DNA of 64,000 nt. Origin: Paracyclopina nana. Lineage: Eukaryota; Arthropoda; Copepoda; Cyclopoida; Cyclopettidae. Of the stretch, positions 1 to 64,000 are shown piece after piece. The translations under genes were made by a program, and so were the position numbers. The stretch is from contig JAGUCH010000003.1 of assembly GCA_019096065.1 (NCBI GenBank), positions 6,138,001-6,202,000 of the forward strand, given 5' to 3'. A model generated the notes under the pieces. That model did not search any database. It saw only the letters and a program-made list of their open reading frames with translations, and was not told the DNA's origin. Within the stretch, counting starts at the first letter, position 1; each line of letters starts with the position of its first letter.

Positions 1-257
1 AATTTTATATTTTTGTTATTTTTGGATCTCTCTTTGGTAACCCCCGCAGCTGTTGTGATTTAAGCTGCTCGTACACATCTCTTGAGAAACAGTCACACAT
101 TTTGCGTAAAAGTCAAAATTATTGGCGAAAATTTGTTTCTTTTAAACTGCTTGCCTGGCATTACCAAGACCATTTCGCAATCAAAACAATTGAGGAGTAA
201 GTTTCAAAGCTGAAAAAAATTTCGCATTAGCGAGATTTTTTCCGCCTTGGTGAGATT

Positions 258-800
258 ATGGCGGCGAAAAGTCTTGAGGAAAAGGTGACAAAATATGAGA
301 CTTTTCTCAACGATCAACTCCGTCCTGATTTAAAAGCGGTATTAGAGGAAAGAGACAAAGTTTACGAAGAAGCATCCGAGTATCTTTCCTTGAAAAATGC
401 TGTTGAAGCCATAAAATCAACAGATGTGACCAAAAACCTCAAGACAAAGGTCGATATTGGGTGCAACTTTTATGCCAAAGCCACAGTTCCAAATCCAAGA
501 AAGGTTTTCGTGGACATTGGCCTAGGCTTTTTCCTAGAAATGACCCAAGATGAGTGCTTGGACTTCATTGACAAAAAGACCAAACTTCTAGATAAAAAAG
601 CAGAAATCCTGACTGAGCAGTCCATCAAAGTTAAAGCCAACATCAAGCTCGTTCTTCATGGATTAAGGGAGTTGCAAGGTATTTTTTGCTGATTGCCATG
701 ACTTGTAGCATTATTAAATTGGTGCTTGATTATTTTTTATACAGGGCTGAAATCTGACGTCTACTGCAAGGAAAAAAATAGCTACGATCCGTTGAGCTAA
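258..800 (+). CDS. UXT: UXT, prefoldin-alpha-family chaperone subunit (2 exons)
   Basis: Exons 258-678 and 745-800 (intron 679-744, GT/AG, phase 1) give 158 residues, close to the usual ~157 of UXT. The protein has the alpha-prefoldin plan: an N-terminal coiled-coil helix (residues ~1-50), a central beta-hairpin region with the family signatures VDIGCNF and GFFLEMT, and a C-terminal helix ending in HGLRELQG. In the family, UXT is part of the URI/R2TP prefoldin-like complex and acts in the nucleus and cytoplasm in complex assembly and transcription. The start is the first ATG, preceded by a 5' leader of at least 250 bp with no upstream coding signal. Without the intron the frame would stop at once after GLRELQG, so splicing is needed for the full C-terminus. 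The gene converges on the MDC1-like gene, with stops 120 bp apart. Confidence 0.93.
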
Positions 801-920
801 TTGCAACGAATGGCTTTTTAATAGTTGCTGTGATTAAACGTGAGTAGAATAAGCTTGATAAAAATATATTTTTAATTCGCAAACAGAATGTTCATCAAGA
901 TAAAAGTCAAATTCACAATT

Positions 921-3900
921 TTACATATCATTCGCTGTTATTTTGTAGGCTTCCAGATCAATTTTGTGACGTAGCAATCCAGTCAACAGAACCTCTCGGT
1001 CGACAATTGAAATGCCAGGCCTTATCTTCGACATGATAGCTTTGTCAGCCTCGCAAGAAATGACAAAAGTGGCATCGTCTGGTTTTGTCGGCATTCTGCT
1101 CAAGTATAAACCACCCGCACAAGACACGATTTCTGATGAAAAACAATTTTATGCTGGAGGCGTTGCTTTCAAACCAAATTTAAAATACCTTTGAGCTCAA
1201 TAGGGCTGGGCAAAACGTTTGAGGTAGCAAAAACTTTATAACCATCGAGGAGCTTTGATTTGCAAGCATTTGCTAAAGTGGAATGCAGCTGAAACTTCCA
1301 CTTTTTCTCGGACTCTTCATCTTGCATCAAGTACTTCCATGGATCTGTAAAAAAAGCGTCTTGATAAAAGTTCGGTTTTTTAAACAAGCATTCATTATAC
1401 TACCGAGAAAAGTCCTCGCCATCTTACTTTGCGTAAGCCATATTGGTGACACAATAGGAATGCCTCTACCCAAAATGCAAAGAAGTTTGGCTGTTCTTCG
1501 AATTTTGTCTGTGACAAGGACTGAACAGTCTCTGACATTTGAGGTGACAACTCCGCCAAGTTCCTTAATAAGCTTGATATCTTGAGGGCTTTCGTAGCCA
1601 GTGAACATAACAACAGGTTTCGAAGCTGCCTTCCTCTTTAGGGGTGATTTTGCACTTTCGCTCATGATAGACAAGTTCATTTCCGTGGCTATTCTTTTGG
1701 GGGATTTTTCGGTTGCTGCCAACGAACGACTTTTCTTTAAAGGAGCTTCCTGAGGTTTTGGGATACTTAATTTAGATTTACTTTTGCGCGATGTGATGCT
1801 GGCATTAGAGAAAGGTGAGCTATTCCGAGCCTTTTTCATTGGACTTTCAACAATAATTGAATCACTGGCACCTTTCTTTCTTTTCATTCCTCCTGGCGAT
1901 GTGATTCGATTATCGACTGATTCTCTTTTAGCGCTGAGTGTTGCCTTCTTTTTGGGCGTTTCATGTTGGGCATACTTTCTGTTAGGTGCCCTTAATCGTT
2001 TGCTGCATCTGGAGCCGGCATCTTCGTTGATAGGTGACAGTACATTCGGAAGATCGATCTTTAATTTCTCGAGCTTTACGGTAACGTCTGTCGTAATAGA
2101 GGACTTTGGCAAGCTTCTGAGAGACCGTCTCACATCGTTTGGAGCTGATTCAGTGAGTGAACTTTTAGATTGCTCAGGATTGCTTTTTCTGTTCATTCTT
2201 TTGAGAGGTGAGGGCTTCACAACGACTTTGGTGGCTGTAACCCTAGTCGGCCTCTGACACTTGGATTTACCTTCCGTGGTAGGTTCACCATCATCCGCAA
2301 CACTCTCAACTTTCACTACGGACTTTTTCTGCGCTCTTCTGGTAGAAGTGCGCCTTCCCGTTTTTTCAGGTTCATTTTTGATAGTAATATCCTTTTCTTT
2401 GACTGACCGAGTGTTGCCTCGCTCACCATCGCAATCGAAGCCTTCATTATTCTCCACCCTAATTGGTATCTGTACCAAACTCTTATTCCGAGTCGACTTC
2501 CTAACGGCACAACTATTGACACTTGCAACAAATTTTTCACCCTTGTTGGCACTTGATCGTGAGCTACTTTTACCACGCTGAGGTTTCACGGGAGATGCTG
2601 GCTTAGGCTTGATGTCTTCACTTTTCACCTCGTTGGTACTTTTGCTGACCGTTACAACTTTCAAAGAAGATTTATTTTCCACACTAGCCTTCTTTACGCT
2701 TTTGACCGATTTCTTGACTGCCTCGAAACTGTCTTCAGCTTTAACACAGGCCTCAGATTTACGACCACTCCGCCTGACGGCAGTGCTGTCTGGCTGCACA
2801 TCCAACTTGGGATCATCACAATCAGGTTGCTTTTTTTCTTCCTCAATGTCAGAATTTTCATTATCCGCCTTGAATTTTGCTAAAGCTGGTTCAGCAACTT
2901 TAATTTCCGCATCCTCATCAGTAGCTTTGCTTGCGTTACCAACATTCTCTTCCACGCCCTGGTCAGCGTTCAATTCCAGATCAGGCTGCGGTGCTATCGA
3001 GTCATCTAAATCAGGAATATCATCGCCGTTTTCATCATCTGAGCTCCATGCATGATTGTCTCCATCGCCATTTGGCTCTTCAATGTCTAAAAAGGTGGCT
3101 ATTTCAATTGCCTTTTTAGGTGATGGGGACTTTCGATCATCTGCGCTTTTGGCAGGCTCGCATGGTTTTGCTGGTGATGCATCCGCACTTTTGGAAGGCA
3201 CACACGCTTTTACAGGCGATGGTGGCAAGGAATCTGCTTCGTCTTCTGAGCCACTACCCTTGTCTGACTCGGCATCAGCAAGAGACTGAGTGGAGGCTAG
3301 AAACTCTTCGCTGTTGCCCTGTACATTTTGGCTGGTGGGGTTTTCTGGTAAACTCTGAGATAGGGAGGGTGTTGATTGCAAGCCATTAGCACCATCGTCA
3401 TATTCCTCCCCCGTTTTATTGGATTCTTCGCTTATCGTTGAGACAGATGGCGGCTTTACCAAAATTGATGCACACACCTTAACATCTTCTTGTGATCCTG
3501 GTATCAAATCAACGGAAGAGCAGTCGCTATCAGAATCGATCCTAGTGGAGTCATCTCTTCCGTTGGTTTGCTCATCCCCTAAGCTCATTTGAGTGGCACA
3601 ATCAAAAACGTCCTCATTATCTGAAGGGATTTCATCTTCAAGAGCTGTGTTATGTTCCACCACATCATCATGCTCAATGATAAGGTCATCTTCGTCTTGG
3701 CCAGCTAATAGGTCTTCCGAGTTGTTAGAATCATCTCCATCCGTGGTAACTGCTTGTGTGGGCTGGTCCAGGATTTCAGTAGCTTGCTCTAGTGTCTCAT
3801 CAATTTCCATTTTTTGAGAGCCTTTGGTTTGATTGTACGTCACTTGATGCGAGCCATTGCTAGCCACGATGGATTGGGTCTCTTCATTTAGGAGGCCTTG

Positions 3901-4720
3901 AGTTGTCGTTGACAATGATGATGTGCTGGTTCCAAGTGCTTGAGTCTCTTCATTCAGGAGGCTTTGAGTGGTCATAGACATTGATGATGTGTTGTTGGAA
4001 AGTGCCTGTGTTTCCTCATTGAGAAGTCCTTGCGTGGTCATTGACAAGGAGGACGGGTTATTGGCCAAAGCTTGAGTCTCCATTTCAAGCAGGCTTGACA
4101 TGTTATCGGCAGAATCTCTGACGAACGATTGACTTGGGGCCAAAAAAGAGGAACTGTTATCTAGCGACTCATTTATCGTTCTTTTGGCGAGCATTGGCGA
4201 GCTTTCAGAGTCTGGTACCAACCAGCCAGATATGGCCGGTTTTTTGCAAGTAAAGGGAGTTTCAGGAACCACAAATAGATGGTTCTCTTTCTCAACCTCT
4301 TGGAAAAAGACCATGGAGACGTCTCCACACCTGATTTTGTCTCCAGGCTTGAGCTCGTAGCACACCTTGGGCTTCAACTTGAGCGAGCCTTTCACGGTGC
4401 CATTACTGGAGCCCATGTCCATGATGGTGCATCCACCTTTTTGCCCATCGATGACTGCATGGACCCTTGACAGCGTCTAAAAAAGGGAATGCTCAAAAGA
4501 ATGAAATGAAAAAGAGCTAGAATTCTACCTGAGAATCAACGGTAATCTGACATCGCGTTGGATCGCGACCGATGTAGTTGTCACCGATGACAAGTTTGAA
4601 GTCATCTTGTGCAATTTTTAAAAATCCACAGCAATCTTCGTCTGACTTTGCAGAGTCATTGTTTGCAGATTCTTCTTCAGTGGAATCCAACCTTTGGGTG
4701 GGCTCAAAAAAACTGTCCAT
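921..4720 (-). CDS. MDC1: MDC1/mu2-like DNA-damage mediator: FHA, TQ repeats, tandem BRCT (4 exons)
   Basis: Exons (minus strand) 4720-4529, 4476-1404, 1344-1189 and 1132-921 join in phase to 1210 residues. The FHA domain (about residues 45-110) is split by intron 1 and shows GRD, LSRVHA and MGSSNGT, the phosphothreonine-binding loops. Residues ~197-265 are three tandem 22-residue repeats, each with two TQ sites, typical ATM/ATR targets. A long acidic then lysine-rich, low-complexity middle follows. The C-terminus is a BRCT pair, the first beginning VVMFTGYE with the conserved W in PIWL; the second is encoded by the last two exons. This order is that of MDC1 in vertebrates and mu2 in Drosophila, which bind gamma-H2AX and organise repair foci. 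A splice acceptor (TTTTTGCAG) lies 2 bp before the ATG, so a 5' untranslated exon is likely. The assignment rests on architecture; overall similarity in the linker cannot be judged. Confidence 0.88.
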
Positions 4721-5313
4721 TTCTGCAAAAAGATCATGAATCGTTTGAAAAAATTGGTTAAGCTTCACGCAGCTCTAGAGCAGCTAATAGTCAGAGTTGA
4801 ATTTGTGTATTTTTCGGTTTTGTTTTGATTTACAGCATTACCAGAAGTCATAATAATTAGTAGCCTTTATAAAAAGACTAAACGTTTTATTTTCGTTCAA
4901 TAGCGAATCTTTCCCCTATTTTCATTTGATGACTTTTTCAATCTTCAATTCATGAAATAGGTATATGCTTCTCTTTACTTGTGTCAAACTAAGCCATCTA
5001 CAGAAATAGTCCATTCATAAAAATATGAGTAGATGGCAACTCTGTAATTTTTTGGCGCCAGTGTTATTGGTGAAAACGCCACCGTGAGTCTGATAGACTG
5101 ACTGAGACTGTCATAGTTCACAGTGCCGTAGATTAGTTCAGACTGCTTGTTTTGAGGGCTACACCTTAAAAATATTTAAGACTTCCATGCTTGACATCGC
5201 TAGGTAAATTTCCTTTAATGGCACCCGCGGGACTTTTCAGTGAGTTTTCATAGACACGCGTCTTCCTTTGTGTTTTCACACTTTTAATTTGAGCCAATTT
5301 TCTGATTTTAGGA
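4721..5313. promoter_or_regulatory. Divergent intergenic region between the MDC1-like gene and the 5314 gene
   Basis: About 590 bp separate two oppositely transcribed starts and must hold both promoters. I see no clear TATA box or long repeat. Acceptor-like sites immediately before both ATGs (TTTTTGCAG before 4720; CTGATTTTAG before 5314) suggest each mRNA has a non-coding or very short coding first exon in this interval. Confidence 0.5.
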
Positions 5314-5982
5314 ATGGACACTTTTGCTCTAGACGCCTCTCTAGAGAATATCATTTTGTTCGAAACACAAGTCATTTCTCCCCTAAGAGTGGCAACTCCC
5401 AAAGAAATCAACATTGCCACATTTAGCCAATTTGTGGGCTGGGCCAAATCTCTGGACAATTTAACAGAGAAAATGGACCCAGGCTCCGAACGGCAAGCAG
5501 AAAAGCTATTCATGGCTGTGATTGACAACCCTCGACTTCCCTCTAAAACTTTGGAGCCACTTCTGCCGCTCTTTTTTGAGCGAGAGAAAAGCATAAATAA
5601 CATGCGCATTTGCCTATCAGTGAGAGAGGAATGTCGCAAAGTTTTGCTCAGCAAGTCTAAATTTGTCAAGTCCGATGTACTTTTGAGAGAATTTATCAAG
5701 TGTGATCGCGGATGTCATCTGACTGATGAAGACGCCATCTATGAAGTGATTACGGCGATTGTCAAGGATGTAAATGGCTCCTCTGAAGATAAGAATGTGG
5801 TTGCTAAAGCTATTGTAAAAATACTCCAACGAGTGGAGTTTGATGATGCTCCATCTCAAAGAGCTTTATTATCGGCAATTACTGATAGAGAGTTGTTACA
5901 AAAAATACACAGCATTATCGACTTTTCTTGCCCTTCTTCCCTCCACCTCTCTTATTTGCACTCCCGCCCCTGGTCCCCCTAG
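5314..5982 (+). CDS. Unrecognised 222-residue, mostly helical protein
   Basis: The open frame runs from ATG 5314 to the stop at 5982, giving 222 residues. I do not recognise the family. The composition is that of a soluble, mostly alpha-helical protein with alternating hydrophobic and charged stretches, resembling armadillo/HEAT-type sequence. There is no signal peptide, membrane segment or zinc motif. A good splice acceptor (CTGATTTTAG) sits 2 bp before the ATG, so an upstream exon, possibly coding, may exist and the protein could be longer at the N-terminus. The last ~22 residues (serine/histidine-rich) are encoded opposite the lysine-rich tail of DDX27: the two coding regions overlap tail to tail by 68 bp. 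That part may therefore be a fortuitous extension past an unseen splice donor. Confidence 0.6.
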   Translation: MDTFALDASLENIILFETQVISPLRVATPKEINIATFSQFVGWAKSLDNLTEKMDPGSERQAEKLFMAVIDNPRLPSKTLEPLLPLFFEREKSINNMRICLSVREECRKVLLSKSKFVKSDVLLREFIKCDRGCHLTDEDAIYEVITAIVKDVNGSSEDKNVVAKAIVKILQRVEFDDAPSQRALLSAITDRELLQKIHSIIDFSCPSSLHLSYLHSRPWSP

Positions 5983-8050
5983 TTTTTCTTCGAATCTGCT
6001 CATTTTCAGGGCAAGTAATAAGTTTTTGAGGTCTTCTAGCCCTCTTGGCAGCTCTAGCATGAAAATCGGCCGTCTTGTGCATCTCCCTCTCTTCAGGCTC
6101 CATCTTCTCCATCTTGCGCTTGATTCTTTCCTTTTTGCCCACTCCTTTGGAGGGCTCCTTTTTCTTGCCAGCCTTCTTCTTAGTCTTGTCGATCCATGCC
6201 CTGTCATTCGGACCATTTTCGATCTCCTTTTGCATTCTGTTAGCTCTGTTTTCCAACATGGCAATTTCCGATTCCGCCTTTTCCTCCTCAATGACTTTGG
6301 CCACATCAGGCTCGACGTTGCTTATTTTTGATGCATACTTTTCAATCACTTTAGAGGGGATTATCCTGCTCTTTACAGGATGTCTGGAGCTCTTCACAAT
6401 TTCTCGCACCAATTTTCGCTGTTGTTCAGTAGCAAATGTCACCGATCTTCCAAAGCGCCCTTTAAAAAGCCATCGATCATTAAGATAATGTTTTATAGGT
6501 GTAGATCAAAGTTTAAGCTTACCTGCTCTAGCAGTTCTACCAACCCTATGGATGTACTGCTCAAGAGAATCAGGCAGTTGAAAATTAACTACAGTCTGAA
6601 CTCCGCTAATGTCGAGACCACGTGCTGCCACATCAGTTGTGAGAAGTATGTCAATCTGTTCCTCCTTAAACAGCTTCAATGATTGTAATCTTTGAGCCTG
6701 CGACATATTTCCATGGAGTTGGGCTGAGCGTAATCCAAGCAGACCCAGAATTATGTGCAAACGATGGCATTGCACTTTGGTCTTGATGAAGACAATGACA
6801 TGGTCTGTAAAAGTACGCGTCAAAAGAGCAACAAGCATGGCCTCTTGCTTGCCCTCGTAGGCCGCACGAACACGAAGGAACTCTTGCCTCAAGTTCCATG
6901 CCACTGCTTTGTTGCTGTCCACAAAAATCTTCACTGGAGACTTGAGGGACACTAAAGCCAGCTCATTCACTTGCTCGGTCATTGTGGCAGAGAACAGCAT
7001 GGTTTGTCTGGTTGGAGCACAGGACTTGACGATCTCCTTCATCTGATCCAAAAAGCACTCATCCAAGAGCCTGTCCGCCTCATCAAGGATCAATACCTCA
7101 ACTGTCTCGAGTGTGAAAGTAGGTGTATTTTTTATGTGGTCCACAAGTCGTCCAGGAGTGGCGATTACAACGTCAGGGTTTTTTCGCAGCTCAGCCTCTT
7201 GAATTCGCAAATCCAAGCCACCCACAGACAAAGCCACATCAATTGAAGTGAACTGAGCGAGTTGCTTGCAAACCTGGAACACTTGAACGCCCAACTCGCG
7301 AGTTGGCACAAGAACAAGCACACGGGTCATTGAATCAGTCATAGATCTGAACAACAGTCGCTCCAAAATTGGCAGCATGTAGGCCGCAGTTTTGCCCGTT
7401 CCAGTGGCAGCGCAGCCACAAATGTCCTTGCCAGCCAAAGCAGTAGGAATGGTGGCAGCTTGGATAGGTGTGGGGTGGCCCCAATTCAGAGTTTCAATTG
7501 CTTTTAGTAGGGGTCGACTCAGATTCATTGACTGAAAAGTGGCATTGTCGTCGTAGTCGAAGAACTCCTCAACTTTGGAGCCCGCCTTTTCAATTTTTAC
7601 AATTCCATGCTTCGGATCTTCATTTTCGTCCTCTTCGATCTTGCTGCCTTTCTTCTTCTTCTTTTTCGGATCCTGCGATTTCACTTTGATGTCGTCCCAC
7701 AGCTCATTCTCACTTTCATCCGCGGCCTCTTCGTCCGACTCTTCTTTATCCTCATCTTGGCTCTCTTTCAGCCTCTCGTTCCGCACTTTGGTAATCTTAT
7801 CACTCAAAGTGGTTTTTGCCTTCCTGCGAATGTAGGCAGACAAATCACTCCAGGTGTCTTTCATGTATTCTTTTTGGTTGGACACGAAAGTAAACGCTTC
7901 GTTGAAATCTTCCGCGCCTGCTTGCTTTGCAGCGTCTATCTTTTGCTTCTTGGTCTTTGGAGCCCGGATGTCTTCGTCTTCATCTTCCTTGGACGTGTCA
8001 GACTCATAATTGATCTCATCAGTGTCCTCGATAGTTTTTACCAAATCCAT
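5915..8050 (-). CDS. DDX27: DDX27/Drs1 DEAD-box RNA helicase (2 exons)
   Basis: Exons 8050-6523 and 6459-5915 join in phase to 690 residues. An acidic/lysine-rich N-terminal extension (~170 residues) precedes the helicase core. In order the core shows a Q motif (GHPTPIQAATIP), Walker A (ATGTGKT), PTREL, TPGR, DEAD (LILDEADRLLD), SAT, then in the second RecA domain TTDVAARGLDI and HRVGRTARAG, where the single 63-bp intron falls. The C-terminus is a basic coiled-coil tail rich in KK and RGG, as in yeast Drs1 and animal DDX27. Family members act in the nucleolus in 60S ribosome biogenesis. The protein is shorter than human DDX27 (~796 residues), mainly in the terminal extensions. It shares a divergent promoter with the BRAT1-like gene and its tail overlaps the preceding plus-strand gene by 68 bp. 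Confidence 0.95.
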
Positions 8051-8537
8051 GTTTCAACGTTAAGAGTAACTCGCTGCTTGGATTTGTTTACATATTTTGT
8101 GCGAAACACGTGAAGTGCAATCCATAGATATCTACTACATAGCTATTTCACTCAGTGAGCTCAACACTTTCACACTTTTGAGCAAAAAATGACGCAAATC
8201 GTAAACTGAGCACAAGAAAATTGACTGACGCAAATGGAATATATTAATGACTCAGCTCTCAGCCGCCAGAAGTGGCGATAAACTAAGTTCAGATGGTTCA
8301 TCTCTGAGCTTCATTCATAAAAAGGTTCATTTGCTAATTTAATCATTGAAAGATGCATTTTGATATAAACGTAATGCCACCTGCAATGATATTTAAGAGC
8401 TGCTGAGAGAGGCGCCTAAAAATGGGCAACAATTGGGCGTTTCAATATGAGTTTATGCTAGGTCATTATTTCATGGAGCTGTCCTTTCACTCGATATTTT
8501 TGTTTTGCCAAGAGGCTTATTTTTTTCGTACGTCAAA
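8051..8537. promoter_or_regulatory. Divergent intergenic region, DDX27 / BRAT1-like gene
   Basis: This 487-bp AT-rich spacer lies between two start codons facing away from each other and presumably carries both promoters. No repeat or RNA gene was seen in it. Confidence 0.5.
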
Positions 8538-10580
8538 ATGCACGAACTTGAAGAGAGCCTGAAAAAGGCCCTAGAAGTGATCGAGAAGCTTGACGCCAAG
8601 CTTCCAGACGACACATACCTCGACAAATTTGTCTCAGGGGTCAGTGAAAAGACAAAAGACCTAAAAACATCCGCTGAATTCGAGGACTTCTTGACTCGAA
8701 CAAACATTGATCAATTTTGCGCTCGAAACTTTTCGGGAAATGAGGAGATTCAAAATTTTACCTTCAAACTGTGCTCAATATGTTGCGCACGCTCAGAGAA
8801 ATGGAATCAAAATTGCTCTGAGTGGCTAAAGGTTAGTCAGAAATGGCCGTCAGGGTCGACCATGTTTCTTCAACTTATGGTCACAATGTTTAACAACGCG
8901 TCCGTCGAAGAAGATTTGTGCTGCCTGGCTTGGAGCGAAGTCTTGTCGAGTGCGATCCAAAGTGAAAATGGAGAGAAGTCGCATTTTTGGAAATCCGCCG
9001 CAAAATCTCTCATTGTCAAGTTTGTGCAGACTTTGCTTTACCAAATAGCTAAAGATCCTCATTTTTTGGCGTCAGTATTCGAGTCAAAAATATGCATTGT
9101 GCTTCGTGATAACGTAAGAACCAACTCCATGTTGACCGAAGCAATTGCAGAAGCATCTGAGCAAATACAGCGCAGCCACATTGAAACCTTGGAAAAAATA
9201 TTTCCCGATTTCTCAATTCTCCCGTTGGAAGCTCAAGTGCGACTTCAGATTTTGGAGAACAGCCAGCCCAAGTTCCTGAGCAAGTACCTCTGTGAAGTGT
9301 ACGAGACGACGGCATCAGATAAAGTATGGATCAGAAGCCTCAAAATTTTGTACGAACAAGTCAAACTTATACCGTGCTCTGCTATCGAAGATAAGTGCCT
9401 TGAGCTCAGCTTAAAAGACTACAAATTAATTCAAAGTTTATCGTCAATCAATTCCAAAAGCTTGGCTGAGAAATTGTGGAATGTCATATTTGAAAACTAT
9501 CTACAGTCCTTCCTTGACCATCCAGAAAATCTAGTTATTCGAGATTTCAATGACACCAAGAATGCAAAAATGATGATCTCTCTGCTCTCCAGCCTCAACC
9601 TACTCATTGGCAAAGTTGAAAGGATTTCAGATAGTCAATGGACAACTTTGACGAGACTGACAATGATTTCTGAGCTTGATCCCATGACTCGCTCTTCTCT
9701 GCTTGATTTTGTCAAAAAACTTCTCGACAGTGGGCGACTGGTGAATTTATCTCTCGAGACTTTGGCCTCGCAACTGTGGCATTTGTTACGCTATCAAGAT
9801 TGGGAAACGCGTGACGCAGTGCTCTATTGCTTTTCAAGTGAAAAGTTGAATATAAGTGGGGACAAGGTTCCCAAGGCTCTCATCGGCCTCGTTAAATCAA
9901 GTCTTTCCAGTGACAGCAGTTTTGTGCGAAAAGCAGCCCTCATTCTGCTTTCAAAACTGTGGAGAATAGAGTGTGGCATAATAACGGGAATTCACCAGCA
10001 ATTGGAGGCCATTATGCTGAGTGAGACTGAGGCCATTGTGCGACGTCAAGCTGCAATTTTTACAAAAGACCAGTTAGACAATAATGATGCCAAAACCGTC
10101 GAATTGATGCTGCTCGCAACTAAAGATCTTGATTGGGAAGTGAAGCAAATTTCTTTCACTTTTTGGAGAGAGAACTTTGACAAGAAATTTCGGAATGGAA
10201 AATACGACAACTTTGACGAATTCGTCGTTATTTTGAACAAGAACCGAATTTTGGAAGGACTTCAGTTGGTCTCCAAGGACTACGAGAAAGCGTTGCAGAA
10301 CGAGTGTTTCTTGTTTCTCAAAATGGCCAAGAGCAGAATCATGAAAAAGTTTCCAAGGCTAACGCGAGAAAACCTGGTCTTAGATGATGTCAAGCGGCCC
10401 AAGTTAGAGTCGAGAGACTTTCTAGTGGACTTTTTATTCGATCATGATCTTGAGGGAAGGATCAAAGACTATTACGAATATTGCGAGAAGCATTATGGCT
10501 TAATGAGCATTTTGGACGACATCAATCATTTAGGCAGCCAAGAGGCGGAGAGCCAAATTGATACGATTGATTGCTTTTAA
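8538..10580 (+). CDS. BRAT1: HEAT-repeat protein, probably BRAT1 orthologue (single exon)
   Basis: ATG 8538 to stop 10580 gives 680 residues with no introns. The frame stays open a few codons upstream of the ATG, but no other ATG exists there. The sequence is a continuous series of amphipathic helices of HEAT type. It includes stretches typical of BRAT1 (for example DWETRDAVLYC and DLDWEVKQISFTFW) and ends in D-C-F. In BRAT1 the C-terminal tail ends with a conserved Cys plus an aromatic residue that reaches into the active site of the Integrator nuclease INTS11; the -CF end here fits that role. BRAT1 works with WDR73 in cytoplasmic handling of INTS9/INTS11 and was first described as a BRCA1/ATM partner. 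It is shorter than the vertebrate protein (~820). The CDS is certain; the name is an inference from fold, C-terminus and motif resemblance. It converges on spermine synthase with a 4-bp overlap. Confidence 0.68.
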   Translation: MHELEESLKKALEVIEKLDAKLPDDTYLDKFVSGVSEKTKDLKTSAEFEDFLTRTNIDQFCARNFSGNEEIQNFTFKLCSICCARSEKWNQNCSEWLKVSQKWPSGSTMFLQLMVTMFNNASVEEDLCCLAWSEVLSSAIQSENGEKSHFWKSAAKSLIVKFVQTLLYQIAKDPHFLASVFESKICIVLRDNVRTNSMLTEAIAEASEQIQRSHIETLEKIFPDFSILPLEAQVRLQILENSQPKFLSKYLCEVYETTASDKVWIRSLKILYEQVKLIPCSAIEDKCLELSLKDYKLIQSLSSINSKSLAEKLWNVIFENYLQSFLDHPENLVIRDFNDTKNAKMMISLLSSLNLLIGKVERISDSQWTTLTRLTMISELDPMTRSSLLDFVKKLLDSGRLVNLSLETLASQLWHLLRYQDWETRDAVLYCFSSEKLNISGDKVPKALIGLVKSSLSSDSSFVRKAALILLSKLWRIECGIITGIHQQLEAIMLSETEAIVRRQAAIFTKDQLDNNDAKTVELMLLATKDLDWEVKQISFTFWRENFDKKFRNGKYDNFDEFVVILNKNRILEGLQLVSKDYEKALQNECFLFLKMAKSRIMKKFPRLTRENLVLDDVKRPKLESRDFLVDFLFDHDLEGRIKDYYEYCEKHYGLMSILDDINHLGSQEAESQIDTIDCF

Positions 10581-13083
10581 AATGGAACCAACAAAATCTG
10601 GTAAAAGACCCATACTTCCATGAACGATGGTACAAAGCTTTCTGTTCGAGTCCATTTCAACCGATACTTCCCTTCCTTCTTTGGCACGACTATCTGGCCC
10701 AATAAACTCTCATATTTTTCCAAAATCGCAGGCACGCTTTTCCCATTGCAGTGAGTATAGTATTTTCCTGTAACTGGTTTCAAAATGTCAAGTGCCAGAT
10801 TGAGAATTTTTTCTATGAAAATCCATGCTTCTTGGTGGGGTGAAAACACAGAATGTGAGCAAGGAGCGATAGCCTCTGGCTCAACTGGAACATCAGTGAG
10901 GTCCCCAAAGATAATGTCGAATTCATCACCCAAAGCCTAAAAGTATCTAGCCGTAAAAAATGTAACAATACTGTCCTGATGACGAGTCCATATAGGGTTT
11001 TTCGCTCATGAGTAGTCAAATGAAAGATCATCGAGTGGCGAAGCCACGAGTGATCTGGAATTTTACTACGAATGAGCGAAAAACCCTATATGGACGAGTC
11101 ATCAGGACAGTATTGACATTTTTGTCAGCTTCGTGACGGTTCTGAATCCCTAAATTACTTTTAAATCCTAAAATTTCATTGATTTTATCTGGAAAATAGC
11201 CCTAAAAAAGATAACTCAGTTGCAGGTCAAACCTTGCGGTCAATTGTGCGCGCACGCTAGTTTCCATGTAGCAAGACAAGAACTCAACATTTGCAGGGTT
11301 ACCAGATATTTTGAACCACTTTTTGACTAAATGTTTCAAAAAAGCGCTAAAAGTCGAATTTGGCTTGAAATTGAACAGATGTTACTTTTTTATTCCTTTT
11401 TTGGAACTTTTAGAGCTCCCAATTCCACATATTTCTGCCGCCAATTTTGAAGAATGATCATTAAATGGGGTCTGATTATCATTATAGCCGTAATAGCTAT
11501 ATGCCATTAATGTCAAACAAAAGTTATAGAATCCTAAATGTAGGGAAAATTGGCTGGTCTACTGTTTTCCCTCATGGAAACTGTTTCAGACAAATTTTTA
11601 AGACGAATTTCTACCTTTTTCTACCAAATTTCACAAATTTGAGCTATTTTCATGGCTAAGAAACTCCTGAAAAGAAGCTGAAAGTTGGTGGCAAATGAGA
11701 ATTGTCGATTTGGCAGAATTTATCATGCCAAACCACTTCTGAACCACCGTACAAGGTAATAAGAGAGTTCAGTTAGTACACTGGCAAAGTGCAGACCTTT
11801 CACGCGGTAGTCCCGGGTTCGAATCCCAGTAAAGTCTTTTTTTAATTGAAGAAGAATTCAAGTTGCCTACTGTACAATAATGGATATTATTTCTTCACGT
11901 GTGACGAAAAAAGTCATTATTGTACGGTAGATGCGAGCGCACGCCAAATCTCAGCAAAATACAGAGATTTTCACTTCACTGCCGTATGTAGTGAACCCAC
12001 CGCCAAGTTGACAAAAATGGAAATTTTGAGCATTTCCTTTAAGTGATACCTTCTTCTCCTCCATGTATTTGACAGCATCACCAACTATGACATTGTAGTT
12101 GTCGCCGTTGCGTTTATCCTTATCCAGATAATGTCCACAAACAGATCTCATATGTTTGCTGCAAGCCTCCATCACTATCTCATCCAAATCAACCAAGATT
12201 AATTTATTGACTTTGCTGCTTAAGCTCAATATCTCTTTTATAAGGCCTCCATCACCACCTCCAAGTATGAGAACATTGGCATGGCTGTATAGGTGCAAAT
12301 CTTGTGGAATGTTCATTAGGGCATGAGTATACGATTTTGTGTCATTTTCAGCCAGGTTCATTGCTCCATCCAAAATTAGGACATTTCCATGATCATAAGT
12401 GCTTATAATTTGAACTCGTTGATATTCTGACTTTTTATCAAAGACAACTTGTTTGATGCCATATTCAACTAAGCGGTCATCTGATGTTGTGAAATATGGA
12501 CTAATTGGCTTTGATGTGCATCTAGTTATAATGGGAAGTATGTTGTGGCCATCTGAACGATCATGGCTCATCGACTCATAAAAAAGCTGCAGTTCAGCAT
12601 TGGTTTGAGGCCATGTTGTAGAATTTCTGAAAGCAAATAGAATTTCGCAAAAAATTGCTACAAAATCATTTACTCACTCACCCAATTATTTCTAGGCTCA
12701 TAGATACTTTAATGTTTGGTAGCAAAGTCTTGATGAAAGATATGGCCAATGTCATAGATGTGTCTAATGTGTTCGAGGAATAAACAGACTTTTTTAGCTA
12801 TGGGGAAACTTTTACAATTCTTTGCATTTTCATCAAAAAAGAATTCACTTACTTGAATGTTTTCATAGGAAGCAATTTTTTCAAGTTTCAAGCCATCAGA
12901 ATTATTTTCGACTTGAGCCACCAATTTGCATTCAAAATCGTTCATTTGGTCTGTTTCGAGTTGAAACTCGAGCAAAACATTCTTTATGAACACGGCCATT
13001 GTAATGTTGTTGCAGAGGTTTGTGCATGAACCCTCTATAGTCAGCTGTTTGATACGAAAAGTGAAAGCCGCAATGTTCCCCAT
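10577..13083 (-). CDS. SMS: Spermine synthase (4 exons)
   Basis: Exons 13083-12853, 12797-12682, 12626-12050 and 10936-10577 join in phase to 427 residues. The N-terminal ~150 residues correspond to the regulatory AdoMet-decarboxylase-like domain of animal spermine synthases. The catalytic part begins near DRLVEYGI and carries GNVLILDGAMNLAE, the nucleotide-fold glycine motif LILGGGDGG with the following acidic strand-end LVDLDE, and IIFGDLTDVP near the second substrate Asp. The end, VPSFMEVWVFY, is characteristic of SMS rather than spermidine synthase. The enzyme transfers aminopropyl from decarboxylated AdoMet to spermidine in the cytosol. Intron 3 is unusually long (1113 bp) and holds a hairpin repeat and a tRNA-like sequence. 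The stop codon overlaps that of the BRAT1-like gene. Confidence 0.94.
10956..11124. repeat. Hairpin (foldback) repeat in spermine synthase intron 3
   Basis: Two ~75-bp arms are almost perfect inverted copies: AATACTGTCCTGATGAC on the left and its complement near 11100-11116, plus TATAGGGTTTTTCGCTCAT in both arms. The tip is a short GCCACGAGTGATC-type stem. A GACGAGTC block has the same orientation in both arms, so it is inverted relative to the rest of the palindrome. It looks like a foldback MITE. Confidence 0.7.
11757..11838 (+). other. tRNA-like sequence (tRNA-Glu-type remnant or SINE head)
   Basis: The stretch has an A-box-like block (AGTTCAGTTAGTAC), the loop CTTTCAC as in tRNA-Glu(UUC), and a B box (GGTTCGAATCC), followed by a T-run that would end Pol III transcription. 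The acceptor and anticodon stems do not pair properly, so it is not a working tRNA. It lies antisense in spermine synthase intron 3. Confidence 0.35.
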
Positions 13084-13341
13084 AGTTACCAATAATGTAG
13101 CTTATAAGAAAATCCACAATCCGTCAAAAAAAGCTTCTTTTATGTTAGAATTAAGATAAGTACATAATGCTATTAATTGGTTTAAGACGGATATGATTTC
13201 AGTTTATGAATGGATTAATTCTAATCATGCAAATGTGACCACTGAGTGCAGAGACCATGCAATCATGATTGGCATAGTATATTTAGGCTTTCATGTGCAC
13301 CAATTACAGCTTTCTACTATTGCAAAATTGCTGCATGGCGC

Positions 13342-14235
13342 CTAAATGCTGAAATACAAAATATCGTCCCGATTTGCAGCTCTGGGGTTTTCAGGGCTCC
13401 GGCTTCGACCAGGGGGGACAACTGTCATTTCACGGCCCAATTCACCTGTCATTGCTTCATAATTTGCAGTTTGGTAAGCTTGTCCTATAAATTAAGCGTG
13501 GAATATGGGCAATATAGTACTATGCATACGCCGCTATGCCTACCGTTCATCACACTGTTGATAATTTCTTTAGAGTGCTTCTTCATCTTTCGCAGCAGCA
13601 GAAAGTGCGACAGAACCGAATAAATAAAGAGGCAAGTGATGACAAAGACAGAAAGAGTGAAGATGACGTCTCCGGCCGAAAGATGCGTTAAAAATCCGCC
13701 CATGGCGTAAATTAGGCTTTGCACCACCCCCATAAACAGCGCAACAATGCTCTCTGATAGCCAGGGCACAAAATAGAGGGACTTGTCTTGCTTGGCTCCA
13801 ATCCAAAGAATGAAGGCAATAACTCCAGTTACAAGACCGGTCACAATCACTTTAACTCCCATCCTCTGAATTTCGACCAGCCCCAATTCATGGTAGTAGC
13901 CCTCATTTGGATGCATCGTTCCATTTTTGAGGCTGGCTGTGATATTGGCCAATTCTTCAGAACTGTCAGGACGTTCCTCAACTTGTTCATCAATCACTTC
14001 TTCCACCTTTACTGCACTGTTCCATGTTAATTCTGGAGATTGCACCATCACAAAGCCGTATACGAAGCCAAAGCAGCCGAGAAACTTGATTGAATGGAAA
14101 GTGAGTAAAATCGCTGCACATTTTACGCTTAATATAGGAATAAAGCAATTGCAAACTTACCATGCAGAACCCAGCAATAATTAGCGTTTGAGTACGAATG
14201 TCAATGAGCCCACAAAGGCCTCTCTTCATCCACAT
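13342..14235 (-). CDS. Four-span membrane protein of unknown function (3 exons)
   Basis: Exons 14235-14161, 14084-13544 and 13478-13342 join in phase to 250 residues. Exon 1 encodes a basic/Cys N-terminus (MWMKRGLCGLIDIRTQ) leading into a first hydrophobic segment (TLIIAGFCM continuing FLGCFGFVYGFVM). A polar loop with acidic residues follows. Three more hydrophobic segments follow, near VIVTGLVTGVIAFILWIG, SIVALFMGVVQSLIYAMGG and VIFTLSVFVITCLFIYSVL. A basic juxtamembrane stretch and a short cytoplasmic tail encoded by exon 3 complete the protein. The N-terminal Cys/Arg plus four-span plan resembles small arthropod tetraspan families (DUF4728-like, LAPTM-like), but I cannot assign one. The third exon is inferred: its acceptor and phase fit, and it gives an open tail of 45 residues. 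Transcribed in the same direction as spermine synthase, which starts 258 bp downstream. Confidence 0.72.
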
Positions 14236-15265
14236 TTTTCAAGTCTTTGAATTTACTATTGAGAATGAGCTAGTTGTTGCTTTTATCTAATGACTTGAAA
14301 CTGATAACAGCTAGCTAGGATAAGACCGCAAGTCGGCTATCAAACATATGCAATGACTCACTTTTGATACCTACTAAAAATGAGTGCTATATTCTAACCA
14401 ACCAATTCCCTACATAGGCGAAAATAGCCTAAATTAATTCCATCCGGTCTGTTAGCATCTATTGCAAGAATGACTAGACACATCAATCAAAGGTAGCCTA
14501 AGCGTACTAACGTCTTAAAAATGTTAAAGACTATAGTCAACTTCCCAAGGGACAGCTGCGCGTTGAATTTTATATGATTCAGTTGGCGTTCAGCTCCTAA
14601 AAGGAAAATACGTAACTCATAGGTGAAGCTTTTCCAATGGAACTGCAAGCTCAGAAACCCCGAAATGTGAGACTTGTTGTCATAAGATATTTGAACAGGC
14701 AAATTTGCTGTCACTGCACAAAAAGTTAGCGCATATCAGAAAGATACACTATTTAAATGTGAGCAATGCGACAAATTTTTTTAAAGAAATTGTCAGTTTG
14801 CTCATCAAATGAAAATTACGGACCAAAAAACGAGCAAAACTGATAAAGGTGCGAAATTATTCAAAAACTGTGCCTCCGTAATATGTTTTACCGGTATGTT
14901 ATTGACGTGGTGGGTGGATGTTCGCCTAGGAATGGGCCTTGTTGCTGCTGTTACTCCCACGTCTCAATAAAGGAGGCGGGGTTAAAGAAACTCGAACATT
15001 AATTGGGTTTCAGTACGCTCATTTAGCATCTGTCCTGTTTGGTAGCAGAAAATGTTTTCATGAGGTATCATGCGGCGGCAAAAGCATATTTTAGGGTATA
15101 GTCCCCTTTTTAAATCAAAATGCAATAATTACAATTCTGATTTACACTTTTATGCATGATAGGGCAAAGAAACACGGAAACACAAAAATACGGATAGTAC
15201 GGAATGGAACTATTTTGGCTGCATTTCACACCTTTAAATAAAATAAAAATAAAAATAAAAGGTGT
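14236..15265. other. Intergenic, no gene seen
   Basis: About 1 kb of AT-rich sequence without a credible coding region. A short inverted pair (ATTGACGTGG at ~14902 and CCACGTCTCAAT at ~14957) could form a stem. An A-rich AAAAT run lies directly left of the 865-bp repeat. Confidence 0.5.
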
Positions 15266-16130
15266 GGGTCGCGGTAAAAGGCACACTCAGCGCACTCAGC
15301 ACACTAGGCACACTATGATATGGCAGGTAAATTTCTCTGTCAGTGTGCTTTTTACTGTGGAGTGTGCATTTTACCAATTTGTAAAAGGCACTCTGAAGAG
15401 ATAAAGAGACCATAAGGAAGTGCGAAAAATCAATCAAATCTGTTAAAGTTTCATATAATCCTCAACTTAATTGCTATGAAAAATGAGAAAATCCAAAATA
15501 AATTATTAACAATCTGTTGGAGAAATGTTCCATAAAAGTTTAAGAGATTCAGTTCCTATACTTTTTGATTTTGCATACTTAGTAAATCCAAGCAAAGGTT
15601 TGATAAGTGGAGTGACAAAAATGGACAAACAAAAAAATCTAAGAGAAAAATGGCCAAAAAAAAGATAACATTCATTATTTAATATTTTAGACTTTTTGTC
15701 TAACATAATTTGAGAAATAACTTTATAAAACATGAATGTTGTTGAGATTTATTTGACTCTTAATTATTTTCTGAATGACTCAACACACTGTTTTTTTTTA
15801 AATTTGTATTAGTGGAGTTCAGTTTGAGAGGAGCTGTTGAGATTTACTTGACTCATAGTTTCTGAAAGACTAAACACACTGTTTTTATTTTCAAATAGAT
15901 ATTAGTGAAGTTCAGTTGGAAAAGATTGCATTAAGATGGAATATCATATTTTTTTTGGCTGATTAATTTCTCGCACCTCCTTGTCATAACTTTGTCACTG
16001 GAGTGTGCCTTTTACAAATTGGAAAAACGCACAATCAATGGTAAAAAGCACACTCACTGAGAAATTTACCTGCCATATCATAGTGTGCTCAGTGTGCCGG
16101 TGTGCCTAGTGTGCCTTTTACTGCTACCGC
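15266..16130. mobile_element. 865-bp non-autonomous transposon, copy 1
   Basis: It is about 99 percent identical by eye to, and the same length as, the sequence at 51611-52475. Ends are imperfect inverted repeats (GGGTCGCGGTAAAAGGCACAC and the complement of GTGTGCCTTTTACTGCTACCGC). Subterminal GCACAC/GTGTGC motifs are repeated several times, as in many hAT-type non-autonomous elements. There is no coding capacity. No target duplication is visible around this copy. Confidence 0.85.
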
Positions 16131-17130
16131 TTTTATTGAATTTGCACGAATAATAATTCAAATAACACGGAAAGCAGAGTTTAGTAGTAATACTGTCAGC
16201 AACTTTTGTTTAAGCAATTCTTTCAATTGACACAATGGCGCCCAAAAAAGCAAAAAAGCCAGCCTTTAGATCTGCAAACTTAGCTTCGAAATCAGATTTG
16301 CCTCCACAATTTGCTTTAATGCTGACTATATAAAAAATTAGCTTGGGGCCAAGCAGCATTTTGGAGGGCAAATTCTGGTATTTTACCTCATTTTTATTAC
16401 GATTTCTCAAACCAAAAACCATGTTTCTCCTGCAAAAAAAAGGAAAAAGTGGTAACGTGGCTTTCAAACAAGCACAGGATTTAAATGTGAATTAAAAAAA
16501 ACCCCAACATTTTGACATCTTGTGGGAGGTACGTACCTCAAGTCAATTAATGTTGTATTTCTGTGTTTTCATATAGTTATAGGCTATCTCAAGGCCACGT
16601 CCCTAATATTTGAATTCTAATTTCAAGGAATCGCAAGAAGGTGTGAAGGTGTTGTCAAGGGTCAAATGAGATCATGTCCGTGTTTTTGTATTTCCATGCG
16701 GACGTGTTATGAGGGGACCCGTTTAAGGTTATGGAAAAAAATCACTCATTACCTTTTACATTCATTTAGCTCTCAAAATAGACATTATTTGAAGCAAAAG
16801 CTCGATGAAAATGAACTTTTGATAGTTTGATGCAACAAATCCTGCTTGAAAAAAATTCCTAGTTTGAATCCATATGTCGCCATTCTACTCGTCCAAAGTA
16901 AAAGAAATTATAGCTATGAAATGTGGAGCGATGGAAATCAGTAAATGGTTTGCTTTGTACGTTTACGCATAGGTTTTTTTCCTCTTCTAAATCTCGCTCG
17001 AAATGGGCGTGTTTTGGAAAGAAGCGGCCATTTTCGAACGTAAACAACGTTACCAGAAGACAACAAAATATTGAAAGTACTGAAGTTAGTTAAGTAGCTG
17101 AAAATATAAATTGTGCTTTGTGGGAAAATT
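16131..17130. other. Intergenic, no convincing gene
   Basis: AT-rich spacer upstream of mRpL42. A minus-strand frame of 66 codons from an ATG near 16422 has two hydrophobic stretches, but there is nothing to identify it and no exon structure to support it. I do not call it. Confidence 0.45.
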
Positions 17131-17561
17131 ATGATATCTTTGAGAACACTTTTCCGTGACAGTCGTAGTTTGTCTCAGATCGCATTCCGCGGCCTTAGAT
17201 CTACGTATCGTGAAGAAAAAGTGGTCGCCAACGAAGATGGCTCTATAATCGTAGCTTGGCACCCAGAGCCCAAATTTCCATATGAACTCACTCAGCCGGT
17301 GCCAAGGAAGACTGCCACGGAACAAACGTAAGAATGGTAGACTTTGCTCTCAAGCCTTATTTTTCATTTGACTTCTTTTTAAGGATGAAAGTTCAAGCCG
17401 TGGAAGATATGAAAGAGTTGTACCATCATAAAAACGAAAGGTTTGCTCGCCGCGATCTCATGAGGCTGACTTGGACTCCCAAATACAGATGGTTTCAATC
17501 ATCAAGAGCTCAGAGTCTTTACAAACGGAAGCCTCCGCCCAGAGAAAGGCCATACTTGTAG
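17131..17561 (+). CDS. MRPL42: Mitochondrial ribosomal protein L42 (2 exons)
   Basis: Exons 17131-17327 and 17384-17561 (56-bp intron, phase 2) give 124 residues. The N-terminal ~30 residues are rich in Arg, Ser and Leu and lack acidic residues, as in a mitochondrial targeting peptide. The core DGSIIVAWHPEPKFPYELTQPVPR and the C-terminal KYRWF with a basic Pro-rich tail are the landmarks of mL42. The protein is a component of the mitochondrial large subunit. The stop lies 88 bp from that of eIF2alpha on the other strand. Confidence 0.9.
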
Positions 17562-17649
17562 TAACTGTGGATTAAAAGCTTTAGTGAAGACAGGTTTATT
17601 CGCGTTTTCTCTCATGGCTTGAATGAGATGCATTGTAAATTGCGAATAC

Positions 17650-18753
17650 TCAGTCGCTGGCATCCTCATCTTTATCGTCATTGTCATCGTCAGAAATTTT
17701 CCCACCTCCCATTCCAACCTCTTCTTCATCGTCGTCGTCGTCGCCAGACACCTAGTAAAGATAAAGAGTTTCATCATTTTTTCATAATGTCTCAAGCAAT
17801 CATTACCTCAGCGTTCTCCTGCTCGGCTCGCTCCATTTGTTTGGCAAGGTCAGCCTCGTCAGTAGCAGTGACCACTTTAGGAGCCATTTGAATGTTGAAG
17901 GATCCACCAGCGGCAAGAATCCGCTCTTCTATCGCTTTACAAGCATTGTTCAGGACTGTCAAGCCATCCTGCTTCTCCGGAGTTGACGTCGTTATAACGT
18001 ATAACGGGGGTGCTATAAGATTGACCTTAACTGGAACGGCCTCAGTTGAGCAAGCCATTCCAGCCCTACAAAGAAAAATCACCTTAAAACTAAGCTAAAA
18101 GTTAAACCAATATTGAGCAACCTGAGGGCATCTTTGACTGCGTCAATGCCTTCGTAGGTAAAACAAGCCACTTCAACATCTGCGCGAATTTTGACAGCTT
18201 GCTGCGTTAACTTTTGTTGGATGTTCTCAAGCAGTATAGTTTTCGTGTTCTCGTCCAGACCGCACTCATCCAACAACGAGGGCTCCTGCACAGCTTGCTT
18301 GAACCAATCATAACTTGATCCCCTGATTTTCGTCTTGGCCTCAAAGTGCCAGGCGGTCTTCTTGTACAGTTCCTCCAACTCCTCGCTAGTCTTGTAGCCC
18401 AGCAAGGCTGCCACATGGCGCAAAATAGAGTTCACTGCTTTAGCCTTGGAAAACACTTCGGTGCACCGTTCCACATCCTCGGGAGCCACACGACGTTTCG
18501 ACAAATCAATGTAGCCCTTGTCTTTATCCACTCTGATAACTATCACAGGTTCTGTTCGACCAACTCGGATGAGCTTGTTGATTGACCTGATTCGCCGACG
18601 GCTGAGTTCAGACAGAAGGATCATGCCTTCGATGTTGTTGTACTCAAGCAGGTGGACGTAGGCGCCCATGTCGGCTATGGAGCGAACGTTCACCATCACG
18701 ACATCCTCCACCTCGGGATACTTGTTTTCGTAATATCTACACGAGAGCGCCAT
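17650..18753 (-). CDS. EIF2S1: Translation initiation factor eIF2 alpha subunit (3 exons)
   Basis: Exons 18753-18122, 18065-17807 and 17751-17650 join in phase to 330 residues. The N-terminal S1/OB domain contains [10 protein letters not shown], the loop with the regulatory serine (Ser51 of mammals) phosphorylated by GCN2/PERK/PKR-type kinases, followed by INKLIRVGR. The helical domain follows (residues ~90-180), then the alpha-beta domain ([13 protein letters not shown]). The C-terminal tail is very acidic (runs of D/E), encoded by a separate last exon. The factor forms the eIF2 ternary complex with GTP and initiator Met-tRNA, and phosphorylation reduces global initiation. It diverges from PDPR across a 241-bp shared promoter. 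The start is the ATG before [13 protein letters not shown], the usual eIF2alpha N-terminus. Confidence 0.97.
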
Positions 18754-18994
18754 GGTTGTGCCGTCAAAAAAATTCCAAAATTGGAAGGAATTGAGAAACT
18801 GATGCAACGTGGGTCGGTTTCACTCACAGCGTTTATGGCGTGAGAAACCAAAGTCGCCAAATAGTTAAAAGAACAGCCATTATTCGTCTTTTCGGCTTTG
18901 TTTGGTATTTTCTGGTAACCTCATTTGTTTACGTACTTTGACGTAAAAATGGAGTTAGTGGAGTGATGCAAAGAGATCTGTGAGTGCAATAACC
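18754..18994. promoter_or_regulatory. Divergent promoter region, eIF2alpha / PDPR
   Basis: 241 bp separate the two start codons. Both genes must be driven from this interval or from the adjoining leaders. No TATA box is obvious. Confidence 0.5.
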
Positions 18995-21900
18995 ATGTTC
19001 AGAGCTTTAGCTTCGAAGAACTTGCGCCAACTAGGGCAGCAGTTGGGGCAGCCGAGTGCAGGTCTTCATTTGGAAAAGGACTGCTTCCCTGCAATTCCAC
19101 CTGGAGGTCAAATTGCTGTCCCCACTGAAAATGAGTTGCCTCAAAGAGCTCAAGTAAGTTTGACAATATTGATAAGTACGACAGTTTGGCAAATGTTGTG
19201 AATCTTAGGTTGTAATTGCTGGTGCGGGGATGATCGGCAATGCAGTCGCCAGTCATCTCGTTCAAAACGGGGTCACTGACGTCGTGATCATTGATAAAGG
19301 TGGAGTAGCAGATGGAACGTCCAAGACCGGCTCAGGCTTACTAGGACTGTTCAGACCCAGCTCTGAAAGAGCTATTGTCAAATATTGCATCGAGTTTTAT
19401 CGCATGCTTCAAGAAAAAGGCTATGACATTGGCCTTGAACAAAGTGGTAGCCTCAACCTGGCTAGCTCTAAGGACAGACTTGTCTCACTGACAAGAAGAG
19501 CCAACCGATACAAGCCAACTGGGCTAGAGTGCCATATTCTCACCAGGGATGACATTTCCGAGGTTCACCCCTACTTATTCACCGAAGATCTTCACGGAGG
19601 TACAGCTATTTCAAACAATGCTTTTGACTCCAGCCAAATTCAATATCTCTTTCAGCCATATGGATTCCTGAAGATGCAGTGGTAAACCCCAAAAAAGTGT
19701 CAGAGGTCTTGGCTTTTTTGGCCTATGAAGGGGGTGCCAGGTTTGTTGGTAATTGCGAGCTGAAAAAAGTCTTGACCAATTCTAAAGGAGGTGCCATAAG
19801 ATTGCCAGGACCCAAGTCTTTTGAGAGTTGCCATATCACAGGCGTTGAGACTAGCTTGGGTACAATTGAATGTGAGTACTTTGTAAATTGTGGTGGAATC
19901 TGGGCTCGCACTATTGGCAAAATGAGCGAGCCCAATGTCAAGGTGCCAATTTGTCCAGCTGAACATTACTTTCTGACTTTCAAAAGAATGCCTGAAATTG
20001 AGGGCAAAACTTTGCCAACTGTGCGAGACTATGACAACCACATTTATCTCAGAAGAATCCGCGACTCTTTCCTCATGGGAGCGTTCGAGCCAAAAGCAAG
20101 ACCATGGAAGCTGACAACTGGCAAACCCAAAACTCATATGCCAGGGGTAGAGGGTCTTCAGTCAGGGTTAAACGAAGAGCAATGGTATCACTTCATGCCT
20201 TTCATAACAGCAGCCACAAATCGAATGCCCATACTGAAACAAGTCGAATATGACATGCTCATGAATACACCTGATGCTTTCACTCCTGATGGAAGATGGG
20301 TGATTGGCGAGGCACCAGAGGTCGCGAACTATTTCGTCTGCGTTGGTATGAACGGAAATTCTTTGCAAGTATGATCGTCATCGTATGATTAACCCTTAGT
20401 TCAAGTATGTCCACTTTTAATAGGGAGCTGCTGGTGTTGGAAAAGCTATTGCTGATTGGATTGCGAAAGGAAGAGCAAGTGGCAATTATCTTGAGTTTGA
20501 GGTGGCAAGGTTCACTTCTTTGCACAACAATCCAAGGTTCCTTTTGAAACGCACTGAAGAAGTTATTGGACGACACTACCAAATTAAATATCCTCTTGGT
20601 TAGATTTATTTAGCTTTATGCCTCGAACCCGATTTCACCTATTATTTTACATTGTAGTGGATGAATTCAAAACTGCTAGGGGCATTAGAACGTCGGCCAT
20701 CTATAGTGAGCTTGAGGCGAGAGGAGCAGTTTTTGGTGAAAGAATGGGCTGGGAACGGCCCTTATACTTTGTCCCTCATCACGGACGTGAAGATCCTCCT
20801 GAAAAGCTGCCAAAACTGACTTTTGGCAAACCAGACTTTTTTGAGCATATCGAAGACGAGTATCTGGTTTGTCGCGAAGGAGTTGGCCTAATTGACATGT
20901 CCTCATTTTCCAAATTCCTCATCAAGGGAGATGAAGCGGTGAATTATATGCAAAAGTTGTGCTGCAACAATGTGGACATCCCAGTTGGCGGCATCACTTC
21001 TTCGGTGATGCTCAACGAAAATGGAACCTATGAAAACGACTGTCTAGTAATTCGGAGAAACCCCAAGAGCTTAATGATGGTGTGCCCAACTCAGCAGCAA
21101 ACCAGAATCATGGATTGGATGGAGCACCATTTGGCAGGGTTCAAGTCCGTCTCGCTGCAAGACATTACATCCATGTATACCGTTCTCACCTTGGTCGGGC
21201 CCAAGGCTAAGGATCTCATGAACGAAATGTGCGAGACAGAATTAGATATGCAACCTTTCACCTTTAGATTCTTCAACATGAGGTAAACAACCTTTATTAA
21301 AAGAGTGTCATCTGAGGAAATTTTGGAATATTTGTTTGCAGCTATGCATCTGGAGTCATGGTAGTGTCAGTTACTCAAACTGGCGAGCCTGGTTATAGCC
21401 TCTACGTGCCGACAGAGTCAGCCCTTCATCTATATGATAAACTCATGCGCACTGGCATCAACTATGGAATAAGGAATGTTGGTCAGCTTGCAATGCGATT
21501 CTTGAGGATTGAAAGATTCATTCCTTTTTGGGGCGATGAGCTCCATGCCGACTCGAACCCTCTTGAGACTAATCGTGGCGGTAAAATAATGTTTGAGGGC
21601 AAAGACTTCATTGGTAAAGAGGCTATCGCAAAGATCAAAGATGAAGGAGTCATCAAACGACTGGCACAATTTCACTTAATGATATTTGACAAAGACAAGG
21701 ATTTGTGGCCTGGCGGGGGAGAGGCCATTTACAGAAATGGCGAGTATGTCGGGTAAGAACTTTCCCCCTTATCAACTATTCATTATATTTGATTGGCCAT
21801 TTTCTGCTTTTCTCAGGTGTGTCACTAATAGTGCATACGGATTTACTCTCGGAAAAATGATCTGCTTGGGCTTTGTCCATCATCCAGACTATTTCAGGGG

Positions 21901-22218
21901 TGAGGGACAAGTCGTCAAGAATGCCTGGCTGTTGGATAGAAAGGCCATTTGGACTATCAATATTGCCGGATATATGGTGAGACTCTCATTGATAAAAATG
22001 CGTGTTTGCGTACATTTTTGTTTTGCCATCAGATCCCGTGTCAGATTCATTTGCATCCACCAAAAATACCCCAATTCAACGTCGATGTCAGCAGGGACTA
22101 CAAGCCAAAGAAGCCAAAGCCTGGTAGTGCACCATCAGTTAACATTGTGCAGAAAGTGAAGCCGAAGGAAAGCGCAATGATGTTCAAGTTGAACTTTCAG
22201 TCAGCCGAGCAGCAATGA
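18995..22218 (+). CDS. PDPR: Pyruvate dehydrogenase phosphatase regulatory subunit (8 exons)
   Basis: Exons 18995-19153, 19209-19599, 19656-20368, 20424-20598, 20658-21282, 21342-21752, 21817-21976 and 22033-22218 join in phase to 939 residues. The N-terminus is Arg/Gln/Leu-rich and suits mitochondrial import. The FAD-binding motif VVIAGAGMIG begins near residue 54 (DAO-type oxidoreductase domain). The C-terminal half is the folate-binding aminomethyltransferase-like domain, with DMSSFSKF, MLNENGTYENDC, TGEPGYSLYVPTE and LWPGGGEAIYRNGEYVG. This set matches PDPR better than dimethylglycine or sarcosine dehydrogenase. In the family PDPR lowers the Mg2+ sensitivity of PDH phosphatase in the mitochondrial matrix. 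Seven introns are 50-65 bp, which is compact for an animal. Without the 56-bp intron at 19600-19655 the conserved PEDAVV segment would be out of frame. Confidence 0.95.
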
Positions 22219-22319
22219 GCTTGTTAAATTCTTTTTATTTCACCATATATTCCTTCAGATTAAATTTGTACTTAAATTACTAGAAATCTGTCATCTTCCC
22301 TGCAATATTTTCTGGTGCA

Positions 22320-23912
22320 TCACATTTTCATGGTAACCATACCGGCTACACCTTTGGAAACAACGTTGCTCAAGTCTCGCTTGATCCTGCGAGCGCGGCC
22401 ACAACCATCGCGACGAAGCTGCAACATGTTCTTAAAATCCAGCGTGTACATGTTGCCACAAATGAGGAAGTTCTCATGGTCGCATCCCGAATCGTAGGCA
22501 GTTTCGATATCTTCGTTGGTCCTCTCGTCAAACTTCCACCAGCCATTTTTGCCTTCGTAGTACCAGCACATGGTTGAGCCATCGTTCATCTTGTCATTCA
22601 CACTCGGAATTTGAGGGTGTCTGAAAAAGTCCTTCTCAATTGGGCGACGACACATTGAGCAAGCTCCACCTCCAGACAGAGACGACTCGGAAAGCCCCTT
22701 GGCGCAAAGAAAGCAGTAGACATGTCCGCATGCCAATTTAATAGGATGGAGTGGGTCATCGTAGCAGACAGGACAAGGGTCATCGGGTGTATCATCACAA
22801 GAAGGCCCTGGAATAGCCTCTTTTTCAATTGGGGCTGCAGTCAAAACGGTATCTTTCGCAGCAGCATAGCTTTTAAGATCATCCGAGGCCAAATCACTGG
22901 TACCCTTATTGCCTTTAGCACCTTTTGGGACTTTCTTTTGAGGAGCATCAGCGGTAGAAGCCTTTGCTTTGTTGGCCTCCTTCTCATGTTGCACTTTAGG
23001 AGTAGCCTTTTTAGCAATCGGTTTGGCTACTTTGGACGTTGGTACTCTTTTCTTCGGAGATTTAGCAGCAGGAACAATATCGCCTTCATTGGCATTTTTA
23101 GCTACTTTGGGCTTCGGACCTCTCTTCTTCGGAGCCTCAGGAGCAGGAGCCATTCCATCTTCAGCGGCTTTTTTAACTACTTTCAGATTTCGCGAATTTT
23201 TCTTAGGAGCCTCTGAAACATCTGCTGAAGCCATTGCCCTCTTCCCTTTTTTCGATGGGACTGTACCAACTGCGAGTAGTTCTGGCAATGCTCCTTCAGC
23301 AGCCTTGCCTTTTGGTTTTCTCCCCCTTTTCTTGGGAGTAGGACCTGGTTCAGTCTTATCATCCAATTTTCTTTTGGGAGCCTTCTCAACAGTTGGCTCA
23401 GGGTTGACTCGGCCGGGTGCCAATGTCTTGGGCTGTTGGTAGACCAAGACCAATTGACCATTGAGGGTAGCAATAGTGGCCTGACCAGCAGATATTTCAC
23501 GGGCGATTTCCTGAGCCTTGGCACCATCTGGACCGGAAATGGTGACGCTGCTACCATTGACAGCTACAGAGTAAGGGGCCAAAGGTTTTACTTCAGACAC
23601 ATTTCCAGATTGAGACAAAGGAGCCTGAGCTTGAATGGCCGAACCACGGACAATGGCAAACCTGCCATCGGGCAGTCTGATCACTTGCTGTCCCGGTTGC
23701 AGCCCATTGGCAACATATTTGCCATCTTTCGAGCAAAACACTCGAACTTTGGGATTCGCCGCTCCATCATTGCGAGGGGTCAGAGTATCTGATAAACCCT
23801 TCATTGAGACCGCTGCCGCGGACAAACTGACTTGCAAGTTGTCGGCGATTGATTGCAGATTGGGCACCTGACCAGTCCCTCCAGAATTTTGAACGATCAC
23901 TACAAACGACAT
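22320..23912 (-). CDS. RNF146: RNF146-like RING-WWE E3 ligase with long AT-hook N-terminus (single exon)
   Basis: ATG 23912 to stop 22320 gives 530 residues. A C3HC4 RING (about residues 378-418; CPVC, CGHVYCFLC, CSMC) is followed by a WWE domain (~446-515; CWYYEGKNGWWKF) and the tail IKRDLSN...KGVAG. This is the RNF146/Iduna arrangement, in which WWE binds poly-ADP-ribose chains and activates ubiquitylation of PARylated targets such as axin. In vertebrates the RING is at the very N-terminus. Here about 370 residues precede it: a Gln/Gly-rich start, then a lysine-rich region with AT-hook-type repeats (KKRGRKPK, KKRGPKPK, KKRVPTSK). That extension is unusual and suggests chromatin binding. No intron breaks the frame, so the N-terminal part is continuous with the RING. 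Converges on PDPR, stops 101 bp apart. Confidence 0.88.
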   Translation of the reverse strand: MSFVVIVQNSGGTGQVPNLQSIADNLQVSLSAAAVSMKGLSDTLTPRNDGAANPKVRVFCSKDGKYVANGLQPGQQVIRLPDGRFAIVRGSAIQAQAPLSQSGNVSEVKPLAPYSVAVNGSSVTISGPDGAKAQEIAREISAGQATIATLNGQLVLVYQQPKTLAPGRVNPEPTVEKAPKRKLDDKTEPGPTPKKRGRKPKGKAAEGALPELLAVGTVPSKKGKRAMASADVSEAPKKNSRNLKVVKKAAEDGMAPAPEAPKKRGPKPKVAKNANEGDIVPAAKSPKKRVPTSKVAKPIAKKATPKVQHEKEANKAKASTADAPQKKVPKGAKGNKGTSDLASDDLKSYAAAKDTVLTAAPIEKEAIPGPSCDDTPDDPCPVCYDDPLHPIKLACGHVYCFLCAKGLSESSLSGGGACSMCRRPIEKDFFRHPQIPSVNDKMNDGSTMCWYYEGKNGWWKFDERTNEDIETAYDSGCDHENFLICGNMYTLDFKNMLQLRRDGCGRARRIKRDLSNVVSKGVAGMVTMKM

Positions 23913-24030
23913 AGTGAATATTTCGTCATAAGCTCTTTAACCGGAACCGCAATTCGGGAAAGCGATGAAACTAAGCAGGAAAATTCTTGTTTACTTTTCT
24001 GAAGCAATTTTTTGAACTAGAAGCAGTCAT

Positions 24031-24463
24031 CAGAGTTATCAACGGTGGTCGGAAACGACCAAAGTGGTCGTTTTGGTTTGGTCGTAAAAAAAATTGGTGG
24101 CAGGTGGTCGGTTTTGTAAATGACCAAAACTATCTCAAAATAGGTACTTTTAGCCGAAATAGGGCTGAAATTCCAATTTTAATATTCTTATTTTTCCTTG
24201 GGGTAACAATCTTAGCCAGAAAAAAACTTGCCAAATAGCTTAAAATCTTAAAAGAAATATAAAATTAAAGCTTGACCAAGATGGACAACAGCTTCTTGTG
24301 AATCGGGCTACTTTTAGCTCAGAGCTTTAAAGACATCAAAATAAAAATTCTGATTTCATGTAAGATTTTCGCAAGATGTTAATTTTTTATGCCATGGTCC
24401 GAAAAATTGTGGTCGCAAAAGTGGCCATTTTTTGGGCCAAAAAGGTGGCCGTTGATAACTCTG
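24031..24463. mobile_element. hAT-like MITE (433 bp)
   Basis: Ends CAGAGTTATCAACGGTGGTC and the complement of GGTGGCCGTTGATAACTCTG are inverted repeats. Flanks GCAGTCAT (24023-24030) and GCAGTCAC (24464-24471) form a 7/8-matching target duplication. Terminal CAG and 8-bp duplication suit hAT. The element has no coding capacity. Related fragments occur near 51041-51140 and 53960-54040. Confidence 0.75.
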
Positions 24464-24471
24464 GCAGTCAC

Positions 24472-25204
24472 CGCACGAGTTTGAACTCAAATGGGTAACT
24501 CGAACGCAAAACATGGGCACATGGCTCGGACTGTCGGACAAACAATCGTCCAGACAAAATATTGCGGAAAAATTAAAATATCTTCTGTGACCAATTGGCG
24601 AACTGAGGCCTCCAGTGGACCTTCATTCCCCAAGTCCATGGGTATTTGACAACGGCCTTTTTGGTCTTTGCCACATATTCGACCTTTTGCCCCTTCCAAT
24701 CTTAGGTAATATTCTTCTTGCATTATGAAATGAAGCATATTCGGTTCTTCTAGCTTGACCTCGTGTTGAAGGTACTGGCAGCCCTTCCAGAGACTTATAG
24801 TTAAAATACTATATGTCTCTTTGCCGCTCTGTGGATTTTTGCTATAGCGCTGCACAACAGCTCCGGAGGTGTGTGTTTCTGACTCTGGTCCTAAGGGCCA
24901 CTGACTGGCTCTCTTGAATTATCCATTCAGTAGACCCGAGAGCTTTCTGAAAATGTTTTGGGCCATTTGGAAGGTCTATCCCTAGGTAGTAACTATGCCA
25001 AAGGTTTTTGCCCTTGGGCCCCCGGGAGGGGAGATACGGGCCCTCAAAGTTAGGGGAAATTCTTATGTAGTGTAGGAAGGCATTAGTGAAAAAATGCAAT
25101 CCCCAGTCAAAAATAGCAACATAGTTTCAGTTAAAGGGCTTGTTTTAGGCAATTTCTAGTGTACTTGGCAGCTTGCCTCCTAGCATAGGTCGGCCAAACG
25201 CACT
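24472..25204. other. Unassigned spacer
   Basis: A minus-strand frame of ~120 codons (24487-24855) and another of ~85 (24842-25099) are open but resemble no family I know. They may be remnants of a degraded gene or transposon. Confidence 0.35.
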
Positions 25205-25212
25205 GATAAATC

Positions 25213-25307
25213 GGCAGTGGCCAGATATCCAGCGCACAGAATCCCCGAAATTGGCTCGCCCGCTACCAAGCTAGCTAGGCAAGTGCAACAAAAAGCTCAG
25301 ATCGCGC
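25213..25307 (+). repeat. Left terminal inverted repeat of the foldback element
   Basis: Perfect inverted match to 32496-32546 over the outer 51 bp. After that, similarity continues with small gaps through GCAAGTGCAACAAAAA and CTCAGATCGCGC. Confidence 0.88.
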
Positions 25308-25378
25308 GCCTTGCCCAGCTTATTGAATGCACACAATCACCAAAATCAGCTCACCCAAAAAAGCTATGCTCCCAACCC

Positions 25379-26620
25379 CAAATTTCTTGTCCTCATGTGC
25401 TCAGGGGGTCAATGATCTGCTAAAATTCTCGCGCGGGGTCAATGACCTGTTTAAATTCTCGCGCGCCCTCTATTCAGCGCTTTAATGCCGGCCCGCCAGG
25501 AAAAATCTTTTTTCTAGCCAAATTACTTGTCCTCATGTGCTCAGGGGGTCAATGAACTGATTTAATTCTCCGGCGGGGTCAATGACCTGTTTAAATTCTC
25601 GCGCGCCCTCTATTCAGCGCTTTAATGCCGGCCCGCCAGGAAAAATCTTTTTTCTAGCCAAATTTCTTGTCCTCATGTGCTCAGGGGGTCAATGACCTGT
25701 TAAAATTCTAGCGCGGGGTCAATGACCTGTTTAAATTCTCGCGTGCCCTCTATTTAGCGCTATAATGCCGGCCCGCCAGGAAAAAACTTTTTACTAGCCA
25801 AATTTCTTGTCCTCATGTGCTCAGGGGGTCAATGACCTGTTTAAATTCTCGCGCGCCCTCTATTTAGCGCTTTAATGCCGGCCCACCAGGAAAAAACTTT
25901 TTTCTTGCCAAATTTCTTGTCCTCATGTGCTCAGGGGGTCAATGACCTGTTTAAATTCTCGCACGCCCTCTATTTAGCACTTTAATGCCGGCCCACCAGG
26001 AAAAAACTTTTTTCTTGCCAAATTTCTTGTCTTCATGTGCTCAGGGGGTCAATGACCTGTTTAAATTCTCGCGCGTGGTCAATGACCTGTTTAAATTCAC
26101 GCGCGCCCTCTATTTAGCACTTTAATGCCGGCCCACCAGGAAAAAACTTTTTTCTTGCCAAATTTCTTGTCCTCATGTGCTCAGGGGGTCAATGACCTGT
26201 TTAAATTCTCGCACGCCCTCTATTTAGCACTTTAATGCCGGCCCACCAGGAAAAAACTTTTTTCTTGCCAAATTTCTTGTCCTCATGTGCTCAGGGGGTC
26301 AATGACCTGTTTAAATTCTCGCGCGTGGTCAATGACCTGTTTAAATTCACGCGCGCCCTCTATTTAGCACTTTAATGCCGGCCCACCAGGAAAAAACTTT
26401 TTTCTTGCCAAATTTCTTGTCCTCATGTGCTCAGGGGGTCAATGACCTGTTTAAATTCTCGCGCGCCCTCATTTCAGCGCTTTAATGCCGGCCGGCCAGG
26501 AAAAATCTTTTTTCTTGCCAAATTTCTTGTCCTCATGTGCTCAGGGGGTCAATGACCTGTTAAAATTCTCGCGCGCCCTCTGTTCAGCGCTTTAATGCCG
26601 GCCCGCCAGGAATAATAGTT
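25379..26620 (+). repeat. Left array of 110/140-bp tandem repeats (10 copies)
   Basis: The marker CCTCATGTGCTCAGGGGG recurs at 25391, 25531, 25671, 25811, 25921, 26031, 26171, 26281, 26421 and 26531, that is at 140- or 110-bp steps. The 140-bp form contains an extra 30-bp copy of the GGTCAATGACCTGTTTAAATTC segment. The last unit is broken by hairpin insertions and the array resumes at 27690. Confidence 0.93.
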
Positions 26621-26811
26621 CCCTACCGCCTCAGCAAAAGTTAGACCCCAAGAAAAATCCCTGAGAGGTCGGGAAAAATTTGAGAACCGAGCAACTATTT
26701 TTTATCCGAGCGCAGCGAGGAAATGAAAAATTGTGCGAGGTTCTCAAATTTTTCCCGGCCGATCAGGGATTTTTCGAGGGGTCTAACTTTTGCTGAGGGT
26801 GGTAGGGATTC
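26621..26811. repeat. Hairpin MITE inserted in a 110-bp unit
   Basis: The ends CCCTACCGCCTCAGCAAAAG and CTTTTGCTGAGGGTGGTAGGG are inverted copies. Arms of ~90 bp continue inward through AGTTAGACCCC and GGGAAAAATTTGAGAACC, leaving a short loop. Confidence 0.8.
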
Positions 26812-26814
26812 ATT

Positions 26815-27688
26815 TTTCTCTTAACAGTAACCGAAAATCCCAGGTTGGTTGAAATTCCAAGACAAGCTCGACTTAATATTTCGATCTATTTTAAAGTGAC
26901 CTAAGTCAACTCGCGCTCGCTTGGCTGGACTGCCCACTGACTCATCAAAATTCAGCACTCTACTGGCTTCTAGCTGAATACTGAAACTCAATTAGAAGTC
27001 AGAATCACCGCCGAATGACGCCATTGAACATTTTTAACCAGTGATGTGATGTAAAATTGGAAAACCAAGACTCCCGCACCTCAGAGTGACTCCCGCCCCT
27101 GGCAGCGTCTCCTGCACCCGGCAGCGTCTCCTGCACCCGGCAGCGTCTCCTGCACCCGGCAGCGGCTCCCGCACCTGGCAGCGGCTCCCGCACCCGGCAG
27201 CGTCTCCCGCACCCAGCAGCGTCTCCCACACCCGGCAGCGTCTTTATATTCAAATTGAGGCTGCTCAAGACCAAGACGGCAATTTGAAGCTCCCGCACCC
27301 AGCAGCGTCTCCCGCCCCCGGCAGCGTCTCCACACCCGGCAGTGTCTCCACACCAAGCAGTGTCTCCACACCCGGCAGCATCTTTAACTGCAAATTGAGG
27401 CTGCCCAAGAACAAGACGGCAATTTGAGGCTCCCGCCCCCGGCTGTGTCTCCCGCACCCGGCAGCGTCTCCCGCACTTGGCAGCGTCTCCCGCACATTGT
27501 GGCTACTCAAGACTATGAATTCGGTGGGAAAAAAATTCGCCTGGTGATTTTTTTTCCCGGGAAAAAAATTCCCCTGGTTAATTTTTTTCCCAATGTGTTT
27601 GTTTACATTTCGTCTTGGTAGAGAAATAAACTGAGAACTATTTGGAAATTGAAACCTAACCAGGGATTTTCGGTTACCGGTAGAGAAA
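26815..27688. mobile_element. TIR element carrying a GC-rich minisatellite
   Basis: GTAACCGAAAATCCCAGGTT near 26827 pairs with the inverted AACCTAACCAGGGATTTTCGGTTAC near 27653-27677. The 110-bp repeat that was interrupted at ~26615 resumes right after it, so this segment, together with the adjoining hairpin, is an insertion. Exact ends are uncertain by several bases. Confidence 0.65.
27085..27500 (+). repeat. 19-bp GC-rich minisatellite
   Basis: Units of the form GGCAGCGTCTCCTGCACCC are repeated with variation, in three blocks separated by TTCAAATTGAGGCTGC-like spacers that are themselves repeated. A 19-bp period is not a multiple of three. The long frames through it (for example 27005-27457 minus) shift from unit to unit and are not genes. 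Confidence 0.85.
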
Positions 27689-27689
27689 A

Positions 27690-27968
27690 AACTTTTTTCT
27701 AGCCAAATTTATTAACCTCATGTGCTCAGGGGGTCAATGACCTGTTTAAATTCTCGCGCGCCCTCATTTCAGCGCTTTAATGCCGGCCGGCCAGGAAAAA
27801 TCTTTTTTCTTGCCAAATTTCTTGTCCTCATGTGCTCAGGGGGTCAATGACCTGTTTAAATTCTCGCGCGCCCTCTGTTCAGCGCTTTAATGCCGGCCCG
27901 CCAGGAAAAAACTTTTTTCTAGCCAAATTTGTTAACCTCATGTGCTCAGGGGGTCAATGACCTTTATT
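27690..27968 (+). repeat. 110-bp repeats, resumed (3 copies)
   Basis: The marker CCTCATGTGCTCAGGGGG recurs at 27716, 27826 and 27936, all at 110 bp and in the same orientation as the left array. The last unit is cut off at the junction with the 158-bp satellite. Confidence 0.9.
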
Positions 27969-30265
27969 CAAGTTTCGCTCCCAGTTCAAAAAAGTTGCCA
28001 AAAAATATGCTAGTTTCAGTTAGTTTTTGCACTGGGAGACTAGTCTGGTCAAAACTAGGTGAAGCAAAGGCTTAATTTTGGTCTTTGTCAAAAAATGCAA
28101 TTTTTCTTCAGTAATTACTCACTTTACGCGAGTTTCGCTCCCAGTTCAAAAAAGTTGACAAAAAATATGCTAGTTTCAGTTAGTTTTTGCACTGGGAGAC
28201 TAGTCTGGTCAAAACTAGGTGAAGCAAAGGCTTAATTTTGGCCTTTGTCAAAAAATGCAATTTTGCTCCAGTAATTACTCACGTTACGCGAGTTTCGCTC
28301 CCAGCTCAAAAAAGTTGCCAAAAAATATGCTAGTTTCAGTTAGTTTTTGCACTGGGAGACTAGTCTGGTAGAACTAGGTGAAGCAAAGGCTTAATTTTGG
28401 CCTTTGTCAAAAAATGCAATTTTGCTCCAGTAAGTAATACGTTACGCGAGTTTCGCTCCCAGCTCAAAAAAGTTGCCAAAAAATATGCTAGTTTCAGTTA
28501 GTTTTTGCACTGGGAGACTAGTCTGGTAGAACTAGGTGAAGCAAAGGCTTAATTTTGGCCTTTGTCAAAAAATGCAATTTTGCTCCAGTAAGTAATACGT
28601 TACGCGAGTTTCGCTCCCAGCTCAAAAAAGTTGCCAAAATTATGCTAGTATCAGTTAGTTTTTGCACTGGGAGACTAGTCTGGTAGAACTAGGTGAAGCA
28701 AAGGCTTAATTTTGGCCTTTGTCAAAAAATGCAATTTTGCTCCAGTAAGTAATACGTTACGCGAGTTTCGCTCCCAGCTCAAAAAAGTTGCCAAAAAATA
28801 TGCTAGTTTCAGTTAGTTTTTGCACTGGGAGACTAGTCTGGTAGAACTAGGTGAAGCAAAGGCTTAATTTTGGCCTTTGTCAAAAAATGCAATTTTGCTC
28901 CAGTAAGTAATACGTTACGCGAGTTTCGCTCCCAGCTCAAAAAAGTTGCCAAAAAATATGCTAGTTTCAGTTAGTTTTTGCACTGGGAGACTAGTCTGGT
29001 AGAACTAGGTGAAGCAAAGGCTTAATTTTGGCCTTTGTCAAAAAATGCAATTTTGCTCCAGTAAGTAATACGTTACGCGAGTTTCGCTCCCAGCTCAAAA
29101 AAGTTGCCAAAAAATATGCTAGTTTCAGTTAGTTTTTGCACTGGGAGACTAGTCTGGTAGAACTAGGTGAAGCAAAGGCTTAATTTTGGCCTTTGTCAAA
29201 AAATGCAATTTTGCTCCAGTAAGTAATACGTTACGCGAGTTTCGCTCCCAGCTCAAAAAAGTTGCCAAAAAATATGCTAGTTTCAGTTAGTTTTTGCACT
29301 GGGAGACTAGTCTGGTAGAACTAGGTGAAGCAAAGGCTTAATTTTGGCCTTTGTCAAAAAATGCAATTTTGCTCCAGTAAGTAATACGTTACGCGAGTTT
29401 CGCTCCCAGCTCAAAAAAGTTGCCAAAAAATATGCTAGTTTCAGTTAGTTTTTGCACTGGGAGACTAGTCTGGTAGAACTAGGTGAAGCAAAGGCTTAAT
29501 TTTGGCCTTTGTCAAAAAATGCAATTTTGCTCCAGTAAGTAATACGTTACGCGAGTTTCGCTCCCAGCTCAAAAAAGTTGCCAAAAAATATGCTAGTTTC
29601 AGTTAGTTTTTGCACTGGGAGACTAGTCTGGTAGAACTAGGTGAAGCAAAGGCTTAATTTTGGCCTTTGTCAAAAAATGCAATTTTGCTCCAGTAAGTAA
29701 TACGTTACGCGAGTTTCGCTCCCAGCTCAAAAAAGTTGCCAAAAAATATGCTAGTTTCAGTTAGTTTTTGCACTGGGAGACTAGTCTGGTAGAACTAGGT
29801 GAAGCAAAGGCTTAATTTTGGCCTTTGTCAAAAAATGCAATTTTGCTCCAGTAAGTAATACGTTACGCGAGTTTCGCTCCCAGCTCAAAAAAGTTGCCAA
29901 AAAATATGCTAGTTTCAGTTAGTTTTTGCACTGGGAGACTAGTCTGGTAGAACTAGGTGAAGCAAAGGCTTAATTTTGGCCTTTGTCAAAAAATGCAATT
30001 TTGCTCCAGTAAGTAATACGTTACGCGAGTTTCGCTCCCAGTTCAAAAAAGTTGCCAAAAAATATGCTAGTTTCAGTTAGTTTTTGCACTGGGAGACTAG
30101 TCTGGTCAAAACTAGGTGAAGCAAAGGCTTAATTTTGGCCTTTGTCAAAAAATGCAATTTTGCTCCAGTAATTACTCACGTTACGTGAGTTTCGCTCCCA
30201 GCTCAAAAAAGTTGACAAAAAATATGCTAGTTTCAGTTAGTTTTTGCACTGGGAGACTAGTCTGG
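27969..30265 (+). repeat. 158-bp satellite array (15 copies)
   Basis: AGTTTCGCTCCCAG recurs from 27971 to 30188 at ~158 bp (160 bp for the outer units). About ten inner copies are practically identical. The first three and the last two are of a variant type, with GTCAAAACTAGG and AATTACTCAC. Each unit holds a short inverted pair, TCCCAG/CTGGGA. Confidence 0.95.
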
Positions 30266-30286
30266 TCTTGGGCAACTTGACTCATA

Positions 30287-30458
30287 GGCTTAGTCTTTCG
30301 CAAGTTTTGTAGAGTCACGCGATTTTTAAAAATAGCTCATAACATAAAACGTATTTAAATAGCAGCTATTTAAGTACGTTCAGAGGCTATTTAAATACAT
30401 TTTATGCTATGAGCTATTTAAATAGCGTGACAATACAAAACTTGCGAAAGACTAAGCC
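30287..30458. repeat. Hairpin MITE between satellites
   Basis: GGCTTAGTCTTTCGCAAGTT and its inverted copy form the ends, and the arms (~80 bp) are AT-rich with TATTTAAATAGC motifs. The flanks join into one unit of the 169-bp satellite, so the hairpin was inserted there, probably with a TA or ATA duplication. Confidence 0.8.
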
Positions 30459-31285
30459 ATAGTTTTGACTCATTTTGAATTGCAATTGCAATTTGAAACT
30501 TGCGCATCGCGTTATACTACTCCATAACTGCTAAGAATGTGCGAAATTCTTGACTTGGCCAATTGTGAGTCAAAAATTCAATGACAGCTGTTAATTTGAG
30601 GCAACTTGACTCATAATGTGAGGCAAAGTCAAACTTTTGTTTTATTTTGAATTTATAAATGCGAAAACTTGCGCATCGCATTATGCTGCTCCATAACTGC
30701 TAAGAATGCGCGAAATTCTTGACTTGGCCAATTGTGAGTCAACAATTCAATGACAGCTGTTTATTTGAGGCAACTTGACTCATAATGTGAGGCAAAGTCA
30801 AACTTTTGACTCATTTTGAATTTGCAAATGCGAAAACTTGCGCATCGCATTATGCTGCTCCATAACTGCTAAGAATGCGCGAAATTCTTGACTTGGTCAA
30901 TTGTGAGTCAAAAATTCAATGACAGCTGTTAATTTGAGGCAACTTGACTCATAATGTGAGGCAAAGTCAAACTTTTGCCTCATTTTGAATTCGCAAATGC
31001 AAAAACTTGCACATCGCGTTCTACTACTCCATAAATGCTAAGAATGCGCGAAATTCTTGACTCGGTCAATTGTGAGTCAACAATTCAATGACAGCTGTTA
31101 ATTTGAGGCAACTTGACTCATAATGTGAGGCAAAGTCAAACTTTTGCCTCATTTTGAATTCGCAAATGCAAAAACTTGCACATCGCGTTCTACTACTCCA
31201 TAAATGCTAAGAATGCGCAAAATTCTTGACTTGGTCAATTGTGAGTCAAAAAGTCAATGACAGCTGTTAATTTGAAGCAAGAAAA
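30459..31285 (+). repeat. 169-bp satellite array (about 5 copies)
   Basis: GAGGCAACTTGACTCATAAT recurs at 30598, 30767, 30936 and 31105, exactly 169 bp apart, with a partial first unit and a decayed last one. The period was read directly from the sequence. Confidence 0.9.
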
Positions 31286-31379
31286 ATTGAAAAGCTTAGT
31301 AGTAAGCAACTGACGCTTCTCAAAACAGATTGGCTGGCATTTAATCGCTTTTGTGAGGGCGCATGATAATTTTAACAGG

Positions 31380-32449
31380 TCATTGACCCCCTGAGCACAT
31401 GAGGACAAGTTTTGTAGCAAGAAAAAAGTTTTTCTGGCAGGCCAGTATATAAGCGCTTAAATGAGGGCGCGCGAGAATTCAAACAGGTCATTGACCCCCT
31501 GAGCACCTGAGGACAAGAAATTTGGCTAGAAAAAAGTTTTTTCCTGGCGGGCTGGCATGAAGGAGCTGAATAGAAGGCGCGCGAGAATTTAAACAGGTCA
31601 TTGACCCCGCCGGAGAATTAAATCAGGTCATTGACCCCCTGAGCACATGAGGACAAGAAATTTGGCTAGAAAAAAGTTTTTTCCTGGCGGGCCGGCATTA
31701 AAGCGCTGAATAGAGGGCGCGCGAGAATTTAAACAGGTCATTGACCCCGCCAGAGAATTTAAACAGGTCATTGACCCCCTGAGCACATGAGGACAAGTAA
31801 TTTGGCTAGAAAAAAGTTTTTTCCTGGCAGGCCGGCATTAAAGCGCTGAAATGAGGGCGCGCGAGAATTTAAACAGGTCATTGACCCCCTGAGCACATGA
31901 GGACAAGTAATTTGGCAAGAAAAAAGTTTTTTCCTGGCAGGCCGGCATTAAAGCGCTGAAATGAGGGCGCGCGAGAATTTAAACAGGTCATTGACCCCGC
32001 CAGAGAATTTAAACAGGTCATTGACCCCCTGAGCACATGAGGACAAGTAATTTGGCTAGAAAAAAGTTTTTTCCTGGTGGGCCGGCATTAAAGCGCTGAA
32101 ATGAGGGCGCGCGAGAATTTAAACAGGTCATTGACCCCCTGAGCACATGAGGACAAGTAATTTGGCAAGAAAAAAGTTTTTTCCTGGCAGGCCGGCATTA
32201 AAGCGCTGAAGTGAGGGCGCGCGAGAATTTAAACAGGTCATTGACCCCCTGAGCACATGAGGACAAGTAATTTGGCAAGAAAAAAGTTTTTTCCTGGCGG
32301 GCCGGCATTAAAGCACTGAAATGAGGGCGCGCGAGAATTTAAACAGGTCATTGACCCCCTGAGCACATGAGGACAAGTATTTTAGCAAGAAAAAAGTTTT
32401 TTCCTGACCAGCCGGTATAAATGCGCTTAAAAGAGGGTGCGCAAGGATA
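31380..32449 (-). repeat. Right array of 110/140-bp repeats (9 copies, inverted)
   Basis: GAGCACATGAGGACAAG, the complement of the left-array marker, recurs at about 31393, 31501, 31641, 31781, 31891, 32031, 32141, 32251 and 32361. It is the mirror image of the left array and also contains both the 110-bp and 140-bp forms. Confidence 0.92.
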
Positions 32450-32451
32450 GA

Positions 32452-32546
32452 CAGGGCGCGATCTGAGTTTTTTGTTGCACTTGCCCAGCTTGGTTGCGGG
32501 CGAGCCAATTTCGGGGATTCTGTGCGCTGGATATCTGGCCACTGCC
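32452..32546 (-). repeat. Right terminal inverted repeat of the foldback element
   Basis: Inverted copy of 25213-25307, perfect over the outer 51 bp (32496-32546), followed immediately by the second GATAAATC. Confidence 0.88.
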
Positions 32547-32691
32547 GATAAATCGGCAAAACCTTATATTCAGCAAAAGCTGAGTAAGATATTCACGAAA
32601 CCCTCTATTATTTACAGCCCTGTTTTGAACAGGCCTTTGTTATAATATACATGAAAATATACGAAATTGTGTCATTATCAAAGTTGATAAG

Positions 32692-33212
32692 CTGCACACA
32701 TCAACCTGAGGGCTACTGTAACCCAGAAAAAATTGCCCACCCAAAATATATACATATTCTGAGAGCTTATACTATGGGGGTTTGTTTGGCGGTAATTTTA
32801 AAATCCTGGCCTAGCGCTTCCCATACTTCTAGTGCCGAAATTATGGACTTAGTCAGATTTTACGTCTTTAAGTACCCTCATTAAAATTGCACGATCTATA
32901 TTAATTCATTTCATAAGAAAATTGCTAGCATGCCCTGGAATTGAGATATTGCGGTGGCAGTTTTCTTTATTGTCAAATGGCATGAATTCAATATCTCTTC
33001 ATCATCGGCCGATCTGACCAATATATCTCAATCCAGGGCATCCTAGCGATTTTCTTATTAAGTAAAGAAGATACATCTTGCCATTTTAGTGGGGGTATTA
33101 TAGCAGGAAAAATTCGACCAACTCAATGCTCTTGGCACTAGAAGTTTTTTTAAATTTTATGTAATAGGAAGCGGTAGGCCAGGATTTTTAAATTACCACC
33201 AAATGAACCCCC
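32692..33212. repeat. Palindromic (foldback) repeat, left and centre part, split by the Gypsy element
   Basis: The left arm (32692-~32835, starting CTGCACACATCAACCT) is an inverted copy of ~33135-33212 continued by 47132-47219 on the far side of the Gypsy element. An inner stem pairs ~32911-32940 with ~33031-33058 (AGAAAATTGCTAGCATGCCC and complement). The split arm gives an internal empty-site reference for the Gypsy insertion. Confidence 0.85.
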
Positions 33213-33457
33213 TGTAGCAGGGAGCGTGTCGGCCTACGGGTCGACCGCTCGCTGCGCACGCTCGCCTCGGGCGCGCGGTAGTATAACGAGTAGTTTAGTG
33301 TGATCATCAGTAAAGGAAATAAATTCACCGTATTGACACGTGTTGTCTACGGCCCAAGATTGACCTCTGCTAGCCTTCCAGGCCCGTCCCCGCTAGACGT
33401 AGCCTAGATCCGAGTATTGGCTTGATAAGTCACAGTTGTATATCTCGACCTACTACA
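33213..33457 (+). repeat. 5' LTR
   Basis: 245 bp, TGTAG...CTACA, differing from the 3' LTR at three single bases. The segment after CCTCGGGCGCGCGGTAGTATA probably carries the transcription start. Confidence 0.96.
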
Positions 33458-33459
33458 GA

Positions 33460-33476
33460 TGGCGCGGGTCGTTGGA
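33460..33476 (+). promoter_or_regulatory. Primer-binding site candidate
   Basis: TGGCGCGGGTCGTTGGA starts 2 bp after the 5' LTR and begins with TGG, the complement of a tRNA CCA end. I cannot name the tRNA. Confidence 0.6.
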
Positions 33477-34290
33477 CCTGTGATTTCATCACACCACTAC
33501 TAAGTACATCCTGCCGGAAACTAAGTGCTAAGTATACAGTACAATAAAAAGGGAAAATTAAATAATGTGCTGCTCAATGCTCGAAAGTCAACTGCCACAT
33601 ATGAACCTACGTTCAAGCCACGATATGGAGATTAAAAAGAGATTGCAATGCTAAAGCATAAAAAGGCAGTTGACTATAAACGGTGCTGATGGCAAGAAAG
33701 TAATAAGAGCTCAGACCAGAGCAACTAAAGGGGACAGAAATCACTCTGCAAAGGTTGCAGCTGCAGGTGATTAAATAACAATCAAAAAGCAATTGATGTG
33801 GGGGGACAATGGTCGAATGGCCGGGACTGCTAACACCAGTTGCAAGCTATTTTGATTCCAGTGAATGCTGGAGCCGGCCACCCCACAAAAATGTGCAAAT
33901 AAAAGGGGTTGAGCAGAAAGAGTAAGCTGATCACGTGGTGACCAAATGACCCGGCAATCTGGTCAACAGCTGTGAGCTGTTATGAGCTGTCACCATGTGA
34001 CAATCATTGTTCAAATAAACAGATCGACGAGAAATGTGACACCGACGTGGCATTTTGGTGGTCAGCAAATAATATTAATCAATGTCACGCCACCCCTTTG
34101 CAGCAGATCCTGCGAGCGATGTGGCGGATATATAAAGCCACGCTGGTGGGGAATAGCTATCAGTTCCTTTCGAGCTTTCCCCCGGATAACAGTACTAGCA
34201 ACACACTTGCAATTAAAACTAAACCACCATGGTAATTATAACTTAGTCACACTCTCGTTGCAATCGTAGCTTACTCTTCTCGCCCATATA
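33477..34290 (+). other. 5' leader of the Gypsy element
   Basis: About 800 bp without a credible frame. A stem closes GTGGGG (near 33799) with CCCCAC (near 33888) around a tRNA-like A-box motif (TGGTCGAATGG). This could be an RNA structure in the leader. Confidence 0.4.
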
Positions 34291-34678
34291 CAGTCTGTCC
34301 GTTCAAAATTGGACGGTATGGGAATCTAAACTTTGTGTCACATATTCAAGAAATACAGGACTTACAAATGATATCGTTAGAAAGATTGAGTCTTTCCCCA
34401 TCTTTTTTGTAAAAATAGAAAAATCAATTTAAACGGGAAAAACCGAGAAAATTCAATTTTCTCAAGGCAACCCAAAAAATTGTCACGAAAAAAACTGATG
34501 CATCATTTATTTTTTGCTGTCACGCGGAATTCATATTAATATTTTTCATTTTGTTTGAAAACAAAAAAGATGTCCAAAGGTTCAAGTTTTCCAATGATAC
34601 CCATTACGCCTCGAAATTCATGAATTCATAGCACAAACTTTTGATTCCCGCACCGTCCAATTTTGAACAGACAGACTG
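34291..34678. mobile_element. Tc1/mariner-like MITE (388 bp) in the Gypsy leader
   Basis: The ends CAGTCTGTCCGTTCAAAATT and the complement of AATTTTGAACAGACAGACTG are inverted repeats of ~27 bp with one mismatch. TA lies on both sides (34289-34290 and 34679-34680). CAGT termini and a TA duplication are typical of Tc1/mariner. There is no coding capacity. Confidence 0.88.
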
Positions 34679-34740
34679 TATAGTCCCAGCCATCAGCCCA
34701 CGATATAGCTGCTGCGGTAGCCCAAGAGGTCAACCACCAA

Positions 34741-35673
34741 ATGAGGGCGAACGCTGCCATCCAGCGTCGACCCCAGCAACTCCAGCTGCTCCGTGAGACG
34801 GACAGCCGATCCTTCCAGCAATGGCGCATGCACGTTGAGTGTCAATTTGACACCTCGGCGGAGCCGGAGCGCATGAAGAAGACCCTGATCAAGTCATCCA
34901 TCATAGGCCTCGCACTGGAGATGATCAACTCCATTGACAAGAAACCCGACGATGACACCTACACGTTCAGACACTATCTTGACGACCTCAAGCGGGCCTT
35001 CGTGGACGAGTCAGCCCAAGAGGCTGCAAGGGTAGCCTACGACACCGCCGCCCAGGACCTGCACGAATCCGTCATGACATGGGCGGCCCGCCTCAAATCA
35101 CTCTACCTGAGGGCTTTCGCCAACGATGCGACGCGATGCGCCCAAGTCGAACGGGACCCCGAGATCATACGGAAGTTCACCATCCATCTGCGGGACCCCC
35201 AGACGCGTTGGCTGGTGATTGCCAGCAAGTACAACACCCTGGCAGAGGCCGCCGCTAATGCGTCCTCTAAGGAATGTCTGGTCGGGTTGGCCGGTGGTAA
35301 AGCCAACCCTCTGGGACAAGCGGGCATCATGCAAATGACCCTGGACGCCCCTCAGGATCAACCCGACGTGGCCAGAATCATCGTGGCCCTAGGCGACCGA
35401 GCCAATATGAGATGCTATGGCTGTGGTGGCTACGGCCATCTCAAGGCGCAATGCACCAACAACCGTCAACCCGCCCAACGAGGTCGAGGGGGCTTCCGGG
35501 GCCGAGGACGTGGAGGCCGCGGCCGAGGCAGCGGCGGGCCGTACTCAACAGCGCCGCCCGTTTCGCCGCAAGAGTATAACAAATACTGCAATGCGGCCAT
35601 CGCGCACGTGGCCAACACCTCTGTGGACGCCTACACCTGGGAGGCGCCAAAAAACGGAGCCAGCCGGTCCTAA
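34741..35673 (+). CDS. gag: Gypsy gag polyprotein
   Basis: The open frame gives 310 residues. A helical capsid-like region is followed by one CCHC zinc knuckle (CYGCGGYGHLKAQC, about residues 222-235) and an RGG-rich nucleic-acid-binding tail. This is the standard layout of LTR-element nucleocapsid. The frame is intact. The MITE in the leader ends 62 bp before the ATG and blocks any N-terminal extension. Protease lies in another frame downstream. Confidence 0.92.
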   Translation: MRANAAIQRRPQQLQLLRETDSRSFQQWRMHVECQFDTSAEPERMKKTLIKSSIIGLALEMINSIDKKPDDDTYTFRHYLDDLKRAFVDESAQEAARVAYDTAAQDLHESVMTWAARLKSLYLRAFANDATRCAQVERDPEIIRKFTIHLRDPQTRWLVIASKYNTLAEAAANASSKECLVGLAGGKANPLGQAGIMQMTLDAPQDQPDVARIIVALGDRANMRCYGCGGYGHLKAQCTNNRQPAQRGRGGFRGRGRGGRGRGSGGPYSTAPPVSPQEYNKYCNAAIAHVANTSVDAYTWEAPKNGASRS

Positions 35674-35739
35674 GGGACCGGCAGTCAACTGAACCCTCCA
35701 TCACCTCGCCAAACACCTTCACGGCTGCCAAAGCCAAAT

Positions 35740-36055
35740 CATTCCTCACCCATATTTCCAAAATAAACAAATCTTATGTGTCAAAGTTCCAATCCGAATT
35801 AACAACGTAAAGGCAAGAGCCCTCATCGATAGTGGGAACACGTGGAGGTCTGTCATCTCCTCCACACTTGCTGCAAAGCTGGGGTTCTCCAAAACCCAAC
35901 TTTCGCCTTTGGCCGGGGAAACCGTCAACACGGCTGGAAAGAACCAATCGCTGGAGATATTGGGCAAAGTACCCAAAACTCTTATGCTCCACATTGGTAC
36001 GTACCCGCAACCTTTCAAGTTCCGGCCCGCCGTTATAGCCAATTTGACCATGGAC
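35740..36055 (+). pseudogene. pol: Gypsy protease domain, 5' fragment of pol
   Basis: The frame contains ALIDSGNTW, a retroviral-type aspartic protease active site (D-S-G), followed by a flap-like glycine-rich region. The frame differs from gag, so a frameshift or separate initiation would link them. The reading is cut at 36055 by the 1228-bp insertion and continues in the same frame at 37284. Confidence 0.82.
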
Positions 36056-37283
36056 CCCACCGGAATCTTCGAATTGTACATAGTTCAAATTGAACTGTGA
36101 CACAACTGTGGAAATTTTGAAATGTACACAGTTAGGTAAGGGTTGTTATAGAAATGTGACAGATCTGTGAAATTGTTCTGTACATAGAAGAAAAATTTTG
36201 AAATGTGAACTAACTGTGTACATTTAGAGCACAATATGTCGATTTCTTATTGTTTTAGAAATGTGACAAGCAACTGTGACACAACCATGCATATATCAAT
36301 TTTTTTGTTCTCTGAAACTACTATGGAGCAAAGAAGCTGGAAAATGATGATGTTGCTTTAAAATGTGAAGTAACCATGATTTGATTTGTGACTGATGTAT
36401 TAAATAACCATGAAATTTATTCATTTTGAATCTATGAAATAACTTTTTTTCAAGTCATGAAACTACCATGCAAAATACAATAATTTTAGTAGTTTTTCAG
36501 TTACTAAAAATGTTCAGAGATGGCGGTGTCATCTTAGCATTACATCTTTGATTGAAACATATTACACAAATCCATTCACATGTACTATTAATTGGAAAAC
36601 TCAATTGAGAGTATCCTATGAAGGCAATTCCTTAACTGTTCTAATGCTATCAATTTATCTTTTATTACAAAAAACAAGTAAACACAAAAAATGCTCAATA
36701 GGCTTATTGGTTGCCAAAATTGATGTAAGCTCATTATTTGATTATTATTCTTAAATTAAACAGGCCAAGTTTAATCTGAACTATATCATAACATGTGATG
36801 TCATTGACATTGATATTTTGGATTAAGACTGAAGATGAGTTCAGGTACATACATTTGTGCTGATAGGCCAATATTTATGAGGAATATCCCTTGACTCATT
36901 CAAGCTTGAGGTCACAATTCCAAATTTTGAAATGTGAAATGACTGTTGCTCTTAATTCTTTAAGTTATGCTTGCATGGTTGTTTAACACTTTGGTTACAA
37001 TTTGTATCACATCTACATCACAGATCGGATCAGACAGAAATTTTTGGCCGGACTGTAACCTGAAATAACCATGAGAACAGATAAATAACAGTACCAATTT
37101 TAATAGTTGTTTAAGAGTACAGTAACATAACGTCTTAACAGTTGTTTACCCTTCTATGTCATAGAAGGCTTTTGAAATGTAAGCGTCACATGAACCTAAT
37201 GTAAACAGTAACATCACATTTTTGCTTTCGCGACCCTTCTGTTCTGTGACACAAATGTGACTGAACTTAACAATTCCGGTGGG
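36056..37283. mobile_element. 1228-bp non-autonomous element with 4-bp target duplication, family unknown
   Basis: The termini CCCACCGGAAT and ATTCCGGTGGG are inverted repeats, and GGAC stands on both sides (36052-36055 and 37284-37287). The flanking pol sequence is in the same frame on both sides, which confirms the borders. The interior is AT-rich and non-coding, with many variants of CTGTGACACAACTGTG and AAATGTGAA. The CCC terminus recalls piggyBac, but the target is not TTAA. I cannot place it in a superfamily. Confidence 0.83.
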
Positions 37284-37577
37284 GGACATCAACCTGTCGG
37301 GGCCCTTCATGAAGGCTCATGATATAGATCAGCTTCATAGTGCCAACTCCTTGCGCATTCAAGGACGAATGATAAAGTTGGCAGGGGGGACACTAGACAA
37401 AAACGATAATCGCGCAATCGATGTCCATGCAGTCTACGTGCGGGGCGAAGCAACAGTAGCCCCAATGTCCTGTTGCGCCATCCCTGCGAAAATCCCTACT
37501 TGGCACCGATCGCCACACGTAGATGGAATCATCGAGGGATCAGGGGACTTTATGGAAGCCACAGAGCTCCACCCATG
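37284..37577 (+). pseudogene. pol: Gypsy pol fragment between protease and RT
   Basis: The open stretch encodes the protease-RT linker, with NLSGPFMKAHDIDQLHS near its start. It is cut at 37577 by the Transib insertion. Both borders are in frame with the neighbouring pol pieces. Confidence 0.8.
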
Positions 37578-37612
37578 CACAGTGGGGCAGATGCTATCCG
37601 AAAATTCGCATT
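37578..37612 (+). repeat. Transib terminal inverted repeat, distal to the transposase start
   Basis: 35 bp, perfect inverted match to 40748-40782, beginning with the heptamer CACAGTG. Confidence 0.95.
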
Positions 37613-38060
37613 CAATTTTTTTCCGTCAAGCGGGATAGGCCTAAAAATAGGCCTCAGAATTCTTAAAACTTTTTTAAACTAAATTTGTTCCCATCAAACT
37701 TTAGATGATTTTTTGGAAAGTTGAGACCCTAAAATTTAGCTTTTTAAGTATGATAGTTGATTTTCATCAAGCTCAAAGGCCCCAAAAGATGGCTTGAATA
37801 GCTGGTACTTTTAAGCACTTGGTGCGCTGCTCCGGATCAATTCGTTTTGACAATTTTGGTGAAATTCAACAGTAAACAGGCTAATGATGATTTCAAAATT
37901 GGTTTTGAGTGCTACTTTTTGCAACTTGTCAAGAAAAAGTCATTCAAAGTTAGAGGTTGGGAGGCATTTTTTATTTATAAATTTTCCGTCAACTAAAGTC
38001 AGCTGCTCAGCTGAGTTGACTCATGAAGTAGTCACCGCCGTCGTTTGCTGAAGTCAGCTC

Positions 38061-40327
38061 TTAATTTTCGTCGTCGTCATCATTTTCATCACATATCGCC
38101 GCAACATCACCATTTTCATCAATATCATCATTGTCAGCCTCATCCATGTCATCATCAGAGCTAACAAGTAAGTCTACTTCGGGAGCTTTGCACAATGCCA
38201 AAACCTCGGGAGGAATGGGCCTCTTTGATCTCATTTTTGATTTCTGTGATGCAAAATAGCCTAATATTATTGGATCTGATCTATCCATAGCCCTATTGAA
38301 GACGTCTTGTGCCCTTTCCTGACGAGACATTTGCCTAGCATGATGCAGCTCTGAGTATTTTATATCCTTGTTCGCTCCCTCTGATCCCTCTTCTGATAGC
38401 ATTCCACAGGTAATGGTTGGTGGCAATGCTCTCAAAATATCCTCTCCATGGACTAGGATTTTGTGCACAGATGGTGGGATTTTGTACCAGCTGCAGTGCT
38501 GCAGGTAAATGCTGAAGATCTGCTTGCACTTATCACCAAACAAAGCTGGATCCAGAGGCAAATTGCAGGCCATTGCAATCCAGATGAAATGCAGTCCCTT
38601 GACTAGCTCAACTGGCACATCACAAACCTGGGCAAAAACCTCCGAATTTTCGTAGCATCTGAAAACAGAAGTCCAAGATGAAGTTCTAAGCTTTATTTAT
38701 TAATGCAAAACTAACATTAAATGCAATTTACCTTCTAGCTGTATTTCCAGTGTTGCTTGTGCCTGCACCACTATCTCTGGGCTCGCCAATCCTTACCCCA
38801 ATTGCTTCTAGGAGCTTATCATGGATCACCTGTTTCATTTCCTTCCTGAGTTCTCTATTTATGGCACCTCTGCACTGCCATTTCTTGAACTTTTGGTTGT
38901 AACCCATGTTCAAGATGAACTCGAATGACCTAAGCCCAAAATGAAGTATGGACAAGCACATAAGATTGTATGCCTCTGGATTGATGACAAAAATCTGCTC
39001 TGGGTCGGACATTTGGCAAGGTGTGGCATAGCAAAAAGGACAACTTTGAGAGCTTGGATTGTCCATCCTATGGTTGATCACTTTTTGGTCACAAAGGCAG
39101 AAGAAACCTTTGAAGTGGATCTCTACTTGAGGAATCCATTGAAAAGGGGTAAGTTCTTCTTCTTCTTTCTTGAGCCTTTCAATCTCAGTGTCCAAATTCT
39201 CCTTATTTTCAGGGACAAACCAATAACAGAGTGGCCTGCAAGCTTGAGGAGAATTGGCCAATCCATTTGTAAAAAGTAGGCATGACTTTCCATTGCACTC
39301 TGCTATCATTTGCAATGGAACCATGTGGCTAGCAAGTAGTGCTCCATCTTGGGCTGAAGAAGAGCTAGCCTGATTGAACTGGCCATAACCACGAGATCCA
39401 TCAAGGCCATATTTATAGATGAAAGTGACCTTGACATGGCCTTGCAGAGAAAGGTCGTACAGCTTCAAGTTTGTGTCCTTATCATCCAAAATTCGCAGTG
39501 CTGTGTGTTCCAATGTGGCTTTTAGGGAAGCACAGACTTTATTCTCAGAATAATATATGCCAGTCGGCCTAAGCATTGGCTTTGCTGCTTGAATAGTCTT
39601 GTAGCTAAAAGGAATATCAATGAATCACTTTTCAAAGGGAATGGCCTTTGATTAATTACCTTGGCACAATTTTCCTCTTGGCATACTTATTCACATCCGC
39701 CCTGTACTCACAAAACCTCTTACGAGAATAACGACGCTCAAACAGCACAGCAAGGGCAACATCTGGAGTCATTTCTGGATCAGCTTGAAGCTGCTCAACT
39801 ACGAATCCAGCATCATAATGGCCCATTTTTCGGAAATTTTGTGCTGCAGCTTTGATGACAGCTCCGTCGTGCTTAGCCGAGGCTCTAACCTGCGCAGCTC
39901 CTCGACACTGCTGTGAGATGCTCAAGGAACGAAATGAGATTCTCTTTTTCTTCTTTGGAGGAGCTGATTCGGCCACAAACATGGCATCAGAGTCACTATC
40001 TGGTCCAAGGTCTGCATCAGGAACATTTTGCTCAATCTGAACAGGCTGGTCAGAGTTGCAAAATTCAAAAGAAACTTCAGTGGCAAAAAATTCCGAGTGA
40101 TTTGCCACCATTTTGGCTCGGATCCGATGAGATTTCCTCCAAAAACGCAATAAACTCTCCGAGAAATAGATGACAAACTTTTTGATCTCTGAAAGCTCTT
40201 CATCTTTGAGTTCATCTTTGGTCTTATTCAGTTTAGAAAGCAGACATTTTTCCACATTTTCGCTGAAATTGGGGTCGGATGGAGAAGAATCAACTAAGTT
40301 CCACAAGTCAAGACGATTGAAAGCCAT
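38061..40327 (-). CDS. Transib transposase, RAG1-core-like (3 exons, intact)
   Basis: Exons 40327-39660, 39604-38732 and 38658-38061 join in phase to 712 residues. The RNase H-fold catalytic acids are recognisable: D~291 in KYGLDGS (RAG1 D600), D~395 in FCLCDQKV (RAG1 D708), and the glutamate of SEEGSEGANK at ~603-607 (RAG1 E962). The zinc pair C411/C414 (CPFC) just after the second Asp and H579/H584 (HKILVH) before the Glu have the spacing of the RAG1 ZnC2 and ZnH2 elements. The C-terminus is a run of Asp/Glu/Asn. There is no RING or long RAG1-type N-terminal region. In the family this enzyme nicks next to the CAC heptamer and forms hairpins on flanking DNA, as RAG does. No RAG2-like gene is present. 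Two short introns (55 and 73 bp) suggest it was expressed in this host's splicing system. Confidence 0.93.
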
Positions 40328-40747
40328 TTTAGATGTGCTTCCAAACTTGCGAGTCACGGCGAATCAGCAGCAGCCAAAATCACGGAGATTTTACCGCCAA
40401 AAAAGGACGACGGGATTTTTACGCTTTAAAGATATATTTCTTACTCTCACATACAAAATAAAAAGGCATAATATCACTTAAAAGCCACTCAAATTCCACA
40501 ATTTGCTTTTCAAACGTCTATCTCTCCTGCTGCTGTTGTTGTGGTAGTTGTTGTTGTCATTTTGCTCAGCACTCAGTTATAATAGCATCAACATTAATTT
40601 ACGTCATCTACAGCGTTACCAGATCAGAGCAGCGCGACCAGAGTAATTTTACTCACATGAAAGATGCCAACTTATTTCCGATTGATTATTAACTAAAAAG
40701 TGTCATTTTTAAAGGCTGAATTAGCTTATTTTTCTTGCGCGTCTTCA

Positions 40748-40782
40748 AATGCGAATTTTCGGATAGCATCTGCCCCACTGTG
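40748..40782 (-). repeat. Transib terminal inverted repeat, proximal to the transposase start
   Basis: 35-bp inverted copy of 37578-37612, ending CACTGTG and followed by the duplicated CCATG. Confidence 0.95.
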
Positions 40783-43700
40783 CCATGGCAGCGGGCCCTC
40801 ATCCGGCCCGACGAGAAAGGCAATTGCTTCGTTGGGGTCATCAACACCACTGCTGAGCCCCTCATCATCCGTCACAACACCAGGTACGGACAGGTGGAGA
40901 GTTTGAGACGGGTACCAACCGTGGCCAAACTGGCGGCCGGCAGCTACGTGGCCAAGCTCGAGGGGGCCCAAACTAAGGCCCAGAGCCCGTACACAGCGGA
41001 AATGGCTCAAACCTTCATTCAAGAGTTCGGGCTAGAGGACAATGCCCTTCTGAACACCCCTCAACTGAAAGCCCGTACCTTGGCACTGCTACTGCAATAC
41101 CAGGACACCTTCAGCCTCGACGGGTCCTCGGGCCAGACTGACCTGGCCGAGCACCGCATCGATGTCGTCCCGGGTACCCGGCCCATCAACATCCGGCGGA
41201 GGCCTGTCAACCCGCATCTGCAGACGTCACTAGAAGAGCAAGTCCAGAAGTGGCTCAAGGAAGGCATCATTGTCCCTATACAGTCACCTTGGTGCGCACC
41301 CCTGGTCCCGGTCACTAAGAAGAACGGGAAGACCAGGTGGTGCGTCGACCATCGCGCCCTCAACAAGGTGACCATTGTCGACACGCATCCCATCGGCGAC
41401 ATCCGGGACAACCTCAATCGGCTGGCCCACTCGCAGGTATTCTCCACCTTGGATACCACGGGGGCGTTCCACCACGTCCCCGTGCGGGCTGAGGATGTGC
41501 CCAAAACGGCCTTCGCCGCCAACAACTCCACCTATGCGTTCGCATACATGCCATTCGGGCTCACCAACGCACCCCGAACGTACGCCCGGCTCATCCAGCG
41601 GGTCTTGGAAGGGATTCCTTACGACATCGCCCTGCCATACCTCGACGACGTCTTGATCCACAGCCGCGACGTGGAGTCCCATTTTAACCACCTACGGCGG
41701 GTACTGGACGCCCACCAGCGGGCTGGCCTCAAATTACAGCCATCCAAGTGCCACCTGTTCCGCCGCCGCATCACGTACCTGGGGCACGTCATCACCCCCG
41801 AGGGCCTTTCCGTGGTCCCCGAGTACATCGACGTGGTCAAGAAATGGCCCCTACCGCGCACTCGGCGGCAGCTGCGCATCTTCCTTGGGAAATGCGGCTA
41901 CTACCGATCCTTCATCAAGGACTACCAGAAGGTGGCCAAAGCCCTCACGGACAAACTCAGCAAGGACGAGGATGTCCCTGACACAGCCGAGTTCGAACCG
42001 CCCCTGGAATACGTTGCTGCCTTCGAGGAGCTCAAGAAGCGACTCTGCACGGCACCCATCCTGGCCTTCCCCGACTTCGAGAGCCCTCAGCCGTTCATCC
42101 TGGATACCGACTGGAGCGGCGACAATCAATGTGTGGGGGCCATCCTGTCCCAAGTGCAAGGGGACGGGAAGGAGCGGGTTATCCTCTTTGGGGCCAAGAA
42201 GCTGACACGGAGTCAGGCCAACTACTCCGCCACTCAAGGGGAACTCGCCGCCGTTATCATCTGGCTACGCAAGTGGCGGTACTACCTCCAGTACCGGCCC
42301 TTCATACTCCGCACGGACCACGCCGCCCTGCAATGGATCCGCACCATGGAGGAGCCCCGCAGCATGCTCGCCAGATGGCTGGAAACCATAAGCCAGTTCG
42401 ACTTTAAGGTTGTCCACCGAGCCGGGACCAAGCATGCCAACACCGACGCCCTCAGCCAGGCCAAGCACGTCACCGACACTGAAGGGACTGATGTGTCTAA
42501 CGAGAGCTGTGCAGGCGTCCAAGCCGTGGTAGCCTCCGCCGAGGCCGCTCTTGATGTCGGCAACTCAGCGGAATGGGTCCAAGGACAGACCGAGGACGAA
42601 GACCTGCAGCTCATCCGACAGCTGATTAGTCAGCAAAGCCGACCGGGCCCGGAGCACAAGGAGGCGGCCTCCCACCGGGGCAAGATCCTGTTAGGCCTTT
42701 TTGACAGCCTCTACCTGGACGACCAAGGCCTGCTCAAGTACAAAAAGGAGGAAGGGCAAGGCCGCGAGACCCGCCACCTGGTTATGGTCCCCCGATCATC
42801 TGAAGAAGGCTTGGTGAGGCATGTCCATGAAACCATGGGGCACCAGGGCAGAGACACCACTGTCGATCGGGTCTCGCGCCGATTCTTCATGCCTAACGCC
42901 ACCCGGGTGGCTGCTGAGGTCGTAGCGACCTGCCGTACCTGCCAGAAGCATCAGCCCGAGAGCGACGACCAGCGGCATTCCTTGCATTCCCACCGGGCAG
43001 GTTACCCCTGGCAGCGGGTCGCCATTGACTACGTGGGACCACTCAAGCCGCCGGTCGACGGCCATCAGTACCTGTTTACCGTACGCGACCTCTTCAGTCG
43101 ATGGGTAGAAGCATTCCCGTGTGCTTCAGCCAATGCCGACACGGCCGTGAGGTTCCTGACCTCAGAGATCATCCCGCGCTATGGACTGATGGAAAACCTT
43201 CACTCTGATCGGGGCACCCACTTCACCGCGGCCCTGTTTCAACAAGTGGCCAAGGCACTGGGCGTCCGGCACTCTACTACGCCGGCCTACAACCCCAAAT
43301 CCAACTGGGTCGAACGAGCTCATCGGGACCTCAACGGCCTTCTGGCCAAGCTCGTTTGCGGGTGGCCGTCCCGCTGGAAGGAAGTACTACCGGTGGCCCT
43401 GTTCATCATGCGCACCACCAAATGCCGCATGACTGGCTATGCCCCTTACGAATTGCTCTTCGGACGATCCGCCACCTCGCAACTGGACCTGCTGTTTGGG
43501 GACCCACAGCCGCTGCTAAGAGAGGCCTCCAAGGCCGGGCAAGTTGCCCAAGCCCTCAAGGCCAGGATCAAGGCAGCCCATGAGTGGGCCAGGAAGAACA
43601 TGGCCACCTCGATCAACCGGCAAAGAATGGCCTACCACAAGGACAAAACAACATACGTCCCTGGGCAACAGGTGTGGCTGTACACGCCCACCGTCGCCCG

Positions 43701-44349
43701 GCACATCTCCAAGAAGCTCCAGACCTTCTGGTCGGGCCCCTGGACCATCCTCAGGAAGGTCAACGATGTGACATTGCCCGACCCTTCATGGGTTCGAAAG
43801 AAATCCGAAGTGGTATCCATTGATCGGCTGAAACTATACCGGGCAGCGGCCGAAGATGCCAATGATGGCACCCATGGCAACCCGCCGCCGGCCAACGCAG
43901 ATCTGTCCATGCGGGGCGACGAATTCACTGAGGACGTTGCACTTCCCTCAGATGATGAAGGCAAGATCGAACTCCCAGACTCAGGCCATGTACCGCCACC
44001 GCCGCCGACGGCACCGTCGCCCCGAGAAGCGAGATATCGCAAACGAAGGACCCAGGCGGAAATGCTGCAACAAGAAACGGCAGATTTCCTGGGGGCCAAT
44101 GTAGATATCGCACCAGGAGTCTCATCTCCCGCAACGAGAACACGAGCTCGCTCAGGCCAGCAATCAGATCAGCCAGACCCGGAGTTGCCTCCGCTGGCAC
44201 CGATCAACATGCCGCCATACAGACCACTGATGGCACAGCCAACGGTCACTATGCCACAATTCAGGCCACTGCTTGACGTGAGCGATTCTGAAAATGAAGA
44301 TTTTGCTACACCGACAAATTCGGGTAGCACATCAAGCACTGAACAATAA
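40783..44349 (+). pseudogene. pol: Gypsy pol: reverse transcriptase, RNase H, integrase (3' part)
   Basis: The long frame resumes after the Transib and runs to the stop at 44349. RT shows the fingers/palm motifs and the catalytic YLDD box at ~41638-41649. RNase H follows, with FILDTDWSG. The integrase has an HHCC zinc region (~42826-42950) and the DDE triad: AIDYVG ~43024, HSDRGTHF ~43201 and NWVERAH ~43306. A GPY/F-type module (SGPWTI) lies at ~43732. A Pro/Ser-rich C-terminal extension of ~170 residues follows. The frame itself has no stop or shift in this piece. The gene is broken only by the two upstream insertions. Confidence 0.94.
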
Positions 44350-44536
44350 TATGACGAGCAGCACAATGAAAGACGGCCACAAAATTTTGGGGGCCCCCCT
44401 AAGTATACTTTGAAAATTCTGTGGCTTTAAGCGCAGAACTGTAGCACATAAAAATGAAATTTAAAAAAGCACTAAACCGGCAGGAGTACACTATAGAAAG
44501 GCAGCATGTCAACACGCTTCCTTTACTCTCTTTTCC
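44350..44536 (+). promoter_or_regulatory. pol-env junction with env 3' splice acceptor
   Basis: A pyrimidine tract ending TCTCTTTTCCAG (AG at 44537-44538) lies 5 bp before the env ATG at 44544. Env would be made from a spliced mRNA, as in retroviruses and errantiviruses. The donor was not located. Confidence 0.6.
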
Positions 44537-44543
44537 AGAAGCA

Positions 44544-46820
44544 ATGTACTTCACAATACTGATGACGTTCACACTACTACTCGAGGTGCCGAGCACACAA
44601 CCCCGGCCTCAGCCTGCTCTACAGGAAGGAGGGGATGGACCACCTGAAGACCCGGCCGCCACCTTCACGGTGTTTGACTGCGAGTCACCAAAATCAACCC
44701 ACGAGAGCGTCGACTTGAATGACCCGGACGAATGCGATGATATCGGCACTACCTATGAATCGGCTGTCAACATCACCGTGCAGATGTTGCAAACTGCGAC
44801 GACCAAACCCGTCGCCGCCCACCGTTGCCACATGACCCTGACCCGCGAAGTGACCAGATGTGGATTCGATAGCGTCAGTTACGGGACTCAGATCGTTGCT
44901 TACCACCAGCCCTATACCGTGTCGCCCCAGGCCTGCCGCAAGGCGGTGGAAAGGGGCTACCTGATCGTCGAGGGCCAACGGGTGAATGTGACCCTCAACG
45001 TGCCCGCCAACCTGGCTTACTTCTTCGAGGAGGCCTTGACGGAGACCACCGATGCAGGACCATGTCATTCAGCCACAACGGGGTCATGTATCACCGCTCT
45101 TACGAGCAGACCCGGATCGACGCCCTCGTCACCGCTGTTTATGGGAAGCTACACACCAGCTCCGGCCGAGTGGTGTTCGACAATCACATCGTGGCCAATT
45201 ACCGGGACAAGATCGTCCATGACACGCTCGAAGGCACCATGGTATGGGAAGCTCATGACACCACCTGCATGGAAGAGACCTCTGAGGTCTATCAAGGGCC
45301 CGCTTCACTATACCCGCACCAGAACTCCACCATGTTAGGTCAGGTGGGGGATCTGCTCCTGATTGCCCGCAAGGAGGAATCCAGGTACGCAGGATTTGTC
45401 CTTAAGGGGGTCCAGTCGACCTGCCAGCGGCGGGTCTTCCGGACTCAGCTGAGGGACTTTGCAGTCGTCCTTCTCCGCCCGGGCGAAGCTCCCATTGCCG
45501 CGTCAACCCACCTGACGGAAGAGGTCCACCACGCTCACGTGCAGACCCAACTGGCTTTCCTGCACGCCGAGCACGCCCTGCATCTCGACGACCGGTTCAA
45601 ATTCCTGCAGGACCTCATCTGCAAGAATGAGCGGAGCATCCTGCACACCAAGCTGCAGGACATGGCCAGCGGTGGGTCCTCCTACGCCACGCTCGACTCC
45701 CACGGGCCCGGCCAATTGGTCACCTGGGCTGGGGCTGTAGCCTACATCACCAGCTGCTACCCGATGCAGGCCATGACGCGTGCCTTCCCTAACTGCACGC
45801 AGGAGATCCCCGTGCTGGTCGGGAACCATTCCCGGTTCGCGGATCCCCTCTCCTTCATCTTGGTAGACCGGCCCAGCATCATACCCTGCGACGCCATCAC
45901 GCCTGTGAAGTGGAGGATCCAGGGACACTGGATGTGCGCTACTCCTAGCATCCACTCCTGCACGCCGCCATCGCAATTGGACCCCACCTCCGATCGACAA
46001 CATGGACGCCCCTACGAGATTGGTCGGGGCCTAGGAGGCGGTATCTACTCCGCCCAGCAACAGGCCGAGCACGCCCTCTACCTGCAGCTGTACCACGCGC
46101 GAGGCCGTGGTCACCACTCTGACGTCCAATGTTCTAAGGAACAGCTTCGCACGCGGATCGGGGGCCACCACCCTCTGGTCCGAGGACGACATCGACATGA
46201 TGGTTGTCCAGGTGGGCAACGCCCTCATCCCTTTCTTTTCGACCGTGGGGAAATACTGGAGCTACATGACCGGAGGTTTGGTGATCCTGGGCCTCATCAA
46301 GATCATCCTAGGCTCTATCATCCGTATGATTATCCTGTATCGCCGCCAAGGGCTTGGGTGGTGGTTGATGTACGGCCTGTGGCACACTGCCTTCATGGCT
46401 GTCGAACTCCCCTGGCGCATGGTAGCCAACCTGGGTAACGACGGACCCTTGTTCCCCGGCGACGACGATGAGGACGATGGCCACCCGGATTTCCAGCGCC
46501 GACCCCGCTGGAAGCGAGACCACCGAGAACGAGCGGCCACCGAGCTCAGCGACTTCACCGTGCAAGATGGTTCGGAAACGGGAGAGAAAGACCCTTTGGA
46601 TGCCTCGGACAAGTCGACATCGCCCCTCAAGGCTCTCCGCCGGTGGACGTGGCCCGACAAGGAGACCCAGGCGTATCAGGACCTCCAGGCCCAGATCCGT
46701 ACGATTCACCAGCAATACACGGATCTCTACGGGGTCCTGCAGCAGACACTTCCCCAGGTGCGAGCGGTTGACACAAATGGGACCCAGCCCAGCGCTCCCG
46801 CCATGGAGGGTCCCCCTTGA
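44544..46820 (+). pseudogene. env: Envelope glycoprotein gene, broken by two frameshifts; chuvirus-GP-like
   Basis: Three overlapping open segments in different frames make up one glycoprotein: ~44544-45060, ~45062-46100 and ~46100-46820. The first starts with a hydrophobic signal peptide and is Cys-rich. The second carries the paired cysteines and the CTQEIPV, FADPLSF and GHWMCATP stretches. The third has a membrane anchor (~46262-46340) and a ~150-residue charged cytoplasmic tail. N-glycosylation sites are present (NIT, NST, NHS). Cysteine pattern and motif order resemble glycoproteins of chuviruses (class III-type fusogens), which have been captured by several arthropod LTR elements. That identification is from memory and needs a search. 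The two shifts inactivate the gene unless they are assembly errors. Confidence 0.7.
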
Positions 46821-46874
46821 GGCTCCCTGCTAGACCTGACTCAATCCGTCACTGCGAGGACACAGTAACCTTCT

Positions 46875-46886
46875 AGCGTGGGGTGA
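46875..46886 (+). promoter_or_regulatory. Polypurine tract
   Basis: TAGCGTGGGGTGA-type purine-rich stretch directly left of the 3' LTR, the normal position for plus-strand priming. Confidence 0.6.
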
Positions 46887-47131
46887 TGTAGCAGGGAGCG
46901 TGTCGGCCTACGGGTCGACCGCTCGCTGCGCGCGCTCGCCTCGGGCGCACGGTAGTATAACGAGTAGTTTAGTGTGATCATCAGTAAAGGAAATAAATTC
47001 ACCGTATTGACACGTGTTGTCTACGGCCCAAGATTGACCTCTGCTAGCCTTCCAGGCCCGTCCCCGCTAGACGTAGCCTAGATCCGAGTAGTGGCTTGAT
47101 AAGTCACAGTTGTATATCTCGACCTACTACA
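46887..47131 (+). repeat. 3' LTR
   Basis: 245 bp, three substitutions from the 5' LTR (about 1.2 percent), followed by CCCC, the second copy of the target. Confidence 0.96.
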
Positions 47132-47219
47132 CCCCAGAGCATAAGCTTTCAGAGTATGTACATATTTTGGGTGGGCAATTTTTTCTGGGTTACAGTAGCT
47201 CTTAGGTTGATGTGTGCAG
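47132..47219. repeat. Palindromic repeat, distal part of the right arm
   Basis: Inverted copy of 32692-32780 (AACCCAGAAAAAATTGCCCA and neighbours), separated from the rest of its arm by the Gypsy insertion. Confidence 0.85.
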
Positions 47220-47892
47220 GCATAACTAATACTGTACCTGTGTTTTAAGATCATATTTTATTTACTCTTCTCCTTATTTTAGGGATGTAAGTGGACCAAA
47301 CGAGGCAATGAAGACAAGAACAAATTTCAGTTGAAAAAGACTGCTACCAAAAGTGAAAAAAGGCAATTGCAAGAGTGTCTATTATCTTTAGGCTCTGATG
47401 TTGCTGGAATTGCAAAAGCACTAGTTCTGATGGCCTTTCAAAACATGACAATGTTTGATAGCATTGCATCTGATTGCAGACTGGGACAGCCCCCAGTTCA
47501 TCCTTGGTACACATAACTGTTGTGAGTGACTTAAAGGTAAGGTCTGATTCTAATGAGCTTTCTTGATAAAAAAGTCAAGTCGTTTAAACTTAGACACACC
47601 AAGTTAGTTTAGTGTTAGACAATTGCTATGCTTTACCCTAGGCACCATTTGGCCTAGTTGGATTAACTTATTAAGTCTAGATGTTTTAGTTAAGGCACCT
47701 TTTCAACTTATGCACTATTAGCTTAGACACATTTTATTTACTGGTATACCTCATGTTAGACACCTTTTGGCATAGTGTTCATAGGGTAGACACAAATTAG
47801 TGACTGGTATGTGTAATGTTTGACATATCAAAGCGTTTAGTTTAGACAACTTTAGGTATAGTATAATTAGCTTAGACATGACAAGGCATTTT
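47220..47892. other. Unassigned; degenerate TTAGACAC repeats and a possible gene fragment
   Basis: A frame at ~47283-47516 ends in PPVHPWYT after KRQLQECLLSLGSDV. It looks like the last exon of something, with an acceptor-like TTATTTTAG just before it, but I cannot identify it. From ~47590 to 47880, TTAGACAC or TTAGACAA recurs about every 40-60 bp. Confidence 0.35.
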
Positions 47893-49508
47893 AGCTTTTA
47901 GGGTCAAATGAAATGGGGCCTGGTCTTTTGAGCTGAATGAAAAAGGCAAGTCTTTGCTGGGGCATGGCTGGAGGAGTGAAGGGCAGCCAAAATCAACTAT
48001 GCCCCAATTCTTGAGGCCCCTGGGTGTGTGTGTGTCCAGATGTTAGGGGAAAGATCAGTCCTTTGACATCTCAGGAGATGATTTCATGCTTAACTTTTGA
48101 GGCAGACTTCAGCTTACAGAGGGGCCAGAGTTTGTTTTACTGCTGAAGATTTGAAGTCACAATTTTTGTGGTGTTATGCACCCTTGGCCTCTGAGGATGG
48201 CCAAAGTTTTATGTAAACTATTTATTTCTGAATCTGGATTGCCATTGGATCAGCACTTAAATTGGCTCCTCCTGGGCTCCTCCTGGCAGAGTCCCCAAAT
48301 AATATGAAAACTTTTTCTTCTGGATCAACTCCATATACTATCAAGAGGTGGAATCAGTCGCAATTTTCATGGTGTTATCCCTGGCCTTGGTGGATGGCAA
48401 AAGTTTTGCAGCCTCTGTTTATAAAACTGGATTGCTATATGCTTGCCAAACTTAGGCCATCCTCGGAGGCCAGGGAAGCATAACACAAAAAACCACAATA
48501 ATTGTGACTGAATCCACCTCCTGGCAGCATATGGAGTTGATCCTGGAGGAATAGTTGAAATTTAGTTGGGGACTCTGGATGGGAGACCAGTGGCTTTTTA
48601 CTAAACCATTCAAATCTTCAGCAGTAAAACAAACTCTGGCCCCTCTGGAAGCTGTCAACTTATGTAAACCTCAAAAGTTTAGCATGGAATTATCTCCTGA
48701 GATGTCAAAGGACTGATCTTGCCCAAAATATCCTCATTGCATCGGTTTTGGCCATTGAGACTCTGGAAGACAAATTGAAGCCAAATAATCTACGCCACAA
48801 GTGAACTCCAAGCCCCCAGACTAAGCTGGCCTTGCTGTACCTTGAATGTTAGCCTTGCAATCATCTGCTGGGACCCTGAAGGAGTGATTAAGACCCAATG
48901 GTCAACAATCTGTCCCTAGAATTAGCATCAAGACCTTCAAAGATTGAAGTAAAGTGAAATGGCTATCGCGATGGCTTGGCTCCAAGGCTCATGGCTAGGT
49001 GTAGCCTTGCCCTAACATAAAAGTTGGACCTTATACCAACTGCTGAAACCCTAGAGGTGTCTTCCAGACCAAGTGGCCCACATTCCAACCATCAACTAGG
49101 CCACTGTGGCTACTCATGAATTTTTGACATGAAAAGTAGCCATTTTGTAGCTACTGTGAAACAGTGAATTAAGAGCTTGTATTAGACAAGCAAGAAATAA
49201 CACCATCCCAAATTTTTTGGTGACAATTTGGCTCTTTATCTTCCAATTGAAACAAAAAAATCCAAAATCCATCCTGGTACTTGAGAGAAAATTGACCTCA
49301 AAGTCATGTCTGAAAACGCAAATTTTGGCCTTTTTTGCCTTGCTGTGGACTTTTTCCACCTTTTTTTCCCTAACATCTGGACACACCCCTGGGGCCTCAA
49401 AAGTTAAGGCAAAGTTGATTTTGGCTGCCCTCCACTCCTCCAGCCACACCCCTGCAAATTGTTTCAATCAGCTCAAAAGACCAGGCCCCATTTGACCCCC
49501 TAAGAGCA
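47893..49508. repeat. Long palindromic element (~1.6 kb)
   Basis: GGGTCAAATG...GGGGCCTGGTCTTTTGAGCT at 47901 has its inverted copy ending at ~49500. Inner arms pair 48051-48180 with ~48600-48722 (CAGTCCTTTGACATCTCAGG and complement). The right arm carries ~650 bp of extra sequence between its outer and inner parts. Another foldback-type element without coding capacity. Confidence 0.78.
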
Positions 49509-51602
49509 TCCTGGGAGCCGCGAAACTTGAAAGCCCATCAAACCACATGGTGACAAGGGGTTTGAGCCCAAAATTGAAAAATCGAATCCGAATCGATGTA
49601 TCAAAACTAGGAATGAGATAGGCCAAGGGTCTGTTAAGGAATAGAAACGAAGAAATTCCTCTGGGCAAAGGAGTACATAAACGAAACTAGCATTGTAGAG
49701 TAGTCATTACACATGGATTTGTCACATTGCAATCCTTAAGGAGCAGTATTTGATCAGCATTTTGGTATAGTTAGGTTACCTCAGACAACTGAAAACATAG
49801 AAGTCACTAAAATTACTCTAAGATAAAAACTTGAATGGTCTATGCTATTGCAATTATAACCAAAAGGTGAGCAAGCTAAAACAAATCAGTCACCAAATAT
49901 CTTTCTGAATTCTCCATTTTACGTTTTTTATCCTATTTTTTTATAGCCCATTATCATTGGGACTCTCACAACATGGAAGGAGGAATAACCGCAGTTGGGA
50001 CAGCTTAAACCTGAAGGTAATTTTAAAGTAAAAATGTATTGCAGGTCTTGAATGCTCCAGAAGCACTCATTCTTCAGAAGTTAATGGAAAATGTGTTCCT
50101 GAATAGTTCTACATTGATGTTGAAGTATTCATGCTTCTGACAAGTTACCAAACTTAAGTTACTGAATAGTTCTTAAGTGTTTAAGAAGTATTCATGCTTG
50201 AAAAGCTATGAAATAGAAGTAATTAAATAGTTCTTGAAGTATTCAGACCCTAATCAGTAAGTAATTTTGCTTTAGCAGCATTCAATTTAAGGATCTGTTC
50301 ATCTGCATACTATGGCTGATATTTAGGCAAAATATAGAAGAGAAAAACTGAGAAATTGGTGCAGGATGGCTTTTGGAAACAAAAGACTGATTCTTAAGTC
50401 AAAATTAGACAAATAATTTTACAAATACTTTCATAAGTTAAATATTTTTAAGCTTCAGTGGATGATATCGGGCAGTTTCATGTCCCTCCATATTATTCGG
50501 TGGCTGGATCCGACTCCCAAGCGCTGGCCTTTCACTTTTAGAATGGATCTGTGCTAATTGAACATATAAAAATGGAGACACATGGTACAAACAGTCCCAC
50601 TCGGCCAAGCAGAAAGGCACCTTCTAGGATTGGTGTTGTGTTCGTTCAGCACACCAAATTGAATAAACCAATGCATGGATACAACTCAGGTAAGATGTAG
50701 TAGCAGTAAAACCCTAAGCACACTATTATAGTATTATATGGCAGGTAATCTGTGAGTGTGCTTTTTACAATTGAGTGTTCATTTTCCATTGAGTGTTCAT
50801 TTTTCCATTGAGTGTTCATTTTTTCCAATTTGTAAAAAGGGACACTGGAGTGACAAAAATATGATGAAGTTCCAGTAAAAAAGTCTGATATTTCATCTTA
50901 ATGCAACCCTTTCCTACTGAACTCGTCTAATAGCTATTTTATTACCAAGGCATAGTGTTTGGTCATTCAGAAAATAAGTATGAGTCAAGTAAATATCATC
51001 AACTTTCATTTTTTATTTCTATATTAACTCAAGGTATGTTTGACAGAAAAGAGATGAACAACAGCTTTTGGTGAAGGTTAATCAGGCTACTTTTCACTCA
51101 TAGCTGGAACATCAAAATAAAAATTCTGATTTCATAGTCCATCTTTTTCAAGGAGGAACTTGAAGAGGCAGATCCAATCCGGATTTTACCGTCAGTCCTA
51201 CCTAGCTAAGACATCATGTTAAATATGGCCCTGAAGTTGTTAGTGTGTCATGCAAATAAGGTAAATTTAATGAATTCTTACTTTGGTGATAAGGTTTACT
51301 GTGATGAGGTGATGCCATTTATTGTGTATTGGCGGTGTTCAAATGATAGCACATGATGATATACAGAAGGGTTAAGATCAAAAATGGCAAAATGCCCAGC
51401 AAGTGGCAAATACTAAGAACGCCATGGTGAGGTACCCATGTACCTGGGGAACCAGAGTCCACCAAAGGACCTCAAACCCGAGGCCAAAAACTGAATGGGA
51501 CCGGGAGGATGCCACCTCATTCCTGAGAACCGAGAGCTCCTCCTCCATCCTAGAAATGACCTCGGGTCACCATCTCCATTTGTGAGGCCAGCTTGCCAAT
51601 AC
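49509..51602. other. Repeat-rich spacer, no gene seen
   Basis: AT-rich. At ~50740-50860 there is a decayed relative of the 865-bp element, with GAGTGTTCATTTTTCCATT tripled. At ~51041-51140 a stretch resembles the hAT-like MITE at 24280-24360. Only short frames are present. Confidence 0.5.
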
Positions 51603-51610
51603 GGTACAAG

Positions 51611-52475
51611 GGGTCGCGGTAAAAGGCACACTCAGCGCACTCAGCACACTAGGCACACTATGATATGGCAGGTAAATTTCTCTGTCAGTGTGCTTTTTAC
51701 TGTGGAGTGTGCATTTTACCAATTTGTAAAAGGCACTCAGAAGAGATAAAGAGACCATAAGGAAGTGCGAAAAATCAATCACATCTGTTAAAGTTTCATA
51801 TAATCCTCAACTTAATTGCTATGAAAAATGAGAAAATCCAAAATAAATTATTAACAATCTGTTGGAGAAATGTTCCATAAAAGTTTAAGAGATTCAGTTC
51901 CTATACTTTTTGATTTTGCATACTTAGTAAATCCAAGCAAAGGTTTGATAAGTGGAGTGACAAAAATGGACAAACAAATTTATCTAAGAGAAAAATGGCC
52001 AAAAAAAAGATAACATTCATTATTTAATATTTTAGACTTTTTGTCTAACATAATTTGAGAAATAACTTTATAAAACATGAATGTTGTTGAGATTTATTTG
52101 ACTCTTAATTATTTTCTGAATGACTCAACACACTGGTTTTTTTTAAATTTGTATTAGTGGAGTTCAGTTTGAGAGGAGCTGTTGAGATTTACTTGACTCA
52201 TAGTTTCTGAAAGACTAAACACACTGTTTTTATTTTCAAATAGATATTAGTGAAGTTCAGTTGGAAAAGATTGCATTAAGATGGAATATCATATTTTTTA
52301 TGGCTGATTAATTTCTCGCACCTCCTTGTCATAACTTTGTCACTGGAGTGTGCCTTTTACAAATTGGAAAAACGCACAATCAATGGTAAAAAGCACACTC
52401 ACTGAGAAATTTACCTGCAATATCATAGTGTGCTCAGTGTGCCGGTGTGCCTAGTGTGCCTTTTACTGCTACCGC
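51611..52475. mobile_element. 865-bp non-autonomous transposon, copy 2
   Basis: Near-identical to 15266-16130 and exactly the same length. It is flanked by a perfect 8-bp duplication, GGTACAAG (51603-51610 and 52476-52483). Together with the subterminal GCACAC repeats this suggests a hAT-type element. Confidence 0.9.
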
Positions 52476-52483
52476 GGTACAAG

Positions 52484-54182
52484 ACCAAATCAGTTTCAGA
52501 AGACATTTAAGAAAGAAAAAGAAGAATTAATATCACATCATATAAGTCATTTGGCTAAATTTACTATTCCATTATTGAGGAGCCTCATTACAGCCAAAAA
52601 TTGTCAAAAAACATTGCAAGATGGTGCAGGGAGAAAATTAACAAAAACAAAGAAGAAACATTGCTGTAAAGGATGACCTTAATGGAATAATTGAGCATTT
52701 ACAATAGATGAAAAATGCAAAAACTGTGAGGAATTCAGGATGGCAATTTTATTAGAAGAAACAAAAATAGCAATCATCAACTTTGGGAGGGGAGGTCATC
52801 AAATAAAAAAAAGAAGAAAAGGTCATGAAGGTCAATAATAAAAAATATCTTCTGGAGGCTCCCAGATATATGGTGAGGCCCCCCAGACAGGCCTCAACCC
52901 CAAAGGCCAACAAATTTCAAAGGAAGGTCACCACCAGAAGAGCCCTCCTCAAAGCAAGCATCAGAGACCATGTCCACCGACATGCCATTGTGGCCTCTGA
53001 TGGACCTGAAGGCCACTGTCCTGTCCTTGAAGGCCATTGTCCTGTCCATGAAGGCCATTGTCCTGTCCATGAAGGCCATTGTCCTGTCCATGAAAGCCAC
53101 TGTCCTGTCCATGAAGGCCACTGTCCTGTCCATGAAGGCCACTGTCCTGTCCATGAAGGCCACTGTCCTGTCCATGAAGGCCACTGTCCTGTCCATGAAG
53201 GCCAAGCCCAGGGCTAGGAGGCTGGTAAAAACAATTAACTGAACCCGACCTTCCAGGCCATGGAGATAGGCCAGGGCAGCCTTCAGGTCATTGAGGACCC
53301 TGATCCCTGACCTCATGATGAAGGGATCCAGCTTGAAGCCCCCAGCATGTCTATGGCATAGGCCAGAAGCAAGGTCATTAGGTCAGACATTTGGAACAAC
53401 ATCTCAAAAAGTGCTGCAAAAAAATCAAAAAACTTACTTTTCACTTGTGGCTTGAAAATCCCAAAAGGAGGTGTCAAGGGGGCTGGAGTTTCCAAAATGG
53501 ACTGGCAAATATGCTAGTGAGTTTTGCTGATGAGAAGTGAAGCCTTGAATGAGAAAACTCCAGAAAAATCAGCCAAAAGCTGGTTAATCCAGTCTCTAGA
53601 AGGTGAAACTGAAGCTGAGCAAGCTCTGGTTAAACCAGCACAGAGCAAGCATAGCTGTACAGAGAGAGTAGTGCAGAAGCTGCAAATTTACTTCTATAAA
53701 ATGGAGTAGTAAGGAAAAGGGCTCAGCAACACAGTAAAAGAAGATCAGAGCAGTGTAGTGAAAGTAATAAGGACACTGTCAATTTGCATTGACCAACAAA
53801 TGTAAACATGTAAGTAACATCAATAAAGTCAAAAAACCACCCATCAATGATAAAATTATGGATTTTTAAACCAACCTATTCAATCAATACAGCCCTAATA
53901 GTGTCAATATGATTCTGAGTGTAATCTTCGCCTGTCTTCAGTGGGCCTTTTACCTTGTGGAGTAGGTTGTCGGAAAAGTGGTCGTTTTGGGCCAAAAAGG
54001 TGGTTCGAAAGCCCAAAAAATCGTTGATAACTATATCCCTCTTTATTCTCTCACGCTCAAATGCAAGACTTTGATGGACTTGAACGTTGAGTTCTGTAAA
54101 TGATCCAGTACCAAGAGTAATATTGATAACTGGTTGTATTTTCTAGCTCTTCAATATAACTCACAGCTATAGACTACGAACT
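52484..54182. other. Intergenic with minisatellite and MITE remnant
   Basis: Contains the 21-bp minisatellite at 53008-53204 and, at ~53960-54040, a fragment related to the hAT-like MITE (AAAGTGGTCGTTTTGGGCC...CGTTGATAACT). No credible gene. Confidence 0.5.
53008..53204 (+). repeat. 21-bp minisatellite (about 9 copies)
   Basis: Unit GAAGGCCACTGTCCTGTCCAT. Because 21 is a multiple of three, it stays open in several frames on both strands, giving repeats such as VHEGHCP, MKATVLS and FMDRTVA. I do not treat these as genes. Confidence 0.92.
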
Positions 54183-55791
54183 TTAAGAGTAGTTGACGCC
54201 GATGCCGAATTGTAAGCCGTGGTGTATCGAGTCAGCCATTCCGAACTTCATTGGAATGCCGTAGTTCAATTCAGCTCTTCCGAAGGGACCTAGTCTCATA
54301 ACTAAGCCTACACCGCAAGAAATCCTTGCAGGAATCAAGTTTCCATCTAACCACCTCATAATTGAGGAGGTCCTGACATTAGCTAGCCCTCCAGCTTCGA
54401 TGAAGCAATGTCCGCGAACATTATTAGCCAGCCAATTGTTCCCTCGGATGCTCGGTAGCTTGGTTAACGCGTGCAAAGCCACCCTCCAAAACGCATTTCC
54501 TCCTAAGTAGTTGCCATCCTCTTTTGGCCCAAGTCTGTTATGGGAAAAGCCTCTCAAAAGCAATGGGCCACCCAGCGTAAACCTTAAAATACGATACTTG
54601 AATAGGATAAGAAGCTTGTTACTTGAAAGCCATGAATTCTGACCTGTCACATGGACTTGGTGATAGAGGTTCGTAAGAGATATTTGAAGCGATAGCGTCG
54701 TTCACTTCAATCTTTGACAGATAGCCTCCAGCGCACGTTGCACCAATAGATATGTCTGAAGTCAATTCAGCAAATCCAGCTGCTTTTGCAATCGTCTTGA
54801 AGAAGGCAACGTCCCCAATTCCAAGACCGGCTAATTCTTGCGCAAAAACAGCATTTACTCCTGATTTCGGAACAGACATATCGTCCAACGTGTTAATGGT
54901 GATCGTGTGAGTGAGAGATGATTTCAAAGAATGGCCACAATACGACCTAGCTTGAAATCCTGTGGTAGGTCGAGACAAGGCTTGAGCTTGCCTCCATAAT
55001 CCCTCCCACTTGACAACCTGCGCTAACCAAGGCATAGGTGAAAGGTTAACCATCAAGGAGGCTCCATGATTTGTCCAGTCCAAACCTGCCCATGGAGTTG
55101 GCTTGTAGTGCCGAAAAAGGGAGGCATTGAAGAAACTGTTGCACATCATCGAGTCCGAAAATAGTAAGTTGCAACGAATAGGCATTTTGTAGTCGAGTTG
55201 TACATTTTGACTACCGCTACTTCCAACCTTAAGTGATGATTCAAGTCTTTCACCCCGACCTGAAACATAGCGTTTTAAAAAGATTTACACTTACATTTAG
55301 CAATTGTTAACCAAAAAAATACCTGATGCGTTAGGGATGCCCCCTCTGAGCACCAACACTGCCTCGTTGTCCCCAGTCTCTGTGGCTCCATGGACGTACG
55401 TCCAGGGCATCTCTTCAACATCAAAATAAACTTGAAAATCACCCCGGTCATCTGTATCGATAGTAGCATCCACTTTGATGAAGCAGCCCAGCTTCTTCAA
55501 TTTGACATGAGCTGTTTTGGTTAACATCATTACTTCTTCAAAGTTAGTTGCCTTTAGAATTTTCGATATTATATTTTCAACCAAGTGATCTTTGGTGATA
55601 GCAATTCCATCCACGTGGACATTGCTAACACGAGCAGGCTTTTTCGCTATCTGCGCTTCAAGGTCTTGCTCTAGCTGTACGAGCGCCTGCTTTTTAGTTC
55701 TTTTTCGTTCCAATTTGCGCACCATCAGCTCTCTCTTCATACCTCTAATTTTGGCAAGGGTTTCGTCTTGCTCAGACCGAGATTGGAACAT
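54183..55791 (-). CDS. SAMM50: SAMM50, mitochondrial outer-membrane assembly barrel (3 exons)
   Basis: Exons 55791-55323, 55259-54644 and 54582-54183 join in phase to 494 residues (human ~469). The N-terminal coiled, basic stretch leads into one POTRA domain (about residues 50-125; VSNVHVDGIAITKDHL... with VDATIDT). The 16-strand Omp85 barrel follows, including VKWEGLWR, GHSLKSSLTH, QELAG, the lid-loop motif GGPLLLRGF and the final strand GLQFGIGVNYS with a C-terminal hydrophobic beta-signal. It inserts beta-barrel proteins into the outer membrane and contacts MICOS. A strong acceptor (TTTTTGTTTCAG) directly abuts the ATG, so the mRNA has an upstream leader, or an acceptor for a trans-spliced one. 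TMEM126 ends 108 bp upstream on the same strand. Confidence 0.95.
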
Positions 55792-55899
55792 CTGAAACAA
55801 AAAGGACCCTATCAAAATGCACAAGCCCTTTACAATAACAAATGCTGTGCCGAGTTTTTTAAAATCCTTTTTTGTAACTCCTAAAATATAAACCTGACT

Positions 55900-56571
55900 T
55901 TACAGTTTTTTAGACATCTTTTCATCCAGAATTGCACCGAATTTGTCCAGCTCGGATGCCACATAGACAAACTCATTTTGCATTCGACCAACGACTAAAG
56001 CTCCAAGAGCTATCTGAGCCACTGCACTAACACCCATTATGCCACGACACTTGGAGAGCATCTTGAAACTCCATTGCAGGAGGCCTTTTACATTACGCTG
56101 TGATTCTTTTAAATACTTGGTGTTAAAGTTTAGCACTATGAGCTGATTGTAGGTGCCCATGATGGACATAAGGGTTGGCAATGCCACAGAAGTCAGCATT
56201 AGAAGAGAGGCCGAACGAGTCTGTACGCACACTGGACACTTGGTTGATCTTGAAACGATGTCATATTGAACTAGAAAAGTTTGTGTGGCATAGGTTGTTA
56301 CGACAGTGATGACTGATCCTGCAAAAGCAGTAGCGAGGAAGCCATGATGAGATCGGAGTAGGCCATTAACTTGCCTTACTCTCCTCAGAGTCTCTACGCC
56401 AGTAATGATCCCTAAAGTGCTCATGATAACAGGTCCATAACGTAGAGCAAACACTTCACGTTGTGGAGCCCAAGGAACAAGTACATTGGCTATGAAGCTG
56501 TTGGCCACTCCTTCATAGCTTGAGCCGAGAAGATCCTGCCTTTTTGTATTTTTAAAAGGATCTTGAGCCAT
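55900..56571 (-). CDS. TMEM126A: TMEM126-family mitochondrial inner-membrane protein (single exon)
   Basis: ATG 56571 to stop 55900 gives 223 residues. Four hydrophobic segments lie at about residues 45-65, 75-100, 120-140 and 185-205. The family's loop motif is visible: a CxxC pair followed by TRS (CPVCVQTRSAS), then a Leu/Pro-rich membrane segment. TMEM126A/B are complex I assembly factors in the mitochondrial inner membrane. A and B cannot be told apart here. It shares a 346-bp divergent promoter with ATP5MF and is followed closely by SAMM50 on the same strand. Confidence 0.85.
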   Translation of the reverse strand: MAQDPFKNTKRQDLLGSSYEGVANSFIANVLVPWAPQREVFALRYGPVIMSTLGIITGVETLRRVRQVNGLLRSHHGFLATAFAGSVITVVTTYATQTFLVQYDIVSRSTKCPVCVQTRSASLLMLTSVALPTLMSIMGTYNQLIVLNFNTKYLKESQRNVKGLLQWSFKMLSKCRGIMGVSAVAQIALGALVVGRMQNEFVYVASELDKFGAILDEKMSKKL

Positions 56572-56917
56572 TTTGAGCTCACTTCAGCTGGATATTTGTT
56601 TACATTGGCGTTTTAACGAGATTATTTTGTCGATTTATTTTCCGAGATTTTTATATCGACACAGAGTTATTAAATATGTTTAAGCCAATTTTACCTGCAT
56701 TATCGCAGACGCACGTAGTAAAGAGGACCGTAAAGAAGATTTTGAGTATTTTATAACTGATGTGAGCAGCTGTTGCCACAAAAAAGCTCAGAAACAAGCT
56801 TTTTAGAATAAAATCACCATCTAAAGTTGGCTACTTCCTAGGAATCGCTTCTAGCAACTCTGTTAGGCATCCATGTTTCTCATTTTCTGAAGTTAGCGAC
56901 CATTGCTAATTCTGAAA
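56572..56917. promoter_or_regulatory. Divergent promoter region, TMEM126 / ATP5MF
   Basis: 346 bp between two start codons facing away from each other; both encode inner-membrane OXPHOS-related proteins. No repeat seen. Confidence 0.5.
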
Positions 56918-57382
56918 ATGTTTGGACTCGGAGAACTTCCCAAGGAATACAATGCCAAGGTTCATGGCCCATATGACCCTGCCATTTACTACGGAAAGAG
57001 TAAGTTGACGTTGCATTTCAACTGGGCCTAATGTAGGTGAGCCGTCAAATTCTAATCTATTCTTTACTCTCAGAGGATACTGCTTTTGGACAAGTGAAGC
57101 TAAGTGAGTTGCCATCATGGTTAGCTAGGAGGGAGAAGTCTCCTGCTGCCATCGGACGTGCCATGAGCAGGTCTTATTGGAGATGGTGCCACAACTATGT
57201 GTTCCCTAAGAAGGGTGGAATTGCTCCTTTGATTCAGGTTTCTTTGGCCTTTGTGGTGTTTTCCTACGTTATCAACTACGGAAAAATTAGTAATGACACT
57301 ACTTGTGATATCGTCATAGACATCATTTCATGTACTTTTTTCTTCTGCAGGCCACCACAAGAACTACAAGTATCACTGGTAA
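56918..57382 (+). CDS. ATP5MF: ATP synthase membrane subunit f (3 exons)
   Basis: Exons 56918-56999, 57074-57289 and 57351-57382 join in phase to 109 residues. The landmarks are VKLSELPSWLARR, a Ser/Pro and aromatic-rich stretch (SRSYWRWCHNYV), a single membrane span (IQVSLAFVVFSYVI) and a short basic/aromatic C-terminus (HHKNYKYHW). Subunit f belongs to the Fo stalk of mitochondrial ATP synthase. The last exon encodes only 10 residues, and without splicing the frame runs into unrelated sequence, so this exon is needed to give the family's C-terminus. Confidence 0.92.
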
Positions 57383-57758
57383 AGGAATTCCGGGAAAGTA
57401 ACCTGTTAGTGGAAGTTTAGAAGATCCATGAAAAACAATAAATAAAGCACTGTCAAAAAGATCTGCTGCAAATTCCACCTTGATATTTCTACCGGTTGTA
57501 AATGCTGTTAAGAGTAACTAGGAGCGTCTCGTGTTTTTACTCTTAGGGAAATGTAAATGTTCGTGTAGCAGTTTTCGTGAACTAATACAGAGTTGCTTAC
57601 GTCATGAAATTATATACGCTTATATTTTGGCACTTTTTAGGAGTGTATGGGGAGGAACGCTGCACAAGTATAAGTCAGTGAGTCTGAAAAATAAATGACG
57701 TGTGAGTTGTGAGTTGGAAGAAGCCGGGGTAGCTGGTTATCGTTTCTGAGCAGCAAAA
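57383..57758. other. Intergenic, ATP5MF to RPN1
   Basis: 376 bp on the same strand. AATAAATAAAG near 57438 can serve as the ATP5MF polyadenylation signal. The rest presumably holds the RPN1 promoter. Confidence 0.5.
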
Positions 57759-59754
57759 ATGATTCGCTCGATTTTGTTGGCTTTTTCGGTCGGCATTGTG
57801 CTCATCGCAGCCGCGGCAGTCGAGACTATCAATTCTGATGTAGTTGTTGACAACGTTGAGCGTTCCATCGACATCAGCACCCAACTGGTCAAGATCACCT
57901 CCAAGTTGACTCTAACCAACAACGGGAAGGGAGCCATCAAAAGTTTCCACTATGCCGTCGATGAGGCTGCCAAGTCCAAGTTGGTCTTCATTGGAGCCAC
58001 GGTAAGCCACAATTTGCCTCAGCAAAATCCTTTTTCACAGCCATGATGATATTTTCAGTTCGGAAAGTCCGAGAAGACCTATCTTCGAGTGCTTGACGCT
58101 CAAGTACGCGATGGACCCGCAGGAGCCGCCTTTTATCGCATCGAGCTTAAAAATGCCATCTCACCTGGTTCATCAGCCAGTTTTGAGGTCGAAATGGTGC
58201 TTGGCCGTGCGCTTGAGCTGTTCCCAGCTGAAATCGTGCAACGCGAACGCCAGCTAGTCATGTACCATGGCAACCACTACTCATTTTTGCCATACAAGAC
58301 CAAGAGTCAAGTCACCAAAGTGACTTTGGCATCGTCCCATATTGAAAGCTACTCCAAGTTGACACCCACTTCATTGTCCGATACCGTCATCACCTATGGT
58401 CCTTACTCAAACATTGAACCATACAGCCATGATGAGATGACTGTACACTATGAAAACAACAGCCCTTTCTTAGTCATTTCCAAGATGGAACGAGTTGTGG
58501 AGTTGTCCATGTGGGGCAACATTGCCATTGAGGAGACCATCGATGTCAAGCACAACGGGGCCGTGCTTAAAGGTTCATTCTCAAGATACGACTTTTCAAG
58601 AGAAAACTCTGGCGTGTCTGCTGTCAAGAGCTTCAAGACCTTCCTGCCTTCAGCCGCCTCTGATGTCTATTACAGAGATGACATTGGAAACATCTCAACT
58701 TCGGCCATGCGTGTAATGGACGACGCTGTTGAACTTGATCTGAGGCCAAGATTTCCCCTTTTCGGTGGTTGGAAGACCCATTACACTCTAGGCTATAACG
58801 TTCCTTCGTACGAGTACTTGTTCAACAAGGGTGATGACTTTGTGCTGAACATGAGATTGATTGACCATGTCTTTGATGATATGCTTGTTGATGAGTTCAC
58901 CCTCAAAGTTATTCTACCCGAAGGCTCCAAAGTTGTCAAGTTCGAATCTCCCTACCCTACGAAAAGAATGCCTGACAGCCTTCACTTTACATACCTGGAT
59001 ACCATGGGCCGACCGGTTGTGACTATCAAGAGTGTTGGAGAGTTGAGCGAAAAGCACATCATGGATTTCCAACTGGAGTTCCAATTTTCAAAGTAAAGTC
59101 ATGGTTAACATTTTATGAATTCTTGATTCTAACGGACTTGTTGCCCTTTTTAGGATTACCATGATAAGGGAGCCGTTGCTTCTCGTCGCTGCATTTTTCA
59201 TTTTCTTCTTTTTCGCATTCATTTATGTGAGGCTTGACTTCTCCATCACGAAGGATGAGGGCCAAGAGGCTCGTCTTAAAGTGTCTGGAGTGTGCGAGAA
59301 AATTTCTGGGCATCAGGGAAACAGGTGGAACAATTATGAGAAGTTCGACGATGCCCTGGTCAAGTTGAAGGGCTCTAAGGACATTGAAGCCTTTAAAGCA
59401 TCGGCCAAGGCAATTCAGAATGACCTGAAAAACGAGAGCCAATCTATTTCTGATTTAGCGTCTACTCTGAAGGCGATTTCCCCTGAGATTGCTGATAAAG
59501 TTAATGAATTGCAGCGTCTGGATGGGTAAGACTAGGATTGGTTTTGGTTTAAAAAGGCAAACTCTAATTTTATTTATTTTTCGCATAGAACTCTTAGAGA
59601 ACATCAAAACTCTCAGGCTGCTTTGGCAGAAAAGTTGGTTGGAGGCAAGCTTGCCAAGCAACAGTTTGTGGATCAAGAAGCAATTATTGTGAAACGCAAA
59701 GACGAGTGCAAAGAAAAGATCATGGCAATCACGAGCCACTTACAATCAATGTAA
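57759..59754 (+). CDS. RPN1: Ribophorin I, oligosaccharyltransferase subunit (4 exons)
   Basis: Exons 57759-58001, 58059-59092, 59154-59525 and 59589-59754 join in phase to 604 residues, matching the usual ~607. A signal peptide (MIRSILLAFSVGIVLIAAAA) opens the protein. The luminal domain includes FHYAVDEAAKSKLVFIGAT, YEYLFNKGDDFVLNMR and HVFDDMLVDEFTLKVILPEG. One membrane span lies at ~432-450 (LLLVAAFFIFFFFAFIYV), followed by a cytosolic coiled-coil tail. RPN1 is part of the ER oligosaccharyltransferase that N-glycosylates nascent proteins and binds the translocon/ribosome. All introns are 57-63 bp. Confidence 0.96.
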
Positions 59755-60524
59755 TTAACGAATGCTTTTGTCTTTTGCACTCCTTGTGCTTGTGTGAATA
59801 AATGTATTCAGGCATTATGCTTTTAATCACATTAAGTTTTTCTATTGGCGAAAAAGCTATAATAGACAAAACTCCGTATAAGAAAGTGGGATGAGTTGGC
59901 TATTGTTAAAAATTCTTAGCGTGAAGAACAATTGCCTCCAATTTACGCTTGTGGCCAATCACTCAAAAGTGATAAATGAGACGATACGTGCCATCACGCG
60001 AGATGAACACAATTTTGGGGGTGAGCCATAAAAAGCAGTATGGCTTTAGGCGAAAATCATGCAGTTGTCATTTCCCATCTGCATTAGCATCTCATGATTA
60101 AGGAGGAGAGAGTTTCTCCAATTTGGCAAGTGTCTCATCACACTTGGCTCGTCCATCTTTTGCGGGACTCGCTCACGTCGCGTTGCAACGACCCGAAAGT
60201 AGGCCGACTTGTAGCACTTGCCCATTCAAGTACTCTTGCAGACCTTAGCCAGCCAGCTCACTTTTTAGCCGGCTTGTGATGATAATGGAGAGATTTTGAG
60301 CTACGCACGATCATTTGCGGTTGTAAATTGTTTTTGCCTTGACAATGAATGAGGAAGAGGAGGTTTTTGGGGAGAAATTATTATAATCCAGCACCACACT
60401 CGTGTAAAATGATCGTCATGATGACCCACTGAACAAGACTGAAATTTCACCTGCGTGCATGCACACAGTAGAAGTAGCTATATAAAAATCACCACCACTC
60501 TTTATTTTCCCTGTGTAGTTCGAA
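59755..60524. other. Intergenic, RPN1 to SMYD gene
   Basis: About 770 bp between convergent genes, with no repeat and no credible frame. AATAAATG near 59796 can be the RPN1 polyadenylation signal. Confidence 0.5.
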
Positions 60525-62140
60525 TTATGCGATCAGATCTCGCACAATGTCTATATAATTTGACAGCTCTACCATGTCCTCACTAATCACTGCCACATAT
60601 TTGGCCATCGGTGATGAGCTTGGCTCCAGATCTAAGCAAGCTTTGGCCTCCTGCAAATGGCCCATTGCTTGGAGCAGCGTTTTTATGAGCTGATCTGGCG
60701 CACTAGGGTCAATTTCGAATTCCAAGTTGGCTAGCCTCACCATAGATGATTGCTTTTCGTATAGGGTTGCTCCTCTTCCCAATGACAGCCCTGGCTCTAA
60801 AATGTCAAGACCCTCCAGAACATCGGAGCACCACTGGATTCGTTCTCTTTGCATGTCTGGCTCTTTTTCGGGGCCTGGGTTATTGATGGAGGCTGCTGTG
60901 CAAGTGATGAGAACTTGCTTAATCTCTAGTATGAACCCATGAGTAGGGTAGAGCTTCTGAAGGAACTCTTTGAGCAGCTGTTTGCCTTGAAAAAGGTCTA
61001 GTCGAGTTTGTATTTTCGCTAGCTTTTGCTTCCCCTGTGAAATTTCCAATTCCATCTGGTTTGCCTTTGCAGTTGACATGGTCGATTTGCAATCGTGGCA
61101 TATGCATTCTAGTCCATTTAGAACCACTGGTCCCACCTCACACTCCGGGCACAAAAAGGCACTTGCGAACGAATTCATTTCAGTGGGATCCTGACAACGA
61201 TTGCATTCGCATTTGAAGAACTTGAATTTTTGCAAAGCCTCTTTTCTGCTCAAGGCAGAATCGAGAGGCTTGACATAGTTGAACAAAATAGGGCAGCCTT
61301 TTTTTATAGGTACCGAAGCAAAAACGGACAGTTTGAAGCCATCTTCACTCGAGCTGTCCACCACAAGCCTGCTCAAATATAAAGTACAAAGTGAGGTAAA
61401 ACTTCTTTTTCAAAAGATTACCTCGTGTTCCCAATGCAGTCGTGATTCATTAGAGAGGCCAATTCAAAAAGCCCATGGGAGGGAGCTGCGCTGTTTTGAT
61501 TCAATAATTCAAAGCTATTAGTCGACAAAATTCCAATTAGGCTAGCTATCAGCTCCACATCATCTTTGAAAACGGCTCCCAGGGGGTCAACAATGCTGGC
61601 TTTTAGCTCTGGCCATCTATCTGAGGCTTTGATTTCTTCCACATGCGATTCGAGCTCAAGAAGCTTGCTGAAAACATCGGGGTTGGACTTGCGGAGTAAA
61701 AGAAATTTTAGAGGTGCTATTAATTGCGAGTTGGCTTTCGCCTGTGGCATTTGGCACAGCATTTGGCACAACGGGTCAGTGATTTCGTGAGCGCACTTTT
61801 TCGAGCAAAACGGTCGTCCACATTTCGAGCACATCAAGGGCTTGCCATTCAATCTCCCATTGCAAGTGAGACATCCTATGCAAGGGCTCGTAATGGGCGG
61901 GCCAACCACAGTAGGCTTGACTTTGTTTAAAATCCTGCTTCCTGCTTTTAGCTCACGGGTAGCCACTAAATAACGTCCGAATTGAGAGTGCGTTGCAATT
62001 TTGTAGGCTTTGCACAAATGCTTGTGCTCACCCTTCCAGTGAACCTTTTGGTGGTCTTTGTTGCAGTAGGCCACATCTCCGCAACCTCCACAGACCAGAC
62101 TTGCTGGGGAACCACACTTACCACACGTGTCAATACCCAT
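60525..62140 (-). CDS. SMYD-family (SmydA/msta-like) MYND-SET protein (2 exons)
   Basis: Exons 62140-61422 and 61368-60525 join in phase to 520 residues. A MYND zinc finger occupies residues ~6-43 (CGKCG, CGGCGDVAYC, HKHLC). The split SET domain follows, with the core motif MNHDCIGNT at the exon junction, ILFNYVKPL with the SET tyrosine, and a post-SET cysteine cluster (CECNRCQ). The C-terminal half is helical, TPR-like, as in SMYD proteins. The NHDC form, with Asp where SMYD1-3 have Ser, is the arthropod SmydA/msta type. Methyltransferase activity is therefore not assured. A second cysteine-rich block (CIGCLTCNG, CSKCGRPFCSKKC) lies at about residues 88-117. It diverges from the neighbouring membrane-protein gene. 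Confidence 0.9.
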
Positions 62141-62626
62141 AACTGTAATTGTCACTATTTTTAGTTTACGTGCGGTGTGTGTACAAATTATGTTTAGTTC
62201 AGCTATGTGCTGTGCTTTCTCAAACGAGTTTCATTCATGTATTCAAATCTTGGCGGAACAATCATTATGAAATGGAAAAAGTATAAATCATTTGGTTAAC
62301 AGAAAAAAATCAATCACGAGCATAGTATTTTTTGTTTTGCTCTCAAGTCCATGACCTCCCCCATAATTGGCCATAAATAACAGTTCAGCAGAGTAAAAAC
62401 AATTCTTGTGGAGAACAAAGTCGGTGCTAGATGTGCAAAAGTGAAACTAGCACTGTACTGAAGCAGCGCCTTATTCGTGCATCACCACGCGAAAAACCAC
62501 ACACAGGCTCATGACTTGCTCACTTCACCGTCGTACTCAGAATTTCGGCTTAGTCATACTTACTAGCTAAAGAGCTCTACTGCAACAAGTGATCTACATT
62601 TGGCACATTGAAGCAAAATTGTGAAA
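62141..62626. promoter_or_regulatory. Divergent intergenic region, SMYD gene / membrane protein
   Basis: 486 bp between opposite start codons; no repeat or RNA gene seen. Confidence 0.5.
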
Positions 62627-63966
62627 ATGGAGGAGAAACGACACTGCTGCTGCTGCATTCCTTTACCGGATGGAGTCATGCTTGTCGGTATTTATGGCAC
62701 AGCTTTTCATACAGGCCTCTTAATCATTCAGGTGAGAAATGGTGGGGAAAACCACTTGCAATCTAAAGTTAAAAAAATTGAGCCAGTATCTACTGCATGG
62801 CCACATGCCAACTGCATTTAAAGATTTATGCTTAGCTGCGCTAATGATTGCATTTTTCACTGCAGTATGATGATGGCTTTTATTATCAAAGAATCGAAAT
62901 GCGTGCCATCACTTCCTACAACACGAGCCTGATGTTCATAATTATCCTGTGTGTATTATTCAATTTTTTGCAGTTAACACACGGAGCTTCTTTGGCACCA
63001 GACCCCCAGCTACTGCACCCTCCCTTTGCGTCTGATATTGTCAGACTTTTACTCCTCACCTCGCACTTTTTGGGCATGCTAGTCAACCTATTACTCCGTA
63101 AGTTTCACCCCGATACGTCATGATGCAAAAATGAGTGATTTTTCATAATTATTCCAATGCAGTTCTTGGCATGTACTGGGGCAAAAGAAAGTACATGGTG
63201 CCATGGCTGATCTTACAAGGTTTTTTGGCAGGCATTTTGGCCTGCTTGGCGTGCTACTACATCACTCTGTTCCCCCTTAAAAACTCGTGTGGATCCTCGT
63301 CGTTAGAGGAAAAACAATCGACCATCGAAGGGCCTCTTTACTACATTAGTTCCACTAGAAGACAACAGGAAGAAGACTTGCGGCATCAAAGTGGAACGAC
63401 CTCATCATCGTGTCAACCACTTTTGTGGTACGGTGCCATCATGATTTTGTCACTTCTCATCCTATTCTACTACTTTTACATCGTGAATGTGAGTTAATCA
63501 CCATTTTTTGCCACCTTAGTTGCATAAAGCATAAAAGGCACATGCCAAAACCTTTTATCTCAACAACAATAGCAGCTATTGCCTCTTTTAAAAGCCTGTT
63601 GCACAGGTCATGACAAAAGGTATTTCCCTCATGGTACGTATTTTTGGATTACAGGAGTTTCTGGAACAACTAAAGTATGAGAAGAAACGCGTGAAGACAA
63701 TGTGGAAAATAGATATTGAGTTGAAAGAGGATCATCCATCATCTGATGAACTCGATGAGAACATTGAGCCAAAAGAGGACGAAGTCGTGGTTGTCCTAGA
63801 TGAAACTGAGCCAACGACCACGACAAGTAGCACGACAGTCAAGCAGGTCACTTTTCTCACCAATGAATCGAGCAGCAATGCTTCAGCAGAAGTTATCACG
63901 CCAAAGATGAAAAAAACTAGTCGAGTCGTTGGATGGCACGACACCGTCGAGATAATGGACTCATAG
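62627..63966 (+). CDS. Polytopic membrane protein of unknown function (4 exons)
   Basis: Exons 62627-62731, 62866-63097, 63163-63488 and 63655-63966 join in phase to 324 residues. A Cys-rich N-terminus (HCCCCIPLPDG) precedes four hydrophobic segments: VMLVGIYGTAFHTGLLII, SLMFIIILCVLFNFLQLT with a nearby LLLLTSHFLGMLVNLLL, VPWLILQGFLAGILACLACYYI and LLWYGAIMILSLLILFYYF. The C-terminal ~100 residues are cytosolic, acidic, then Thr/Ser-rich. The Cys-rich start plus four spans recalls the gene at 13342-14235 and small arthropod tetraspan families (DUF4728-like), but there is no clear assignment. The last exon could begin at another AG; 63655 keeps phase and a long open frame. Confidence 0.75.
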
Positions 63967-64000
63967 TGCTGTGAAGCCAGCATTTTTCCTGGTAGAGCCT

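Follow-up and report, generated by a model that had tools for sequence, protein, structure and literature searches.

RAG1, which cuts antibody genes, is an enzyme derived from the transposon family Transib. At issue is how the two-part RSS of that system originated from transposon ends. The Transib families of Kapitonov and Jurka (2005) carry a heptamer-like tip and an inner motif that has been likened to the RSS nonamer, according to passages in PMC8355894 and PMC6941560, and the former reports in such a passage that Transib ends have either symmetric spacers of 20-22 bp or a 12/23 asymmetry. For HzTransib, the enzyme of Helicoverpa zea (PDB 6PQN series), the relevant passages of PMC6941560 give D126, D225 and E436 as the catalytic residues and describe a chemistry, common to HzTransib and RAG, with a hairpin on the flank and a blunt cut at the transposon end. 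A copepod genome paper (PMC7878743) contains the word Transib, so no claim of a first Transib in copepods is made here.

The window, i.e. the whole analysed stretch of 64,000 nucleotides of the copepod Paracyclopina nana (contig JAGUCH010000003.1, positions 6,138,001 to 6,202,000), harbors a genuine and complete Transib, which belongs to the known superfamily and is itself new. Of the characters of the superfamily, transposase homology, the DDE triad, Cys2/His2 zinc pairs, and TIRs starting with CAC next to a 5-bp TSD are present. The initial annotation had described 35-bp TIRs starting with CACAGTG, which is the exact V(D)J-consensus heptamer, and a duplication of CCATG. Re-derived from the window sequence, the TIRs were identical at 35 of 35 positions with identity ending immediately beyond position 35, the heptamer was found at both ends of the element and CCATG on both flanks. 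Taken by itself the heptamer is not rare, with four occurrences in the window versus about eight expected with equal bases. The features of the locus are collected in the table.

Table. Features of the Transib element and its host retroelement (positions in the window)
Feature	Position	Strand	Remarks
Host LTR retroelement, gypsy-like	33213..47131	+	LTRs 33213-33457 and 46887-47131; RT, RNase H, integrase
Left TSD CCATG	37573..37577	.	single CCATG at the empty site in three other gypsy copies
Whole Transib element	37578..40782	.	3205 bp
Left TIR, 35 bp	37578..37612	+	CACAGTG + spacer + CCGAAAATTCGCATT; 35/35 identity to right TIR
Left heptamer CACAGTG	37578..37584	+	
Left distal A-rich block, TIR positions 21-35	37598..37612	+	common to M1 ends; A-run at the same position in other families
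Transposase exon 3	38061..38658	-	H579, H584, E607, stop
Intron 2, 73 bp, phase 2	38659..38731	-	common only to the C1:10056787 model
Transposase exon 2	38732..39604	-	D291, D395, C411, C414
Intron 1, 55 bp, phase 2	39605..39659	-	place and phase common to 10 of 11 intron-bearing full-length models
Transposase exon 1	39660..40327	-	N-terminal region and start of core, residues 1-222 plus part of 223
Gap junction after residue E185	39772..39773	-	16-17 residues of close paralogs absent
Right distal A-rich block	40748..40762	-	common to M1 ends; A-run at the same position in other families
Right TIR, 35 bp	40748..40782	-	35/35 identity to left TIR
Right heptamer CACAGTG	40776..40782	-	
Right TSD CCATG	40783..40787	.	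single CCATG at the empty site in three other gypsy copies

The three-exon transposase of the initial annotation was re-derived on the minus strand, where the exons, separated by GT-AG introns, close over 712 codons and a stop. A reading of 721 amino acids via another acceptor is less well supported: the junction of the 712-residue form recurs in the model at C1:10056787, which has its intron 2 at the same place and phase, as well as in paralogs that lack this intron. The spliced protein matched HzTransib with E-values of 5.4e-54 as a single sequence and 4e-149 as a profile, and the Transib family profile reaches RAG1; thus the assignment to Transib was confirmed. In a protein alignment of 12 rows, consisting of the window copy, eight close paralogs and three more distant rows, D291, D395 and E607 align with HzTransib D126, D225 and E436. 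These three residues do not vary among the 12 proteins, and neither do the zinc pairs C411/C414 and H579/H584. Both aspartates and both zinc pairs had been named correctly, and the glutamate placed in the motif SEEGSE is its final letter, E607, by alignment with HzTransib. Two protein searches, in each of which the best-sharing 7994 candidates were scored, yielded three matches each and no close relative. Carriage by viruses was looked for as well; none of 17 pattern matches in viral contigs was a relative.

Spliced alignment across the genome (one assembly of 92 Mb in 10 contigs, labelled C1, C2 and so on) recovered 12 full-length Transib transposases as well as a relic interrupted by 7 stops. 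To fit the model at C1:9565701, an implausible gap of 37 nt has to be placed close to the end, so that a frameshift is probable; in the model at C1:10056787 about 14 residues drop out at intron 1. A clean frame like that of the window copy is not unusual here, being present in 10 of the 12 full-length models. The designation as intact also needs qualification. An open frame, the DDE triad and both zinc pairs are retained, yet the protein has an in-frame gap in comparison with all 11 other aligned proteins: it is devoid of 16-17 residues after E185 that the eight close paralogs have kept, and the three distant rows are occupied there, too. The local DNA alignment of the window copy with its nearest relative stops at this very junction. 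TIRs starting with CAC and a 5-bp TSD were identified in 10 of the 12 autonomous copies; for those at C1:10233617 and C7:3721858 both ends were not found. At high identity the window copy is single in the genome, the next autonomous relative being 70% identical in DNA.

The architecture of the ends was assayed with the pattern CACAGTG-N{4,17}-AAAANTNGCRT, which leaves the gap free. It matched 108 times, while the reversed control matched twice. A gap of exactly 16 was present in 93 among the 100 matches listed, largely in copies of the same families rather than as independent events; one real end had a gap of 17 and 6 others were scattered. Three further autonomous copies have CACAGAA ends with the block AAAAACTCGC at the same distance, one end being 1 nt shorter. 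They came to light when seven regions were scanned for no more than a CAC at one of the ends, an inverted match and a TSD, and they rule out CACAGTG as a universal heptamer in this genome. The mean information per position was 1.73 bits at positions 1-7, 0.88 at 8-20, 0.47 at 21-23 and 1.34 at 24-34, calculated from 11 ends of 7 autonomous copies with near-duplicates, one single-end copy and the divergent C1:2177476 ends omitted. The C1:2177476 family is without the block; the second stretch common to its two ends is TCTTTTTCTCCA, starting at about position 20. Judged by their sequences, most ends consist of CACAG followed by TG or AA, a spacer of near-fixed length and variable sequence, and an A-rich block. 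A second pattern, CACAG-N{6,19}-AAAAACTNGC, was matched 109 times versus 8 for the control. Yet it adds no evidence on spacing because about 40 of the 100 places listed come from a single repeat that looks unrelated and has a different gap, the others being scattered. This repeat, seen at C1:1262036 and other places, contains CACAGCCGGGGCCAGGCCCCAAAAACTAGC or close variants.

A non-autonomous family, termed M1, shares the subterminal parts of the window element, mostly at 79-82% identity. We examined 10 copies and omitted incomplete or more divergent places, e.g. C3:715558-716164, C2:6591307-6604046 and C7:792090-792410. Nine of the 10 are flanked by a perfect 5-bp TSD; the copies at C1:13601781 and C3:2476588 are identical at 611 of 611 positions on different chromosomes with different TSDs. 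Similarly, the autonomous copies C1:9565701 and C9:3657915 agree at 3172 of 3179 ungapped positions and differ in their TSDs. A pair of autonomous copies on C3 had a dN of 0.026 versus a dS of 0.179 over 722 codons; comparisons involving the window copy were saturated at synonymous sites and left out. The identical M1 copies, the near-identical autonomous pair, the differing TSDs and the excess of dS over dN in the C3 pair show that a working enzyme existed recently and that the Transib system was recently active in this genome. The recent activity proposed for the window element is shown for other members, and the single window copy itself may or may not have had it. M1 also provides a natural test of the spacer. 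The 13-nt spacer of its left end is unlike that of the right end, with heptamer and block unchanged; M1 multiplied nonetheless, which suggests that the letters of the spacer matter little.

The gap after E185 and the copy number of one could also mean that the window copy is a non-autonomous or weakened passenger, moved by the enzyme of another element after its own transposase had been shortened by 16-17 residues in the stretch that joins N-terminal region and core. M1 being only about 80% identical to the window copy is compatible with this, as are the two autonomous copies lacking a pair of located ends. On the other hand, the frame is otherwise open with catalytic and zinc residues kept, and among the autonomous copies with ends found the window copy alone shares CCGAAAATTCGCATT with the recently moved M1, for which no other source is visible. 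We consider a passenger a real possibility, though less likely than not.

Several related elements were noted alongside. The C3 copies 3749015-3752359 and 10177911-10181251 are near-identical up to base 1600 and again between about 2600 and 3200, while blocks in the middle match at only 167-193 of 200 positions; this mosaic suggests exchange between families by gene conversion or recombination. Another non-autonomous family, M2 (C1:2932286-2932908 and other places), has the block AAAAGTGGCGT and two different spacers, and no autonomous copy with matching ends was among the copies examined. One pair of M2 ends is 2.7 kb apart (C2:16054854-16057558) with no transposase match there. At C3:5169625-5170100, C5:238593-239079 and C8:5066328-5066813, two CACAGAA ends each lie within about 0.5 kb and show the 1-nt spacing difference of the autonomous copy C5:4446638; these pairs are probably its non-autonomous derivatives.

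The initial annotation had placed the element in a young retroelement. RT, RNase H and integrase of this host were recognized by Pfam, and its LTRs are identical at 242 of 245 positions; the Transib insertion, being located inside it, is younger still. The 294-bp flank at 37284-37577 recurs in the genome with at least 40 matches including itself (best 40 of 65 candidates scored), three of which, the window copy excluded, are at 98-99% identity. Three other copies of the host retroelement have the uninterrupted site with one CCATG, matching the joined flanks at 151/151, 150/151 and 149/151 bases. Because the joined flanks are continuous there, we concluded that Transib split the pol frame of the retroelement, at ELHP|WQR. 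An open frame with introns might also be expected of a transposase domesticated by its host. Yet complete TIRs with a TSD around a single copy in a young retroelement with empty sites elsewhere make domestication very improbable. An assembly artefact or contamination, conceivable as one assembly only was available, is practically dismissed by flanks that match three separate empty sites and by the presence of related elements, full-length as well as non-autonomous, on several of its contigs.

Besides Transib, a second element interrupts the pol of the host, with a length of 1228 bp at 36056-37283. This second element has the ends CCCACCGGAAT and ATTCCGGTGGG and a duplicated GGAC. It is probably a young non-autonomous DNA element because 10 other full-length copies in the genome are 94-100% identical. 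Between 44445 and 46820 the host contains an envelope-like region with two pieces matching the Pfam family Monjiviricetes_fusion, a viral fusion glycoprotein (E 4e-15 and 2e-8), spread across more than one frame. Elsewhere in the window are satellite-like repeats at 25378-27963 and 31332-32471 with spacings of 110 and 140 bp in opposite orientations, and a ribophorin exon for which the first organism-named relative among the matches listed was the copepod Oithona nana (74%).

Taken together, we are highly confident in a reading of the locus as a cut-and-paste Transib in the pol gene of a young gypsy-like element, with a RAG1-core-like DDE enzyme and a predicted mode of action that comprises two-part recognition, a hairpin cut and a 5-bp stagger. 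The transposase would pair two ends, each recognized in two parts by the CAC at its tip and the A-rich block at a near-fixed inner distance. By analogy to HzTransib and RAG it would cut at the heptamer and leave a hairpin on the flanking DNA, and the duplications imply insertion with a 5-bp stagger. The window protein would have to work despite the missing 16-17 residues. D126 of HzTransib aligns with D291 of the window protein, which leaves about 165 N-terminal residues of the latter without a counterpart in HzTransib; this region could be the reader of the block. A further-reaching proposal is that such ends, i.e. a CAC heptamer and an A-rich block about 13 nt away with free spacer letters, read by the N-terminal region that HzTransib lacks, represent a symmetric forerunner of the 12-type RSS that operated without RAG2; we regard this as unlikely. 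Several related Transib families in the genome vary in heptamer (CACAGTG, CACAGAA) and spacer while their inner block is conserved, and there are non-autonomous elements that still moved with a changed spacer. These are ready-made substrates for asking if a heptamer-spacer-A-rich signal is what Transib enzymes read, and via which part of the protein.

A strict nonamer was considered for the window copy and is not supported. At 12/13 nt from the heptamer the end of the window copy matched ACAAAAACC at 5 of 9 positions, which is not significant as 848 of 10000 shuffles reached it. Of the three ends tested, the left end of C1:10056787 had 7/9 (128 of 10000 shuffles) and the right end of C3:3749015 6/9 (777 of 10000). 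Profile comparison of the N-terminal region with the nonamer-binding domain of RAG1 was equalled by 127 and 79 of 200 shuffles, and a match to the domain was significant in 0 of 12 sequences tested singly. Only 2 of 35 structural rows (HzTransib/RAG1/RAG1L) reached the nonamer-binding region, with rmsd of 11.2 and 12.4 Å; many of the chains lack the domain. RAGL has a convergent RAG2-like gene, while the window Transib has none and no room for one, the longest plus-strand frame of the element being 116 codons; a Pfam scan of 10 of its 12 plus-strand frames of at least 60 codons gave no match. A genome-wide RAG2 profile search matched nowhere, and neither did its control.

Compared with HzTransib the window copy has the same RAG1-core-like fold, DDE and zinc residues and, in addition, two introns. 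A heptamer-like tip and an inner motif are also described for the Kapitonov and Jurka Transibs in the cited passages, but the spacing differs from the 20-22 bp or 12/23 reported there: here the best nonamer-like stretch is located 11-14 nt (mostly 13) from the heptamer at both ends. The 12/23 asymmetry of V(D)J recombination is absent: both ends of the window copy have the same spacing, and the ends of other block-carrying copies differ by at most 1 nt. With vertebrate RAG1 and its RSS and with RAGL/ProtoRAG the element has the core fold, the catalytic residues and the zinc pairs in common, and a 5-bp TSD is given for RAGL and RAG in a passage of PMC7204232. CACAGTG is the same at both ends of the window copy as in the RSS and in RAGL/ProtoRAG, in contrast to the CACAGAA of three paralogs, and with about 13 nt and an A-rich block following the heptamer at both ends the Transib resembles a symmetric 12-type RSS.
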